A stretch of 64,000 nt of DNA, from NCBI RefSeq assembly GCF_000165485.1, contig NC_014623.1, positions 7,582,893 to 7,646,892 on the forward strand, read 5' to 3'. Of the stretch, positions 1 through 64,000 are shown in pieces. The notes under the pieces were generated by a model, which worked only from the letters and a program-made list of their open reading frames with translations, had not been told where the DNA came from and did no database searches. Made by a program: the position numbers and the translations under genes. This DNA comes from Stigmatella aurantiaca DW4/3-1 (lineage in GTDB: Bacteria > Myxococcota > Myxococcia > Myxococcales > Myxococcaceae). Position 1 is the stretch's first letter. Each line of letters starts with the position of its first letter.

Positions 1-1
1 C

Positions 2-589
2 TACGGCAACTACGCCTACGCCGAACACTTCATCGAGCAGCCCGGCACCACCTTCAACCAGCCCAACCTCGCGCGCACCCAGCAGGACATCTCCCTGTGG
101 ATCCGCCCCGTGGTCCCCACCACGGCCGTCTTCGCCACCCACGGCGCCCTCTACTACCTCGACCGGCTCATTCAGCAGGGCATCCCCCGGGACGCATTCG
201 AGCAGACCCGTGGCTTTCTCATGAGTTACACCCGGCTGTGGGAGCAGATGGACCAGCGGCGCCTGGGCTACGCCATCGACTCGCTCTTCTACGGGACGCC
301 GGATTTCCTCGACAGCTATCGCAAGGCGCTGGAGCAGATGACCCCCGAATCCGTCCAGGCTGCCGTCCGCCGGCGCCTGCACCCTTCTGCCCTCTCCTTC
401 GTCTTCGTCACCCAGGACGCGCCAGCCCTCGTGGCGGGGCTCACGGCCCAGGCTCCCGCTCCCCTCTCCTACGCGTCCGCCAAGCCTCCCGCCGTGCTCG
501 AGGAGGACCCAGCCATCCTCCGGCAACCGCTCCCCCTCCGGCCCGAGGCCATCGAAGTCCTCCCCGCGAGCACGTTCATGGAGCAGTAG
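2..589 (+). CDS. M16 (insulinase-like) peptidase, C-terminal fragment
   Basis: The reading frame is already open at base 2 and ends with TAG at 587-589, so only about the last 195 residues are present; the start lies outside the window. The visible part resembles the C-terminal half of M16 zinc peptidases of the pitrilysin/processing-peptidase type: segments such as FIEQPGTTFNQPNLAR and the helix around YRKALEQMTPESVQAAVRRR are typical of the inactive second lobe that closes over the substrate. The HxxEH zinc motif would be upstream and cannot be checked. M16 proteins of this kind are usually periplasmic or exported peptidases. The gene converges on the subtilase gene and a hairpin separates the two. 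Family call is moderately sure; substrate is unknown. Confidence 0.65.
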   Translation, partial: YGNYAYAEHFIEQPGTTFNQPNLARTQQDISLWIRPVVPTTAVFATHGALYYLDRLIQQGIPRDAFEQTRGFLMSYTRLWEQMDQRRLGYAIDSLFYGTPDFLDSYRKALEQMTPESVQAAVRRRLHPSALSFVFVTQDAPALVAGLTAQAPAPLSYASAKPPAVLEEDPAILRQPLPLRPEAIEVLPASTFMEQ

Positions 590-605
590 GCCCCGGACGC
601 ACGCA

Positions 606-639
606 AGCCCCAGGGGTGGCATGCGCCGTCCCTGGGGCT
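606..639. terminator. Intergenic hairpin between convergent genes
   Basis: Perfect 10-bp inverted repeat: AGCCCCAGGG at 606-615 and CCCTGGGGCT at 630-639 with a 14-base loop. It sits between the stop codons of the M16 peptidase and the subtilase and could end transcripts from both sides. There is no clear T-run, so it is a hairpin terminator candidate only. Confidence 0.5.
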
Positions 640-663
640 CCGTTGCCCGCTGTTGGAGAGAGG

Positions 664-3198
664 CTAGAACCGCACCGTCACCTGATTCGTGCAGGTGTTC
701 GTGCCCGCCTTGCAGACCTTGTAGATGTACGTGCCCGCCAGGAAGAACCGGTCGGCGTAGGTGCCATCGTTGGGCGTGGTGGCGAGCCGCTTGTTGTTGC
801 GGAAGATGTCCACCTTGGAGGTGGTGGTCCCGGACCAGGAGAGGTCCACGTGCTTGCCGGTGAAGTCGCGCCAGGTGCTGGCCGTGAGCGACATGACCAC
901 CGGGGGCGGCGGTGCCGTCACCGTGATCACCTGCGTCTTCGTCCCCGTCTTTCCCGCGCTGTTCTTCACGGACAACGACACGTTGTAGGTGCCCGCCGCC
1001 GTGTAGGCATGGTTCGGGTTGCTCGTGGTGGACGTACTCCCATCACCGAAGTTCCAGTTCCAGGACACCATGTTGCCGCTCGAGTTCGTGCTGGTGTCCG
1101 TGAAGCCACACGCCAGGTTCGTACACGAGAAGGTGAACGAAGCCACGGGCGCCGCCGCCCCGCCCCCCGCCACCGGGAAAACCAGGTCGTCCCGGTCGTC
1201 GTAGCTGCCCGTGCTGCAGTTCCCCACCGCGCCGTTGTAGCGGAAGTTGCCCCGGACCGCCTGCAGCGCGCCTTCGGGCAGCACATAGGTGGCCGACAGG
1301 ACCTGCGCGCCCCCCACGGTGGGCGTCAGCGTCGCCAAGAAGGTCCACGATGGATCGTTCGCGTTGGCCGCGTAGTAGACGTCCAGTTCGTCCGCGGAGC
1401 CCGAGCCCCACGACCACACCGTCAGTTCCACCCGCACCGTCTTGCCGGGCGCCAGCGGCGTTCCATCAACCGTGGCGATGCGGATGCGCTCCAGGGACTC
1501 GTCTGCCTGGTAGGTCCCGCTGTTCCCATCGGCACAGGCACTGCCCAGTGTATTGGGGGCGTTGGCCTCGGGTCCCAGCGTACCGCGCCCCTGAACCAAG
1601 GTGCCCGTGTCGCAGTACGCGCCTGACGTCATACAGCGCGGCACCTTGAGCGCCGTGTCGTAGCTGGCAATGCCCTGGTTGGACACATTCACCGTGACGG
1701 TGGTGCTGGAGCCCACGTTGCCGCCCGCGTCATACGCCTTGGCCATCACCGTGTACGCGCCGTTGCCCGCGCGCGTCGTGTCCCAGGAGAACGAATAGGG
1801 GGCGCTGGCATCCGAGCCCAGCAAGACGCCATTGACGAAGAAGGACACCCGGATGACCCCCACGTTGTCGCTGGCCGCCGCGGTGATGGAGACGGTGTTG
1901 GACGCGCTGGAGCCATGGGCTGGAGCGGTCACCGACGCCGTGGGCGCCACGGTGTCCCCCGAGCCGTTGCCCAGGGAGGCCATGTACAGCAGCAGGTTGG
2001 GCGAGTCCGTTCCGGCATTTCCCACGTGGTCCGGCGTGGCGATGTTGGACAGCATGCCCACCACTTGCTCGGGCGTCGCGGTGGGGTTTCCACCCATGTA
2101 CAGCGCCGCGGCCCCCGCCACGTGGGGAGACGCCATCGACGTTCCATTGAGGGTGTTGGTGGCCGAGTCACTCGTGAACCAAGCCGAGGTGATGCTCGAG
2201 CCCGGCGCGAAGAGGTCCACACAGGTGCCATAGTTGGAGAACGAGGCCCGGGCATCCGTGTTGGTGGTGGCCCCCACCGTGATGGCGTTGGGGGTACGGG
2301 CCGGAGACTTGGTGCAGGCATTGCCATTGTCGTTGCCCGCGGCGACGACGTAGACCACGCCCGCGGCGATGGAGGCCGTCACCGCGTCATCCACCGCCTG
2401 CGACGCGCCGCCCCCCAGGCTCATGTTCGCCACCGCGGGCTTGACGTGGTTGGCCGTTACCCACTCCACGCCGGCGATGACCCCGTCGTACGTTCCGGAA
2501 CCGCCACAATCCAGCACCCGCACCGCGTGCAGGCGCGCTTCCTTCGCTACACCCCACGTGGCCCCCCCCACGGTGCCCGCCACGTGCGTGCCGTGCCCAT
2601 TGCAGTCGTTGGCACCGTTGCCGTCCGTGATGGCGCTGTAGTCCAGGCTGGCCCGGCCCGAGAACTCGACGTGGGTGGTGCGGATGCCGGTATCGATGAT
2701 GTACACGTGAACGCCGCTGCCGAGCGCGTTGTAGGTGTACTTCAGGTCCAGCGGCAGATCGGGTTGATCAATGCGATCCAGCCCCCACGTCGCATTGTCC
2801 ATGACCCCCGAGGCTCGCACGCGCCCGTTCTCCTCCACGTAGGCCACCTCCGGATCCTCGGCCAGCTTGAGCGCATCCGGCTCGCTCATCTGGATCATGA
2901 AGCCCTGCAGGGCATGCTGGTACACCTGGCCCACTTCGCCGTTGTAGGTGGAGGCCAGCCGCAGCGCGTCCTCGTGGACCTTCATCTCCACGTTGGTCTT
3001 CTTGAGCGCGACGATGTACTGCCCTTCCACTGGATCCGCGCTCCGGCGGAACTTCTTTCCTTGTGACTCCTTGAGGGCCGTCTCCTGGGACTCGCGCGCA
3101 AGCGGCTCCCCCGGGATTTCAGCCTGGCAGCCCGTCAACAACATGTGAGCCGCGACCATGACGATCAGACCTCTGCCCATCCCCATCCCCATCCCCAT
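664..3198 (-). CDS. Secreted subtilisin-like (S8) serine protease, lipoprotein, with PKD domain
   Basis: A protein of about 844 residues. A short hydrophobic leader ends in a lipobox (LLTGC), predicting a lipid-anchored exported protein. An I9-type propeptide follows (roughly residues 55-125). The S8 catalytic domain has all three active residues: Asp in VYIIDTGI (near 169), His in NGHGTHVAG (near 202) and Ser in NGTSMASPH (near 354). Downstream are an Ig-like domain, a beta-rich segment with several Cys, and a PKD domain with the FGDGS signature, then a short C-terminal beta domain. The architecture suits an extracellular protein-degrading enzyme. I chose the ATG at 3198, preceded by GGGGGGAAG; an upstream GTG at 3216 and three further in-frame ATGs in the GATGGG repeat are alternatives. 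Confidence 0.9.
3176..3198 (-). repeat. Hexanucleotide repeat at the subtilase start codon
   Basis: Three perfect CCCCAT units (3181-3198) plus a partial one place four ATG codons in frame, read as Met-Gly repeats at the N-terminus of the subtilase. Gain or loss of a unit keeps the frame but changes the distance between ribosome binding site and start codon. Confidence 0.8.
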
Positions 3199-3322
3199 TT
3201 GCGACTTCCCCCCCACTCAAGCTTGATTGCTTGGTTTCCCACTGTCCGACCAGCGATTTCCGCTGTGTTCCTGGAGCCCTTTTCTTCCGCCCCTGAAAAA
3301 CGGGCGCTATAAGCGCCTTACC

Positions 3323-5158
3323 ATGCGAGGTCTGCTCCCTGAGCCCGCCCGGCGGCCATTCCTGCGCGGCGTCGCGATTCCGCTCGCGCTTCTTTGCTTC
3401 TTTGCTGGAGGGATGGCGGCGTGGGCCGACCACGACCCCTTCGCCCGGAGCTTCGACATTGTTCCCGTGAAGCTCGTTGCTGATCCGTCCGGCGGCATCG
3501 CACTGGAGGGTACCCGGTCTCTGCCCCCTGGCAGCCTGCATGCTGCCATCGCCCTCGACTTCAACCTGAACATCCTGTCGCTCAAGCTCGGGGACGAGAA
3601 GCTGGGCAATTTGCTGCCCTACCGGCTCGATGCCCATGCGCTCTTCGCCTACCAGTTGCACCGGCGTCTGGAACTGGCGCTGGATTTGCCCTTCACGGTG
3701 CTCCAGGGGGATCAGTTCGGGCTCTTGCGAGATGCGCTGGGTGCTCCGGACTTCCCCGGTGCGGCGGGGGTGAGCCGGGCCGGCCTGGGCGATGTGCGCC
3801 TCTTGCCCCGTGTGAGCCTGCTGGACCCCGAGCAGTTCCCCGTGGGCCTCGCCCTGGTGGGCGAGGTGCGGCTGCCCACCGGCGATGGCGGCAGCTTCCT
3901 GGGGGAGCGAGGCGTGCTCGTGGCCCCGAGACTCGCGGTGGAGCGGGCGTTCGGCCCGGTGCGGCTGCTGGGCAACCTGGGCTGGCGCTTCCGGCGCCAC
4001 GCGCAGTACCTCAACCTCTTCGTGGATGACGAGCTCACGATGGGCGCGGGCGCCGTGGTGGATCTGCCCAACATCGGCCGGTTCACCGATGTGCAGGCGC
4101 TGGGCGAGATGCACCTGTCCACGCCCTCCTCGGCCCCGTTCAACTTCAGCCAGGCCGACTCCCTCAAGACCCCCTGGGAGGTGCTCGCGGGAGTCCGCAC
4201 CCGGGTGGCGGGCCCCTGGGGCATCGCGCTGAACGTGGGCCGCGGCATCGGCTTGCGCGGAGGCTACGGGCGCGAGGACCTGCGCATCACCTTCACCGTG
4301 AGCTACGACAAGTCCGCCTTCGAGCTGGACAGCGATGGCGATGGCGTCCCCGACACCGTCGACAAGTGCCCCACCGAGAAGGAAGACCGCGACGGGTACC
4401 AGGACGATGACGGCTGCCTGGATCCGGACAACGATGGCGACGGCATCTCCGACGGAGAGGACCGCTGCCCCAACAAGCCCGGAACCGTCGAGCATCGCGG
4501 CTGCCCGGAGGATCTGGACACCGACGGCGATGGCATCCCGGATGTGCTGGACGCCTGCCCCGACAAGCCGGGCCCCAAGGAGTACGACGGCTGCCCGGAC
4601 TCCGATGGCGACGAGGTGCCCGACAATGTGGACGACTGTCCGGACCTCTCCGGCCCGCCGGAGAACAATGGGTGCCCCTACGACTCGCCGCCCTTCGTGC
4701 TCGTCGAGTCCGACCGCATCCGGATCAAGGGCAACATCCTCTTCGAGACCGGCCAGGCGAAGATCCAGAAGCAGTCGTTCAAGCTGCTGGACGAAGTGGC
4801 CTCCGTGCTCCGGCGCAACCCCACGCTCGGCCCCGTCCTCATCGAGGGCCACACCGACAACGTGGGCTCACGCAACTACAACGTCGATCTGTCCCAGCGC
4901 CGGGCCAAGGCCGTCTTGGACTACCTCGCCGGCAAGGGCATCGACCGCAAGCGCCTGAGCTCCAAGGGCTTCGGCTTCGACCAGCCCATCGCCACCAATG
5001 ACACGCCGCTGGGCCGCGCCAAGAACCGCCGCGTCGAGTTCCGTCTCATCAAGTCCGAGGTGGAGACGGCGCCTCGAGAGGTTCCCGCGCCCACGCCTCC
5101 GGCGGCCCCTGCCCCGCCGGGCGTGCCCCCGGAGCCCCCCGCAGCCCCCAAGCCGTGA
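3323..5158 (+). CDS. OmpA-family outer-membrane protein with TSP3 calcium-binding repeats
   Basis: About 611 residues. A signal peptide (hydrophobic stretch to AAWADHD) is followed by a region of about 300 residues rich in alternating beta-strand patterns, likely a barrel. From about residue 332 come thrombospondin type-3 repeats with Asp-rich loops such as DSDGDGVPDTVDKCP, which bind calcium in known relatives. The last part, about residues 461-585, is an OmpA/MotB peptidoglycan-binding domain with the motif GHTDNVGSRNYNVDLSQRRA. The tail is Pro/Ala-rich. The expected role is to link outer membrane and cell wall. The ATG at 3323 is preferred because the signal peptide begins there; a GGCGCT/AGCGCC inverted repeat lies just upstream. 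Divergent from the subtilase. Confidence 0.88.
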   Translation: MRGLLPEPARRPFLRGVAIPLALLCFFAGGMAAWADHDPFARSFDIVPVKLVADPSGGIALEGTRSLPPGSLHAAIALDFNLNILSLKLGDEKLGNLLPYRLDAHALFAYQLHRRLELALDLPFTVLQGDQFGLLRDALGAPDFPGAAGVSRAGLGDVRLLPRVSLLDPEQFPVGLALVGEVRLPTGDGGSFLGERGVLVAPRLAVERAFGPVRLLGNLGWRFRRHAQYLNLFVDDELTMGAGAVVDLPNIGRFTDVQALGEMHLSTPSSAPFNFSQADSLKTPWEVLAGVRTRVAGPWGIALNVGRGIGLRGGYGREDLRITFTVSYDKSAFELDSDGDGVPDTVDKCPTEKEDRDGYQDDDGCLDPDNDGDGISDGEDRCPNKPGTVEHRGCPEDLDTDGDGIPDVLDACPDKPGPKEYDGCPDSDGDEVPDNVDDCPDLSGPPENNGCPYDSPPFVLVESDRIRIKGNILFETGQAKIQKQSFKLLDEVASVLRRNPTLGPVLIEGHTDNVGSRNYNVDLSQRRAKAVLDYLAGKGIDRKRLSSKGFGFDQPIATNDTPLGRAKNRRVEFRLIKSEVETAPREVPAPTPPAAPAPPGVPPEPPAAPKP

Positions 5159-5167
5159 GGCACAGGC

Positions 5168-5184
5168 GAGGGGTCCAACCCCTC
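5168..5184. terminator. Short hairpin between convergent genes
   Basis: GAGGGGT (5168-5174) pairs with ACCCCTC (5178-5184) around a 3-base loop, in the 24-base gap between the OmpA-family gene and the thioredoxin gene; the right arm overlaps the latter's stop codon. Possible terminator for both strands. Confidence 0.4.
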
Positions 5185-5773
5185 AGCGCTTGAGCGCCCG
5201 TTCAATGCGCTGACGGATGGCGGCCTCGGACATCGAGCCGCGCACCGCGTCCGTCACCTTGCCGTCGCGATCCAGGAAGTAGAGCGTGGGCAGTGCCTCC
5301 ACACGGTAGGCCCGCGCGATCTCATCGCTTGCGTACACCACGTAAGGGCCCAGATCCGGCAGGTGCCGCTTGACGAAGTCGTCCACCACGCGGGGCGCGA
5401 TCTCCGCGTCGTCCCGGCTGGCCGCGACGAACGCCAGCCCCTTGCCCTCGTACTCCTTGGCCAGCTTCACCAGCGACGGCATCTCCTCCTGGCACGGCCC
5501 GCACCACGTCGCCCAAAAGTCGAGCATCACCACCTTGCCCCGCAGCTCCTCCAGCGCCATCGATCCACCGAGGTAGCGCTCCATCGGGAACTCGGGCATC
5601 GCGGTTCCATCCGGAACCAGCCGGGCCCGCCGCGCCTCCATCACCCCGAGGTAGACCATCCCCGCCAGCCCAAACCCCGCCGAGAGCGCCAGCAGGACCT
5701 TGGGCATGCCCCCGCCGCTTCCGCCCCGGGGGGGCGGCGGCGTTTCCTGAGGTTGCATCGCAGGCTGCGTCAC
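5183..5773 (-). CDS. Membrane-anchored TlpA/ResA-like thioredoxin
   Basis: 196 residues. The N-terminus is Pro/Gly-rich, then one transmembrane segment (about residues 24-45) places a thioredoxin fold in the periplasm. The redox motif is WCGPC (near residue 90) in the context [19 protein letters not shown], and the cis-proline loop is [10 protein letters not shown]. These features match the AhpC/TSA-redoxin group (TlpA, ResA, CcmG), which reduce disulphides, often for cytochrome c maturation. Its GTG start overlaps the TGA stop of the upstream CFI-box gene (GTGA), implying translational coupling. No cytochrome maturation genes are next to it, so the partner is unknown. Confidence 0.85.
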
Positions 5774-6852
5774 GCGTCACCCTTCCTCGTCAGGTGGCGG
5801 TGCACGAGCGTCAGCACCCCGCGCACCCCCGCTTTCACCCGCGGATGGCGAACCACCCACCCCGCCACCCCGGGCCCATGCCGATAGTACCCTCGAATGA
5901 AGGCCCGGCCGATCCCATGCTGGCTCAGCACCTCGTCCCGGAAGGCCCGGAAGGCCACCAGCTCGGGGGCCTGGGGCCCGAACGCCGCCGTTGCGACGAA
6001 GCACGAGGACGCCGGGCTGATCCACATCAAGCGGCCGTTGGTGACGTTCACCACCAGCTTCAGCTTGGGCTCATCCGTGTAGAGAAACGCCAGCAAGTCC
6101 CTCCGGGCCACGGGGAACTCGGCGCCGCTGGCCTCCTCGAAGTCGATGCGCGTGTTGCCCCCGCTCCCCAGTTCGTCCACCGTGAAGAGGTAGCGGTTGG
6201 AGCTGCTCAGCCGTTCGACTTCCAGCCCCCGCAGCTCGCCGAAGTACGCCTTGAAGGGGGTATTGCACGCAGAGCAGACAAAGCGGTGGTAGGCGTGGCT
6301 GGTGGTGAAGGCGTAGTCGTCGATGCGCTTGCACCCCGTGTTGGGGCACGCGAGCTTCACCTTCGCTTGAGGCGCCGCCTGCGGATCATACCGCGACAGG
6401 CCCGTGTGCTTGTCGTACACGGCGGGCAGCTCCAGCGGCCGGGTGCCCAGGTTGCGCGTGGGGTGCGCGGCCCGCTCCAGCGCCAGCCCGGAGCGCCACG
6501 CCACCTCCGCCGGCCCCAGACGGCCCGCCACCGTGTGGCAGAGCGCTTCGGCGTGTGCCTTCACGGCCGCCTGAATGCCGTGCGCCGCCGCAGGGGCCTC
6601 GGGCACCCGGGTCACCGCCATGGCCTCCGCCAGCACCCGCTCCACCTCGGGCAACAGGGCCTCGGCCGCCTTGCGCGCCGGGTCCTCGGCGCGCCGGTAC
6701 AGGGGAGGCTCGGGGATGCGCGCGAACAGGGCCGAGGCGCTCGCGCGCAGGCGCTCCAGCGCCACGGGCAACTCCTCCCGCCGCACTTCCATTTTCGCCG
6801 CCTTCACCAGGGCGGCCTGGAACAAGTCTTCAGGCTGCAAGGCGGCCCACAT
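5770..6852 (-). CDS. CFI-box C-terminal domain protein with zinc-ribbon-like centre
   Basis: 360 residues. The N-terminal half is helical and Ala/Arg-rich with no recognised domain. Around residues 170-205 there is a zinc-ribbon-like arrangement, CPNTGC followed by CSAC, and then a mixed beta region. From about residue 285 the sequence [14 protein letters not shown] opens a CFI-box C-terminal domain, a small domain of unknown function seen at the ends of varied bacterial proteins; it continues through [20 protein letters not shown] to a basic tail. No signal peptide is evident. The gene overlaps the TlpA-like gene by four bases and so probably shares its transcript. Molecular role unknown. 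Confidence 0.7.
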
Positions 6853-6952
6853 TACGGGCGCCTCCCGGCCCTGTCAGCGCCGAAACCACCCTGTCCCAAA
6901 ACTGGCCCCCCCTCGCCGCCTGATGTACGACCAAGTAGGAGGGTGTAAACGC

Positions 6953-7255
6953 ATGGGGATTCTGAAGTTCCTGGTGTGGACAGCGTGCGCGGTGGGGCTG
7001 GGCATCTTCCTGGCCCAGGGGCAGATCGACGGGCGCACGCCGCTGGACCACATGGACAGGGCCTGGAAGCGCACCACCCACCCCTCGCAGATGGATCGAA
7101 TGAAGAACGGGGTGGAGCGGGTGAAGGGCGGGTTGGAGGAGGCCCTGGAGGACGCCCAGGAAGCTGTCGGCAAGAAGACACCTTCGGCCCCGCGGGAGCG
7201 CATCACCGCCGAGGACCGTGAGGCGGTCAATCGCATCATTGCCCAGAAGAAGTAA
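6953..7255 (+). CDS. Small single-pass membrane protein, unknown function
   Basis: 100 residues beginning MGILKFLVWTACAVGLGIFL, a single N-terminal membrane helix or uncleaved signal. The remainder is a charged, probably helical and coiled segment ending in a basic tail. The ATG at 6953 has a very good ribosome binding site, AGGAGGG, at 6937-6943, which decides the start over the longer frame. It is divergent from the CFI-box gene and precedes the HtrA gene by 90 bases on the same strand. No family recognised. Confidence 0.7.
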   Translation: MGILKFLVWTACAVGLGIFLAQGQIDGRTPLDHMDRAWKRTTHPSQMDRMKNGVERVKGGLEEALEDAQEAVGKKTPSAPRERITAEDREAVNRIIAQKK

Positions 7256-7345
7256 GCAGCCTCCCGCCCGCGGCGCCTCCCGCTTCCGCGCCCGCATCGT
7301 CCTCCTTAGCTTGAACGGGACGGTGGTCGGGTGTGGAGGCGGTCC

Positions 7346-8491
7346 ATGGTGAGGACGCAGGCGAAGTGCGTGCTGCTGGCGATATCGTGCGCGCTGGGGG
7401 TGGCGGCGCCCGCCCAGGCAGCCCAGCGCCGGGGGGGCGAACGGCTCTGGCTCGAAGCCAAGGGTCAGCAGGTGCACACCCAGCGCTCCACCCTCAGCCA
7501 GGTGGCCCGGGCCGCCATGCCCTCCGTGGTGTCCATCACCACCCGGCAGGTGAGCACCGAAGCTTCCGGCGAGGAGGAATCTCAGAAGGGCATCGGCTCT
7601 GGCTTCATCATCCACCCGGACGGCTACATCCTCACGAGCGACCACGTGGTGGAGGGGGCCTCGGAGATCAGCGTCACGGTGCTCTCGCCCCAGGGGTATC
7701 CCGAGGAGTTTCCCGCCGAGGTGGTGGGCGAGGATGCCCGCACGGACTGTGCGCTGCTGCGCATCCGCGCGGGCCGGCCGCTGCCTGCCCTCAAGCTCTC
7801 CTCGGCGTCGCGCGTGGAGGTGGCTGACTGGATCGTCGTCATCGGCAACCCCTTCGGGCTGGCGCACTCCGTGACGGTGGGCGTCGTCAGCTACAAGGGC
7901 CGCACCGAGGTGACGCCCAACGGGCGTGACGGGGACTTCGACTACATGCAGATGGACGCGTCCATCAACCCGGGCAACTCCGGAGGGCCCGTGCTGGACC
8001 TGCGGGGCAACGTGGTGGCCATCGCGAACGCCGTCAACGTGGCCGGCCAGGGGATCGGCTTCGCGGTCCCCATCGACATCGCCAAGGCCGTGCTGCCGCA
8101 CCTCCGGGCCCACGGCAAGGTGCGCCGGGGCTGGATGGGCATCACCGTGGAGGACTTCTCCCGGGACATGGCCACGGAGTTCGGGCTGGAGGGCTCGCGC
8201 CAGGGAGTGGTCGTCTCGGGCGTGCAAGAAGAGGGGCCCGCGGGCCGGGCGGGGCTGCGCGCAGGCGATGTCATCGTGGCCCTGAATGCCCAGCCCGTGG
8301 CCCGGGCCCACATGCTGCGCTGGCAGGTGTCCGCGCGCGGGGCGGGCCGGAGCGTGATGCTGCAAGTCCGGCGGGGGCGGCTGCCCCTCAAGCTCCGGGT
8401 CACCCTGGAGGATCTGCCCGCCGAGGCGGCCCCGGTGGCCCCCGTGGCGGCCAGGCCTTCGCCCCCCAGCAAGCCTGTCCGCTCCCCTTGA
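7346..8491 (+). CDS. HtrA/DegP-family trypsin-like serine protease with one PDZ domain
   Basis: 381 residues. A signal peptide ends near APAQAA. The chymotrypsin-fold domain has the full triad: His in TSDHVVEG (about 98), Asp in ARTDCALLRI (about 133) and Ser in NPGNSGGPVLD (about 211). A single PDZ domain follows (about 265-350) with GVVVSGVQEEGPAGRAGLRAG, and the C-terminus is Pro/Ala-rich. Members of this family degrade or refold damaged envelope proteins; one PDZ domain makes it more DegS/HtrA2-like than DegP-like in layout, but it lacks an obvious membrane anchor beyond the leader. ATG 7346 is preferred because GGAGG lies 7 bases ahead; GTG 7331 is the longer alternative. Confidence 0.9.
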   Translation: MVRTQAKCVLLAISCALGVAAPAQAAQRRGGERLWLEAKGQQVHTQRSTLSQVARAAMPSVVSITTRQVSTEASGEEESQKGIGSGFIIHPDGYILTSDHVVEGASEISVTVLSPQGYPEEFPAEVVGEDARTDCALLRIRAGRPLPALKLSSASRVEVADWIVVIGNPFGLAHSVTVGVVSYKGRTEVTPNGRDGDFDYMQMDASINPGNSGGPVLDLRGNVVAIANAVNVAGQGIGFAVPIDIAKAVLPHLRAHGKVRRGWMGITVEDFSRDMATEFGLEGSRQGVVVSGVQEEGPAGRAGLRAGDVIVALNAQPVARAHMLRWQVSARGAGRSVMLQVRRGRLPLKLRVTLEDLPAEAAPVAPVAARPSPPSKPVRSP

Positions 8492-8627
8492 AGTCGCGGG
8501 GAGACGGCACCTGAGCCGCCACGCGGCTTGCGTTCCCCTTGAGTGAGCGCTACACAGTGCGCCTTTTCGCACCCCGGCGGGCCACTCGCGTGGCGTCTGG
8601 GCGCGCATCGCAAGAGAGAGGAACCCC

Positions 8628-8900
8628 ATGGCCGAGGAAGCCAAGAAGACCAACCCGCACAAGAGCTGGCCGCGCACGGCCAAGGGCGGGGGCAAGAAGG
8701 CGTGCACCATTGACGGCTGTAAGCGCCCGTACCGCGCCAAGGGCTACTGCTTCTTCCACTTCAAGAAGTGGCGTCAGGCGGAGCTGCCCCACTCCCGTTA
8801 CCGCACGTGCTCCAAGCCGGAGTGCCGCGTGAAGACCTCCAAGGGCGGCCTGTGCGAGAAGCACTACGCCGAGACCTACAAGAAGGAGGCGGCGGCCTAG
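8628..8900 (+). CDS. Small Cys-rich, putative zinc-binding protein
   Basis: 90 residues, very basic, with two similar half-motifs: CTIDGCKRPYRAKGYCFFH and CSKPECRVKTSKGGLCEKH. Each has C-x4-C, then a third Cys and a His, as would ligate one zinc ion each. The ATG is preceded by GAGAGAGGAAC. The protein has no signal peptide and probably acts in the cytoplasm, possibly with nucleic acid, but this is inference from charge and metal ligands. It stands alone, convergent with trmJ. I do not recognise a characterised family. Confidence 0.75.
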   Translation: MAEEAKKTNPHKSWPRTAKGGGKKACTIDGCKRPYRAKGYCFFHFKKWRQAELPHSRYRTCSKPECRVKTSKGGLCEKHYAETYKKEAAA

Positions 8901-8924
8901 CGCCGTTGCCCCTCTGGCAGCACG

Positions 8925-8959
8925 GGGGCGCCTCCTCGCTCAGGGAGCGGAGGCGCCCC
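8925..8959. terminator. Strong hairpin between convergent genes
   Basis: GGGGCGCCTC (8925-8934) pairs perfectly with GAGGCGCCCC (8950-8959); an inner CGCT/AGCG pair (8937-8940 and 8946-8949) lengthens the stem. It lies at the 3' ends of the Cys-rich protein gene and trmJ and overlaps the trmJ stop codon. A bidirectional terminator is likely although a T-run is lacking. Confidence 0.6.
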
Positions 8960-9674
8960 GCTTCACCCCCCGTCCCAGGTGCTTGAAGGCCGAGAGCCAC
9001 AGCTCCGCCTCGCGCTGGGAGAGCTTCGCGCGCAGCAGCGTCCGCTCCATCTCGCGCAACACGTGCTCGGGCGCCTGCGGGTTGAGAAACTCCGAGGCCA
9101 GCAACACCTCGTTCATCCGCGCTCCGAGCGCGCTCAGCGTGCCCATGCGTGCCCCCGGCTCGGGCTCCGGCGGTGGCGCGGGCTGCGCATCCTCCCGGCC
9201 ACACAGGTACAGCAGCACCCCGGCCGCCTGGGCCAGGTTCATCGAGGGCTGCACCTCACTCGTCGGGATGACGAGGACATCCGCGCACACCGCCAGCTCG
9301 GCGTCGGACAGGCCGCGTTGCTCCCCTCCGAGCACCAGCGCCACCCTGCCCCGCGCGCTCTCCTCCGCCAGACGCCGCACCGCCTGTTCCGGCGTGAGCG
9401 GAATGCGCCCCTTGAGCTGGGTACGAGAGGTGGTGCCAACCGCATACACGCACTCGGAAAGCGCCTCGGGAAGCTCTCGCGCCACCGCCATGCGCTCCAG
9501 CACCCGCTCTCCTTTGACGGCAAGCCGCTCGGCGCCGCGGAAGGCATAGGTGGCGGGGTCTGACAAGATGAGGCGGAAAAACCCAAAGTTCGCCATCACC
9601 CGGGCCACGGCTCCCAGGTTGTCTGGAGAACGCGTCTGATGAAGGACAACGGTCAACTGCTCACCCAGCCCCAT
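8940..9674 (-). CDS. trmJ: TrmJ-like tRNA 2'-O-methyltransferase (SPOUT family)
   Basis: 244 residues. The N-terminal SPOUT domain shows motif 1 (LHQTRSPDNLGAVARVMANF), motif 2 (VALVLGGEQRGLS) and motif 3 (VQPSMNLAQAAGVLLYLC), the trefoil-knot SAM site of TrmH-type RNA methyltransferases. The extra C-terminal helical segment (SEFLNPQAPEHVLREMERTL) matches the layout of TrmJ, which methylates ribose at position 32 of tRNAs; assignment to that exact position is from family likeness. I start at ATG 9674, giving the usual family length; the frame stays open farther but that part has no family likeness. Divergent from the following lipoprotein gene. Confidence 0.75.
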   Translation of the reverse strand: MGLGEQLTVVLHQTRSPDNLGAVARVMANFGFFRLILSDPATYAFRGAERLAVKGERVLERMAVARELPEALSECVYAVGTTSRTQLKGRIPLTPEQAVRRLAEESARGRVALVLGGEQRGLSDAELAVCADVLVIPTSEVQPSMNLAQAAGVLLYLCGREDAQPAPPPEPEPGARMGTLSALGARMNEVLLASEFLNPQAPEHVLREMERTLLRAKLSQREAELWLSAFKHLGRGVKRGASAP

Positions 9675-9726
9675 TCCCTGGAGTTTAGCTGGATGCTCCG
9701 GGCGGTGATCGGTATATTCCCGGCCG

Positions 9727-10311
9727 ATGCGTCGTTGGGTCCCTGCACTTCTCGTGTCTCTCGTCCTGGCCGCCTGTGGCGGCGCGGGCACTCCCGTGCG
9801 CACGGCTCCCAGCGCGCGTCAGGCCCTCACGGGCTCTCCAGAGGCGCTGGAGTTCGAGTCCGCCTCCACGCGCCTGGAGCTGTTCCGCGAGCTGGCCCGG
9901 CTGTCCGAGCACGAGGCGGGGCGAGCGGCCCAAGCCCTGGTGCTCTTCCCCATCACCCAGAACGGTGAGCTGGTGGCGGCCCCCGGCTTCGAGGCGCGGA
10001 TGGACCTGCTCCAGTCGCCCGAGACGGGCGGGGCGATGCAGCTCGCGTTCGATGGGCGCGCCGGTGAGCCCTGGCAGGATGATCGCCGCGACAGCCTCCA
10101 GGGGCTGTCGGAGCGAGAGGCGGCCGAGTTGGTGGCGCGCACCCTGCTGACGCACTGGCAGATCCAGCCCGCGGGGCCTGTCCAGGTGGAGCGCGTCCCA
10201 GGGGCCCCGTACGCGGTCGCCTACGTGGATGGCATCCTGCGCATCAACCCGGCCTTCCTCTACCTGGCGGCGGCGTCAGGTCCTGCTTCCACTGCGGTGG
10301 GCGTCCAGTAG
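9727..10311 (+). CDS. Predicted lipoprotein, unknown function
   Basis: 194 residues with a lipoprotein leader (MRRWVPALLVSLVLAACGG, lipobox LAAC). The mature part is of mixed alpha/beta character and begins with a helical, charged region; nothing matches a family I know. It is divergent from trmJ with 52 bases between start codons and is followed after 42 bases by purC on the same strand, so it may share transcription with purC. Role unknown. Confidence 0.65.
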   Translation: MRRWVPALLVSLVLAACGGAGTPVRTAPSARQALTGSPEALEFESASTRLELFRELARLSEHEAGRAAQALVLFPITQNGELVAAPGFEARMDLLQSPETGGAMQLAFDGRAGEPWQDDRRDSLQGLSEREAAELVARTLLTHWQIQPAGPVQVERVPGAPYAVAYVDGILRINPAFLYLAAASGPASTAVGVQ

Positions 10312-10353
10312 AGTCCGCGCCTCCCCGCAAACCCGCGGGTCCCGAGGCGCCTC

Positions 10354-11310
10354 GTGAACACGTCCGCTCTCCACGCGCAGCTTCCCCACACCCTCCGGAA
10401 GACCCACCTGCCCGCGCTGGGCTCGCACTACCAGGGCAAGGTCCGCGACACCTACCGGAAGGAAGACCGGCTCACGCTGGTCACAACGGACCGGCTGTCC
10501 GCGTTTGACCATGTGCTGACCACCATCCCCTTCAAGGGAGAGGTGCTCAACCGGCTGGCCACGTTCTGGTTCGAGCGGACCCGGCACATCGTCCCCAACC
10601 ACGTGCTGGATGTGCCGGACGCCAACGTCACCGTGGCGCGCGCGTGCCAGCCCTTCGCCCTCGAGATGGTGGTGCGCGGCTACCTCACCGGCAGCCTGTG
10701 GCGCGACTACCAGAAAGGAACGCACACGGCCTACGGCCTGCCCTTCCCCGCGGGGCTCCGCAAGGACGAGCGCTTTCCCATGCCCCTCATCACCCCGTCC
10801 ACCAAGGCCGAGTATGGGCAGCATGACGCGCCCATCTCCGAGGCGGAGATCCTCGCCCGGGGGCTGGCCAGCCCGCGCGACTGGTCCCGGCTCTCCGAGG
10901 CCGCCCTGGGGCTGTTCGCCGAGGGCCAGCGTCAGGCCCGCGAGCGGGGGCTCATCCTCGTGGACACCAAGTACGAGTTCGGAAAGGTGGGCAACGAGCT
11001 CTACGTCATCGACGAGATGCACACCCCGGACTCCAGCCGGTACTGGGTCGCCGAGGAGTACGAGGCCCGCTTCGCCAAGGGCGAGGACCAGCAGATGCTC
11101 GACAAGGAAAACATCCGCCAGTGGCTCATCCGCGAGCGGGGGTTCTCGGGCGAGGGCACGCCCCCGCCGATCCCCGACGAAGTGCGCGTGGAGCTGGCCG
11201 TGAAGTACCTCTCGGCCTACGAGCGCCTCACCGGAAACTCCCTGCGGCTGGAGCCCGGCGATGTCCACGCGCGCATCGAGAAGAACCTGCGCGCCGCCCA
11301 CTACCTGTAG
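10354..11310 (+). CDS. purC: Phosphoribosylaminoimidazole-succinocarboxamide synthase (SAICAR synthetase)
   Basis: 318 residues, the long yeast/ADE1-like form. It joins CAIR and aspartate with ATP in purine synthesis. Recognisable segments are GKVRDTY near the N-terminus (nucleotide binding), TDRLSAFDH, MVVRGYLTGSLWRDY, LITPSTKAEYGQHD and the acidic ILVDTKYEFG followed by YVIDEMHTPDSSRYW. The start is GTG at 10354 with GAGGCG just upstream. It is convergent with purB only 23 bases away, so two purine genes share an end but not a promoter. Confidence 0.95.
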   Translation: MNTSALHAQLPHTLRKTHLPALGSHYQGKVRDTYRKEDRLTLVTTDRLSAFDHVLTTIPFKGEVLNRLATFWFERTRHIVPNHVLDVPDANVTVARACQPFALEMVVRGYLTGSLWRDYQKGTHTAYGLPFPAGLRKDERFPMPLITPSTKAEYGQHDAPISEAEILARGLASPRDWSRLSEAALGLFAEGQRQARERGLILVDTKYEFGKVGNELYVIDEMHTPDSSRYWVAEEYEARFAKGEDQQMLDKENIRQWLIRERGFSGEGTPPPIPDEVRVELAVKYLSAYERLTGNSLRLEPGDVHARIEKNLRAAHYL

Positions 11311-11333
11311 GCCCGGGCGGCCGCGCCACGCGC

Positions 11334-12647
11334 CTACCCGGCGCGGCCGAACACCCGGCGGAAGATGTCGTCCACGTGCCGCGTGTGGTAGCCCGTGGAG
11401 AAGCAGTCGCGGATCTCTTCGGGCGTCATCACCTTCAACAAGTCCGCGTCCGCGAGAAGCGCCGTGCGGAAGTCCGCCCCCTCCTCGTACATCTTCATCG
11501 CGTTGCGCTGGACGATGACGTAGGCCGCCTGCCGGTCCATCCCCTTGCGCGCCAACTCCAGCAAGATGCGCTGTGAGTTCACCACGCCGCCCAGCAGCTC
11601 CAGGTTCTTCTGCATCTGCTCGGGATAGACGCGCAGGTTCTCCATCAGCCCCGCGAAGCGGTGGAGCATGAAGTCCATCACGATGGTGGCGTCCGGCCCG
11701 ATCACCCGCTCCACGGACGAGTGGGAGATGTCCCGCTCGTGCCACAGCGCCACGTCTTCCAGCGCGCTCACCGCGTAGCCCCGCAGGAGCCGCGCCAACC
11801 CTGACAGGTTCTCCGACAGGATGGGGTTGCGCTTGTGCGGCATGGCGCTGGAGCCCTTCTGCCCCGGGGTGAAGGCCTCCTCCACCTCGCGCACTTCCGT
11901 GCGCTGAAGGTGGCGGATCTCCACCGCGAACTTCTCGATGCTGGCGCCCAGCAGGGCCAGCGCCCCGAAGTACTCCGCGTGACGGTCTCGCTGCACGATC
12001 TGGCTGGAGGCGGGGGCCGGATGGAGCCCCAGCTTGCGGCACACCGTCTCCTCCACCGCCGGGGGCAGGTGCGCGAACGTGCCCACCGCGCCGGAGATCT
12101 TCCCGACGGCGATGGTCTCCCGCGCCCGCTCCAACCGCGCCCGGCCCCGGCTCAGCTCGTCGTACCAGATGGCCAGCTTGTGGCCGAAGGTGATGGGCTC
12201 GGCGTGGATGCCGTGGCTGCGGCCCATCATCACCGTGAGCCGGTGCTCGAAGGCACGCTTCTCGACCGCCGCCATCACCCGCCCCAGCCCCTTCAGGATG
12301 AGATCCAACGCGTCGCGCAGCGTCAGACCCAGCGAGGTGTCCAGCACGTCCGAGGACGTCATGCCCAGGTGCAGCCAGCGGGCACTGGGCCCCACCCGCT
12401 CCTCCATGAAGGTCAGGAACGCGATGACGTCGTGCTTGGTGGTGCGTTCGATCTCCTCGATGCGCGCCGCGTCCTCGGCCGTGAAGTCACCCGCCCGGGC
12501 CCGGCAGTCCTCCAGCGCCTCGCGCGGGGCAAGCCCCGCCTCCACCATGCCCTCCAGCGCGGTGAGCTCCACATCGCGCCAGCGGCGCAAGCGGGCCACG
12601 TCGGACCAAAGGGAGGACATCTCCTGCAGGCTGTATCGAGGAATCAC
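11334..12647 (-). CDS. purB: Adenylosuccinate lyase
   Basis: 437 residues. It cleaves SAICAR and adenylosuccinate, releasing fumarate, in purine synthesis. The fumarase/aspartase signature is GSSAMPHKRNPI, and the catalytic His regions GRSHGIHAEPITFG and LGMTSSDVLDT are intact. The GTG at 12647, with AAAGG eight bases ahead, begins the family-like N-terminus IPRYSLQEMSSLWSD; the longer open frame upstream is not homologous. Substrate continuity with purC: it uses the product of SAICAR synthetase. Confidence 0.95.
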   Translation of the reverse strand: MIPRYSLQEMSSLWSDVARLRRWRDVELTALEGMVEAGLAPREALEDCRARAGDFTAEDAARIEEIERTTKHDVIAFLTFMEERVGPSARWLHLGMTSSDVLDTSLGLTLRDALDLILKGLGRVMAAVEKRAFEHRLTVMMGRSHGIHAEPITFGHKLAIWYDELSRGRARLERARETIAVGKISGAVGTFAHLPPAVEETVCRKLGLHPAPASSQIVQRDRHAEYFGALALLGASIEKFAVEIRHLQRTEVREVEEAFTPGQKGSSAMPHKRNPILSENLSGLARLLRGYAVSALEDVALWHERDISHSSVERVIGPDATIVMDFMLHRFAGLMENLRVYPEQMQKNLELLGGVVNSQRILLELARKGMDRQAAYVIVQRNAMKMYEEGADFRTALLADADLLKVMTPEEIRDCFSTGYHTRHVDDIFRRVFGRAG

Positions 12648-12675
12648 GCGTTGACCTTTATGAAAGAGCCCTGCT

Positions 12676-14895
12676 TCAAGGCTGGAGCCCCGCGCAGCAG
12701 CGGAACCCCACCGTGCCGGAGCGTGCCGAGGGAAGGCCATTGAGCCGCGCCGAGCAGCGCACCGCGAACGCCGAGCGGTTGAAGGCCCCGCCCTTCTGGG
12801 TCATGTCCGCGCCCCCGGCATACGGCGTGGACGTCCACTCCGCCACGTTGCCCGAGAGATCCGCGACCCCATGGGAGGAGCGGCACTGAGCGAACCGGCC
12901 GGACTCAGCCAGCACCCGGTCGTTGCCCGCGGCGTCGTCGGTGCTGCAGCGGTTCGCATCGAACTCGTTGCCGTAGGGAAAACGGGCGTTGCCCGCGCCC
13001 TTGCAGGCCTTTTCCCACTCCTCTTCCGCGCAGAGCCGCTTGCCCACGTTCTGGCAGGCATCCTTTGCCTCCAGCCAGCTCACGTTGACGGTGGGAAACA
13101 CCCCGGCCCGGTTGGGGAACTCGAACTCGTCCACACAGAAGGAAGGCACCTGACGGCTCTCGAGCGGCTTCTCATCGGACGCCCGATCCGGATCATCCGG
13201 GGCGGAGCCCATCTTGAAAGCCCCGCCGCTCACCAGCTTCATCCCCGGCGGGCAGCTCCCCGCGGGCGCCATCGCCACGGCTGACGGTCCCTCCTGGGGC
13301 GCGGGAGGCTGCGCCCGAGGCGCTCCAGGCACCGGCAGGGACGGCGTCCCCGCGGCCGGGGCCGGGGCCCCTGCCCCCTGACGAAGCCGCTTCAGCAGCA
13401 GGTAGCCGACGGCGGAGCCTGTCACCAGGCCCGCGACCGTCAACAGCGCCAGCCACAGGAGCAGCCGGCGGCGCTCTCCCGTCTCCCGCTCCTTCCGCGT
13501 GGACCTTCTCTTGACGCCCCTGGGCTCGGAAGGGGCTGGGGGCGGCACGGGAGGACTGGCCGCGGGAGTCCCCGGGGCCATGGAGGGCCGGGGGGCTGAG
13601 GGAGGCTTGCTGGCGCGCGGCTCCGGCGCAGGCCGCGGCTCGGCCGGAGCGTTTGCCGCGGGGGCGCGGACAGGCGGCTCCGGAGCGTCCGCCTTGCGGG
13701 AGACGGGCGCCGCGGGGGGCGCGGCCATGATCGCGGCCAGCATCTCCGCATCCATCGGCTGGGTGGCCTCGGACGGAGGCTCCGGGTGCTTGGCCCCCCG
13801 GGAAGGCCCCGGGGGCGCCACCTGGGCGACGGGAAGCTGATCCGTGGGAACCGGCGGCGGAGGCTTCTCGGCCTGGCGCACGGAGGGCAAGCTCCGCGAC
13901 GGCCGGCTGGCGGCCCCCGGGCTGCGCGCCACGATGGCGGACACCTCGGTGGAGAACTCCCCCGCCGTCTTCGGCCGGGCCAGCGGGTTGGCGTTGAGCG
14001 CCCGCCGGTAGAGGGACTCGAAGGAGGGCGGAAGCTCTGGATTCTTCGCCAGGATCTCCGGCACCCCATTGCCATCGGGCGTGAGCCCGGTGAGCATCTC
14101 GCCCACGATGGCCGCGAGCGAGTAGATGTCCATCCGCGCGTCGATCTCGCCGCCGGAGACATACTCAGGGGCGATGTACCCCTCCACCCGGTGCCCCTTC
14201 TGGGCCTGGACGAACGGCGGGCGGGGAATTCCCAGGGCAAGCCCGTAGTCCGTCACCTTGAGCATGTCCGGCAGGACGATGATGTTCTCGGGCTTGAGGT
14301 CCGAGTGAGGACCGTACCGGTGCGAGGCATCGATCGCGGCGGCAAGCTGCGCCAGCAACGGCTCCACTTCCCGCAGCGTGAACAGCTGCCCCTTCGCCTC
14401 GCGCCCTTCCATCATCCGGCGCAGCGTCATGCCCTCCACGAGCTGCGTGGTGAAGAAGGGCCGGTCCCGGTCGGTGCCCTCCTCGTACACCCTCAGCATG
14501 TTGGGGTGGGTGAGTTTCTTCCCCACCTTCAGCACCAACGAGAACTGGGTCCGCTCCTCGGGCTCCTGCAACAACCGAGGGCTGATGACCTTGAGGGCCA
14601 CCTCGACCTCATGGGCCTGGTCCAGGACCCGGAAGACGTGGCCCAGCGGCCCCCCGCCGACCCACTCCTGGACGGCGAAGCGCCCCGCGACGACGTCACC
14701 CGGCTTGTAGGGCGCATTCTCGGAGCTGCTGCGGCGGCGCGCGGGCGCTCCCGGTGCTTGCCGGGCCACGTCGTACTTCTGCCCGCAGGTCGGGCAGGTC
14801 TCGCTCGTGTCAGGGACGTGGCTGCCGCAGCGGTAGCAGAGCACGGGGGAGGGGCTCCAAATCCTTACGGGCCCTTGGCCGACAGCCCGCGTCAT
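12676..14895 (-). CDS. Ser/Thr protein kinase fused to a formylglycine-generating-enzyme (FGE/SUMF1) domain
   Basis: 739 residues. Residues about 19-37 form a short zinc ribbon (CYRCG and CPTCG). A kinase domain follows (about 68-320): Gly loop VGGGPLGHVF, Lys in VALKVIS, and metal-binding Asp in VTDYGLA, a DYG variant of DFG. The catalytic loop is HSDLKPEN, so the usual HRD Arg is Ser: a non-RD kinase. A long Pro/Ala-rich linker and one membrane helix (about 475-500) precede an FGE-sulfatase domain (about 545-738) with GMKLVSGGAFKMGS, LCAEEEWEKAC and GNVAEW. In myxobacteria such FGE-like domains are often outside the membrane and of unknown ligand. The first residues are MTRAVGQGP at ATG 14895; the frame is open upstream without homology. 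Confidence 0.85.
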   Translation of the reverse strand: MTRAVGQGPVRIWSPSPVLCYRCGSHVPDTSETCPTCGQKYDVARQAPGAPARRRSSSENAPYKPGDVVAGRFAVQEWVGGGPLGHVFRVLDQAHEVEVALKVISPRLLQEPEERTQFSLVLKVGKKLTHPNMLRVYEEGTDRDRPFFTTQLVEGMTLRRMMEGREAKGQLFTLREVEPLLAQLAAAIDASHRYGPHSDLKPENIIVLPDMLKVTDYGLALGIPRPPFVQAQKGHRVEGYIAPEYVSGGEIDARMDIYSLAAIVGEMLTGLTPDGNGVPEILAKNPELPPSFESLYRRALNANPLARPKTAGEFSTEVSAIVARSPGAASRPSRSLPSVRQAEKPPPPVPTDQLPVAQVAPPGPSRGAKHPEPPSEATQPMDAEMLAAIMAAPPAAPVSRKADAPEPPVRAPAANAPAEPRPAPEPRASKPPSAPRPSMAPGTPAASPPVPPPAPSEPRGVKRRSTRKERETGERRRLLLWLALLTVAGLVTGSAVGYLLLKRLRQGAGAPAPAAGTPSLPVPGAPRAQPPAPQEGPSAVAMAPAGSCPPGMKLVSGGAFKMGSAPDDPDRASDEKPLESRQVPSFCVDEFEFPNRAGVFPTVNVSWLEAKDACQNVGKRLCAEEEWEKACKGAGNARFPYGNEFDANRCSTDDAAGNDRVLAESGRFAQCRSSHGVADLSGNVAEWTSTPYAGGADMTQKGGAFNRSAFAVRCSARLNGLPSARSGTVGFRCCAGLQP

Positions 14896-14938
14896 CCCTA
14901 TCCTGCCCGTACCCGGGTCCGCAAGGAACGGTCGCGTT

Positions 14939-15397
14939 TCATCGTCCGGTGGAGCCGAATCCCCCCTCGCCCCGAACGGTGGCCTCCAAGACGGAGACCT
15001 CCTGAATCTCCACGGTCGACACGGGCACCACCACGAGCTGGGCAATCCGATCTCCCCGGCTCAGGGTGAAGGGATCTCGCGAGAGATTCACCAGGATGAC
15101 CTGCACCTCGCCCCGGTAGTCCGCGTCGATGGTGCCAGGCGAGTTGAGCAAGGTGATGCCATGCTTCAGCGCCAGGCCCGAGCGGGGGCGCACCTGCCCC
15201 TCATAGCCGGGGGGCAGCGCGATGGCGAATCCGGTGGGAACGGCTAGGCGCTCGAAGGGCTCCAGCACCCGCCCCCCGTCGATGTCCGCCCGGAGATCCA
15301 TCCCCGCGGCGAGTTCCGTCTCATAGCGTGGCAGGGGCAATGGCGCGGGGTGCTCGGGGCGCACACGGCGCACCTGCAGGCTCAGGGGCGAGGGCAT
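14939..15397 (-). CDS. dut: Deoxyuridine 5'-triphosphate nucleotidohydrolase (dUTPase)
   Basis: 152 residues, typical for the trimeric dUTPase. It hydrolyses dUTP to dUMP and pyrophosphate. The five motifs are visible: [38 protein letters not shown] and the C-terminal [11 protein letters not shown] arm that closes the active site. ATG 15397 gives the family length. It lies 43 bases ahead of the kinase-FGE gene and 77 bases behind the M23 gene, all on the minus strand, possibly one transcript. Confidence 0.95.
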
Positions 15398-15474
15398 GCT
15401 TCTCAAGTAGCATGTACCCCTACATCTGTCAGATTCGCGGCCCGGCGCCCCGGGCCAAGGCCCTTCCGTCCTTA

Positions 15475-16485
15475 TCAAGGAGGGGGTGAGCCCACGAAGG
15501 CCTGCGGACGGTGACGGAACCGCAGGGGGTCTACCGCCTGCGCGGACAGCTCGAGCTGATAGTGAAGGTGCGGGCCCGTCGACCGGCCGGTATTGCCCGA
15601 GCGGGCGATGGTCTCTCCCCGCGCCACCCGCTGGCCGCTGCGCACCAACAGCTCCGAGTTGTGACAGTAGGCCGTCGTCACCCCGCGGCCGTGGTCGATG
15701 ATGAGCACCTTGCCGTTCACCGCGTCCTCGCTCGCGCGGCGCACCGTGCCCTCGGCCACCCCGCGAACCTCGGTCCCCACGGGGACACCGAGATCCACCC
15801 CCGTGTGCAGCTTGCGCGTCCCCAGCGTGGGGTGGACGCGATAACCGAAAGGACTGGAGATACGGACGGACTCCGAGACAGGCCACGCCAGTCCGAAGGC
15901 CGTGGTGAGCGCGAGGCTCTGGGTGGCCGCCACCGCGGCGTCCTCGAAGCCCGGAGGAAGCTGCCGGGACAGCCGCTCCACGGAGAGGACCCCTCCTTCC
16001 GCCGACACCCGCTCCACGGCATAGCGGGCCGGCACACGCCCGGCAAACACCGCAATGAGGCGCGCCTCTTCGTCCGGAAAGTCCTCCGCGAGGGCTTCGT
16101 GGAGCGCCCTCGCCGCCGACGGGCCCCCTTCCGCGTCGAGCAGCGACAAGGGAGCCACCCCCACTTCCGTGGCAAGCGCCATCGCGTTCCTGCGTGCCTG
16201 GGGCTTCAGCCCCTTCAGCGCCAGGTGGGTGCCATAGCCGAGCGCCTCCGCGTCGGAGAGCACCCGCCGCAAGGGCGCTTCCGGCAGGAGCGCGGCGGCC
16301 ACCATCCCCGAGCTGCTCACCCCCTCGTAATAGGCCAACAAGGGGCGCGCGGTGCTCTGGGTCCCGGCGGCCCAGGCCGCACCGCGCCGCACCAGCGCCC
16401 CGGCGGGCGTGTGGTGATACGCCGCCCAGAGGCACAGGGCGGCCATCGAGAAGTCGAGCAGTCCTCGGGCGCGGCGTGAAAACAC
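15475..16485 (-). CDS. M23-family (LytM-like) peptidoglycan endopeptidase
   Basis: 336 residues. A hydrophobic N-terminal helix anchors or exports the protein. The C-terminal domain (about 215-315) is the M23/lysostaphin-type fold with zinc ligands in HTGVDLG and HLHYQ and the glycine-rich [15 protein letters not shown] region, so it should be an active metallopeptidase cutting peptide cross-links of the wall, or a regulator of amidases. The middle region is helical and Ala-rich without a known domain. GTG 16485 has GAGAGGG ahead. It follows the membrane protein gene after 9 bases. Confidence 0.88.
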
Positions 16486-16494
16486 AGGGCCCTC

Positions 16495-17295
16495 TCAGCG
16501 CACGAAGGAGAGAAGGGGCGAGGCATCCAGCACGGCCACGAGCGCCAGGGGCACCGACAGCGCCGAACCCACGAGCCCATACGAGAGCGCCTGCCACCGC
16601 GAGCGGACGTGCTCCTGCGAGGCGGCATCGGCGTGTTGAAGGTTCCGCAGCACCGCGCGCCAGCCCAGCGTCGCCAGGATGCCGGCCAACGCCGCGAGCG
16701 CGAGTCCCCGCGCCGCCACGTCCGCCGCGCCCTCACCGAGCAGTTCCCGCCAGGAGAGATACACCGTGCCCTGGACGAGCCGCGCCACCGCACATGCCCC
16801 CGCGAGGACCACGGCCGCCGTGGCCAACGGACGCACCCACCGGACCGCCGTGGGCTTGCGCAGCGAGCGCGCGAAGAGCGGCTTCCAGCCAGGCCTTGCC
16901 TCCCGGGGCAGGTACTTGCGCCAGGGCTCCTCGTCCCGAGGAGCCTGCGACTCGCGGTAGCCCAGCGCGGGCAGGGCAAGGACCAGGTCCACGGCCAGCT
17001 CCCACACCAAGGCGAGCCCTCGCGCGATGTGCGTACGCTGCTCCAGCGAGATGAGGTCCACCCACCCCTCCGTCCACGGCGAGCCCCCCACCAGCCGGTC
17101 AAACGCGGCATCCACCCCGTCCACCAGCGCCAAGAGCCGGTCATCCACCGTGTCGGTCGCGGCGTGGACGCCCACGGCGATGAGGGAGAGCAACCCCAAC
17201 GGCATGAAGGCCCAACGAAAGCCGCCCATGAAGCGCGAGAGCCCGGCCAAGGGGCCGGAGGGCGCGGCGGAAGGCGTCAACGGGCGTAGGGACAC
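16495..17295 (-). CDS. Hypothetical multi-pass membrane protein
   Basis: 266 residues with about four hydrophobic segments (near residues 25-45, 80-95, 150-170 and 195-265), so probably an inner-membrane protein. The loop after the second segment is charged ([17 protein letters not shown]). No family recognised. GTG start at 17295 with GGAG upstream. It is directly upstream of the M23 peptidase with a 9-base gap, so the two are likely co-expressed; a role in wall maintenance is only a guess from that. Confidence 0.65.
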
Positions 17296-17391
17296 GAAGG
17301 CTCCGGGACAGGCTCGCCTTCAACGCGCGAGCAGACCGGGAGATCTTTTCTGTCCTGCGCCCCCGTGCCAAGACCCCCCCGGAAACGCGAA

Positions 17392-17422
17392 CGCCCTCCC
17401 CCGCGAGACGCAGGAGAGGGCG
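17392..17422 (-). terminator. Terminator candidate after pnp
   Basis: CGCCCTC (17392-17398) pairs with GAGGGCG (17416-17422). On the minus strand this hairpin follows the pnp stop codon by about 35 bases and is trailed by a short T-containing stretch (GTTCGCGTTT). A plausible end of the translation cluster transcript. Confidence 0.45.
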
Positions 17423-17457
17423 CTGTGTTTCCCCCAGAGGGGTGCCGGAAGGACCGC

Positions 17458-19626
17458 TTAGGCCTTCGCGTCCGGCTGGGTGGCCGAGGGGGCCCCATCG
17501 CCCGGAGGCGGCGTCTGCTGCTGCTGCTGGGCGGCGGCGCGCTCGGCCATCGCCTCCTTGCGCGACAGGCGGATCTTGCCCGTCTTGTCGATGCTGACGA
17601 CCTTCACCAGCACCTCATCCCCCTCCTTCAGCACATCCGAGACGCTCTTGACGCGCTTGTCGGACAGCTCGGAGATGTGGATGAGGCCGTCGGTGCCCGG
17701 GAACAGCTCCACGAAGGCGCCGAACTCGGCGATCTTCCGCACCGTGCCGGTGTAGATCTTCCCGATCTCGGCCTCGCGCGTGAGCGCCTGGATCATCGCG
17801 ATGGCGGACTTCACCGAGTCCGAGTTCGCGCTGGCGATGTCCACGCGGCCCGAGTCCTCGATGTTAATCGCCGCGCCCGTGCGCGCGATGATGTCCTTGA
17901 TGACCTTGCCGCCCGGCCCGATGACGTTCTTGATGTACTCGGGACGGATCTGGATGGTGGTGATGCGCGGCGCGTACTGGCTGATCTCCTTGCGCGGCTC
18001 CGCCATCGTCTTGAGCATCTCGCCCAGGATGTGGATGCGGCCCTGACGCGCCTGCTCCAGCGCGCGGCTCATGATCTCCGTGGTGAGGCCGGTGATCTTG
18101 ATGTCCATCTGGATGGAGGTGATGCCCTTCGAGGTGCCGCACACCTTGAAGTCCATGTCGCCCAGGTGGTCCTCGTCCCCGAGGATGTCCGAAAGGATGG
18201 CGACCTTGTCGCCCTCCTTCACGAGACCCATGGCGATGCCGGCCACCGGGGCCTTGATGGGAACACCCGCGTCCATCAGCGCCAGGGTGCCACCGCACAC
18301 CGAGGCCATGGACGAAGAGCCGTTGGACTCCAGGATGTCCGACACCACGCGGATGGTGTACGGGAAGCTGTCGCTCTTGGGCGCCATGTTGCGCAGGGCG
18401 CGCTCGGCCAGGGCACCGTGGCCCACCTCGCGCCGGCCCGGGCCGCGCAGGGGCTTCGTCTCGTTCACGCTGAACGGGGGGAAGTTGTAGTGCAGCATGA
18501 AGCGCTTGAAGACCATGCCGCCCAGGAGCTCCAGCCGCTGCTCGTCCTCGCTGGTGCCCAGCGTCGTCACCACGAGCGCCTGCGTCTCGCCACGGGTGAA
18601 CACCGCGCTGCCGTGGGTGCGCGGCAGCACGCCCACCTCGCAGGTGATCGACCGCACCTCGGCATGGCCGCGGGCGCCAATGCGGCCCCCGTCCACGGTG
18701 AGCTGGCGCATGTGCTCGTACTTCAGGTCCTCCACCACCTGCTTGGCGTGCTTCTCCACCGCAGGGGTGTAGGCATCACCGAGCTGCTCCTTGAGCTTGG
18801 CGATGGCCTCCTTCTTCGCCTTGCCGAGCGACTCGTAGCGGGCCGCCTTCTCCTTGATGCCGTAGCCCTTGACGATGCCGTCCCAGGCCAGCTCGCGCAC
18901 CTTGGCCTTGAGCCCCTCGTCGATGGAGGCCAGCTTCTCGTACGAGCGCACCGTCTTGCCCAGCTCGCGGCGCAGCTCGTCCTGGATGTCCAGGGCGGGC
19001 TGAACGGCCTGCTTGCCGAACTCGAGCGCGGCCACCATGTCCGCCTCGCTCACTTCCTCGGCGCCCCCTTCCACCATCACGATGGCCTCGCGGCTCACCG
19101 CCATGACCAGGTCGATGTCGCTCTGCTCGCGCTGCTTGAGCGTGGGGTTGGCCACGAACTTGCCGTCCACGCGGCCCACGCGGATGCCAGCGATGGGGCC
19201 GTTGAACGGGATGTCCGAGACCCACAGCGCCGCCGAGGCGCCGGTGATGCCGTGAATGTCGCCCTCGTTCTCCGGCTCCGCGGAGACGACGCTGGCGATG
19301 ATCTGCGTCTCGTACGCATAGCCATCCGGGAACAGCGGACGGCAGGAGCGGTCCACCAGCCGGCTGGCCAGCGTCTCCTTCTCGGTGAGGCGGCCCTCGC
19401 GCTTGAAGTAGCTGCCAGGGATGCGGCCCGCCGAGTACAGCTTCTCCTGGTACTCCACCGTGAGCGGCAGGAAGTCGACGTCCTTCTTCTCGCGCGCGCT
19501 CACCGCCGTCACCAGCAGCATCGTGTCGCCGTAACGCACCACGACGGCGCCATCGGCCTGCTTGGCCAGACGGCCCACTTCGATGCTCAACTCACTGTCA
19601 CCAATCTTGACGCTCTTCTTCAGCAT
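17458..19626 (-). CDS. pnp: Polyribonucleotide nucleotidyltransferase (PNPase)
   Basis: 722 residues. PNPase degrades RNA 3' to 5' with phosphate and is part of the degradosome. Two RNase PH domains flank a helical domain; the second contains the catalytic segment [19 protein letters not shown] domain with [11 protein letters not shown] (about 555-610) and an S1 domain (about 620-690, [20 protein letters not shown]) bind RNA. The tail is Gln/Pro-rich (QQQQQ). ATG 19626 gives the family start [13 protein letters not shown]. It follows rpsO across a hairpin, the arrangement well known from E. coli, where pnp also represses its own mRNA. Confidence 0.97.
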
Positions 19627-19944
19627 GTCCTTGCCTTTGCTTCCTGAAGGCCTCCTCCGGCGCGTTCCGCCTCGCACCCGCGAGGGGAGTCCACGCCCCG
19701 GAGGGCCTTGGGTGATGAGCGGTCGCCGGGCCTGGGACAGGCGGAATCGGGCAACCGCAGCCTGACTGCACAGAGGGCGCCTGGGGTCGCGCCGGAGGGA
19801 TGCAGCGGAACTTTTGATCCCTGATCGAGGAGGCCCACCGGGGGTCAGCCTCTTCGAACGGAAACCAAAACCTCCAGCCACACCCTGCCTTTGCTCCTTT
19901 CTCGCCCCACCTCTTTTCAACCAACCCGCTCCCAACAAATGAAC
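19627..19944 (-). other. Leader between rpsO and pnp, no gene seen
   Basis: About 318 bases between the rpsO terminator hairpin and the pnp start codon. A reading frame continues upstream of pnp through it but has no protein likeness. The length fits a 5' leader with its own pnp promoter and possible autoregulatory structure, as known in enterobacteria; no specific element was identified. Confidence 0.4.
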
Positions 19945-19970
19945 GGGGCGCTGGCATTCACCAGCGCCCC
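19945..19970 (-). terminator. Rho-independent-like hairpin after rpsO
   Basis: GGGGCGCTGG (19945-19954) and CCAGCGCCCC (19961-19970) form a perfect 10-bp stem with a 6-base loop. Read on the minus strand it lies 16 bases after the rpsO stop and is followed by GTTCATTTGTT, a weak T-rich tract. In E. coli an rpsO-pnp hairpin is a terminator and RNase III target; here the terminator role is inferred from structure and position. Confidence 0.65.
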
Positions 19971-19986
19971 GGGTGCTGCGCAGAGC

Positions 19987-20256
19987 CTACTTGCGGATGC
20001 CGAGGCCCTCGATGAGCTTCTTGTAGCGGTTCGCATCCTTGGACTTGAGATAGTCCAGGAGACGACGGCGCTGTCCCACCAGCTTCAGCAGACCGCGGCG
20101 GGAGTGGTGGTCCTTCTTGTGGGTCTTGAAGTGCTCGGTGAGCATGTTGATGCGCTCGGACAGCAGCGCCACCTGCACTTCGGGGGACCCGGTGTCCGTC
20201 TCATGGGTCCGGAACTTCGTGACCAGCTCGGACTTACGCTCCTGATGCAACGACAT
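19987..20256 (-). CDS. rpsO: Ribosomal protein S15
   Basis: 89 residues, the exact usual length of bS15/uS15. It binds the central domain of 16S rRNA early in 30S assembly. The sequence carries the S15 signature: [20 protein letters not shown], the [13 protein letters not shown] helix turn and [12 protein letters not shown] 20256 is chosen over an upstream in-frame codon because the family begins MSLHQERK and GAGAGAAG lies ahead of it. Downstream partner is pnp, upstream are truB and the MoaD-like gene. Confidence 0.98.
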
Positions 20257-20381
20257 GTTGGCTTCTCTCGTAAACCCCACTCCGGTGGTACTGCCGAGGC
20301 GCCTCAGTCCGCGGAGGGGTACAGACTGGGCCTTTGCCTACTAACGGGCGGGGGGCTTATAAGCTTCGCCGTCGCAACCGG

Positions 20382-20684
20382 TCAACCTTCCAGGCCTGCC
20401 AGGTTGCCTCCTGGGCGACGGGACGGGGCGAAGAGGAACACCTTCTGTCCAGCAGCGAGCCCTTCGCCCCCCGGCGCCAGCGCGAAGTGCAGGAAACGCC
20501 CTGACGGGTTTTCCCGGTCTCCGGCCAGCAAGGCCTTGGAGCGGGGGTAGAGGTTCAGCAGCGACTCCACGACATCGCCCACGCGCGCCGTGGCCGGCAG
20601 GCTCAGGCTCACCGTGAGCCGGCCATCGAAGACATTGCGCAGGACCGGGGAGAGCACCACGGTGATGTCGAGTGTCCGGGCCAC
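20382..20684 (-). CDS. MoaD/ThiS-like beta-grasp protein
   Basis: 100 residues. The order of strands and the segment GDVVESLLNLYPRSKALL, then LAAGQKVFLFAPSRRPGG, resemble MoaD/ThiS sulphur-carrier proteins, which end in Gly-Gly. Here Gly-Gly is followed by seven more residues (NLAGLEG), so it would need trimming to act as a carrier, or it acts otherwise. No moa, thi or JAMM-protease gene is nearby. GTG start at 20684, nine bases after the truB stop, so it is very likely in the same transcript. Fold call is moderate; function unknown. Confidence 0.55.
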   Translation of the reverse strand: MARTLDITVVLSPVLRNVFDGRLTVSLSLPATARVGDVVESLLNLYPRSKALLAGDRENPSGRFLHFALAPGGEGLAAGQKVFLFAPSRRPGGNLAGLEG

Positions 20685-20693
20685 GGTCCCCTG

Positions 20694-21563
20694 TCAGACC
20701 AGCACGCGCAGGTAACTCAACCGGCCCCGGACCACCTCGGCCACGGCCAGCAACGCCCCCTCGGGGCCGACCACCCGGATGCGGCCCGGCAGGGGCGGGG
20801 CCTCCAGCGGCACCCCATGGGAGACACGCACGGCCGCCTCGGCGCTCACCCGCAGCTCGGGGAGGTTCGAGAGCGCCGCCGAGAGCGGTTGCAGCTTGCG
20901 CACCAGGGCCTCCCGGTCCTGCGCCAGCGCGGGCAGCTCCGCCAGGGGCAGCGCCTGGGAGAGGACGAACGGTCCACTGACGGTGCGGCGCAGCGCCGCC
21001 AGGTGCGCCCCACAGCCCAGGGCGCGGCCGATGTCATAGGCCAACGTGCGGACGAAGAACCCCTTGGAGCAGCGCACCGAGAGCCTCAACCGGGTGGCGG
21101 AGAAGTCGCGCAAGGTCAGCTCGTAAACCGTCACCTGACGGCCGGCCCGCTCCACCTCTTCGCCCGCGCGCGCCAGCTCGTACAGCCGCTTGCCGGCCAC
21201 CTTCACCGCGGAGAACATGGGCGGCACCTGCTCGAAGGTGCCCCGGAAGGGGGCCAGCGCGCTCTCCACCAGGGCCCCCGTCAGCGGGGGCACGGGCGCC
21301 TCGGCGAGCACCTTGCCCTCGGCATCCTGGGTATCGGTCTCCACCCCGAGGTGCACCGTGGCCTCGTAGGCCTTGTCCCCCTCGGTGACGAAGCCGGCCA
21401 CCTTGGTGGCCTCTCCCAGGCAGATGGGGAGCACGCCCGTCGCCATGGGATCCAACGTTCCGGTATGCCCGACCTTCTTGACCTTCAGCAGCGTGCGCAC
21501 CTGACGCACGACGTCGAAAGAAGTGGGCCCCGAGGGCTTATCGACAACCAGGACTCCGTCCAT
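20694..21563 (-). CDS. truB: tRNA pseudouridine(55) synthase
   Basis: 289 residues. It converts U55 in the tRNA T-loop to pseudouridine. The N-terminal motif GVLVVDKPSGPTSFDVV and the catalytic Asp in GHTGTLDPMATGVLP are intact, with the family segments KAYEATVHLGVETDTQD and KGFFVRTLAYDIG. A PUA-like C-terminal region is short. It follows rbfA after 35 bases in the conserved infB-ylxP-rbfA-truB order. Confidence 0.96.
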   Translation of the reverse strand: MDGVLVVDKPSGPTSFDVVRQVRTLLKVKKVGHTGTLDPMATGVLPICLGEATKVAGFVTEGDKAYEATVHLGVETDTQDAEGKVLAEAPVPPLTGALVESALAPFRGTFEQVPPMFSAVKVAGKRLYELARAGEEVERAGRQVTVYELTLRDFSATRLRLSVRCSKGFFVRTLAYDIGRALGCGAHLAALRRTVSGPFVLSQALPLAELPALAQDREALVRKLQPLSAALSNLPELRVSAEAAVRVSHGVPLEAPPLPGRIRVVGPEGALLAVAEVVRGRLSYLRVLV

Positions 21564-21598
21564 GACGTGCCTATCATCCCGGATGCCGGGCGCCGTGG

Positions 21599-21958
21599 CT
21601 ACCAGCCTTCCTTCTGCTTCACCTCGCGCAGCAGGCGGTCGATCTTGTCGCCCTCGCCCACGGACTCATCGAAGGTGAAGAACACCTCGGGAGATACCCG
21701 CAGGTTCACGGCCGCCGTGACCTCGCGGCGCACGAAGCCCTTGGCCGCATCCAACCCCTTCTGGGTCTCCGCGCGCTCCTGGGCAGTGCCCATCATCGAA
21801 TAGAAGACCTGGGCCACGCGCAGGTCCGGGGAGACCTTCACCCCAGTGATGGTGATGAAGCCGATGCGCGGGTCGCGCAGCTCTCCCCGGGTGAGAAGTT
21901 GGCCAATGGCGGCCTGAATCTCCTGGCCCACCCGCTCCGGTCGGGAATGCGTCGTCAT
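21599..21958 (-). CDS. rbfA: Ribosome-binding factor A
   Basis: 119 residues, normal size. RbfA is a KH-type protein that binds the 30S subunit in late 16S maturation. Diagnostic segments: [35 protein letters not shown] and the C-terminal [20 protein letters not shown]. The ATG overlaps the TGA of the upstream ylxP gene (ATGA), consistent with coupled translation. Confidence 0.95.
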
Positions 21959-22542
21959 TTCTTCTCCCAGTCCCGGGGGTTGCGCAGGGTGCGTGCGCGT
22001 GCCCGGGCTTCGTCCAACGTCCGCGGCTCTCCGGCCGGCTGCGCGGGCCGGCTCGCGCCCTCCCGCCCCTCATGCCGCCGCTCCCACTCTCCCAGGCCTT
22101 CCGCTTCGGCCATGGACCGCTCTCCCCGGTTCAAGCTGGCAATCAGCTCGTCCGGGCTCAAGCCCTCCGGCTCCGCTTCCGACCCCTCGTCCTTCTCCCG
22201 CCGCCCGTTGCGCGGGGCCGGGGGGGAGGCCACCTCGTGCGGGTAGAGCGTGTCCCCGAAGGCCAGCAGCTCCTTCTCACGGGAGATGAGCGGGGCCACG
22301 TACATCTCTTCCACGAAGTGGATGATTTTCTCCATCTGCTCATCCACGTGGCGGCGCTCATTGCCCACCACCGCGAGTGCGAGCGACGCCTTTTGCCAGA
22401 GGTCCTGGTCGTCCACCTCGGCGACGGCGACGTTGAACCGGGCCTTCACCCGGTCCGTGACCCGGCGGAGCACCTGGCGCTTGGCCTTGAGCGAGCCGCT
22501 CTCGGGAATCTGCAGGGTCAGGCGTGCAACACAAACGAACAT
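21955..22542 (-). CDS. ylxP: DUF503 (YlxP-like) protein with C-terminal extension
   Basis: 195 residues. The first 95 or so are a DUF503/YlxP domain ([39 protein letters not shown]), a ferredoxin-like small protein found beside rbfA and proposed to assist ribosome assembly. The remaining 100 residues are a charged, Glu/Arg/Ala-rich extension absent from most family members. ATG 22542 is preceded by GGAGGG, which decides the start over a codon 30 bases upstream. Sits between infB and rbfA as in Bacillus. Confidence 0.85.
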
Positions 22543-22621
22543 GAAAAAACCCTCCGCCCGGCGGCGGCACAAGGCCTGCCGCCGGGGCCACCGGTGGACC
22601 GCTCCGAAGGCAACGAAGGGT

Positions 22622-25600
22622 TTACGTCAGACTCTGGCGAGTCTCCTCGATCTCGTACGCCTCGATGATGTCGCCGGCCTTGAGATCATTGAAGTTCTCG
22701 ATGCCGATACCGCACTCGAAGCCCTGGGCGACTTCCTTCACGTCGTCCTTGAACCGCCGCAGGGACGCCATCTTCCCGGCGAACAGCTGCTTGTTCTCGC
22801 GCATGAGCCGGACGAAGGCGCCGCGCTTGATGACGCCATCGAGCACCGCCGCACCGGCGATGGTGCCCAGCTTCGGCACGTTGAACGTGTTGCGGACCTC
22901 GGCACGGCCCAGCTTCCGCTCGGTGCGGATGGGCTCCAGGAGCTCTTCCATGGACGAGCGCACCCCATCGATGAGCTCGTAGATGATGCTGAAGCTGCGC
23001 AGCATCACCCCCTCGGCCTTGGCGGCGGACTCCGCGCCCGACTCCGGCTTGACGTTGAAGCCCAGCACCACGCCCTTCGAGGCGGCCGCACGCATGACGT
23101 CCGACTCGGTGATGGCACCCACGCCGGTGTCGATGACCTCGACCTTGACCTTGTGGGTGGTGAGCTTCTGGACGGCCTGCTTGACGGCCTCGGCCGAGCC
23201 CTGCACGTCCGCCTTGATGACGACGCGCAACTCCTTCGGGCCACCGCCCGCCTTGGTCTTGGCGAAGAGCTGATCCAGCGTCTCGCGGCTGACCTTGCTG
23301 AGCTCCGACTGGCGCTCCTTCATGCCGCGGTGCTCGGCGATCTGCTTGGCCGCCTTCTCGTCCGCCACCACGTTGATGGTGTCGCCCGCGCTGGGCACGC
23401 CAGACAGGCCGATGACCTCGGCGCAGTAGCCAGGGAGCACTTCCTTCACCGACTCGCCCCGGCTGTTGTTCATCGCGCGCACACGGCCGTAGTCCGTGCC
23501 GGTGACGACGGCATCGCCCACCCGCAGCGTGCCCTCCTGCACGAGCACCGTGGCCACGGGGCCCCGGCCGCGATCCAGCTTCGCCTCGATGATGGCGCCC
23601 ACCGCCGGACGGCTGGGGTTGGACGTCAGCTCGAGCACTTCCGCCTGGAGCACGACGTTCTCCAGCAGCAGGTCGATGCCCATCTTCTGCTTGGCGGAGA
23701 CGGGGACCATGATGGTCTCACCGCCCCACTCCTCGGGCACCAGCTCGTGGTTGGCCAGGTCCTTCTTCACGCGGTCCGGGTTGGCGCCCGGCACGTCCAT
23801 CTTGTTGAGGGCCACGACGATGGGCACCTCGGCGGCCTTCGCGTGCTTGATGGCCTCGATCGTCTGGGGCATCACGCCGTCGTCGGCGGCCACCACCAGG
23901 ATGACGATGTCCGTCACGTTGGCGCCGCGGGCGCGCATGGACGTGAAGGCCTCGTGGCCCGGCGTGTCCAGGAAGGTGATGTCTCCCCGGGCCGTGGTGA
24001 CGCTGTAGGCGCCGATGTGCTGGGTGATGCCGCCGGCCTCACCCGAGGCCACGTTGGCCGCGCGGATGGCGTCCAGGAGGCTCGTCTTGCCGTGGTCGAC
24101 GTGGCCCATGACGGTGACCACCGGCGGACGCGTGCGCGCGTCCTCGGGACGGGCCACCACCTCGGGCAGGTAGTCCTCCACCTCGAAGCCGACCCGGTCC
24201 ACCTTCCAGCCGTAGTCGCTGGCGATGAGCTCCACGGTGTCCGCGTCGACCATCTGGTTGGCGGTCGCCATCTTCCCCAGGCCCATCAGCTTCTTGATGA
24301 TGTCCGAGGTGCGCACACCCATGCGCTGGCCCAGGTCGGACACGCTGATGCCCTCCTGGAGCTTGATGACCTTCTTGTCCTCGGCCATCTGGGTGATCTG
24401 CGTCTTGGCGCCCTTCTTCGTGGGCTTCTTCTTCTTGCCACGCAGCGGGATGTTGACGCGGCCCCAGGCCAGGTCCGTCAGCTCCTGCTTGGAGATGGAG
24501 GTGTCGTTCGGACCGCCCCTCTTGCGCGGCGACTTGTCCTTGTTCTTGGAGACGTCGACGAGCTCACGGCCCCGGCCCGCATGGTCCGGAACGACCTTGA
24601 ACTCACGCACCTCGCCGATGGCCTTCTTGCCAGGCGCCATCGGGTACTGCTTGGCCGAGGACGTGGTCGGCGTGACGCGGCGCACCTGGATGAGGGGCCG
24701 CGAGATGACGACGGCCTGCGTGGCCGTGGGGCGCAGCGCGCGGGCATCCGGCGCGGTGGGCGCGTGCGGGATACCGCCCACCATGGTGACGTTCTGAGGC
24801 TGACCCGAGGCCTGAGCCCCCGGCGCCGAAGGCGCCCCTGGCGCCGTGGAGACCGTGGGACGCACCGGCCCCTGCCCTCCCGGACGGCCGCTGTACGGCG
24901 GTCCGCCTGGACGCTGCCCGGGGCCTCCCGGACGTCCACCGTGCGAAGGTCCACCCGGACGGCCTCCCGGCCCCGTGGGCCGACCGCCCTGATGACCCCC
25001 TGGACGGCCAGGCATGCCACCTCCCGGAGGTGGACGGGAAATCACAGTCGCCTGGGTTCCGGGCGTCCGGACAGAAGGCGGCACTGGATTGCGGGGAGGA
25101 GTTGAGGGCAAGTGGGTCCTTTCCTGAGCAGGGAAGCGGGGCTGCGCCGCGGCAGGAGGCTGCACGGCGGCCGGAGGCGTCACCGGAACTTCGGTGCGCG
25201 CTGGGGGAGTGGGGGCCTCGGCGATGGGCGCCGCGGCCACGGGCGCCTCCGTCTTGGGCGCCTCGACGGTGGGCTCTGGAGCCACGGGCGCCGCGGCCTT
25301 CGGGGCCTCGACGGTGGGCTCTGGAGCCACGGGTGCCGTGGCCTTCGGGGCCTCGGCGGCAGGCTCCGAGGCTGCGGCCCTCGGAGCCTCGGCCACGGGC
25401 TCCTGAACGGCGGCCGCCTCGGGGACACGCTCGGATGCGGCGGCCTCGGCGCCCGAAGCCTCGTGGACAGGCTCGGACGGCGGTGAAGACACGTCCGAGG
25501 CGGCCTGAGACGGCTCCTGGGACGCGTCGTAAACCCCTGAGCCCGTGGGGGGGCCGACCTTGCGGCGCACCACGAAGCCCTTGGCCGTTACGGGCGCGGC

Positions 25601-25792
25601 GGCCTGCTTGGGCTTGCGCTTGTCCAGGATCTTCTGGACCGCAGCCGTCGCCTGATCGTCGTCGAGAGAGGACGAGTGGCTCTTGACGTCGTACCCCAGC
25701 CCCGCAAGCTCGGTGACGACCTCTTTGTTGTCGAGCTCAATGCCGTGGCCCTTGAGCTCTTTCGCGATTTCGTGAACGCGCTTCTTCGACAT
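22622..25792 (-). CDS. infB: Translation initiation factor IF-2
   Basis: 1056 residues. IF-2 is the GTPase that places initiator tRNA on the ribosome. The G domain has G1 [15 protein letters not shown] (about residue 560), G3 DTPGHEAF and G4 NKMD, followed by domains II, III and the C-terminal fMet-tRNA-binding domain. The N-terminus starts with the IF2-N helix ([17 protein letters not shown]) and is then greatly lengthened by Ala/Pro/Glu- and Pro/Gly/Arg-rich stretches of about 300 residues, as known for myxobacterial IF-2. A second IF2-N domain ([16 protein letters not shown]) precedes the G domain. Lies 99 bases after ylxR. Confidence 0.97.
25261..25350 (-). repeat. 45-bp tandem duplication inside infB
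   Basis: Two nearly identical 45-bp units (25261-25305 and 25306-25350) encode a 15-residue Ala/Pro/Val/Glu-rich repeat in the IF-2 N-terminal extension; flanking DNA carries more diverged partial copies. Confidence 0.8.
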
Positions 25793-25891
25793 ACGTTGCT
25801 TGGCCTTCTGCTCCGCCGACTCCGGGGCGCAGCACCCTAATCCAAAAATGTGTGCGAGTGGTCTTTAACACCCACTCCCCCACCCCACCCC

Positions 25892-26203
25892 TCAAGGCCC
25901 CGAGTCAGACTCCCACGCCTGCCCGAGCTTCGACGGGTCAACCTTGCCCGCCTTCCCACGAAAAGCACGCCCGAAGGCCTTTCGCTTGAGCGCCGCCGTT
26001 AGACATCCGGCACCGCAGAGGTAGGAGCCCCGGCCGGGCAACCGCCTCTCCCTGTCCACCACCACCTCGCCCGCTGGGTCCAAGGCGACCCGGGTCAATT
26101 CGACCTGCGCCTTGCGACTCCCACACCCGATACAACTACGAATGGGCCCCTCGGAAAGCGAGCCCTGCGGAGGGCCGGAATGGGACTTCGAGCGCGTTCC
26201 CAT
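25892..26203 (-). CDS. ylxR: YlxR-family (DUF448) RNA-binding protein
   Basis: 103 residues. The family signature is present: IRSCIGCGSRKAQVELTRV, then PGRGSYLC and the basic tail KRKAFGRAF. YlxR proteins are small RNA-binding proteins encoded between nusA and infB; some affect RNase P or transcription of other genes, but the role here is untested. ATG 26203 lies 16 bases after the nusA stop. Confidence 0.9.
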   Translation of the reverse strand: MGTRSKSHSGPPQGSLSEGPIRSCIGCGSRKAQVELTRVALDPAGEVVVDRERRLPGRGSYLCGAGCLTAALKRKAFGRAFRGKAGKVDPSKLGQAWESDSGP

Positions 26204-26219
26204 CTTCCGGCCCAAAAGA

Positions 26220-27917
26220 TTACGGCGACTTGGCGGCTTCCGCGCTCCCGGACGCGGACAGCGGGGGCAGGCCCCGCTCAGCATTCAACTCCACGCGGAG
26301 CTTGGCTTCCTCCACCAGATAATTCTCGGCCGCGCTCTTGAGCTGGCGGGCCTTCTTGATGCCCACGCCCGGCACGTCGCCGAGCTTCTGGAGGTCCTTC
26401 TCGTTGGCGATGTCCTCCACGGTCTTGTAGCCGCTGACGATGAGCGCCTCGATGGTCTTCTCTCCCAGCCCCCGGACGCGCGCCATGCGCTCGGACTGAC
26501 TGAGCTCGTCCGGATGGCGGCGGGCCTCGGCGATGCGCGCCGCCTCCCGCTCGTGGTCCATGCGGGACAGCTCCGCCGCGTCGTCCACCATCTGCTTGCG
26601 CGCCGACTCCTGCATCGCCGGCAGGCGCGTCGGATCCAGGCCCGGAATCTGCGAGAGCACCTCGGGGCTGGCCTCGGCGACGTCCTTGGCCTGGCGGAAG
26701 CCATGGGCGTAGAGCGTCTCGATGAGCATCTCGTTGACGCCCGGCAGCGAGCCGAGCGAGCGGTTGGCGAACTCCCGCATCTCGCGCACGCGGCTCTCGC
26801 TGTTGATGTCCAGCTTCCAGCCCGTGAGCTGGGCCGCCAGGCGGACGTTCTGGCCCCGCCGGCCGATGGCCAGCGACAGCTGATCATCCGGGACGATGAG
26901 CTCCATGGCGTGGTTGGCCTCGTCGATGATGACGCGGCTGACCTCGGCGGGCGCCAGCGCGGAGCACACGAAGCTGGCCGGATCCTCATCGAAAGGAACG
27001 ATGTCGATCTTCTCCCCGCGCAGCTCCTGCACCACCGCCTGCACGCGGCTGCCCTTCATGCCCACGCACGCGCCCACGGGGTCCACGTCCGAGTCCCGGC
27101 TGCTCACGGCGATCTTCGCGCGGCCACCCGGCTCGCGCGCCGCCGCCTCGATGACGACGATGCCCTCGGCGATCTCGGGCACCTCCATCTCGAACAGCTT
27201 GGTCAGCAGGTTCACCGACGCGCGGCTCAGGACGATCTGCGGCCCCTTGGACTCGCGCAGCACATCCAGCACGTACGCCTGCACCCGGTCCCCCGGGCGG
27301 TACGTCTCGCGGGGCACCTGCTCGCGCACCGGCAGCACCGCCTCGGCGCGCCCCAGGTCCACGATGATGTTGCCGCGCTCGAACCGCCGGGCAATGCCGG
27401 TGACGATCTCGTTCTTGCGGTCCTTGTACTCGTTGAAGACGTTCTCGCGCTCCGCGTCCCGGGTGCGCTGGAGGATGACCTGCTTGGCCGTCTGCGCGGC
27501 GATGCGGCCAAAGCCGCGCCGGAACGTCTTCAGCCGCAGGATGTCCCCGTACTGATCGTCCTGGGCCTTGGCCTCGGCGGCGTCCTCATCCCGGTACATG
27601 ATCTGGAACACGAGCTCGTCGCCCGGCTCCACTTCCATCCCCTTCTTGTGCGCCTCGGCCATGGTGATCTGATTCACCGCCTGCACCGGGTCGACGATCT
27701 CCTCCACCACGGTGATGGCCTGGAACAACTCGACGACGCCCTTCTCCACATCGTACTTGGCCTCGAGGTTGCGGTCCTGGCCGAAGTGCTTCTTGGCCGC
27801 GGTCTTCATCGCGTCCTCCAGGGTCGCGATGAGCACACTGCGCTCGATGCCCTTGTCCTTGGCCACCTGGTCGAGGACGAGGTTCAGGTTGATGGTGGGG
27901 TTGGCTTGAGCAGGCAT
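26220..27917 (-). CDS. nusA: Transcription termination/antitermination factor NusA
   Basis: 565 residues. The N-terminal RNA-polymerase-binding domain ([19 protein letters not shown]), S1 domain ([19 protein letters not shown]), KH1 ([17 protein letters not shown]) and KH2 ([16 protein letters not shown]) are in order. The C-terminal part has helix-hairpin-helix/acidic-repeat-like modules ([17 protein letters not shown] and [16 protein letters not shown]). The ATG is preceded by AGGAGAGAATC. It sits between rimP and ylxR in the classical operon. Confidence 0.97.
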
Positions 27918-27977
27918 GATTCTCTCCTAAATGTTCCACGGGCCCGCCGAAACGGGCGCGCCCTGTATGTGGGACGG

Positions 27978-28463
27978 CTAGAACTCGAACTCCAGGTTCG
28001 CCTTGGCGATGTCCTTCAAGGGGATGCGGAAAGCGCCCGCCCCCTCCACTTCGACCGCGATCCCCTCGGCCGTCACCTCGGTGAGCGTGCCAGAGAAGTT
28101 CTTGCGGGGCGGGTCGCCGATGGGCCCAAAGGTCTTCACCTTGACCTTCTGTCCCTTCACCCGCTCGTAGTGCGACAGCTTCTTCAGCGGCCGGTTCACC
28201 CCGGGGCTGGAGACCTCCAGGTTGTACTCGTTGGGAACGAGATCCTCGACATCCAGGGCGGGATCCACCGCGCGGGACACCTGGCTGCACTCATCCAGGC
28301 CCACCCGGCCTCCCGGCTTGTCGATGAACAGGCGGAGCACCCACCCCTCGCGCTCACGGACGAACTCGAGGTCGATGAGCTCGAGCCCCTCGCCCGCGAC
28401 GATGGGCTCGAGCAGGGTCATCGCCCGCTCCTCCACCGTCTGCTTGAAGTTGCTTTCCGCCAT
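27978..28463 (-). CDS. rimP: Ribosome maturation factor RimP
   Basis: 161 residues. RimP helps early 30S assembly. Family segments LELIDLEFVREREGWVLRLF, GLDECSQVSRAVDPALD and YNLEVSSPGVNRPLK are clear. ATG 28463 gives the usual length; the frame continues upstream against the nitrilase gene without likeness. It is the first gene of the long minus-strand translation cluster, so the cluster promoter should lie in 28464-28676, which contains an A-rich patch and a GACAT/ATGTC inverted repeat but no promoter I can assign. Confidence 0.93.
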   Translation of the reverse strand: MAESNFKQTVEERAMTLLEPIVAGEGLELIDLEFVREREGWVLRLFIDKPGGRVGLDECSQVSRAVDPALDVEDLVPNEYNLEVSSPGVNRPLKKLSHYERVKGQKVKVKTFGPIGDPPRKNFSGTLTEVTAEGIAVEVEGAGAFRIPLKDIAKANLEFEF

Positions 28464-28676
28464 ACGCGTTCGGCCACCTGGCTCCAAAAAAAGAAAAGCG
28501 GGCACGGCGGCCCACCTTTCGAAGTACGGACATCGAAAAATGTCGGGCGGGTCCCCTACCACACGGCCTGACGGAGTGTAAAGGATGACGCGCCCACGTC
28601 CCGAGGAGAACAGAGCACCCAAGGACAATGATTCCCAAGGGTTCCATGCGCCCCGGACACCTTCTATAAGGCCTCC

Positions 28677-29483
28677 ATGCACCTCATCGCCGCCGCTCAA
28701 ATGGTGTCGACCGCTGACAAGGCCCACAACCTGGAGGCGGCCACCCGGCTCGTCCGGCAAGCCGCCAAGCTGGGCGCGCGCCTGGTCGGACTGCCCGAGA
28801 ACTTCAGCTGGATGGGCGCCGAGACCGAGCGCGCCTCGGCCGCCGAGACCCTGGAGGGGCCCACGCTGGCCCGCATGGCGGAGTTGGCACGTGAGTTGCG
28901 CCTGACCCTCCTGGCGGGCTCCATCCTGGAGAGCGGCGCCCCCGGAGGTCGCCTGTACAACACCAGCGTCCTCTTCGGCCCCCAGGGCGAGCGCCTGGCG
29001 GTCTACCGGAAGATGCACCTCTTCGACGTCGAGGTGGGAGATGGGGCCACCTACCAGGAGTCCGCGGCGGTGGCGCCCGGGACCGAGGTGGTCTCCGCCC
29101 CCACCGAGCTGGGCCGCCTGGGGCTCTCGGTCTGCTACGATCTGCGCTTCCCGGAGCTGTACCGGCGCCTGTCGCGCGAGGGGGCCACGCTCCTGGCGGT
29201 CCCCGCGGCCTTCACGCTGATGACCGGCAAGGACCACTGGGAGGTCCTCCTCCGGGCCCGCGCCATCGAGAACCAATGCTACGTGTTCGCCCCCGCCCAA
29301 GGTGGGCGCCACTCCGACAAGCGGATCACCTATGGCCATGCCCTGGTGGTGGATCCCTGGGGCCTGGTCACCGCCCGCGCCTCGGAGGGCGAGGGGCTGG
29401 CCCTGGCCCCGGTGGACACGGCCCTCCAGCAGCGCATCCGCCGAAACCTCCCCTGCCTCGAACACCGCCGCCTGCTGGACTAG
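28677..29483 (+). CDS. Nitrilase-superfamily carbon-nitrogen hydrolase (Nit1-like)
   Basis: 268 residues. The catalytic Glu-Lys-Cys triad is intact: Glu in GLPENFSWM, Lys in YRKMHLFD and Cys in SVCYDLRFPELYR. This Cys context is that of the Nit1/deaminated-glutathione amidase branch, which hydrolyses small omega-amides; substrate assignment is from branch likeness only. Cytoplasmic, no leader. First gene of a plus-strand run that continues with the FecR lipoprotein. Confidence 0.85.
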   Translation: MHLIAAAQMVSTADKAHNLEAATRLVRQAAKLGARLVGLPENFSWMGAETERASAAETLEGPTLARMAELARELRLTLLAGSILESGAPGGRLYNTSVLFGPQGERLAVYRKMHLFDVEVGDGATYQESAAVAPGTEVVSAPTELGRLGLSVCYDLRFPELYRRLSREGATLLAVPAAFTLMTGKDHWEVLLRARAIENQCYVFAPAQGGRHSDKRITYGHALVVDPWGLVTARASEGEGLALAPVDTALQQRIRRNLPCLEHRRLLD

Positions 29484-29551
29484 CAGGGGCGCCCCCTTGC
29501 GCGTGCGAGCGGGGACGAACCCCGGCTAGACTCCGACCCCGGAAACCGCTC

Positions 29552-30016
29552 GTGAACGGACGCTGGACCTCCATGCTCATGGCCCTTGCGCTTTCGGCCC
29601 TCCCCGCCGGCTGTAGCCCCGACGGGAAGCCGCAGGCGTCCCCTCCTCCACCGCCCGTCCGGCCCCCCCACGCCCACCTCAAGGAGGTGAGCGGAGACGT
29701 GAAGCTCAAGCGCGCCTCGGGAGACGAGTGGCTGGCGGCGCGGGAGGGGCTCCCCCTCTTCGAAAACGACAAGGTGAGCACCGCCGGCGGGGCGCACGCG
29801 CGCATCGTCTTCGCCCACGGCGGCTCGGTGAACCTGGGGGAGGACGCGCTCATCGGCATCGCCGAGACCCGGCCCCGGCCCGGGCAGACACGCACCGACG
29901 TCACGGTGCTCAAGGGAAAGGTGGATGCCACGCTGGAGGCACCGGCCACCCAGGCGCTCTCCGTCTCCACCCCTTCGGCCACCATCCAAGCCGGCCGGGA
30001 GATCGTCTTCCAATGA
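29552..30016 (+). CDS. FecR-domain lipoprotein
   Basis: 154 residues. A leader with lipobox LPAGC gives a lipoprotein. The rest is a FecR-like domain: HLKEVSGDVKLKRASGDEW, then LFENDKVSTAGGAHARIVF and GSVNLGEDALI, a beta-rich fold seen in periplasmic proteins of many delta-type bacteria. GTG 29552 or ATG 29573 could be the start. Its stop overlaps the next start (ATGA at 30013-30016), and FecR plus LysM partners are a recurring pair. Confidence 0.8.
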   Translation: MNGRWTSMLMALALSALPAGCSPDGKPQASPPPPPVRPPHAHLKEVSGDVKLKRASGDEWLAAREGLPLFENDKVSTAGGAHARIVFAHGGSVNLGEDALIGIAETRPRPGQTRTDVTVLKGKVDATLEAPATQALSVSTPSATIQAGREIVFQ

Positions 30017-30915
30017 GAAACGCATTCCTCCTCGTGGCCTACCTCAGTGCCACCCCCACGCCCACCGAGGTGGTGGTGGGCGAGCGCGAGTCGCTGGCCC
30101 AACTCGCGGAGCGTCTCCTGGGAGACCCCAAGGGCGCCAGCGAGCTGAAGGCCCTCAACGGGCTGACCTCCGATGCCGTCCCCCCAGGCACCGTGCTCAA
30201 GCTGCCGCCCGAAGCGGACCGCACCCAGGCGCTCAACGCGCTGACGGCGGCGCGCCTGGCCCTGGCCCAGACGGACTCCGAGCCCCCCAGACGCGAGGAA
30301 GCCTCGGCGAAGCTCCGGGAGGCCGAGACACACTTCCAGACCGCCCACTACCTCGCCGCGGCCCAGGCCGCCGATGGGGCCTCGCGGCTGCTGTCCCAGA
30401 CCGTGGCCAGCCGCTCCACCTTCCAGGTGTCGGTGGATGCGGAGGGCGCCACCACCGTCTCCGTCCACACGGGCCCCCCCGTGCGCGTGACCGCCGAGGA
30501 CGTCACCCAGCCGGTGAGCCCAGGCGAGCGGGTGCGTGTGGAGAAGGGCCAGCCTCCGCCCACGCCCCGGCGGCCCCTGCTGGCCCCCGCGCTGCGCAAG
30601 CCCGACGAGGGCTCCCGGATCAAGCTCGTGCCCATGCGCGGCAAGCTTGGCCCGGTGACACTGTCGTGGACCGCCGTCCAGGGTGCCACCGGCTATGGGG
30701 TGGAGGTACTCTCCCCGGAGGGAGCACTGGTGCATCAGAGCACGGTCGCCGCGACCCAGCAGCTCTTGGAGTTGCCGCCCCTGCCGGCCGGCCGTTACCG
30801 GTGGACCGTCAGGGCCCTGAGCGAAGGTCAGAAACCGGCCGCTTCCTCCGAGCGCCTGTTCGAGCTGGTCGAAGATGCGGTGAAGCTCCAGGTGGGAAGT
30901 CCCGCCTGGAAGTAG
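30013..30915 (+). CDS. LysM-like and fibronectin-type-III-like envelope protein
   Basis: 300 residues, starting with a short hydrophobic leader. Residues about 18-66 look like a LysM module (ESLAQLAERLLGDPKGASEL...GLTSDAVPPGTVLKLP), known to bind glycan chains of peptidoglycan. A helical region follows, then a FecR-like stretch and a C-terminal Fn3-like domain (VTLSWTAVQGATGYGVEV). It is translationally coupled to the FecR lipoprotein and lies 20 bases ahead of the HD-GYP gene. Together they suggest an envelope-associated unit; the function is not known. Confidence 0.7.
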   Translation: MRNAFLLVAYLSATPTPTEVVVGERESLAQLAERLLGDPKGASELKALNGLTSDAVPPGTVLKLPPEADRTQALNALTAARLALAQTDSEPPRREEASAKLREAETHFQTAHYLAAAQAADGASRLLSQTVASRSTFQVSVDAEGATTVSVHTGPPVRVTAEDVTQPVSPGERVRVEKGQPPPTPRRPLLAPALRKPDEGSRIKLVPMRGKLGPVTLSWTAVQGATGYGVEVLSPEGALVHQSTVAATQQLLELPPLPAGRYRWTVRALSEGQKPAASSERLFELVEDAVKLQVGSPAWK

Positions 30916-30935
30916 TCCTGAGGGGTTGACACCAC

Positions 30936-32633
30936 GTGCGCCTGTTCAAAGCCATCCTCCTTTTGATGCTGGTGGCCAGCATCATCCCCACGGTGATGGT
31001 GGGCTGGCTGTCCGTGTCCCACACCCGCGAGCTGCTCGTGCGCGATGCGCAGGAGTTGGCCCAGGAGCGGGTCAAGCAGTTGCGGCTCAAGCTGGAGGAC
31101 GTCCTGTCCGGCCCGACGCAGGCTGTCGTGGACCTGACAAACACCTCCTTCTTCACCAAGTCCCAAGCCGAGCAGCAGGCGCTCATCGCCTCCGTGCTCA
31201 CCCAGCGCCGCGACGTGCTGGCCATCACCGCCTTCTCCGCGCAGAAGGAGCGGCTGCCGGGCCTCCAGGCCTTCGCCATGCACGAGATGCCGCCCAGCGC
31301 GGTCAAGGAGCACGAGGCGCGGGCGCTCGCCCTGCTGGAGGGGCTCAACGGGCTGCGCTATGGCGAGGTGGCGCCCCAAGGCCAGGGGGCCCCCGTGCTG
31401 ACGCTGGCCCTCTCCGTGGGCGAGCCCGTGAAGGGCTACATCGCCGCGGACGTGTCGCTCAGCGGGCTCCAGGAGATGCTCCAGCAGGAGCGCGTGGGTT
31501 CCAATGGCTTCTTCTACGTCGCGGACCGCCACGGCCACGTCGTCGCGGGAGGCGCGGGGCTCAGCCCCGGCACGGATGTGTCCCATCGGGGCCCGGTGAG
31601 CCACCTGCTGGATCAGGTCGCCCACTCTCCGGACACGGAGCACTTCCACGTCGGCAACTTCGGCCACGGCACGGACGCCCTGGTCTCCGCCTACAACCTG
31701 GTGCCGGACCTGGGCTGGACCATCTTCTCCGAGCAGCCCGTGGTGCAGGCCTACCGGCAGGTCAAGGTGATGGAGGACCGCATCCTGCTGGGGCTCGGCG
31801 GCGCCATCCTGGTCGCGGTGGTGCTGGCGTCCATCTTCTCGCGCAACCTCACCCGGCCGCTGAAGAACTTCACCACCAAGGCGCTGGAGCTCGCCAGCGG
31901 CAACTTCGGCGCCGAGGTGAACCTGCCCCAGAAGAACGAGCTGGGCGAGCTGGCGCAGACCTTCAACTACATGAGCAAGCAGCTCATGGCCTACGACATG
32001 GAGAACCGCCGCCTCTACGAGAGCCTGGAGCAGGGCTATCTGGAGACCATCGTCGCGCTGGCCAACTCCATCGACTCCAAGGACGCGTACACCCGCGGCC
32101 ACAGCCAGCGCGTGGGCGACGTGGCGGTGGAGATCGGCAAGGAGCTGAGCCTGCCCGAGCGCCAGCTCAAGCAGCTCCAGTACGGCGGCATCCTCCACGA
32201 CATTGGGAAGATTGGCATCGCGGAGTCCATCCTCTGCAAGCAGTCGCGGCTGACCGACGCGGAGATGGAGATCATGCGTGAGCACCCCGGCATCGGCGAC
32301 TCCATCATCGGCGCGGTGAGCTTCCTGACCGGGGTGCGCGCCTGCGTGCGCAACCACCACGAGCGCTGGGACGGCACCGGCTACCCGGACAAGCTCAAGG
32401 GCCAGGACATCCCCATGCTGGCGCGCATCGTCGCGTGCGCGGACACCTTCGATGCTTGCACCTCCACCCGGCCCTACCAGAAGGCCATGCCGCTGGAGCA
32501 AGCCGTGCAGATTCTCGACAAGCTCAGCGGGGCCCAGCTGGACCCCGACGTGGTGGCCGCCTTGCGCCGGGTGCTTCAGAAGAAGGGGGTGCGCCTGGAG
32601 GGGCACCGCCAGCCGGTGAAGCTCGCCTCCTGA
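30936..32633 (+). CDS. Membrane sensor with HAMP and HD-GYP cyclic-di-GMP phosphodiesterase domain
   Basis: 565 residues. Two membrane helices (about 5-25 and 282-305) flank a periplasmic sensor of dCache type. A HAMP linker follows (RNLTRPLKNFTTKALELASG), then a complete HD-GYP domain (about 370-545) with GHSQRV, HDIGK, HHERWDGTGYP and FDACTSTRPY. HD-GYP enzymes hydrolyse c-di-GMP to pGpG or GMP; all metal and signature residues look intact, so activity is expected. GTG start at 30936. It is likely co-transcribed with the upstream FecR/LysM genes, which may report on the envelope. Confidence 0.92.
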   Translation: MRLFKAILLLMLVASIIPTVMVGWLSVSHTRELLVRDAQELAQERVKQLRLKLEDVLSGPTQAVVDLTNTSFFTKSQAEQQALIASVLTQRRDVLAITAFSAQKERLPGLQAFAMHEMPPSAVKEHEARALALLEGLNGLRYGEVAPQGQGAPVLTLALSVGEPVKGYIAADVSLSGLQEMLQQERVGSNGFFYVADRHGHVVAGGAGLSPGTDVSHRGPVSHLLDQVAHSPDTEHFHVGNFGHGTDALVSAYNLVPDLGWTIFSEQPVVQAYRQVKVMEDRILLGLGGAILVAVVLASIFSRNLTRPLKNFTTKALELASGNFGAEVNLPQKNELGELAQTFNYMSKQLMAYDMENRRLYESLEQGYLETIVALANSIDSKDAYTRGHSQRVGDVAVEIGKELSLPERQLKQLQYGGILHDIGKIGIAESILCKQSRLTDAEMEIMREHPGIGDSIIGAVSFLTGVRACVRNHHERWDGTGYPDKLKGQDIPMLARIVACADTFDACTSTRPYQKAMPLEQAVQILDKLSGAQLDPDVVAALRRVLQKKGVRLEGHRQPVKLAS

Positions 32634-32656
32634 GGGGGTGTGCGCGTTCCCCCCTC
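32632..32656 (+). terminator. Hairpin after the HD-GYP gene
   Basis: GAGGGGG (32632-32638) pairs with CCCCCTC (32650-32656), overlapping the HD-GYP stop codon. No T-run; may attenuate rather than end transcription before the DUF971 gene. Confidence 0.35.
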
Positions 32657-32713
32657 GTGCCCGGGGGATGGTAAGCACGAGGCAACGCCATTCTGGCTTT
32701 GAAAGGTGAACCC

Positions 32714-33052
32714 TTGAGCTTCTGGGATCGCATCAAACCCGCCCCCAAGCCCATCTCGGCCACGGACATCCGGCTCTCGCCGGACGGTGCCCGGTTGACC
32801 CTCGTCTGGGACGATGGGACGAGCACCTCCGCCACCGCCCAGGTGCTGCGCCAGCAGTGCCCCTGCGCTGGGTGCGTGGATGAGTGGACGAACAAGCGCA
32901 CCCTGGATCCCGCCCGGGTCCCCCCGGAGCTGCGCATTCAGCAGGTGCAGCCAGTGGGCAACTACGCGCTCAGCCCCGTCTTCAGCGATGGACACGCCAC
33001 CGGCATCTACCCCTGGCCCTTGCTCCGCGACATCACCCAGCCCGTGAGCTGA
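32714..33052 (+). CDS. DUF971 protein
   Basis: 112 residues. The whole length matches DUF971, also known as the N-terminal domain of gamma-butyrobetaine hydroxylase: ATDIRLSPDGARLTLVWDDG, the CPCAGC cysteine cluster, and the C-terminal GIYPWPLLRD. Stand-alone DUF971 proteins probably bind a metal through the Cys; some are linked to iron-sulphur cluster or Mrp-type genes. I choose TTG 32714 because AAAGGTGA lies 5 bases upstream; TTG 32699 is less likely. It precedes the kinase gene by 15 bases. Confidence 0.8.
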   Translation: MSFWDRIKPAPKPISATDIRLSPDGARLTLVWDDGTSTSATAQVLRQQCPCAGCVDEWTNKRTLDPARVPPELRIQQVQPVGNYALSPVFSDGHATGIYPWPLLRDITQPVS

Positions 33053-33067
33053 GCCCGGAGAACGCCC

Positions 33068-34678
33068 ATGAACGACCGCTACCGGCTCGTGCGCCCCCTG
33101 GCCACCGGAGGCATGGCGGAGCTGTTCTTGGGCATCGCGCAGGGGGCCGAGGGCTTCGAGAAGCCCGTGGCCATCAAGCGGATGCTGCCCCACCTGGCGA
33201 AGGACGAGAGCCTCGTCCAGATGTTCGTCTCCGAGGCGCGGCTGGCCACGCACCTGCACCACCAGAACATCGCCACCGTGTACGACGTGGGGACGCACAC
33301 CGCGGGCCTCTTCCTCGTGATGGAGCTGGTGAACGGGTGGGACCTGGGGGTGCTGATGCGCCACATGGCGCGGAGGGGACTTCGCATGCCCCCGCACCTG
33401 GTGGCCTTCATCGGCGCGCAGGTGCTCGCGGGCCTCATTCACGCCTACCGGCGCACGCACCAGGGGCGGCCCGTGCTCACCGCCCACCGGGACATCTCTC
33501 CCTCCAACATCCTCGTGTCCCGCGAGGGAGAGGTGAAGCTCACCGACTTTGGCATCGCGAAGCTGGAGGGCATTTCCCATGGCACCCAGCCGGGGGTCTT
33601 CAAGGGCAAGCCCTCCTACGCCAGCCCCGAGACGGTCCGCGGTGAGCCAGCCACCGCGGCGAGTGACCAGTTCTCCCTGGGCCTCATCCTCCACGAGCTG
33701 CTCGGCGGCGTGCACCCCTTCCACGATGCGGGGGATCCGATGGGGGTCGCCGTGGCCATCGCCACGCGGCCGCCCCCGCCGCTCCCCGAAGCCCCCGCGC
33801 CCCTCGCCGAGGGGGTGATGCGCGCCCTGTCCCGGCAGCCTGGGGCGCGCTTTGCCCACCCGGAGGCGATGGCCGAAGCGCTCGCGCGCTACCTGTCTCG
33901 GGCCGGTGAGCCCGCCTCGTCCAACACCCTGGCCGCGTTCATCGCGGGGCTGGAACTGCCCCCCACCCTGCTCGAGCAGGACACCCCCTCGGACTTGCAG
34001 ATGAACGCCACCACCCTCGGCCGAGGGCTCAAGTCCCCGCCGGAGCTGAGCCACGGCTTTGAAATCCACATCGAGGAACCTCCCGCGCCGGACGTGCTGC
34101 CGGTCCGCTCCCTCGAGCAAGTGGCCGGCGCGGTTGGCGCCACGGCCTCCATCCCGAAGACCCAACCCGGGCTGCGCCATCTTCCGAGGGAAGCGCTTGC
34201 CCCCGAGCCCGCACCGCTCGCCCCCTCGGCTGCGCCCGATGCCCCGGAAGTTCCCCTGGAACTGGCGTGGGGGGCGCGCCCCACTGCCACGGCGGAGGAT
34301 GAAGGGGCCCGGGCGCCGCTCGCGGCCTTCCCGGAGCAGCGCGCACCGGCCCGCCGATGGATGGGGCTGCTTGGCGCGGTGGCCCTCCTCGGCCCCCTCC
34401 TCGTCCTGACAGTCCCCTGGCTCCAGGACCTGCGCCCGCACTGGCTGTCCAAGGAGCAGGTCATCGCCTACCCTTCCCTGTCCATCGAAAGCCACCCCGA
34501 GGGCGCACGTGTCCTCGTGGAGGGCGTGGATCAGGGCAAGACGCCCCTGGTGATGGACAACACCTACCCGCCTGGGGAGGTCTCCGTGCAGCTCACCCTG
34601 CCGGGCTACAAGCCCTGGAAGGGCACCTTCACCGGGGGCGCTCCCGCGACGCTCGACGCGCGCCTCCAGCGGCGCTGA
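33068..34678 (+). CDS. Ser/Thr protein kinase with membrane helix and PEGA domain
   Basis: 536 residues. The N-terminal kinase domain (1 to about 275) has ATGGMAELFLG, Lys in VAIKRMLPH, AHRDISPSN and TDFGIAK, and an APE-like SPETVRG, so it is a complete Hanks-type kinase. A Pro/Ala-rich linker, one membrane helix (about 433-452) and a C-terminal PEGA domain (IESHPEGARVLVEG) follow. PEGA domains in such kinases lie outside the membrane. The target is unknown. The gene ends six bases from sspB in convergent orientation and is 15 bases after the DUF971 gene. Confidence 0.9.
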   Translation: MNDRYRLVRPLATGGMAELFLGIAQGAEGFEKPVAIKRMLPHLAKDESLVQMFVSEARLATHLHHQNIATVYDVGTHTAGLFLVMELVNGWDLGVLMRHMARRGLRMPPHLVAFIGAQVLAGLIHAYRRTHQGRPVLTAHRDISPSNILVSREGEVKLTDFGIAKLEGISHGTQPGVFKGKPSYASPETVRGEPATAASDQFSLGLILHELLGGVHPFHDAGDPMGVAVAIATRPPPPLPEAPAPLAEGVMRALSRQPGARFAHPEAMAEALARYLSRAGEPASSNTLAAFIAGLELPPTLLEQDTPSDLQMNATTLGRGLKSPPELSHGFEIHIEEPPAPDVLPVRSLEQVAGAVGATASIPKTQPGLRHLPREALAPEPAPLAPSAAPDAPEVPLELAWGARPTATAEDEGARAPLAAFPEQRAPARRWMGLLGAVALLGPLLVLTVPWLQDLRPHWLSKEQVIAYPSLSIESHPEGARVLVEGVDQGKTPLVMDNTYPPGEVSVQLTLPGYKPWKGTFTGGAPATLDARLQRR

Positions 34679-34684
34679 CGCGGC

Positions 34685-35221
34685 TCACTTCACCAGGCGC
34701 AGGTGGCCGCGGCGCGGAGGCGGTGAAGGCGGCTCGTCCCGAGGCTCCTCGCCCTGGGCCTGGGCCTGGGGCTCCGCTGGCTCGGAGTCCGTGCGCTCCC
34801 CAGGCACCTCGCGGAGGAACGTCCGGGCACGCGGCTCCGCCGCGGGGGGCGGGGTGGCCGCCTCGGGCAGGGGGGCCTTGGACGTCACCATGGTCTGCTG
34901 GAGGAACTCCACTGGGATGTCATCCGGATAGAGCCAGAACTCCTTCGTCACGTGGCTGGTGATGGCGAACAGCGCGGACCAGGGCACGGCCACCGTGAAA
35001 CGGCTTCCGGAGAAGCTGAGCGTGGAGCGCACCCCCCACTCTCCCACCGCGAGGTCCGGCGGATCGAACCGGTAGGAGATGTTGAGACGGAGGTGGGCCT
35101 CGTTGCGCAGATGCGGTGGCACGAGCACCCCGGGGCGGCGAGCGTCCAGGTGGACCATCACGAGCCCCTGCTCCAGTGCCGCCAGCAAGCGCTCCTTCTT
35201 GTCGGGAACCGTCTTGTCCAT
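34685..35221 (-). CDS. sspB: SspB-family ClpXP adaptor
   Basis: 178 residues. The core (LVPPHLRNEAHLRLNISYRF, VGEWGVRSTLSFSGSRFTVAVPWSA, FWLYPDDIP) matches SspB, the adaptor that hands ssrA-tagged peptides to ClpXP. A long acidic/Pro-rich flexible linker ends in RGHLRLVK, close to the LRVVK-type ClpX-binding tail of E. coli SspB. This tail is strong support for the call. It follows smpB by 32 bases, so the tagging factor and the degradation adaptor are encoded together. Confidence 0.88.
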   Translation of the reverse strand: MDKTVPDKKERLLAALEQGLVMVHLDARRPGVLVPPHLRNEAHLRLNISYRFDPPDLAVGEWGVRSTLSFSGSRFTVAVPWSALFAITSHVTKEFWLYPDDIPVEFLQQTMVTSKAPLPEAATPPPAAEPRARTFLREVPGERTDSEPAEPQAQAQGEEPRDEPPSPPPRRGHLRLVK

Positions 35222-35253
35222 ACTGCTGTCCGCGGGGGGGTTGGCAGGGCGCC

Positions 35254-35739
35254 TCAGCGACGGCGCACTGCGCGATCCATTTCCCGCTTTGTCTCCCGTT
35301 CCTTGATGTCCTGGCGCCGATCCTCGTGCGTCTTGCCCCGGCAGAGCCCCAGCTCCACCTTGGCCCGCCCATTCTTGAAGTACAGCACAAGCGGGATGAT
35401 GGAATAACCCCGCTCGCGCACCTTCGCTGCCCAGCGATCAATTTCCTCCCGGTGCAGCAGCAGCTTGCGCCCTCGGGTGGGCTCATGCGTGAACACATTG
35501 GCGGGCTTGTAGGTGCCAATGTGGGCATTGAGCAGATACAGCTCGTTGCCCTTGGGGAGGGCATAGGCGTCCGACAGGTTGGCCGTGCCATCGCGCAGAG
35601 ACTTCACCTCGCTGCCGAGCAACTCCAGGCCCGCCTCGAGCTTCTCGTCCACGGAGTAGGCCGCGCGCGCCTTGCGGTTCTCGGTGATGACCTTGACCCC
35701 GGACGCGCCCCCTGCCCCTTTCGCCTGACCACCTGCCAT
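35254..35739 (-). CDS. smpB: SsrA-binding protein SmpB
   Basis: 161 residues. SmpB carries tmRNA to stalled ribosomes. Family motifs: ITENRKARAAYSVDEKLEAG, GSEVKSLRDGTANLSDAY, IGTYKPANVFTHEPTRGRKLLL and the C-terminal basic KTHEDRRQDIKERETKREM helix. ATG 35739. It lies 14 bases after panC and 32 before sspB. The tmRNA gene itself was not found in the window. Confidence 0.95.
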   Translation of the reverse strand: MAGGQAKGAGGASGVKVITENRKARAAYSVDEKLEAGLELLGSEVKSLRDGTANLSDAYALPKGNELYLLNAHIGTYKPANVFTHEPTRGRKLLLHREEIDRWAAKVRERGYSIIPLVLYFKNGRAKVELGLCRGKTHEDRRQDIKERETKREMDRAVRRR

Positions 35740-35753
35740 AAGTCTACGTTCCC

Positions 35754-36608
35754 CTAACCGCCCAGAGGCTGGTTGTCGATGAGCCGTGTCGCCCCACAAA
35801 AAGCGGCCACCAACAGACGCGCGGGCTGACCAGACCGGACAGTGGCCAGGGGGGTCAGCCGTTCCGCGTCGACCAGCTCCACGTAGTCCTCCCGGAGGTC
35901 CGCGGCCCGCAGCTCTTGACGGATGGCCTCCAGGAGCGCCCTTGCCTCCTCGGTGCCTGCCCGAAACAGGGCCTGGGCCTTGCCCAGCCCTCGCGAGATG
36001 GCGAGCGCACGCTTGCGCTCGTCTGGCGAGAGATAGGCATTGCGGGAGCTCATCGCCAGGCCGTCCGGCTCCCGCACGGTGGGCATGCCGACAATGTCCG
36101 CGCCCAGGTGCAGGTCCCGGTTCAAGGCCCGGATGACCTGGAGTTGCTGGTAATCCTTCTCCCCAAACAGGGCCACCTCGGGGCGGAAGAGGCACAGCAA
36201 CTGGGTGACGATGGTGGCCACGCCCCGGAAATGACCGGGGCGCCGCTCGCCGCACAGCCCCTGGCTGACCTCCGTCACCTCCACGTAGGTCTGATACCCC
36301 TGCGGGTACATGACGCCCGGCTCGGGGGCGAAAACGGCGTCGACCCCGGCGCTGGCGCACCGGGCCAAGTCTCCCTCCCAGTCGCGTGGGTAACGCGCCA
36401 GGTCTTCCTTGGGGCCGAACTGGGTGGGGTTGACGAAGATGGAGGTGGCCACCACGTCCGCACGCCGACGCCCCTCCCGCATGAGCGAGAGGTGCCCTTC
36501 GTGCAGAAAACCCATGGTGGGCACCAGCGCGAGCCTGCGACCCTCTTTCCGGAGGGCCGTCTCCCACGCCTTCACCTCGGCCACGGTGCGAAGAACCTGA
36601 GGGGCCAT
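35754..36608 (-). CDS. panC: Pantothenate synthetase
   Basis: 284 residues. It joins pantoate and beta-alanine with ATP. Signature segments: LVPTMGFLHEGHLSLM (HIGH-like), SIFVNPTQFGPKEDL, RPEVALFGEKDYQQLQVI and MPTVREPDGLAMSSRNAYLS (KMSKS-like). ATG 36608 is four bases after the panB stop, so the two vitamin genes are tightly coupled. Confidence 0.96.
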   Translation of the reverse strand: MAPQVLRTVAEVKAWETALRKEGRRLALVPTMGFLHEGHLSLMREGRRRADVVATSIFVNPTQFGPKEDLARYPRDWEGDLARCASAGVDAVFAPEPGVMYPQGYQTYVEVTEVSQGLCGERRPGHFRGVATIVTQLLCLFRPEVALFGEKDYQQLQVIRALNRDLHLGADIVGMPTVREPDGLAMSSRNAYLSPDERKRALAISRGLGKAQALFRAGTEEARALLEAIRQELRAADLREDYVELVDAERLTPLATVRSGQPARLLVAAFCGATRLIDNQPLGG

Positions 36609-36612
36609 GGCG

Positions 36613-37512
36613 CTAGACGGGAACCCCGTAGATGGGGCCGACCTTCTCCCCCGGCTCGGACAACTCCAGCTCGCGATGGGTCTGGGAGGCCACCAGCCGC
36701 AGCGTCTTCGAGTGGAAGGAGTGGTCCTCGTCCGGGAAGGCGCCCGCCCGGATCTCGGAGAAGAACGCACTGGCCGCGCCCGTGATGGTGCCGTGCATGT
36801 CCGCGTAGCGCTTGACGAACTTGGGCTTGAAGTCCGGGTTCATCCCCAGCAAGTCGTAGCAGACGAGGACTTGGCCATCGCAGTGCACGCCCGCGCCAAT
36901 GCCGATGACGGGGATGCTCAGGCGCTGGGTCACCTGCTGGGCCAACTCCGAGGGAACGCCCTCCAGCACCAGCGCATAGGCGCCCGCCCGCTCGATCGCG
37001 AGCGCGTCCTGGAGGATCTTCACCGCCGTCTGCTCGTCCTTGCCCTGCACCACATAGCCGCCCATCTTGTGGACCGACTGAGGGGTCAGCCCCAGGTGCC
37101 CCATGACGGGAATGCTGGCCCGGGTGATGGCGGCCACCGCGTCGGCGAACTCCGCGCCCCCCTCCAGCTTCACGCTGCCCACGCCGCCCTCGGCCACGAG
37201 CCGTCCCGCGTTGCGGACCGCCGTCTCCACCGAGGTCTGATAGCTCATGAAGGGCAGATCCCCCACGATGTGGGACCGCCGCGCGCCGCGGCTGACGGCG
37301 GAGCAGTGATAGACCATCTGGTCCATCGTCACCGGGAGCGTGGAGTCATGCCCCTGGAAGACCATGCCCAGGGAATCACCGACCAGCAGCACGTCCGCAC
37401 CGGCTTGATCCAGGATGTGGGCGAAGGTGGCGTCGTAGGCGGTGACCATGCAGATCTTCTGGCCCGCCTGCTTCAAGCGCTTCAGCGTATGGATGGTGAC
37501 CTTGTCCTTCAC
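36613..37512 (-). CDS. panB: 3-methyl-2-oxobutanoate hydroxymethyltransferase
   Basis: 299 residues. It makes ketopantoate from alpha-ketoisovalerate and methylene-THF. Motifs: [52 protein letters not shown] and the catalytic region [19 protein letters not shown] start at 37512 with a near-perfect ribosome binding site. First gene of panB-panC-smpB-sspB. Confidence 0.96.
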
Positions 37513-37515
37513 GGT

Positions 37516-37525
37516 TCACCTCCTT
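37516..37525 (-). promoter_or_regulatory. Strong ribosome binding site of panB
   Basis: On the minus strand AAGGAGGTGA matches the 16S rRNA 3' end over ten bases, with the AGGAGG core six bases ahead of the GTG start. It fixes the panB start. Confidence 0.85.
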
Positions 37526-37674
37526 GAGGGGTGAGGGGGTTTCGGGTGCAGCGGTGTCGGCCCTGACCGTCCCGAGGGATCGGCGGAGGCTTTCACCCCA
37601 CACTCTAACGCCCTTTGAGCCCTTCGGGGGGTTCTCTCATCGCGGAGGCTCCCCGGCCTGCCTCACACCCGGTG

Positions 37675-38322
37675 CTACGCCCGCCTGCCCGGCCCTGGCT
37701 CGTGGTGGTGGATGCCGGGCTGACGCGCATTGTGGATGGACTGGATGAGCGCTTCCCGGTCTGTCTCGCTGTTCACGAAGTCGATGTCCGAGGTATTCAC
37801 GACCAGCAGCGGCGTCTCGGTGTAGTGCGAGAAGAACTCGTTGTAGGCGTGCACCAGCTCTTCCAAATACCCCGCGTCGAACTTGCGCTCGAACTCCCGG
37901 CCCCGCTTCTTGATCCGGTGCAGCAGGACATCCAGCCGGGCTTGCAGGTAGATGACCAGGTCCGGCTTGGTCACCCGGGGCCCGAGGGCCTCGAAGACCC
38001 GGTCGTAGAGCGCCAGCTCGTGCGAATCCAGCGTGAGGCAGGCGAAGATGCGGTCCTTGGCGAACAGGTAGTCGCTGACCGTCACCGAGCTGAAGAGATC
38101 CTGCTGGAAGAGCTCCTGCTGCTGCCGGAAGCGCGACAGCAAGAAGAAGGTCTGCGTCTGGAAGGCGTACTTCTGCCGGTCCAGATAGAAGCTGGACAGG
38201 AAGGGATTCTCCTCCACCACCTCCAGCACCCGGCGCGCGTTGAATCGCTCGGCCAGGAGGTTGGAGAGGCTCGTCTTGCCCACGCCGATGGGCCCTTCGA
38301 CCACGATGTAGCGGTAGTCCAT
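37675..38322 (-). CDS. Deoxynucleoside kinase (dGK/dAK type)
   Basis: 215 residues. The P-loop is GPIGVGKTSLSN; the substrate-binding region is EVVEENPFLSSFYLDRQKYAFQTQ, and the DR(x)S-like and lid segments DRIF and HRIKKRGREFE follow. This is the bacterial deoxyadenosine/deoxyguanosine kinase family that salvages deoxynucleosides; exact base preference cannot be read from the sequence. ATG 38322 is the family start. Divergent from the small gene at 38469. Confidence 0.88.
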   Translation of the reverse strand: MDYRYIVVEGPIGVGKTSLSNLLAERFNARRVLEVVEENPFLSSFYLDRQKYAFQTQTFFLLSRFRQQQELFQQDLFSSVTVSDYLFAKDRIFACLTLDSHELALYDRVFEALGPRVTKPDLVIYLQARLDVLLHRIKKRGREFERKFDAGYLEELVHAYNEFFSHYTETPLLVVNTSDIDFVNSETDREALIQSIHNARQPGIHHHEPGPGRRA

Positions 38323-38468
38323 CCGCGACACCACAAAGCACGGGGCCGCTTTTCCAGCAACTTTCCTGGGTTCTTCGAGCGGTGGCCGGGCCGTGCTTGA
38401 CGCTCCCGGGGGCGGTTCCGTAGGGTCCGCGCTCCGTTTCAACACACGGGTGTGGGGTTCCTCGGGAG

Positions 38469-38750
38469 ATGCGCGGCAAGCAGCGGGCGAAGACGGTGGT
38501 GAAGCTGGAAGAGCCGCGCAAACCGGCCTCTTCCCAGAAGGCTCCGCCCCAGCCGCCCGGAGAGGTGGACCCCCTCTATGGCGTGGTGTTGCTCAAGGTA
38601 GCGCTCGAGCTCAAGCGCAACAAGGAAGGCCGCGTGGAGGACATCCTCCGCGGCGTGCTGGCGCGCATGCGCATTCCGGAGCACGAGTTCCAGGCCTTCC
38701 TGAAGCAGCAAGGGGGGCGGCTGAAGGACCTCGGGCTGCACGAGCGGTGA
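38469..38750 (+). CDS. Small hypothetical protein
   Basis: 93 residues. Basic N-terminal third (MRGKQRAKTVVKLEEPRK), then a compact, helical charged part (DPLYGVVLLKVALELKRNKEGRVEDI) that looks folded. It has no signal peptide and no recognised domain. It ends eight bases from rsmA in convergent orientation. Codon use is like its neighbours, which supports it being real. Confidence 0.6.
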   Translation: MRGKQRAKTVVKLEEPRKPASSQKAPPQPPGEVDPLYGVVLLKVALELKRNKEGRVEDILRGVLARMRIPEHEFQAFLKQQGGRLKDLGLHER

Positions 38751-38757
38751 CGGCGGC

Positions 38758-39594
38758 TCAGGCCCCTTCCGTCAAGGGGCCCAGCCCCCGCTCCAGGGCC
38801 GCGAACTCCTGAGGCGACAGCGTCTCCGCGCGGCGCATGGGGTCGATGCCCGCCGCCTCCAGGGCGTGCACGTACTGCTCGGGGGTGGCCAGCGTCCGGT
38901 CCGACTTGAGCGAGTTGAGCAGCGTCTTGCGGCGATGGGCAAAGGAGGCCTTCACCACGCGGGTGAAGCGCTCCTCGTCCACCACCGGGGCGAGCGGCGA
39001 CGCCAGCCGCGTGAGCCGCACCACCGCCGAGTCCACCTTGGGAGGGGGGTGGAACAGGCGGGATTCCAGCGTGAACAAGTGCTCGATGCCGAAGTGGAGC
39101 CCCAACAGGACGGAGAGCAAGCCGTAGTCCCGCGTCCCTGGCTCCGCGGCGAGCCGCTCCACCACCTCTTTCTGGAGGGTGAAGACGGCCCGGGACACCT
39201 GGGCGCGCTGATCCAGCACCTGGAAGAGGATGGAGCTCGTCAGGTGGTACGGCAGGTTGCCCACCACGGCCACCTGCGGCACCCCGGCCGCCTGCGCGAA
39301 GTCCACCGTGGCGGCATTGCCCGCCACCACGCGCACCCCGGGGATGGCCTCCTTCTCCAGCACGGAGATCATGTCCCGGTCCCGCTCCACGGCGGTGACC
39401 TGTGCCCCCGTGGCCGCCAGGAACCGCGTGAGGTGCCCCAGCCCGGGGCCCAGCTCCACCACGGGCTCGCCCGGGCGAAGGGCCAGCGCATCGGCGATGC
39501 CCTGGAGCGCCCGCTCATCGCCAAGGAAGTTCTGCCCCCAGCTGTACTTCGCATGCAGCCCGTGCCGCTTGAGAATGTCTCGCGGAGATTCCAC
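38758..39594 (-). CDS. rsmA: 16S rRNA (adenine1518/1519-N6)-dimethyltransferase
   Basis: 278 residues. RsmA/KsgA dimethylates two adjacent adenines near the 3' end of 16S rRNA. Motifs: KYSWGQNFLGDERALQ, SAM-binding VVELGPGLGHLTRFL and catalytic GNLPYHLTSSILFQ. GTG 39594 with AAGGGA six bases ahead is preferred; GTG 39618 would overlap tsaD. It follows tsaD by 11 bases. Confidence 0.94.
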   Translation of the reverse strand: MESPRDILKRHGLHAKYSWGQNFLGDERALQGIADALALRPGEPVVELGPGLGHLTRFLAATGAQVTAVERDRDMISVLEKEAIPGVRVVAGNAATVDFAQAAGVPQVAVVGNLPYHLTSSILFQVLDQRAQVSRAVFTLQKEVVERLAAEPGTRDYGLLSVLLGLHFGIEHLFTLESRLFHPPPKVDSAVVRLTRLASPLAPVVDEERFTRVVKASFAHRRKTLLNSLKSDRTLATPEQYVHALEAAGIDPMRRAETLSPQEFAALERGLGPLTEGA

Positions 39595-39605
39595 GTGTCC
39601 CTTTC

Positions 39606-40604
39606 TTACATCCGCCACGCCGGATCGGCGGCGAGCCGGACATCGCCGCGAAGCCCGCGGCGCCAGGCCTCATACCCCGCCACGGCGATCATCGCGCCAT
39701 TGTCCGTGCACAACCGCACCGGCGGCAGGTAGAGCTGGAGCCCCCGCTCCTGGGCCCGCTCCAGGCACAGCGACCGCAACCTCGAATTGGCCGCCACCCC
39801 GCCGCAGACGACCAAGCGCTGGAGCCCGAGCCTTCGCGCCGCGGCGATGAACTTCTTCGACAGGGCATCGGCCACCGCCTCCTGGAAGGAGGCGCACAGG
39901 TCCGCGAGTGCCTGCCCTTGGGGCACACCCTGCTTGCGCACGTGGTTCAGCACCGACGTCTTCAACCCCGAGAAAGACACGTCCAGGGTGTCTGCCTGAG
40001 GCAAGGCCCGGGGAAAGTGGATGGCCTGGGGGTTGCCCTTCTGGGCGAGCTGGTCGATGGGCAGGCCTCCCGGGTACGGCAACCCGAGGATGCGTGCCGT
40101 CTTGTCATAGGCCTCACCGGCCGCATCGTCGCGCGTGCTGCCCACCAGACGGTACCGGCCGTAGTCCTGGACCTCGTAGAAGCTGGTGTGCCCACCGGAG
40201 ACGACCAGCCCGAGGAAGGGAGGCTCGGGCGCATCCTCCAGCAGCCGGATGGCCAGGAGGTGTCCCTCCAGGTGATTGGCGCCCACGAAGGGCTTGCCGG
40301 TGGCGAGGCTCAGCGACTTGGCCACCTGCACCCCCACCAGCAGGGCCCCGATGAGCCCCGGCCCCGAGGTGACGGAGATGAGATCCACATCGTCGAGCGT
40401 CTTGCCCGCCCGCGTGAGGGCCTCGTGCAGCACCGGCATGACCTGAACGATGTGGTTGCGGCTGGCGAGCTCCGGCACCACCCCACCCCACCGCCGGTGA
40501 ATGTCCACCTGGGTCGAGACGACATCCGACAGCACGCGGCGGCCGTCCTCCACGAGGGCGGCGGCGGTCTCATCACAACTGGTTTCCAGTCCGAGTACGA
40601 GCAA
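39606..40604 (-). CDS. tsaD: tRNA threonylcarbamoyltransferase subunit TsaD
   Basis: 332 residues. TsaD transfers threonylcarbamoyl to A37 of ANN-decoding tRNAs. Signature segments: LGLETSCDETAAALV, the metal-binding HLEGHLLAI, VVSGGHTSFY, and the C-terminal CTDNGAMIA. Start is TTG 40604 with GGGAGA ahead; an ATG is not available in frame. It is 44 bases after the large response-regulator gene. Confidence 0.95.
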   Translation of the reverse strand: MLVLGLETSCDETAAALVEDGRRVLSDVVSTQVDIHRRWGGVVPELASRNHIVQVMPVLHEALTRAGKTLDDVDLISVTSGPGLIGALLVGVQVAKSLSLATGKPFVGANHLEGHLLAIRLLEDAPEPPFLGLVVSGGHTSFYEVQDYGRYRLVGSTRDDAAGEAYDKTARILGLPYPGGLPIDQLAQKGNPQAIHFPRALPQADTLDVSFSGLKTSVLNHVRKQGVPQGQALADLCASFQEAVADALSKKFIAAARRLGLQRLVVCGGVAANSRLRSLCLERAQERGLQLYLPPVRLCTDNGAMIAVAGYEAWRRGLRGDVRLAADPAWRM

Positions 40605-40648
40605 GGCGGCGATCTCCCAGGCCCTCCAGGGCCCGAGCCCTCTGCCGC

Positions 40649-43438
40649 CTAGTTGCTCCCCAGCTGCTTGAGGGCGAGGCGGACATCCGAGGCGAACTTC
40701 CCGGCGGGCTCCAGGGCAAGGTACTTCTTATACGCCTTCACCGCCTGTGCATTCTGGCTGGTGACCTGGAGCGCCATGCCCAGGGCGAACCAGGCCCGGG
40801 CATTCGTGTCCTTCTCCTTCACCACGTCCTGAAGCAGCCAGACCGCCTCGCGGTAGGCGGAGTCACTGGTACTGCCCATCACCAGCGAGAAGCCCAGCCC
40901 TTCCCGCGCCTCATCCGAGGACGGCTTGAGCTTCAGGGCCTTGCGGAAGCTGCTCGAGGCCGCCTTGTAGCGCCCACTCACGATGGCGGACCTCGCCTGC
41001 CGGATGAAGTCCGAGTAATCGCGCTCGGGATCCGCTGGCTTCGAGGGATCCGCGGGCACCGGCTCGGCCGACTCCGCGTCCTCCCCGGCGGGCGCCTCGG
41101 TGCCCCGCTCCGCGGGCGGAGGATTCTCCGTCGGCGGAGGAGGCGTCGGAGGGGGCGGGGTGGGGGTTCCCACCGGGGGCGGCTTGACCGCGATGGCCGT
41201 GTCCTGGGGAGGCGACTCGGGCCTCTCGGCGGGCGGTGACGGCACCTCCGCGGGTTGGGTCTGCGTGGAGCCCTGCTCGGGCGGCGGCTCGGGGGGCGTC
41301 TCCTTGGAGTTGGAGCCTCCGCTGAGCCCGACCACCGCCGCGGCAATCGCGAGCGCCACGACGCCCACGCCGATGTAGAGCCCCGTGCGCTTGGGCTTGA
41401 CGGCCTGGGAGAGCGCCAGCTCATCCACCCCGCTGTCCTTCTTGGGAGACAGGCGAGGCACTTCCTTGGGAGGCGTCTCCTTCTTGGCCGACGCGGGACG
41501 CGGTTCGGGGCCGGGCTTGAGATCCAGCGTCGGCAGCGAAGCCGTGTCCTCTTTCGCCGAAGGCTTGGAGGAGGCCTTGCCCTCGGACGCCTTGGAGTCG
41601 GATGCCTTGGCGTCGGACGCCTTGGCCTCGGGAGCCTTGGCTGCGGCCGAGGACGGAGGGGCTCCGTGCCCTGGATACGGCGGCAGTGCCAACTGAGGCG
41701 AGACCTCATCCACGCTGATCGGCTCGGCCACGGGCTCGGACTCCGGAGCACTCACCAGCGTTACTTCGGACGAGGGCGGCGCCGGAGTCGGAGGCGGCAC
41801 TGGAGGGACCGGGTTGGGGCCGATGGCGGCCCCTCCGAAGATGGGGGGGCGCGATGCGGCCGCATCCGCATCCCCCGCCCCTGCCGGAGCGGAGGCCACG
41901 GCAGGGGGCTCCGGTGGAGGCTGCGGCGGGGACGCGGCGTGCGCGCTCGGTTGAGCGGGCGGGGCCCCCCGGCCCGGAGACCAGGAGGGGATGGGCGCCC
42001 AGGTGCTCGCCGAGCCCAGGCCATCGGTGTCCACGCGGCTCCAGTCGAGCAACAAGCTGCGCCGCGCGTGCTCCTGAGCACGGTGCTCGGGCGGAGGCTC
42101 CACGAGGAAAGAGGACGGCTCCGCCTTCGACGAGGCAGCAACGGCCGCGGGCTCCGGCTCGGCGGCCCCGCCGGGCCGCTTGGACTTGGGCTGGAAGACG
42201 ACGACGTTCGCGGGCTGGGCCGACGCGGCCGGGGGAACGGCCGGGGGGGCGGCCGCGACCGCCGGGGGCGCCACCGCGGGAATGCTGGGTGGCACGGGCG
42301 CCTCGGCGGCCACAGGCGCCACAGGCGCCACAGGGGTCGGGGCGGCGGCGGGAGGCGGCGGAGGCGGCGGCGCCACGGCCTGGGCAGGGGCCACGGGCTC
42401 CGGTGCAGCGGGGGGCGCCGGAGGCACTGGAGGGGCCACCGCGTGCAGCCACGCCTCGATGCCCGGTTTGCCACTCTGGACGGGCTCCTGCGAGATGTTG
42501 CCCAGCTCGCGAATGAGGCCCTCGAAGTAGAGCTTGCTGATGATGCCCAGCGCGGCCAGGTCCTCGAAGTCCGAGTCCTCCACCACGCGGCTCAGGGTGC
42601 GCTTGCCGTCAAACAACCGCAGCAGGCCGTTCACCTCGTCGGGGATCTCCGACAGGCGCTCGGCGAGTTGGTGGTAGTCGATCTCGAACACCGTCTCGAG
42701 CGGCGGCAGCTGCTCGAGCATGCGGCCCCACTCGTCCAACCGGCGCATGCCCTCCATGAGCAGGCCCTGGGTGGAGACCTCGATGCGCTCGGGCCGGTCC
42801 AGCGGGGTGAACTGCACCTCGAACTGGCCCTCGAAGGTGTTCAGCATCCGGTAGAACGCGTTCTCACCCTTGAGGCGCCCCAGCTCCGCGTCGATGACGC
42901 GGCCCTCCTTGAAGTAGATGGCGCCGATGCGCTCGCCCTGGATGGCGATGGTGCCCGTCTTGCGGCCGATCTCGAACGTCTGGACCAGGTCCACCACGCC
43001 CATGTCGGCCAGGCTGCCGCTGAAGCCGCCCTTGGTGGTCTCCCGCTTTTCGATCCGCTCCTTCTCCGCCTTCTGGAGAATCATCCGGACGCGGGTGACG
43101 ATCTCCTTGATGTAGATCGGCTTCGTCAGGTAGTCGTCGCCGCCCAGCTCCAGACCTCGGACCTTGAACTCGACCGACTTCTGATTGGTGAGGAAGACGA
43201 AGGGGATGAACTTGAAGCGCTCGTCGGACTTGAGCGCCTTGCACAGCTCGAAGCCGTCCATCTCGGGCATCTTCGTATCGGCAAGCACGAGATCCGGCGG
43301 GCTGATCTGAACCTTCTCCAGCGCGTCCTTGCCATGGATGGCGGTCGTGACGGAGAAGCCGGCCTTCTTCAGGCTGACCTCCATCACGCGAAGGCTCTTC
43401 GCGTCACCATCGACCAGGAGCAGGTGCTGCTTGGCCAC
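40649..43438 (-). CDS. Receiver-DUF4388 (PATAN)-TPR membrane protein
   Basis: 929 residues. A receiver domain (1 to about 125) has the phospho-Asp in [13 protein letters not shown], Thr in FLTNQKS and Lys in LTKPI; the acidic pocket is DGD instead of DDD. A DUF4388/PATAN domain follows (about 135-235, [19 protein letters not shown]...[16 protein letters not shown]), then a winged-helix-like segment. A long Pro/Ala-rich region, one membrane helix (about 690) and a C-terminal TPR region (about 780-929) complete it. Receiver-PATAN proteins in myxobacteria and cyanobacteria act in spatial signalling and motility; function here is unknown. GTG start at 43438. Same strand and 153 bases behind the giant LAEEAR gene. 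Confidence 0.85.
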
Positions 43439-43591
43439 GTTCGGTTGCCTTTCGCTGCCAACGGCTCCATGAGAGCCGGGCGCCGAGGAGTGGCGCGATG
43501 ATCGTGCCCGATCTCCAGGCATGTCAATGGTTTGAGCCCCTCCTGACCCCAGTCACTCTGCCCGGCGAACAGGCGGCCGGGCGTCGAATGT

Positions 43592-46500
43592 TCAGCGGAA
43601 GAGCCCCTTCTTGGGCGGCGGGGTATTCTTCTTCCGCATTTCAATCAACCGGAGCTCCTGGTTGGCCTCCAGGTGCTTGGGGTTGGTGCGCACCGCCTCG
43701 CGGAAGTGGCGCTCGGCCCGGTCCATGTCGCCTTCGACCCGGGCGATGACCCCCAATTGATAGTGGGCCCGGTCGCACTGGGGGTCGGCCTGGACGGCAT
43801 CCGCCATCATCTGCTTGGCCTTGGCCACCTCGGCCTTGCGTTGGGGGTCCATGTAGAGGGCCCAGGCCCGCGCGGCCAGGTAGAGGGCCTTCGGGGCCAG
43901 CGCGTAGGCCCGCTCATAGTGCTCGGCCGCCGCCGGGAAGTCCCTCTTGCGGAAGTAGACCTCGCCCATCTTGAACAGGTCGTCCGGGTTGTCGCTGGCG
44001 CCGGAGCGAACCGCGGGAGCAGCCCCCGTGCCCGCGAACTTGGGGGCCGCGGCTTTCGCCTTGAGCCCCTCCACATACGCGGCCCGCTTGGCGTCGTCAT
44101 GCAGCACGTCGTACGCCTCGCGGATGGCCTCGAAGACGGCGGTCATCTTGGGCGCCAGGTGCACCAGAGAGGCCGGCAGCCGGTCCGGGTGGAAGACCTT
44201 CGCCATGCTGAGGAAGGTGGCCTTCACCTGATCCCGAGGGGTGTCCTGGGGGATACCGAGGACGGTGAAGTGGTCGCGCCGGTTCTGCAACTCGGCGTAG
44301 CGCTGTTCGATCTGCTGCGCCAACCCCAACTCCTCGGCGCTCGAGGGGGGGGCCACGGGCTCACTGGCAGCGGGAGACGGGCTCTCGGGGACCGCTCCGG
44401 CTGGAGTGTCGGCCCGGGCGCCCAGCGCCCCCATGTTCTCCATGGCACGGCGCAGCAGGCGCTGGCGCCTCAGCCTGGCCTCGTCGTCCGGATTGGAGGG
44501 ATCTCCCGCCACGTCGTCCTCGTTGAAGTCCCAATCGTCCAGACCGCTCAGGTCATCCTCGATGCCCTGAGCAGATCCAGCCGTGGTGCTCGGCGCAGTC
44601 TGTCCAGTTGCCGTTCCCTTGTCATCAGGAGGCAACAGGAAACCTCCAGGCTCGGACTCGGCCGCCGTCTCGATGACGGCCTCTACCGGGAGTTCGAGCC
44701 CTTGCGCCCCCGCTTCGATCAGGGTCTCCAGGTGGGAGTCCACCTGCTTCAGCGCGGCCTCGAAGGACGAGGAGAAGTCCTCGGGCCCCTCCCCCTGCTC
44801 GAAGGTGACGATGCGCCAGAGGTCATCCTCTCCCGTCCGGGGAAGTCCCCCTCCCGGCTTCGAGGGAGGGGGGGCGGAGGCCAATCTCCCGGCGGCGACC
44901 CGGGGCCCAGGCGCCGGGAGCGCGGAGGGAGCAGGCGGGGCCGACAGGACGGCCGCCGAGGGAGCCGCCTCCTCACCCGGGGGGACCAAGTCGCTCCACA
45001 CATCCTGCTCCAGGTTGACTTCCCCGGAGGCCCCTCCCGCGGAGGGAGACTCCTTCGGAGTCGGCGCGGGGATGGCCTTGACGCCCGTGTGCAGCCCCGG
45101 CTCCTCGACGAGCCAATCTTCGGCGGGAGAGGCCACCAACCGGCGCTGCACCTCTTCCATGTCGTGGAGCAGCTCGTTCTCCGCCCACTGCCGCGCAAGA
45201 CGCAGCGCAGCCTTGTCCTCCTGAGGCAGCACCTCCTGCGGCTGTTCCGAAGCAGGAATGGCATCGGACCAGGAGAAATCGGAGATGGGCTGCGCCTCGA
45301 GTTGCGCAGGGGGGCGCTCGCTCCCGGCCTGAGGCGCCTCCTCGACCAGCAGGAACTCCTCATCGAGCGAAAGCTCCTCGGGCGTCCCCGGCGCGCTTGG
45401 CTCTCCCTGGGGTCCTCCGGCCTGCTGAGCCTCTTCCATCAAGAGACCGGCATCTTCGAGAGCCACCTCCTCGATGAAGCGCCCCTCCTGCTGTTGGGCC
45501 TCCTCCGCGAGGCGTGCCGCCTCAGCCGCCTGGCGGGCTTTTTCCGCCAACCGGGCCTCCTTGGCCCGGCGCCGCTCCTCGAGCCGGGCTTCCTCCTGCA
45601 AGTGTTCGGCCTCGGCGTGGCGCACTTCTTCTGGGGAAGAGGTGGCCTCGGCGAGTTGGCGAGCCTCCGCGGCCAGACGCAGCTCTTCGGCCAACCGCTG
45701 CTCCTCGGCAAGACGCGCCTCCTGAGCAAGCCGAGCCTCTTCCGCGAGACGCGCCTCTTCCGCGAGACGTGCCTCTTCCGCAAGCCGCTGCGCTTCGGCG
45801 AGCTGAGCTTCTCCGGCTCCAGGTACCTGCGGCTCCAGGGAAACAGCGTCCACCTCGAGCGCCTTCTCGTCCCTCGCGAGGGGCGCCATCGCGGCGGCCC
45901 GACGAGCCTTCTCCGCGAGCCGGGCTTCCTTGGCCTTGCGCCGTTCTTCTTCGAGGCGTGATTCCTCGTCCAGCCCCGTTGAGGCGGGTGTCCATGCGCC
46001 CTCGGATTGACGCGCGGCCTCCGCCGCTTGGCGGGCCTCCGCAGCCAGACGCAGCTCTTCGGCCAACCGATCTTCCTCTGCCCGCCGAGCCTCTTCCGCC
46101 AGCCGAGCCTCTTCCGCCAGCCGTGCTTCCTGCGCCAGCCGTTCCTCTTCGGCGCGCCGGACCTCCTCCTCAAGAGCGGCGGCTTCAATGCGACGGGCCT
46201 TCTCTGCCAGCCGCGCCTCCTTGGCCCTGCGCCGTTCCTCTTCGAGACGTGCCTCTTCGGCCTGACGCGCCTCATCCGCCAGCCGGGCTTCTTCCGCGAG
46301 GCGAGCCTCTTCTAGCGAGCGGCGAGTTTCAGCAGCCAGACGCAACTCTTCTGCTCGCCGGACCTCTTCGTCCCGGCGAGCTTCTTCGGCCAGCCGAGCC
46401 TCTTCGGCCAGCCGAGCCTCCTCCGCCAGCTGTCGGGCTTCCTCCGCGAGGCGAGCCTCTTCGGCCAACCGAGCCTCTTCCGCGAGGCGAGTCTCCTCCG

Positions 46501-49015
46501 CCAGCTGTCGGGCTTCCTCCGCGAGGCGAGCCTCTTCGGCCAGCCGAGCCTCTTCCGCGAGGCGGGCCTCCTCCGCGAGGCGGGCCTCCTCCGCGAGGCG
46601 AACCTCTTCGGCCAGCCGCGCCTCCTCCGCCAGCCGAGCCTCTTCCGCGAGGCGGGCCTCCTCCGCCAACTGTCGGGCTTCCTCCACCAACCGCGCCTCT
46701 TCCGCCAGCCGCGCCTCTTCCGCCAGCCGCGCCTCTTCCGCCAGCCGTGCCTCTTCCGCCAGCCGCGCCTCTTCCGCCAGCCGCGCCTCTTCCGCCAGCC
46801 GCGCCTCTTCCGCCAGCCGCGCCTCTTCCGCCAGCCGCGCCTCTTCCGCCAGCCGCGCCTCTTCCGCCAACTGTCGGGCTTCCTCCGCGAGGCGAGCCTC
46901 TTCCGCCAGCCGAGCCTCTTCCGCCAGCAGCGCCTCTTCGGCCAGCCGCGCCTCTTCCGCGAGGCGGGCCTCCTCCGCCAACTGTCGGGCTTCCTCCGCG
47001 AGGCGAACCTCTTCGGCCAGCCGCGCCTCCTCCGCCAGCCGAGCCTCTTCCGCGAGGCGGGCCTCCTCCGCCAACTGTCGGGCTTCCTCCGCGAGGCGAA
47101 CCTCTTCCGCCAGCCGCGCCTCTTCCGCCAGCCGCGCCTCTTCCGCCAGCCGCGCCTCTTCCGCCAGCCGCGCCTCTTCCGCCAGCCGCGCCTCCTCCGC
47201 CAGCTGTCGGGCTTTCTCCGCGAGGCGAGCCTCTTCCGCCAACTGTCGGGCTTCCTCCGCGAGGCGAGCCTCTTCGGCCAGCCGCGCCTCCTCCGCCAGC
47301 CGAGCCTCTTCCGCGAGGCGGGCCTCCTCCGCCAACTGTCGGGCTTCCTCCACCAACCGCGCCTCTTCCGCCAGCCGCGCCTCTTCCGCCAGCCGCGCCT
47401 CTTCCGCCAGCCGCGCCTCTTCCGCCAGCCGCGCCTCTTCCGCTAGCCGAGCCTCCTCCGCCAGCTGTCGGGCTTCCTCCGCGAGGCGAGCCTCTTCGGC
47501 CAGCCGCGCCTCCTCCGCCAGCCGAGCCTCTTCCGCGAGGCGGGCCTCCTCCGCCAACTGTCGGGCTTCCTCCACCAACCGCGCCTCTTCCGCCAGCCGC
47601 GCCTCTTCCGCCAGCCGCGCCTCTTCCGCCAGCCGCGCCTCTTCCGCTAGCCGGGCCTCCTCCGCCAGCCGGGCCTCTTCCGCCAACTGTCGGGCTTCCT
47701 CCGCGAGGCGAGCCTCCTCCGCGAGGCGAGCCTCTTCGGCCAGCCGCGCCTCCTCCGCCAGCCGCGCCTCCTCCGCCAGCCGCGCCTCCTCCGCGAGGCG
47801 AACCTCTTCGGCCAGCCGCGCCTCCTCCGCCAGCCGAGCCTCTTCCGCCAACTGTCGGGCTTCCTCCGCCAGCCGCGCCTCCTCCACCAGCCGCGCCTCC
47901 TCCACCAGCCGCGCCTCCTCCGCCAACTGTCGGGCTTCCTCCGCGAGGCGAGTCTCTTCGGCCAGCTGCGCCTCCTCCGCCAGCCGCGCCTCCTCCGCGA
48001 GGCGAGCCTCTTCGGCCAACCGCGCCTCTTCGGCCAGCCGGGCTTCCTCCGCCAGCCGCGCCTCCTCCGCCAGCCGCGCCTCCTCCGCCAGTTGTCGGGC
48101 TTCCTCCGCCAGCCGAGCCTCTTCCGCGAGGCGAACCTCCTCCGCCAGTCGCGCCTCTTCCTCCGCGAAGCGGGCCTCCTCTGCCAACCGCGCCTCTTCC
48201 GCGAGGCGAGCTTCTTCGGCCAGCCGTCGGGCCTCCTCCGCCAGCCGCGCCTCTTCGGCGAGACGAGCCTCCTCCGCAAGCTGTCGGGCCTCCTCCGCCA
48301 GTCGCGCCTCTTCCGCGAGGCGAGCCTCCTCCGCCAAGCGTGCCTCTTCGGCCAGCCGCGCCTCCTCCAGCCGGGCGCGCTCACGGGCTTCCCACTCCTC
48401 AACGCTCAGGGACTCGACAAGCCCCTCGCGTTCCAAAAGGTGTAGCAACGCCTCCTGGCTTGAAACCGGTGGCTCCAACTGCCGGAACTCCTCGAACGAC
48501 TCCAGAAACGCCCGCTCCTCTTGCCGGGTCAGCCACGGCTCGCATGCCGCCACATCGAGGCACCGGTACACGCGAGAGGGCCCCTTCTCGCCCTGCACCG
48601 ACTCCAAAGCGGCCCGGACCACGCGGGCGCCCGCGATGGGCTGAAACATCTTTTCCACCGAACCCGGCTCGAAGGCGGAGCGCTCGGCGAGCTGGCTCAA
48701 CCGGCGCACGTGCGCGAGCACCTGGTACTCGGTCACCGTGTCCGTGCCCACCCCCAGGGTCTCCAGAAGATCCTCATCAGGCGTTCCCGCCCCACCCCGG
48801 GCCCAGAGCGCATCCAGCGCCTCCGCCCCCATCCGCCCCCCCTGCAACAGCGCCTGCGCCGGGCTCTGAAACCCGAAGCCCAGCCGCGTGCCGACCAGGT
48901 TCCCCTCCTGCAGGAACAGCCGCGACTCCCGCCCTCCCGCGTGGAGCGTGAGCTGACCGGTGGCCCGGGTCTTGTGAGCGGAGTACAGCGCTTCGGCGAC
49001 GAACGAGGGAGACAT
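43592..49015 (-). CDS. Giant LAEEAR-repeat protein with DUF4388-like head, J domain and TPR tail
   Basis: 1807 residues. The N-terminal part (to about 75) resembles DUF4388 (ATGQLTLHAGGRESRLFLQEGN). From about residue 212 to 876 the chain is an almost unbroken array of LAEEAR hexamers with interspersed LAEEARQ heptamers, then degenerate Glu/Arg/Ala repeats to about 1180. An acidic, Pro-rich linker leads to a J domain (about 1570-1640) with HPD in VFHPDRLP, which stimulates Hsp70 ATPase in known relatives, and a TPR tail (about 1660-1790). The repeat is predicted to be one very long helix of some 130 nm if continuous (0.15 nm per residue for about 880 residues). ATG 49015. Related domain set to the next gene downstream. 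Function unknown. Confidence 0.85.
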   Translation of the reverse strand: MSPSFVAEALYSAHKTRATGQLTLHAGGRESRLFLQEGNLVGTRLGFGFQSPAQALLQGGRMGAEALDALWARGGAGTPDEDLLETLGVGTDTVTEYQVLAHVRRLSQLAERSAFEPGSVEKMFQPIAGARVVRAALESVQGEKGPSRVYRCLDVAACEPWLTRQEERAFLESFEEFRQLEPPVSSQEALLHLLEREGLVESLSVEEWEARERARLEEARLAEEARLAEEARLAEEARLAEEARQLAEEARLAEEARLAEEARRLAEEARLAEEARLAEEARFAEEEARLAEEVRLAEEARLAEEARQLAEEARLAEEARLAEEARLAEEARLAEEARLAEEARLAEEAQLAEETRLAEEARQLAEEARLVEEARLVEEARLAEEARQLAEEARLAEEARLAEEVRLAEEARLAEEARLAEEARLAEEARLAEEARLAEEARQLAEEARLAEEARLAEEARLAEEARLAEEARLAEEARLVEEARQLAEEARLAEEARLAEEARLAEEARLAEEARQLAEEARLAEEARLAEEARLAEEARLAEEARLAEEARLVEEARQLAEEARLAEEARLAEEARLAEEARLAEEARQLAEEARLAEKARQLAEEARLAEEARLAEEARLAEEARLAEEARLAEEVRLAEEARQLAEEARLAEEARLAEEARLAEEVRLAEEARQLAEEARLAEEARLAEEALLAEEARLAEEARLAEEARQLAEEARLAEEARLAEEARLAEEARLAEEARLAEEARLAEEARLAEEARLAEEARLAEEARLVEEARQLAEEARLAEEARLAEEARLAEEVRLAEEARLAEEARLAEEARLAEEARLAEEARQLAEETRLAEEARLAEEARLAEEARQLAEEARLAEEARLAEEARRDEEVRRAEELRLAAETRRSLEEARLAEEARLADEARQAEEARLEEERRRAKEARLAEKARRIEAAALEEEVRRAEEERLAQEARLAEEARLAEEARRAEEDRLAEELRLAAEARQAAEAARQSEGAWTPASTGLDEESRLEEERRKAKEARLAEKARRAAAMAPLARDEKALEVDAVSLEPQVPGAGEAQLAEAQRLAEEARLAEEARLAEEARLAQEARLAEEQRLAEELRLAAEARQLAEATSSPEEVRHAEAEHLQEEARLEERRRAKEARLAEKARQAAEAARLAEEAQQQEGRFIEEVALEDAGLLMEEAQQAGGPQGEPSAPGTPEELSLDEEFLLVEEAPQAGSERPPAQLEAQPISDFSWSDAIPASEQPQEVLPQEDKAALRLARQWAENELLHDMEEVQRRLVASPAEDWLVEEPGLHTGVKAIPAPTPKESPSAGGASGEVNLEQDVWSDLVPPGEEAAPSAAVLSAPPAPSALPAPGPRVAAGRLASAPPPSKPGGGLPRTGEDDLWRIVTFEQGEGPEDFSSSFEAALKQVDSHLETLIEAGAQGLELPVEAVIETAAESEPGGFLLPPDDKGTATGQTAPSTTAGSAQGIEDDLSGLDDWDFNEDDVAGDPSNPDDEARLRRQRLLRRAMENMGALGARADTPAGAVPESPSPAASEPVAPPSSAEELGLAQQIEQRYAELQNRRDHFTVLGIPQDTPRDQVKATFLSMAKVFHPDRLPASLVHLAPKMTAVFEAIREAYDVLHDDAKRAAYVEGLKAKAAAPKFAGTGAAPAVRSGASDNPDDLFKMGEVYFRKRDFPAAAEHYERAYALAPKALYLAARAWALYMDPQRKAEVAKAKQMMADAVQADPQCDRAHYQLGVIARVEGDMDRAERHFREAVRTNPKHLEANQELRLIEMRKKNTPPPKKGLFR
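46386..48372 (-). repeat. 18-bp tandem repeat array with 222-bp higher-order period
   Basis: About 110 copies of an 18-bp unit (with some 21-bp units) encoding LAEEAR. Synonymous versions differ: one reads CGGCTGGCGGAAGAGGCG, the other CGCCTCGCGGAGGAGGCC. A marker string beginning TGTCGGGCTTCCTCCACCAA occurs at 46671, 47337 and 47559; the spacings are 666 and 222 bp, that is three times and once 222, showing a longer duplicated block of 74 codons. Confidence 0.9.
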
Positions 49016-49048
49016 ACGCCCCCGAGTCTATTCCCTCCCACCTGCCCC

Positions 49049-49552
49049 TCAACTTGTGGGGAACGCTTGTCCGGCCGCCCTCCCCAGCTGGACCTGCCGC
49101 AGGGCCTCGTAGGTGGCGATCCCCACCGAGGTGGAGAGGTTGAGGCTGCGCCGCTCCTCCAGCATGGGAATGGTCACGGACTGCCCGGAGCCTCCGGCCA
49201 TCACCTCGGCGGGCAAGCCCGTCACCTCCGAGCCGAACACCAGGTGGTCCCCCGCCTCGAACCGGGCCGCATAGAGGGAGGTGGGGGCCCGGGCGGAGAA
49301 CAACCACCTCCGGGCGGCCGGAAAGTCCTCCAGGTAGGCTGGATAAGTGGGGTACAGCTTGAGAAAAACCTTGTCCCAGTAGTCCAGACCGGCCCGCTTG
49401 AGGTCCCGGTCCGCGATGGAGAAGCCCAGCGGCTCGATGAGGATGAGCCGGCTGCCCGTCACCGCGCACAGGCGGGCGACGTTGCCCGTGTTGGGCGGAA
49501 TCTGCGGGGACACCAGCACCAGATGCAGCGGCCGCGCCAGGGGCTCAAGCAT
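49049..49552 (-). CDS. trmL: tRNA (cytidine(34)-2'-O)-methyltransferase TrmL
   Basis: 167 residues, the small SPOUT methyltransferase size of TrmL. Motifs: HLVLVSPQIPPNTGNVARLC, LIEPLGFSIADRDLKRAGLDYW, VFGSEVTGLP and IPMLEERRSLNLSTSVGIATYE. TrmL methylates the ribose of the wobble base of leucine tRNAs. ATG 49552; the divergent DUF192 gene starts only 17 bases away, so the promoters must overlap each other's genes. Confidence 0.92.
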   Translation of the reverse strand: MLEPLARPLHLVLVSPQIPPNTGNVARLCAVTGSRLILIEPLGFSIADRDLKRAGLDYWDKVFLKLYPTYPAYLEDFPAARRWLFSARAPTSLYAARFEAGDHLVFGSEVTGLPAEVMAGGSGQSVTIPMLEERRSLNLSTSVGIATYEALRQVQLGRAAGQAFPTS

Positions 49553-49569
49553 GGGATAGAACCCGGTCC

Positions 49570-49926
49570 ATGCGATGGAAGGTGACCAACCTCACGCGAG
49601 GGAAACTCCTGGCGGACCGCGCCGAGCGGGCCGCCTCGTTCGTGGACCGCTTCATCGGGCTGATGGGGCGCCGCTCGCTCGGCTTCGGCGAGGGCATGCA
49701 CATCGTGCCTTGTAACTCCATCCACACCTTCTTCATGCGCATCCCCATCGACGTGGCCTTCCTGGATCCAGAAGGGACCGTCGTCAAGCAGCTTCTGGCG
49801 ATGCCGCCCTGGCGGGTGAGCTCCATCTGCTTCAAGGCCCACTCGGTGCTGGAGCTGCCCGCGGGCACACTGTCGGCCAGCGGAACGGGCGAAGGCGATC
49901 GCCTCTCCTTCGAAGAGGTGGGCTAG
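49570..49926 (+). CDS. DUF192 family protein
   Basis: 118 residues, complete DUF192: RAERAASFVDRFIGLMGRRS, GMHIVPCNSIHTFFMRIPID and VVKQLLAMPPWRVS. The family is widespread, of unknown function, and often carries a leader; none is visible here. Divergent from trmL. Confidence 0.85.
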   Translation: MRWKVTNLTRGKLLADRAERAASFVDRFIGLMGRRSLGFGEGMHIVPCNSIHTFFMRIPIDVAFLDPEGTVVKQLLAMPPWRVSSICFKAHSVLELPAGTLSASGTGEGDRLSFEEVG

Positions 49927-50055
49927 AAGGACGGCGCCCCGCGGGAAAGCGCCTGGGCCGCACTTCATGGGTTTTGCCCCCACCCGAGCGCTTTGTTAAC
50001 CTGCGCGGCGTTTTCCACGCGTCCACCGCCACGCGTTGACTGCGAGTTCCCGAGC

Positions 50056-50820
50056 ATGCGTATCGAAGTAGCCGGCATCACCCACGTCGGGATGAAGCGC
50101 AACCACAACGAGGACAACTACCTCCTTTTGCCGGAGGAGAACCTCTGCTGCGTCGCCGACGGGATGGGTGGGCACTCCTCCGGGGAGATCGCCTCCAAGA
50201 TCGCGGTGGACGAGCTCGGAGAGTTCTTCCGGATGACGTCCCGGGACGCGGAAGCCACCTGGCCGTTCAAGATGGACAAGACGCGCAACTACGACGAGAA
50301 CCGGCTGGCCACCGGCATCAAGCTCGCCAACGCGAAGATCTTCGAGCGGGCCAGCGGCGACACGAAGTACAAGGGCATGGGCACCACCATCGTGACCGTG
50401 TACTTCGCCAACGCCACGGCCTACGTGGGGCATGTCGGGGACAGCCGCGTCTACTTCTTCCGTGAGGGCGTCCTGCGGCAGATCACCGAGGACCACTCGC
50501 TGCTCAACGACTACCTCAAGGCCAAGAAGCTCTCCCCCGAGGAGATCGAGAACTTCCCGCACAAGAACGTCATCGTCCGGGCGCTGGGCATGAAGGAGTC
50601 GGTCCTGGTGGACGTGGCGCGGCTCGAGCCGAAGGACGACGATGTCTTCCTGCTCTGCTCGGACGGCCTGTCCGGCATGGTGACGGATCAGCAGATGCAG
50701 GAGGTGCTCGGGCGCACCTCGGAGCTGGAGAAGGCGTGCTCCCAGCTCATCGACCTGGCGAACGCAGCGGGAGGCAACGACAACGTCACCTGTGTTCTGG
50801 CGCGCTACCACGGCGCCTGA
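50056..50820 (+). CDS. PP2C-family Ser/Thr protein phosphatase
   Basis: 254 residues, a stand-alone PP2C catalytic domain. Metal-binding and catalytic motifs are complete: RNHNEDNYLLL, CVADGMGGHSSGE, VGHVGDSRVYF, LLCSDGLSGMV and GGNDNVTCVL. It reverses Ser/Thr phosphorylation and could oppose any of the three kinases in this window or others. The layout and length fit the small PP2C phosphatases described in Myxococcus (Pph1 type), by recollection only. ATG 50056. Confidence 0.93.
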   Translation: MRIEVAGITHVGMKRNHNEDNYLLLPEENLCCVADGMGGHSSGEIASKIAVDELGEFFRMTSRDAEATWPFKMDKTRNYDENRLATGIKLANAKIFERASGDTKYKGMGTTIVTVYFANATAYVGHVGDSRVYFFREGVLRQITEDHSLLNDYLKAKKLSPEEIENFPHKNVIVRALGMKESVLVDVARLEPKDDDVFLLCSDGLSGMVTDQQMQEVLGRTSELEKACSQLIDLANAAGGNDNVTCVLARYHGA

Positions 50821-50956
50821 GCCGGGAAGCCCCCTCGTCCCACGAACAGCGCACCTGAAGCCCAGGAGCGGTCCATGAGGCTCTTCATGGACACCGCCAA
50901 CGAGCGCACCGCCACGCCCAGGGGTCAGGCACACGTCTGCCCGCGATAAAGGCGGC

Positions 50957-51076
50957 ATGCGCCTGCGCTTCGGCCCAGACGGCATGCTCTACGTGGGCAC
51001 CGGCAATGCGCGCGCGCCGGACACCGCCCAAAGGATGTTTCCGGCGGACAATCCCTTTCCTGGCAGGCCTTCCTAA
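50957..51076 (+). pseudogene. Remnant of a PQQ-type glucose/sorbosone dehydrogenase
   Basis: A 39-codon frame begins with the family block RLRFGPDGMLYVGTG and continues to ADNPFPGRPS, both typical of soluble glucose/sorbosone dehydrogenases, but parts between them are missing and the frame ends at once. Codons just upstream (GG before MRLRF) also fit. The rest of the family sequence is absent, so this is a decayed piece. Confidence 0.55.
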
Positions 51077-51230
51077 CGCCATTGCCGCAGGGAAGAACTC
51101 GCTGCGCATCGGCACGCTTAAATCCACGCATCTGCGCCGCACACATGGCCGCCAGCGCGAGACGCTCATGGGCCCAGATGGCCCCCCGGAGCCCATTCAT
51201 ACCGTGACACAACACCAAACGTGACGCGCC

Positions 51231-51269
51231 GCGCTAAAGCATGGCGCATTGCGCCAAAGCATGGCGCAT
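51231..51269. repeat. Paired direct repeat, 20-bp period
   Basis: GCGCYAAAGCATGGCGCAT occurs at 51231-51249 and 51251-51269, differing at one base. It lies about 250 bases ahead of the di-heme gene and may be a regulator site. Confidence 0.5.
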
Positions 51270-51283
51270 GGTGCCAGCCTTAA

Positions 51284-51315
51284 ATGCAAACGTTGTCACG
51301 ACATGCAAACGTTGT
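51284..51315. repeat. Paired direct repeat, 19-bp period
   Basis: ATGCAAACGTTGT occurs at 51284-51296 and 51303-51315, identical over 13 bases. The core AACGTT is palindromic, so each copy could bind a dimer. Confidence 0.5.
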
Positions 51316-51517
51316 AACTACACGCTTTGAAACTGAGACGTGAAGCATCGGCGATTTCGCGGAACCATCCGCCCCCGTGAAAAACCCGTCCGTTCCAAGT
51401 TCGACATCTCCCCTGTCTGTTTTACTCAGCTTGATGTTATTTCGGTGATATCCTCGTTCTTTCCGATGGCAGAAGTTCCCCTGCTACCGGCCTAAAAGCG
51501 CTACCGGAGAGAACTCC

Positions 51518-53782
51518 ATGACATTCAAATCCACTGGAGCGGCCATCTTCATTTTGGCTGCGGTCCTCTTGGCAAATGACTCTTGGGCCGCCACCTATGG
51601 CGTCCAACCCTCGGGCTCATCTGCCATTTTCTACGTCGACACCACCTCGTGGGCAGACCTCCACTACAAGGTCAACAACGGTGCCCAACTCAACGTCCGG
51701 ATGACTGTCACCCAAGGCAGGAATCAATTCACGGTCACGGGCCTGAGCGCTGGCAATACCGTCGACTACTCCTTCACCTACTTGGATCCGGCCTGCAACT
51801 GTGCCCAAGACACGGCCTGGGCTCTGTACACGCATGGCAGCGCCGTCGACGCCGGCACCCCTGACGCCGGCACCCCCGACGCCGGCACCCCTGACGCCGG
51901 CACCCCTGACGCCGGCACCCCTGACGCCGGTCCTCCTCCTGGCAACATCGTGCCCCTGTTCAACAGCAGCACGGCGCTGGAGCCGGCCCTGGTGGAGAAC
52001 ACCGCGGCGGCGTTGATCACCAAGGTGGGCGGCCGGGTGCGTGACCGCCACGCTCGCGAGTCTCAGTTCCAGGCGTATGACCACTACCTGCCGCTGTATT
52101 TCGAGAAGCGGACCTTCTACATCGAGATCGTGGACGAGGTGGCCAAGGGTGGAAACCAGATCAAGGTCAACCTCATCACGACCGCGCCCCACAGCGGCAC
52201 GAACTTCCGCGCGTTCTTCCGCGGAATCAACACGGTGGCCGAGTACTTCCACAACGGTACCTTCACCCAGACCGGCACCAACCAGTACACCGCCAGCGTC
52301 AACTACAACGCCAAGGAAGGCCGGGCCATCCGGGTCGGCGACCGCATGGAGATTGAAGTCGGCGTCTTCCTGACCCAGCCGGTGGAAGGCCGCTTCAACT
52401 ATTACTCCCGCGCATGGCTGTACATGGTCGGCCAGGGCGGCATCGTCCCGTTCGAGGCCTCGGGCGCGCTGCTGGACTCCTTCCCCATGGCGGAGGCGGG
52501 CTGGAGCGGTGGCCGGACCACGCTGAACGCGCCGTACTCGAACGAGCCCGATAACCGCTTCATCCAGATGGCGCTGAACATGTCCCCCCTGAATGCCCAG
52601 ACGTTCGTCGAGGGCCGGCGCATCCACCACACGGACTTCGGGGACGGCAGCCACTCCGAGCCGGGCAACCCCGCGCTCACCGAGCACCAGAACAAGCTCG
52701 GTCCTGACTACGTCTCGCGCTCGTGTGTCTCCTGCCACGTGCAGAACGGACGCGGCCTGCCTCCGGCCACCACCAACACCACGCTGAGCAACTACGTGGT
52801 CAAGGTGGGCACCGCCAACGGCAGCGCGGATGCGAAGATTGGCTTCAAGCTGCAGCCTCGCCGGACCAGCGGCACCCCCGAGTCGGACATCCGCATCTCG
52901 AGCTGGACGACCTCCTCCGGCACGTTCAAGGACGGAACCGGCTACTCGCTGCGCAAGCCGGTCTACAGCTTCCTCAACTACACCCCGACGAACTACTCGG
53001 CGCGCATCACCCCGCAGCTGGTCGGCATGGGCCTGCTGGAGGCCGTGCCTGAGACTGCCATCTCCCAGCTGGCCGATCCGAATGACAGCAACGGCGACGG
53101 CATCTCGGGCCGGCTCCAGACCGTGGTGGATCCGGAGACGCGCGTGACGCGGCTGGGCCGCTTCGGCTGGAAGGCCGGTTCGGCGCGCGTGAAGTTCCAG
53201 ATCGCCGAGGCCTTCAACAGCGACATGGGCGTCACGTCGACGATCTATCCCACCCTGGACTGCGGCTCGCAGCAGACGGGCTGCTCGGGCTCCAGCAACG
53301 AGCTGAACGCTCAGTCCCTGGACAAGATCACCCGCTACGTCGCGCTGCTGGGCGTCCCGGCGCGCCGCGACCTGACCAACGCTCAGGCGCTGCAGGGCGA
53401 GACGCTGTTCAAGAGCGCCGGGTGCGACAAGTGCCACACCCAGACGCTGACCACCAGCGCCTACCACCCGCACACGGAGCTGCGCAGCCAGACGATCCAC
53501 CCGTACACGGACCTGCTGCTGCACGACATGGGCACGGGGCTGGCCGACAACCTCCCCGAGGGCCAGGCCTCGGGCGCGGAGTGGCGCACGCCGCCCCTCT
53601 GGGGCATCGGCCTGACGGCGGGTGTCAGCGGCGGTGAGGCCTACCTGCACGACGGCCGCGCTCGCTCGCTGAGCGAGGCCATCCTCTGGCACGGAGGCGA
53701 GGGTGAGGCCGCCAAGCAGCGGTTCGTCAACATGACCGCCGCCGAGCGCAACGCGCTGCTGGCGTTCTTGAAGTCCCTCTAA
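51518..53782 (+). CDS. Secreted DUF1111 di-heme protein with CBM56-like glucan-binding domain
   Basis: 754 residues. A signal peptide ends near DSWA. Residues about 26-108 resemble carbohydrate-binding module family 56 (WADLHYKVNNGAQLNVRMTV and VTGLSAGNTVDYSFTY), a beta-1,3-glucan binder in known cases. A linker of five DAGTP repeats leads to a large DUF1111 di-heme domain, distantly related to MauG/cytochrome-c-peroxidase. Heme attachment sites are CVSCH (about 403) and CDKCH (about 637), and the end HDGRARSLSEAILWHGGEGE is characteristic. An extracellular redox protein that docks to glucan is inferred. It stands alone after a gene-poor stretch. Confidence 0.85.
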   Translation: MTFKSTGAAIFILAAVLLANDSWAATYGVQPSGSSAIFYVDTTSWADLHYKVNNGAQLNVRMTVTQGRNQFTVTGLSAGNTVDYSFTYLDPACNCAQDTAWALYTHGSAVDAGTPDAGTPDAGTPDAGTPDAGTPDAGPPPGNIVPLFNSSTALEPALVENTAAALITKVGGRVRDRHARESQFQAYDHYLPLYFEKRTFYIEIVDEVAKGGNQIKVNLITTAPHSGTNFRAFFRGINTVAEYFHNGTFTQTGTNQYTASVNYNAKEGRAIRVGDRMEIEVGVFLTQPVEGRFNYYSRAWLYMVGQGGIVPFEASGALLDSFPMAEAGWSGGRTTLNAPYSNEPDNRFIQMALNMSPLNAQTFVEGRRIHHTDFGDGSHSEPGNPALTEHQNKLGPDYVSRSCVSCHVQNGRGLPPATTNTTLSNYVVKVGTANGSADAKIGFKLQPRRTSGTPESDIRISSWTTSSGTFKDGTGYSLRKPVYSFLNYTPTNYSARITPQLVGMGLLEAVPETAISQLADPNDSNGDGISGRLQTVVDPETRVTRLGRFGWKAGSARVKFQIAEAFNSDMGVTSTIYPTLDCGSQQTGCSGSSNELNAQSLDKITRYVALLGVPARRDLTNAQALQGETLFKSAGCDKCHTQTLTTSAYHPHTELRSQTIHPYTDLLLHDMGTGLADNLPEGQASGAEWRTPPLWGIGLTAGVSGGEAYLHDGRARSLSEAILWHGGEGEAAKQRFVNMTAAERNALLAFLKSL
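51848..51922 (+). repeat. Five 15-bp repeats encoding a DAGTP linker
   Basis: Five units of GACGCCGGCACCCCT (one base varies in one unit) encode DAGTP repeats, then a sixth altered unit (DAGPP). It separates the binding module from the heme domain. Confidence 0.9.
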
Positions 53783-53795
53783 TGCCTCTCACCTG

Positions 53796-53817
53796 GCAGG
53801 GCGCTCACTCGCCCTGC
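53796..53817. terminator. Hairpin between convergent genes
   Basis: GCAGGGCG (53796-53803) pairs with CGCCCTGC (53810-53817) around a 6-base loop, 13 bases after the di-heme gene stop, followed by TGGGTGTTT. It may terminate that gene and, from the other side, murU. Confidence 0.6.
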
Positions 53818-53879
53818 TGGGTGTTTCCGCTCCCCTCCAGCCCGGCTGGGGGGGAGCCCCCCCCGCCCAGGCGGCCGCC

Positions 53880-54908
53880 TCACGCCCCGATGGGCGCGGG
53901 GATGCGGTGAGGCCCCCAGGCCAGCACCTCTTCCAGCGTCTCGCCCGGGGCCACCTGGGTGTCCTCGAAGAGCGCCACGCGGTGAAGCCGCGCGCCTTCC
54001 CCCACCCGCGCCCGCGCACCGACCGCCACGGCGGAGCCCACGTGCGCGCCCGCCTCCACCACGCACCCAGCCCCGAAATATGCCGGCCCCTCCACCTGGG
54101 CGGTCCCCAGGTGCGCCTCGGGATGCACCCACCCGTTGCCCGGCCCCCGGGCCAGCCCCGCGAAGGGAGAGGCGTCCCCCAGGGTCTCCACCGGCACCCG
54201 GCCCAGGAGCACGTCGCGCACCGTGGCCAGGTAGCGAGAGGGCGTGCCCAGATCAGACCAATACGCCCGCACCACCTCGCCACGCACCACCCACCCCGCC
54301 GCCATCCCCCGCACGTAGACATCGCGGTTGATGTCCTCGGGGCCTTCGGGCGCCATGACCTCGAAGATGCGCGGAGACATGACGTGGACCCCGGTGAAGT
54401 GCCACGGGCTCAGCGCGGAGCCCCCCGGGCCGTGACCGGCAATCCGGCGCACCTGCCCACCGGCATCCATCTCCACCGCCGCGTACTTCTCCTCCGGCGG
54501 CATGGGCATCAGCACCATCGTGGCCGCAGCCCCTGACTTCCGGTGCGCCGCGACCACCGGCCGCAGGTCCACCGGGAAGAGGATGTCCCCGTTGAAGACG
54601 AGGAAGTCGTCGCCGGCCAGGAAACCCTTCAGGCCCCGGATGCCGCCCCCCGTGCCCTGAATGACGGGCTCGTGCACCACGTGGAGCGGCAGCCCCACGC
54701 GCTCACACTCGGCGCGCGCGGTGGCCTCCATCACCTCGGGCAGGTGGTGCGTATTGATGCCCACCGCGGTGACGCCCGCGGCCTTCAGCACCGCCAGGTG
54801 GTAGCGCAACAGCGGCTGCCCCAGGAACGGAAGCGCGGGCTTGGGCCACCGCCCGGTGAGCGGGCGCAGGCGCGTGCCCAGCCCCGCACAGAGGATCATC
54901 GCCTTCAT
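53880..54908 (-). CDS. murU: MurU-like sugar-phosphate nucleotidyltransferase
   Basis: 342 residues. The nucleotidyltransferase motif MKAMILCAGLGTRLRPLTGRWPK shows the usual GxGTRLRPLT signature; DILFPVDL is the metal-binding region. A C-terminal hexapeptide (left-handed beta-helix) part follows, longer than in Pseudomonas MurU. Pairing with the AmgK-like kinase ten bases upstream points to the AmgK-MurU route, in which recycled N-acetylmuramic acid is phosphorylated and then activated to UDP-MurNAc. A generic mannose/glucose-1-phosphate transferase is the alternative. Confidence 0.7.
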   Translation of the reverse strand: MKAMILCAGLGTRLRPLTGRWPKPALPFLGQPLLRYHLAVLKAAGVTAVGINTHHLPEVMEATARAECERVGLPLHVVHEPVIQGTGGGIRGLKGFLAGDDFLVFNGDILFPVDLRPVVAAHRKSGAAATMVLMPMPPEEKYAAVEMDAGGQVRRIAGHGPGGSALSPWHFTGVHVMSPRIFEVMAPEGPEDINRDVYVRGMAAGWVVRGEVVRAYWSDLGTPSRYLATVRDVLLGRVPVETLGDASPFAGLARGPGNGWVHPEAHLGTAQVEGPAYFGAGCVVEAGAHVGSAVAVGARARVGEGARLHRVALFEDTQVAPGETLEEVLAWGPHRIPAPIGA

Positions 54909-54918
54909 GGAGTCCTCG

Positions 54919-55959
54919 TCAGGCGGCGAGTTCGGGAACGTACCGGGAGATGAGCTCCTGCAAGGGGCGCAGCTCCGGGCGTCGCGCGAAGGCCGCCTTC
55001 ACGTAGCGCAGCGAGGCCGGGATGGAGACCAGGAAGCCTGGGTTGCCCTTCACCCGGTTGATGAACTCGAAGCGCCCCGCGTCCTTGAGCTTGCGCTGGA
55101 TGGTGAGCAGATCGAAGAAGTCCTTGAACGGACCCGGCTCGATGCGCTCGCCCCCGGCCTCCTGGAACGCCTGGATGTAGCGGTCCAGCATCCGGTCCAC
55201 GAAGTCTCGATCCAGCTCCACGTAGCTGTCTCGCAGCAGCGCCACCAGGTCATACTGCCGAGGGCCTTGCAGGGCGTCCTGGAAGTCGATGACCACCAGC
55301 TCGCCCTCCTTCACCATGATGTTGCGGCTCTGGTAGTCCCGGTGGGTGAAGCCGCGCGGGGCCGCCGCGAGGGTCCGGGCGATCTCCCGGAAGGTCCGGT
55401 CCAGCTCGGCGCGCTCGGCGTCCGAGGGCTTCTTCCCACTCCAGGCCTCCAGGCCCCACTCGCGGAAGTGGTGAAGCTCCCAATCGTACAGGTCCTCGTC
55501 GAAGGCCCGGGTGAAGGCCAGGCACTCCGGGTCCACCTTCCGCTCGGCTTCCACCCGCAGGCGCGCCAGCAACTCCACCGCCCGCCCGTAGAGGGCCTCC
55601 TGGTGCTTGCCGCCCTCCAGGGCCGCCTCGAAGGTGAGGTCGCTCAGGTCCTCCAGCACCATCATCCCCGCGGGCTCGTCGTAGCGCAGAATGCGCGGCA
55701 CGCGGACCCCGAGCTGCTCCAGGTAGCGGTGCACGTTGATGAAGGGCAGCTCCTTCGGAGGCTCCCCCTTGGTGGCCTCCTCGCTCTTCTTCGTCGTGCC
55801 CACGGGCATCTCCATCACCACCCAGCTCTCGGGGGGCGCGCCGACGCGGTAGTAGGAGCGATTGCTCGCGTCCCCCTTCAGCTTCTTGATGGGGGCATGG
55901 GAAAAGGGACGGCCAATGGCCTGACCCACCTGGTCGCGCAGGGCGGCCTCAAGTTCCAT
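54919..55959 (-). CDS. amgK: AmgK-like anomeric cell-wall sugar kinase (APH fold)
   Basis: 346 residues with an aminoglycoside-phosphotransferase fold. ASNRSYYRV resembles the nucleotide-binding loop, THRDYQSRNIMV is the catalytic loop and IDFQDALQGPRQYDLV the metal-binding site, the same wording as in AmgK enzymes that phosphorylate MurNAc and GlcNAc at C1. ATG 55959 is chosen by family start; the frame stays open to 56055. First of the amgK-murU pair. Confidence 0.75.
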   Translation of the reverse strand: MELEAALRDQVGQAIGRPFSHAPIKKLKGDASNRSYYRVGAPPESWVVMEMPVGTTKKSEEATKGEPPKELPFINVHRYLEQLGVRVPRILRYDEPAGMMVLEDLSDLTFEAALEGGKHQEALYGRAVELLARLRVEAERKVDPECLAFTRAFDEDLYDWELHHFREWGLEAWSGKKPSDAERAELDRTFREIARTLAAAPRGFTHRDYQSRNIMVKEGELVVIDFQDALQGPRQYDLVALLRDSYVELDRDFVDRMLDRYIQAFQEAGGERIEPGPFKDFFDLLTIQRKLKDAGRFEFINRVKGNPGFLVSIPASLRYVKAAFARRPELRPLQELISRYVPELAA

Positions 55960-56247
55960 CGAAAACGTACTCCGGAGGGTTGGAAACCGCTCCACACTAT
56001 CGAAGTCCCTCCTTCCTGGGTCAAAAGAGACGATGGCGGCCCGGCGGGCAAGCATCCGGGCTGACGCTTACGCGGCGAGTCATCCCTCCCCTGGGCCGGC
56101 GCATGGGTGCGGCGGCGGACAGCTGGAAGGCCACCCGGGGCCCACGTGTTCCTTGAGGACGGACCCGCCGGTGGCTGGTATCGACCCGCTCCGGGCCGGC
56201 GGCGTATAAGGCTCGGCCTCGCAGCAGAATCCCCTCAGGAAGCCACG

Positions 56248-57615
56248 ATGGACATTCACGAGAACATCCTCTCCGCAATTGGTCACACCCCGCTGGTCAA
56301 GCTCAACAAGCTCGTCGGGCCGAACGACGCAACGGTGCTCGTCAAGTGTGAGTTCATGAACCCGGGCGCGTCCATCAAGGACCGGATGGCGCTCTACATC
56401 ATCGAGAAGGCCGAGCGGGAGGGGAAGCTCAAGCCCGGCGGCACCATCGTGGAGAACACCTCCGGCAACACGGGCATGGGCGTGGCCCTGGCCGCGGCGG
56501 TGAAGGGCTACAAGTGCATCTTCACCATGCCGGACAAGATGTCCCTGGAGAAGATCAACCGGCTCAAGGCCCTGGGCGCGCAGGTGGTGGTGACGCCGAC
56601 GAACGTGCCGGCCGAGGACCCCCGCAGCTACTACGAGACGGCCAAGCGCATCCACCGCGAGACGCCCGGCGCGTTCATGCTCAACCAGTACCACAACCCC
56701 GACAACATCGAGGCCCACTACAAGATCACCGGGCCGGAGATCTACGAGCAGACCGAGGGCAAGGTCGACTACTTCGTCTCGGGCCTGGGCACGGGCGGCA
56801 CGATGAGCGGGGCGGGCAAGTACCTCAAGGAGAAGGTGCCCGGCCTGAAGAACGTGGGCGTGGACCCGGTGGGCTCGGTGTACGAGGGCTACTTCAAGAC
56901 GGGCAAGCTCTCCACGCCTCACGTCTACAAGGTGGAGGGTATCGGCGAGGACATGCTGTGCGGCGCCATGGACTTCAAGGTGGTGGACGACGTGCGGCAG
57001 GTGGATGACAAGCAGTGCTTCGTCGCGGCGCGGCGGCTGGCGCGCGAGGAAGGCATCTTCGCCGGCGGTTCGGCGGGCGCGGCGGTGCACGTCGCGGTGC
57101 AGCTCGCCAAGGAAGTGGGCAAGGGCAAGACGATCGTCGTCGTGCTGCCGGACTCCGGCATGGTCTACATCAGCAAGTTCCACTCGGACGAGTGGATGCG
57201 CGACAACGGCTTCCTCGAGGAGAAGGGTGCGGGCACGGTGCGCGACATCCTCGGGGACAAGCGGGGCGAGGTGCGCACCGCGCGCAAGGGCGACCGGGTG
57301 GACCTGGTGGTCGAGCAGATGCGCCAGCACGGCATCAGCCAGATGCCCGTCCTCACCCCCGAGGGCCAGGCCGTGGGGATGATCCACGAGTACGACCTGC
57401 TCAACTCCCTGGTGGCGAACAAGGCCCGGTTCAGCGACAGCATCGACGCCATCGTGGCGCCGCTGCAGGGCGTGGTCTCCCCGGACACGAGTCTCAACCG
57501 GCTGCGCGAGATCTTCGCGCAGGACAATGTGGCGGTGGTGAAGGAGGGCGAGAAGATCATCGGCATCCTCACGAAGATCGATCTCATCGACCACCTGCAC
57601 CGCAACGCGGCCTGA
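56248..57615 (+). CDS. cbs: Cystathionine beta-synthase
   Basis: 455 residues. The PLP lysine is in PGASIKDRMALYIIEKAE, the phosphate-binding loop is ENTSGNTGMG and the second loop GLGTGGTMSG. Two C-terminal CBS domains (about 340-455) follow, as in full-length CBS and unlike plain cysteine synthase. It condenses serine and homocysteine. ATG 56248 with CAGGAAGC ahead; the frame is open upstream to 56107 without likeness. Divergent from amgK across 288 bases in which I see no gene. Confidence 0.92.
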   Translation: MDIHENILSAIGHTPLVKLNKLVGPNDATVLVKCEFMNPGASIKDRMALYIIEKAEREGKLKPGGTIVENTSGNTGMGVALAAAVKGYKCIFTMPDKMSLEKINRLKALGAQVVVTPTNVPAEDPRSYYETAKRIHRETPGAFMLNQYHNPDNIEAHYKITGPEIYEQTEGKVDYFVSGLGTGGTMSGAGKYLKEKVPGLKNVGVDPVGSVYEGYFKTGKLSTPHVYKVEGIGEDMLCGAMDFKVVDDVRQVDDKQCFVAARRLAREEGIFAGGSAGAAVHVAVQLAKEVGKGKTIVVVLPDSGMVYISKFHSDEWMRDNGFLEEKGAGTVRDILGDKRGEVRTARKGDRVDLVVEQMRQHGISQMPVLTPEGQAVGMIHEYDLLNSLVANKARFSDSIDAIVAPLQGVVSPDTSLNRLREIFAQDNVAVVKEGEKIIGILTKIDLIDHLHRNAA

Positions 57616-57687
57616 GCCAGCGCCTCCAAAGCGCTGAGCCTCCATGCCTCGGGGGCGTTGTTCCAGCATACCTCTGAGGTAGGGTAC

Positions 57688-57715
57688 GGTGGAGGGGGGG
57701 CAAACCCCCTTCACC
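57688..57715 (+). promoter_or_regulatory. Hairpin just ahead of the kinase ribosome binding site
   Basis: GGTGGAGGGGG (57688-57698) can pair with CCCCCTTCACC (57705-57715), ten of eleven positions, with a 6-base loop. It directly abuts GAGAGG (57716-57721), the likely ribosome binding site of the kinase. It could end cbs transcripts or hinder translation of the kinase. Confidence 0.4.
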
Positions 57716-57727
57716 GAGAGGATGCCC

Positions 57728-59164
57728 ATGGAGAAAGCCGAGTGGGAGCTGAACCCCGCCTCGCTCCCGGCCGGAACACGCGTAGGACCTTGGCAAGTCA
57801 TCGACTGTGGCGGCCAAGGCGCCTACGGCACCGTCTACCGCACGGTGAGGGCGGGCAGCGGCCCGGGTCAGCCCGTGGCCCTCAAGCTGGCCCACTATCC
57901 CGAAGACGGCCGCTTCGCACGTGAAGCGGCATTGCTCTCACGCATTCACCACCCCAACGTGCCCAGCCTGCTGAACGCGGGCCATTGGCACCACCCTTCC
58001 GGCGCGGCCTACCCCTATCTCGTCATGGACTGGGTGGGCGGGCTCTCGCTGTACACCTGGGCCCGGACGCACCTGCCCTCCTCCCGCCAGGTACTCAGGG
58101 TTTTGGCCCAGGTGGCACGGGCGCTGGAGGACACCCATGCGGTGGGAGGCGTGCATCGCGACGTCAAAGGCGGCAACGTGCGGATTCGCTCGGCCGATGG
58201 CCGGGCCCTCCTCCTGGACTTCGGCTCTGGGAACCACACGGGCGCGGAGCCACTGACGTGGGAGGCCCTTCCTCCTGGAACCCGTCCCTACCGCAGCCCC
58301 GAGGCATGGGCTTTCGCTCGGCACCATGCCCAACATCCCACCGCCCGCTATGTGGCTCAGCCCTCGGATGATGTGTTTTCCCTCGGCGTGAGCGCTTACC
58401 GTTTGGTCACGGGGCAATACCCGCCGTCTGCCATTCCAGGGGATCAAGGTGCAAGCGTCTGGGAACCCGCGGGAGCGGGCCCACCTCCTCCCCTCACCCT
58501 CAACCCCCGGGTGGAATCACAGCTCAACGCCCTCATTCTTCGCATGCTCTCGGTGAATCCTCTGTCGCGCGGCGGCGCAGGCGAGTTGGCGGCGCTGCTG
58601 GAAAGAGCGGCGGAGTCGACAGGCTCCGGAGCGGATGAACCGCTGCTCATCAGCGAGGCACCGCAGCGCCCGGTCCTCGTTTCTGGCGAGACACCCGCTC
58701 GCCACCATTCCGCACGCCAGAGCATCCGGAAGAAAGCACTCCTCGGGAAGTGGCTCTGCTGGCTTGCATCGCCTGCCCTTGGATTGTTCCTGGCCATACA
58801 AGGCAATCCAGAAACTCCCCGTGCCACGAATGAGACGCCCATGCTGGCACAAGCCAAGGCACTTGACGCAGGGCTTGAAGATGGAGGCACGGCGGCACTC
58901 GCCCCCACGGCATTGGCGGATGCACCTGCCATGGGAACCATGCCATCCCCTGCCCAGCGGGGACTTGGCTTGGACATGCCCAAAACACCTTTTCCAGGTC
59001 AGCAGCGCCCCCCGTGCACAGCGAGCTACGAAGCCGAAATTCGAGGTGGGTGCTGGACTCAACTGGCCCAAATGGCCCCCTGTAAAGACTCCTACGAATG
59101 GAAGGGACGCTGCTATATCCCGAGCACCCCGGCCCCCCGCGAGCCTACCTCGGACAAACCCTAA
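57728..59164 (+). CDS. Ser/Thr protein kinase with membrane helix and Cys-containing C-terminal domain
   Basis: 478 residues. Kinase domain (about 15-290) with GGQGAYGTVYR, Lys in VALKLAHYP, VHRDVKGGN and LLDFGSGN. After a Ser/Ala-rich linker and a membrane helix (about 342-358) the last 45 residues hold four Cys in PPCTASYEAEIRGGCW and CKDSYEWKGRCYIP. This short end domain recurs in myxobacterial kinases of this type as far as I recall, and probably forms two disulphides outside the membrane. ATG 57728 is chosen because GAGAGG is six bases ahead of it; ATG 57722 is too close. Confidence 0.88.
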   Translation: MEKAEWELNPASLPAGTRVGPWQVIDCGGQGAYGTVYRTVRAGSGPGQPVALKLAHYPEDGRFAREAALLSRIHHPNVPSLLNAGHWHHPSGAAYPYLVMDWVGGLSLYTWARTHLPSSRQVLRVLAQVARALEDTHAVGGVHRDVKGGNVRIRSADGRALLLDFGSGNHTGAEPLTWEALPPGTRPYRSPEAWAFARHHAQHPTARYVAQPSDDVFSLGVSAYRLVTGQYPPSAIPGDQGASVWEPAGAGPPPPLTLNPRVESQLNALILRMLSVNPLSRGGAGELAALLERAAESTGSGADEPLLISEAPQRPVLVSGETPARHHSARQSIRKKALLGKWLCWLASPALGLFLAIQGNPETPRATNETPMLAQAKALDAGLEDGGTAALAPTALADAPAMGTMPSPAQRGLGLDMPKTPFPGQQRPPCTASYEAEIRGGCWTQLAQMAPCKDSYEWKGRCYIPSTPAPREPTSDKP

Positions 59165-59258
59165 CATTTTACACCCGTTCGAGGGGACCCCTGTCGGGCG
59201 CGCTCTGGACGCACGGGTAGGGTTGTAGGACCGGTTGGTTCGAGGTGTCGCCCCTCGG

Positions 59259-60821
59259 CTAAGGACGGGCGCGGCTTCCAGGGCGCGGCGGATTCGCCCG
59301 GCGGGGCGGAAGGGTAAGCCGTGCCATGAGCAGGGCGGCCAATGCATGGCCCGCGTACCAAAACAGCGTGTAGGCAGGAGGAATCAACGGCAGGGGGGTG
59401 CCAGCGAACGCTTTCACGGCGAGATAGGCGCTGAATCCCACCCCGAGCCCCGCCGCGAACCGCCGCAGCCACCGGAGGGGAGCCGAGAGAAGAGCAAAGA
59501 CCACGGGCACCGCGGCGCTCAGCGCCAGGGTCTGGGCAACAGGAAAGGAAACGAAGCGGTGCCATTCGGGCATTGGCAGGGCGAGCACGTCAAACGCGCC
59601 GCCTGCGTGGCCCGTCCACCGGAACACGAACACGCCCAAGGTCGCGACGAGGAACGGCAACAGAAACAACGGGTGGAACAAGACGTTGAACATGCCCGGA
59701 CGCGTCTGGGCGCCCATCGTCACCAGCGCGACCACCAGCAGGAGGAGCCCCAGCACGGGAGGCTTCCAATCCAGGAGGACGGGGGCCGCGACGGCCGCCG
59801 TGGGTGTGGACACAGGCGGGCGGGTGGCGACGGAGGGCGGCCCGGCGGGGGTGGGCTCCTCGTTCTTGAAAGGCTGGCCCAGCGTCTGGAGCGTCTGCGA
59901 AAGGGGGTACTGGGAGAGGTTCGCGGAGGCCTGATCCGCCAACGTGTAGGGGAGGCGGAGGGCACCGCGCACACGTCCCTGAGCATCCGTCTCCAGCGTG
60001 GCTGCCTCCAGGGAGGCGCGCAGCGTGCGGGCCTCGGGGCTCGACTCCAGCACCGTCCCCATCAACAAGGCCTTGCGCATCACCTCCAGCGCCACGCGCA
60101 TCACCTCTCCCTGGAGCCTGCCGCCAGCGCTGGCGATGCCGCGCAGGTCAACCCCCTCCTCCACCGAGTCGAGCGACACCAGCAAGGATTCTGCCCCCAG
60201 GCCCGTGTTGTCCTGAAGGGAGGCCAGCCGCGAGCCGGACAGCACGCCGCCCACCAGGCCATGCGTCCACCCGATCTCATCCAGTGCCCTCACGAGAGGA
60301 CTGCCGTCCCCAAGGCCCTGGCCCTGCCGCTTGCGCGCGAGGGCCTGCTCCAACTCTCCTCGCGGGCCGATCAGCAGGTAGCGCCCATCGAGCGCCACGT
60401 CCGCAGCCTGGGGCTTCACCGCCGCGGGCACTCCGCTCAGCTCGGTGAGCGCATAGCCTTCAGATTGGAGGTGGGCGGAGAGCCGACTCCAGTCGAAGTG
60501 CCCCCGGACGACGCCGAGCCCCAAGGCCACGGCGAGCGCATCCACGTCCTTGGGCGTGTCGATCCCCGTCTTCGCGTGAAAGTCCTTCGCCTCCTGCGCG
60601 AGCTTGTCCTGGGACTCCCGCGCGAGGCGGAAGTCCAGCTCGGTCGCCTGCACGAGCAGCAGTTCGTGGGTGTCCGGCGCGAAGTAGGCAAGCAGCGCCG
60701 GATCCTTGGGAATGAACCGTGCCCGGAGCCTCCCCAGCCCCAGGCGCTCCAGATAGCCGAAGTGATACGCGGCCCCGGCTCCAACGGCCAGCAGCACGGC
60801 GAACACCAGCAGCTTCTTCAT
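59259..60821 (-). CDS. Large membrane protein, unknown function
   Basis: 520 residues. An N-terminal hydrophobic leader or anchor is followed by a periplasmic-type region of about 320 residues with no known domain. A Pro/Ala-rich linker leads to about five membrane helices (from about residue 350 to 505) and a basic Pro/Arg tail. No motif recognised. ATG 60821. It is convergent with the kinase gene and follows the small Cys-rich gene after 85 bases. Confidence 0.65.
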   Translation of the reverse strand: MKKLLVFAVLLAVGAGAAYHFGYLERLGLGRLRARFIPKDPALLAYFAPDTHELLLVQATELDFRLARESQDKLAQEAKDFHAKTGIDTPKDVDALAVALGLGVVRGHFDWSRLSAHLQSEGYALTELSGVPAAVKPQAADVALDGRYLLIGPRGELEQALARKRQGQGLGDGSPLVRALDEIGWTHGLVGGVLSGSRLASLQDNTGLGAESLLVSLDSVEEGVDLRGIASAGGRLQGEVMRVALEVMRKALLMGTVLESSPEARTLRASLEAATLETDAQGRVRGALRLPYTLADQASANLSQYPLSQTLQTLGQPFKNEEPTPAGPPSVATRPPVSTPTAAVAAPVLLDWKPPVLGLLLLVVALVTMGAQTRPGMFNVLFHPLFLLPFLVATLGVFVFRWTGHAGGAFDVLALPMPEWHRFVSFPVAQTLALSAAVPVVFALLSAPLRWLRRFAAGLGVGFSAYLAVKAFAGTPLPLIPPAYTLFWYAGHALAALLMARLTLPPRRANPPRPGSRARP

Positions 60822-60906
60822 GGTCTACGGCTCCCTGGGCGGTGATGTTTCAGCTCCTCCCAGAGCCTACGCCAAAAGGTCGGGGCGATTGCATGCCCAA
60901 GGAGGG

Positions 60907-61290
60907 CTACAGGGTATTCTGGGAGGTGGTCTGCGAGGAGCCATTCGCGAGCGGGCCGGTGAGCGCCGCGACTTCCTGAGGGAAGCAGGCCTGGCGCGCC
61001 TCCGGCTCCCCCTCCGGCGTGCGGGCCTCTTTGCCGCCGTTGCTCCCATCACAGCTTCCGGTGCTGCCCGCGTTCTGAAAACTGGCTTCGACCGGCTTCT
61101 GGAGCGAGGTGCTGTCGCCCCACGGACATCCGCACCAATCCACCCCAAGAATCGTGCAGCACGGCGCGGGCCCGCATCCCCCACAGTGCGGCCGCTCACT
61201 GGCAGACGCGGGTCCAGCCCCCAGAGACATCAGGGCACCTGCGACAAGAGCACACGCTTTCAGCGCACTCACCGCAAACAGTTTCTTCAT
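60907..61290 (-). CDS. Small secreted Cys-rich protein
   Basis: 127 residues. A signal peptide (MKKLFAVSALKACALVAGAL) is followed by a Cys cluster HCGGCGPAPCCTILG and VDWCGCPWGD, then a polar Ser/Gly/Gln-rich tail with two more Cys. The ATG at 61290 has AGGAGGAACGCC directly ahead. It could bind metal or be disulphide-rich; no family recognised. Confidence 0.7.
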   Translation of the reverse strand: MKKLFAVSALKACALVAGALMSLGAGPASASERPHCGGCGPAPCCTILGVDWCGCPWGDSTSLQKPVEASFQNAGSTGSCDGSNGGKEARTPEGEPEARQACFPQEVAALTGPLANGSSQTTSQNTL

Positions 61291-61450
61291 GGCGTTCCTC
61301 CTGGGTAGGAACATCCAGGATGCCATGGCTGACAGACATTTATCAAGAATGCATTTTTTTGCTCTTGAGGGAAACGCACAGAAACCACACCGTTTCCACC
61401 TTGCACGTTGAAAGATATGCCATGCTGGGCCTCAGTCTCGGGGAGCACAC

Positions 61451-63862
61451 ATGAATGTAACAAAAGGTGTGGGAGCACTCTTGCTCCTCAGTGGCTTTTT
61501 GCTGGGCACCGCAGGCTGCTCGAACAAGCGCAGCGAATGTGAGCAAGCCAGTCAATGCCCAGGCCAAGACACGGAATGCCAGACACGCACCTGTGATCAA
61601 GGAACCTGCGGCGTCTCGTTCTCGGCCAGAGGCACGCCAGTGGCAGCCCAGTCTCCAGGTGATTGTCAGAAGAACCAGTGCGATGGAGCCGGTGCCCTCG
61701 AGTCTGTTCCCGACGATGGCGATCCGAGCGACGATGGCAATGCCTGTACCGTCGACTCCTGCCATGCCGGGAAGACGGTCCACACCCCCGTCGACGGTTC
61801 CATGCGTGAGCTCCCAACAGAACAGCTCTCCGCCGTGGGGGCCGCTCCGGTCGCCATGGTGGCGGCGGACCTGAATGGGGATGGCCAAACCGATCTCGTG
61901 GCCGCCAACAGCGGCAGCAACAACGTGAGCGTCCTCCTCAACCAAGGTGGCACCTTCTCTCCCGCCACCCACTACTCCGCTGGAACCAGCCCCGCTTCGC
62001 TGGCGGTGGCGGACTTGAACCAGGACGGCAAGCCCGACCTCGCCGTCTCCAATGCCACCAGCGGCGACGTGAGCGTGTTGCTCAACCAAGGCAACGGACG
62101 TTTCACCCCTGCACTTCCCGCCAACGTGGGCGCGAAGCTTGGTTCGGTGGCGGCAGCGGATCTGAACGGGGATGGCAAGCCCGACCTCGCCATTGCCAAC
62201 ACCGGCAGCCGCACGGTGAGCATTCTCCTCAACCAAGGCAGCGGCACCTTCGCCCCGGCAGACTTCTACACCGTGGACGAGGACCCTTCCTCCGTCGCCG
62301 TGGCGGACTTGAACGGGGACGGCAAGCCCGACCTCGTCATTGCCAACACTGGCAGCGCCAGCGTGAGCGTCCTGCTCAACCAGGGGAACGGCACCTTCTC
62401 CGCGGGAGGCCGCGCCAGCACGGGCGCTTTCCCCTCTTCCGTGACGGCGGTGGATCTCAATGGCGACGGGAAACCCGACCTCGCTGTCGCCAACGGCAAC
62501 AGCTACGACGTGAGCGTGCTGATCAACCAAGGGGATGGCACTTTTGCCGTGGCGCACTACGGCGCTGGAGGCGGTCCCTCGGCGGTGGTGGCGGCGGACC
62601 TGAACGGCGATGGACGACCTGATCTCGCCGTCTCAAACAGCAGCAGCGGCAACGTGAGCGTCCTGCTCAACCGGGGGAACGGTTCCTTCGAGAATGCAAT
62701 TCACTACGGCGGTGGAAAGCGCCTCTGTGCGGTGGCTGCATTGGATCTGAATGGCGACGGAAAGCTCGACCTTGCCGCCTTGAGCTTCGCCAGGGGGAGC
62801 GTGAGCACATTTCTCAACCAGGGCGACGGAACTTTCGCCGCGGCAGTCCACCACAGCGTGAAGACAAACCCCCAAGCGCTGGCGGCAACAGACCTGAACC
62901 ATGATGGTCAAATTGATCTTGTCACCGTGAATTACAACCTCTCCAATCTAAGCGTGCTGATGAACCGAGGCCAAGGCTCGTTCGCCCCAGCCATCCAATC
63001 CAAAGTGGGGACGAACCTCACCTCGGTAGCCGCAGCGGACCTGAATGGCGATGGCAGGCCAGACCTCGCCGTCACGAGTGCGCTCAGCGGTACCGTGGAG
63101 GTGCTGCTCAACTACGGCCAAGGCACCTTCGCCGCCGCGGTCCCCTACAACGTGGGGGAATACCCCTCCTCGGTGGTGGCTGCGGAACTCAATGGGGATG
63201 GCAAGCCCGACCTCGCCGTCACCACTCAAGAAAGCCATCACGTGAGTGTGCTCCTCAACCAGGGCACCGGGACCTTCGCCGCCGCAGTCCCCTACGATGT
63301 GGGAGCAGGCCCTAAGGCCGTTACAGCAGCGGACCTGAACGGCGATGGAGTAGCCGACCTTGTTACGGCGAATGACACCAGCGCCACCGTGAGCGTGCTC
63401 CTCAACCAAGGCAACGGGACCTTCGCCGCCGCGGTCCCCTTCAGCGTGGGCCTCCGCCCTTCTTCGGTGACGGCCGCGGATCTGAACGGAGACGGCAAGG
63501 TGGATCTCGCCGTTGCAAACAAAGCCAGCCATGACGTGAGCGTGTTGCTCAATCAGGACCGCGCGGCCTTCGCGCCAGCGGTCCATTACCAGGCCGGGAC
63601 AGAGCCCCAAGGGGTGACGGCAGCGGATTTGAATGGGGACGGCAAACCCGATCTCGCCGTCGCGAATTGGACCAGCGGCGAAGTGAGCCTGCTGCTCAAC
63701 CAGGGCGATGGGACCTTCACCGCCACAGCCGGGTACAGCGTGGGAATGGATTCCAACGCGGTGACGGCAGCGGACCTGAACGGCGATGGAAAAGCCGACC
63801 TGGCCGTCACACACCAATACAGTTCCACCGTGAGCGTGCTGCTCAGCACCTGCTTGCCCTGA
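61451..63862 (+). CDS. FG-GAP/VCBS-repeat lipoprotein with Cys-rich head
   Basis: 803 residues. The leader ends with lipobox GTAGC. The first 90 mature residues hold about ten Cys in a C-x(n)-C pattern (SECEQASQCPGQDTECQTRT), common in myxobacterial surface lipoproteins. Then come 14 repeats of roughly 46 residues, each with a DLNGDGKPDL calcium-binding loop and VSVLLNQG, which should form seven-bladed beta-propeller(s) of the integrin type. A surface adhesion or ligand-binding role is inferred. ATG 61451. Divergent from the small Cys-rich gene. Confidence 0.88.
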   Translation: MNVTKGVGALLLLSGFLLGTAGCSNKRSECEQASQCPGQDTECQTRTCDQGTCGVSFSARGTPVAAQSPGDCQKNQCDGAGALESVPDDGDPSDDGNACTVDSCHAGKTVHTPVDGSMRELPTEQLSAVGAAPVAMVAADLNGDGQTDLVAANSGSNNVSVLLNQGGTFSPATHYSAGTSPASLAVADLNQDGKPDLAVSNATSGDVSVLLNQGNGRFTPALPANVGAKLGSVAAADLNGDGKPDLAIANTGSRTVSILLNQGSGTFAPADFYTVDEDPSSVAVADLNGDGKPDLVIANTGSASVSVLLNQGNGTFSAGGRASTGAFPSSVTAVDLNGDGKPDLAVANGNSYDVSVLINQGDGTFAVAHYGAGGGPSAVVAADLNGDGRPDLAVSNSSSGNVSVLLNRGNGSFENAIHYGGGKRLCAVAALDLNGDGKLDLAALSFARGSVSTFLNQGDGTFAAAVHHSVKTNPQALAATDLNHDGQIDLVTVNYNLSNLSVLMNRGQGSFAPAIQSKVGTNLTSVAAADLNGDGRPDLAVTSALSGTVEVLLNYGQGTFAAAVPYNVGEYPSSVVAAELNGDGKPDLAVTTQESHHVSVLLNQGTGTFAAAVPYDVGAGPKAVTAADLNGDGVADLVTANDTSATVSVLLNQGNGTFAAAVPFSVGLRPSSVTAADLNGDGKVDLAVANKASHDVSVLLNQDRAAFAPAVHYQAGTEPQGVTAADLNGDGKPDLAVANWTSGEVSLLLNQGDGTFTATAGYSVGMDSNAVTAADLNGDGKADLAVTHQYSSTVSVLLSTCLP
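61850..63850 (+). repeat. 14 DNA repeats of about 138 bp coding FG-GAP units
   Basis: The core string GACCTGAACGG(G/C)GA(T/C)GG recurs about every 138 bp, 14 times, with several neighbouring units closely similar at DNA level. Two complete seven-bladed propellers would use all 14. Confidence 0.8.
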
Positions 63863-64000
63863 ACCAGACGTGTTCGCCCACCCCCACGAAGCGCCTCAGC
63901 TGGCCCCAACCGCCAACCGGCCATCCACCGCATGCCACGCCGGAAACGCTTCCGGAGATGCCTTAGAGCGCCGAGAAAGGCAGCGAGACCGATGTCCAAA
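63863..64000. other. Window end, no gene seen
   Basis: 138 bases after the FG-GAP gene. A minus-strand open frame runs through but overlaps the FG-GAP gene and has no likeness. Confidence 0.4.

Follow-up and report, generated by a model that had tools for sequence, protein, structure and literature searches.

Gene Content of the Locus

The window analysed here is a stretch of 64,000 nucleotides from Stigmatella aurantiaca DW4/3-1, whose genome forms one contig of 10,260,756 bases. On its minus strand, an open reading frame (ORF) at 43592-49015 encodes a protein of 1807 aa, and the ORF list confirms exactly the strand and coordinates given in the initial annotation. This gene, hereafter the array gene, and its immediate surroundings comprise the following features (all coordinates refer to the window):

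43592..49015, minus strand: array gene, 1807 aa, with a DUF4388-type head, a long repeat helix, an acidic linker, a J domain and TPRs (ORF, Pfam domains, orthologs)
48404..49015, minus strand: N-terminal head of DUF4388/PATAN type, residues 1-204 (sub-threshold in Pfam; 5e-13 in an Anaeromyxobacter-type ortholog; AF2)
46376..48370, minus strand: near-perfect LAEEAR hexad array, residues 216-880 (TRF, unit count, pN/pS, AF2 helix from residue 205)
45476..46375, minus strand: array continuing in degraded form, residues 881-1180 (tokenised sequence)
44276..45475, minus strand: linker, acidic and largely disordered, residues 1181-1580; carries the conserved short motifs DLWRIV and SFEAAL (alignment A2; AF2 pLDDT mostly <50)
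44420..44491, minus strand: conserved helix RRQRLLRRAMENMG ahead of the J domain, residues 1509-1532, also in Anaeromyxobacter-type orthologs (alignment A2, AF2)
44075..44275, minus strand: J domain with invariant HPD, residues 1581-1647 (Pfam DnaJ, alignment A2, AF2)
43625..43987, minus strand: C-terminal TPR solenoid, residues 1677-1797 (Pfam TPR_1 4.9e-12, AF2, Foldseek)
40649..43522, minus strand: neighbouring gene for a protein with receiver, DUF4388, Pro-rich, transmembrane (TM) and TPR parts, candidate partner (Pfam, synteny)
49049..49552, minus strand: upstream gene for a SpoU-type (TrmL-like) RNA methyltransferase, separated from the array gene by 33 bases (Pfam, conserved synteny; no functional link claimed)

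Domain Architecture of the Array Protein

The order of head, helix, J domain and TPRs proposed from the sequence is supported by Pfam, by the presence of the HPD motif and by the location of the TPRs, C-terminal to the J domain. The J domain (PF00226) scores 45.2 bits against a family cut-off of 27.8 (E 1e-11; 2.4e-10 for DnaJ on the whole protein), and both it and the TPRs are significant in Pfam, which bears out their assignment. The HPD (H219 P220 D221 in alignment A2) is invariant in 14 orthologs and is also found in L115-L118. The Pfam scan of the array protein lists no DnaJ_C domain or zinc finger, in keeping with class C. In the AF2 model the pLDDT is approximately 90 for the J domain and 97 for the TPR part, the latter being closest by Foldseek to the TPR domains of SGT, RPAP3 and CHIP among others, a generic match. 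Against DUF4388 (PF14332) the head scores 20.8 bits (E 0.0004), below the cut-off of 25. Nevertheless, the label is right by homology, because a short syntenic ortholog (L115) lacking the array matches the same family above cut-off, at 49.6 bits (5e-13); we call such array-less orthologs Anaeromyxobacter-type, after their presumed genus. The head is modelled as a beta-sheet plus helices at low confidence (overall pLDDT 67), and a fold search with this low-confidence model gave no significant PDB match (none below E 0.4). The linker ahead of the J domain, with a pLDDT below 50 over most of its length, contains invariant short motifs that are possible docking sites. No signal or TM segment is evident in the array protein sequence.

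J-domain proteins of class C with TPRs, such as DNAJC3 and DNAJC7, share with the array protein an HPD-containing J domain and a TPR solenoid without DnaJ_C, whereas the array protein has the order J domain then TPR, a DUF4388 head and a giant helical spacer. Its domain content makes it a probable J-domain co-chaperone, that is, a helper of an Hsp70 chaperone, which it would be expected to stimulate. The group to which Myxococcus xanthus belongs has several DnaK paralogs, and of the 15 J-domain proteins (JDPs) counted in M. xanthus six were caught with DnaK1 or DnaK2 (PMC11019930), so that non-canonical JDPs can bind DnaK there; this does not imply that the ortholog of the array gene is among them.

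Our literature search found no published study of the array gene, in agreement with the initial annotation, to which no described protein of this layout was known. A ruler or tether ending in an Hsp70-recruiting domain had also been called unusual there. The layout is not unique to this protein, being shared across the order and present, minus the array, in a paralog elsewhere in the genome. This paralog (L078, G000:C1:2053500-2065500) combines DUF4388, a Pro/Ala linker, a J domain and TPR; its uncharacterised N-terminal segment looks GYF-like by eye, and relatives at approximately 30% identity recur across the order.

A Repeat Array under Purifying Selection

Near-perfect hexads cover residues 216-880 (665 aa) and include 97 exact LAEEAR units, followed by approximately 300 aa of degraded array up to about residue 1180. 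The earlier description of about 880 near-perfect residues was thus an overcount. About 17 units carry one extra residue (QLAEEAR), leaving the phase of the array imperfect. With a TRF score of 1855 and recurrence in dozens of other species, the LAEEAR array is far beyond chance. The 97 exact units are written in 37 different 18-base DNA spellings, and a comparison of 106 units yields pS 0.585 and pN 0.028 (pN/pS 0.048). Judged by this low ratio, the units are under strong purifying selection, the amino-acid unit being kept while codons drift. In composition the array is 49% charged and half Leu/Ala, with a K:R ratio of 1:107. A PDB sequence search with the array returned no match, a search of its own genome found no second LAEEAR array, and a literature search on the peptide LAEEAR brought up nothing relevant. 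Pfam matches to Plasmodium_HRP and LED_rpt within the array were set aside as composition matches.

Distribution and History of the Helix

Orthologs were detected in 68 of 78 relatives at E 1e-20, a count that includes a weaker paralog. The array gene occurs in nearly every Myxococcaceae genome searched, with full-length syntenic orthologs throughout the family, including M. xanthus AM003 (L089) and some 15 single-contig genomes. The gene order TrmL, array gene, receiver-DUF4388-TM-TPR gene, TsaD is conserved across Myxococcaceae, and most of it is also kept in Anaeromyxobacter-type genomes. On a wider scale, the head family matched 110 of 195 genomes of the phylum, and among the matches listed all belong to the window's order. 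A record titled Comamonas sp. KCTC 72670 (BNCN01000011.1, L095) shows a Myxococcus-type locus in full synteny and is probably mislabelled.

The initial annotation had named assembly error as a possible refutation. Repeats do cause trouble in this gene, many short-read contigs of other species stopping inside it, as expected of a repeat. However, the single-contig genomes carry intact arrays, and it is because these complete genomes are independent that an assembly or sequencing artefact is refuted; together with the conserved locus and the variety of DNA spellings, they leave it a negligible probability. In Corallococcus sp. AS-1-6 (L082) a frame shift near the array end splits the gene, through either an assembly error or a real frameshift.

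The ortholog search and comparison of repeat lengths suggested at the outset reveal a widespread array of very variable size, as well as forms without it. The Anaeromyxobacter-type orthologs (564-765 aa) consist of the head, the conserved RRQRLL-AM-NMG helix, the J domain and TPR; they keep the domains but lack the array, which indicates that the helix was added as a spacer. Within the window's own family, 39-169 aa of charged helix are present in some smaller genomes. In most Myxococcaceae, array length ranges from 469 to 1261 aa in complete genomes (2.7-fold) and up to 1414 aa in a draft (3-fold overall). Most genera have a dominant period of 6, but it is 8 in L131 and L133, 13 in L128, 17 in L135 and 19 in L067, while L134 mixes 6 with 19. 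Different repeat units have thus apparently expanded at the same place in different genera (L128, L131, L133, L134, L135, L067), and the conserved feature is the predicted long Glu/Arg/Ala helix rather than the hexad itself. In a genome from another family of the order (L075, G047:C57), a heptad-type coiled coil replaces the hexad array at the same locus; the 5' end of this gene lies off the contig and part of it reads N.

Isolated Helix or Associated Helices

A single helix rather than a classic coiled coil had been favoured initially, on the grounds of how Leu is spread and of Glu-Arg pairs at i to i+3 and i+4. Both points hold. In a perfect hexad repeat, the hydrophobic moment at 100 degrees sums to zero over each stretch of 18 residues, and the moments measured for LAEEAR arrays at 3.5-3.67 residues do not exceed about 0.03. 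The array core contains zero hydrophobic seam triples, and 98% of its Arg residues have Glu at both -3 and +4. Such an E-R-E network has been described for single helices, the one in the array being one of two arrangements reported (PMC5347031). The unweighted density of opposite-charge pairs is 0.27 of that of EEEEKKK, near the Waggawagga default cut-off of 0.25, although the Waggawagga weights were not reproduced in this value. AF2 continues the helix straight out of the head from residue 205 (pLDDT 88-96), residues 205-261 being modelled as plain helix, a monomer prediction that does not bear on helix association.

Whether the array could nonetheless be an ordinary dimeric or trimeric coiled coil has to be considered given the heptad-type seam at the same syntenic place in L075. 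There the a/d seam lies above shuffled sequence (z +6.9), whereas in six LAEEAR arrays it is depleted below it (z -2.0 to -5.8), and the arrays repeat with periods of 6, 8, 13, 17 or 19 by genus but never with a heptad period of 7 or with 11. The absence of these periods combined with the depleted seams speaks for an isolated helix and against an ordinary coiled coil, which we regard as improbable. More weight is due to a third arrangement, in which helices associate sideways through three Leu/Ala faces and Arg-Glu pairs into a bundle or filament scaffold of cytoskeletal type, concentrating the J/TPR ends. The array has three equivalent faces per 18 residues, and it departs from the textbook single alpha-helix in being half Leu/Ala and in using Arg with almost no Lys. 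Published de novo designs that were Arg-only or Ala-diluted aggregated or multimerised (PMC5347031), and even-numbered motifs are said to aggregate, if at all, in stacks (PMC5812594). This atypical composition and the behaviour of those designs are the reason for entertaining lateral self-association. On the other hand, 885 residues carry a strongly negative net charge (-124), face geometry differs in genera with a period of 8, 13, 17 or 19, and extra residues break the phase in the window protein (it is coherent in other species). These points count against such a scaffold, which we consider unlikely, if clearly less so than a coiled coil. The isolated helix, presumably monomeric, is the reading retained below.

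Several known systems resemble this helix in part. TolA domain II is an Ala/Glu-rich helical spacer between two folded domains of a periplasmic, membrane-anchored protein; it and similar spacers share this role with the array, which is three or more times longer and belongs to a protein without an evident signal or TM segment. Single alpha-helix (SAH, ER/K) spacers, for example in myosin VI, INCENP and AEEEXXX designs (PMC5347031, PMC5812594, PMC4571873), are likewise long charged helices without a seam and with dense i/i+3 and i/i+4 Glu-Arg pairs. The array differs from them in being 3-6 times longer (40-200 residues being typical), in its hexad instead of a heptad-like repeat, and in its composition. 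A six-residue periodicity is also common to alpha/beta coiled coils, where hexads form beta-layers in homotrimers and whose authors found no natural run of hexad-spaced beta-layers (PMC4786415); in contrast, the modelled start of the array is plain helix in the monomer prediction.

Tether, Ruler or Idle Linker

The rise of an alpha-helix is 0.15 nm per residue, which gives the perfect part of the array a contour length of about 100 nm and residues 216-1180 (965 residues) one of about 145 nm. The persistence length of such helices is around 15 nm (PMC5347031). The 965 residues therefore correspond to some ten persistence lengths, with a worm-like-chain root-mean-square span of about 60 nm for the 145 nm contour. 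This flexibility and the variable length of the array argue against a rigid ruler and for a semi-flexible tether. Neither the rigidity nor the ruler function envisaged in the initial annotation is consequently supported, in view of the published persistence length and of the length spread between complete genomes.

The same spread invites the suggestion that array length is without function, the array being an elongated linker, with replication slippage lengthening it and selection only removing helix-breaking or aggregating units. Orthologs with 0-169 aa exist, and even very close proteins differ in array length by a median of 7%. Against this, nearly all Myxococcaceae genera retain long arrays, with units that differ by genus; purifying selection on the unit is strong; and length follows phylogeny loosely (Spearman 0.53 for distance versus length ratio, the pairs not being independent). 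Indels between close species are unsuited to a test of stabilising selection on length, as repeat alignment gives spurious compensating indels. On balance we consider an idle linker unlikely, slightly more so than the lateral scaffold, and continue with a tether.

A Candidate Partner and a Model for the Array Protein

At almost every orthologous locus, the array gene adjoins the apparently uncharacterised receiver-DUF4388-Pro-rich-TM-TPR gene. Over its first 310 residues, the product of this neighbour shows 79-100% identity within the family, a higher conservation than that of the array protein. The neighbour is also present in nearly all genomes that have a strong ortholog of the array gene, and genomes without one of the two are usually without the other, the exceptions (G030, G009, G010) being fragmented assemblies. 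By synteny and the shared domain, the neighbour is a candidate anchor or docking partner of the head. DUF4388/PATAN proteins include cyanobacterial PATAN-CheY regulators, which bind PilB (PMC10519157, PMC7690835); the array protein belongs to their head family by homology, via the Anaeromyxobacter-type orthologs, but has no receiver domain (the receiver is on the neighbour) and shows no sign of pilus involvement. A type IV pilus link through PATAN-PilB was rejected, as the occurrence of PilB does not follow that of the array: in G012, PilB goes together with a short array.

As the best fit, with a probability of roughly 0.45, we put forward that the array protein is a cytoplasmic J-domain co-chaperone built on a long, isolated, semi-flexible alpha-helix, with an anchored head and distant recruitment of DnaK. 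The DUF4388/PATAN-type head would bind a partner, for which the membrane-anchored receiver-DUF4388-TPR product of the neighbouring gene is the most plausible candidate; the Glu/Arg/Ala/Leu helix, emerging straight from the head, would serve as spacer; and the J domain and TPRs at the C-terminal end would recruit and trigger DnaK on a client no more than tens of nanometres from the anchor. The domains, the continuity of the helix, the selection on its units, the missing coiled-coil seam, the synteny and the history of an added spacer are the parts of this model read from sequence. Its docking partner, client, Hsp70 stimulation and monomeric state are parts that we infer.

More tentatively still, the orthologous proteins may constitute a bacterial family of chaperone recruiters whose isolated helix of 450-1260 residues, rebuilt per genus from different non-heptad units, is kept by selection and tethers an anchoring head to an Hsp70-activating end. 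If so, chaperone action would be spatially programmed within the bacterial cell, a J domain on a long tether meaning Hsp70 activity positioned away from its anchor. Among regular helices predicted in bacterial proteins the array is one of the longest and, if monomeric in cells, it would be several times the length of the single alpha-helices commonly reported. The natural arrays of varied length and period offer a test set for what keeps long helices straight and soluble, and the presence of the protein in M. xanthus makes it testable in a standard laboratory organism.

Three further features of the window deserve mention. A Pro-rich antisense ORF of 1145 aa (45514-48951, plus strand) runs through the array and is most likely a by-product of repeat codon use (Leu as CTG/CTC). 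In the protein encoded at 51518-53782 (plus strand), a short Asp-Ala-Gly-Thr-Pro repeat links a CBM56 carbohydrate-binding module to a di-haem oxidoreductase (DHOR). Finally, an FG-GAP repeat protein is encoded at 61451-63862 (plus strand), with a tandem DNA repeat of 147 bases at 61904-62484.
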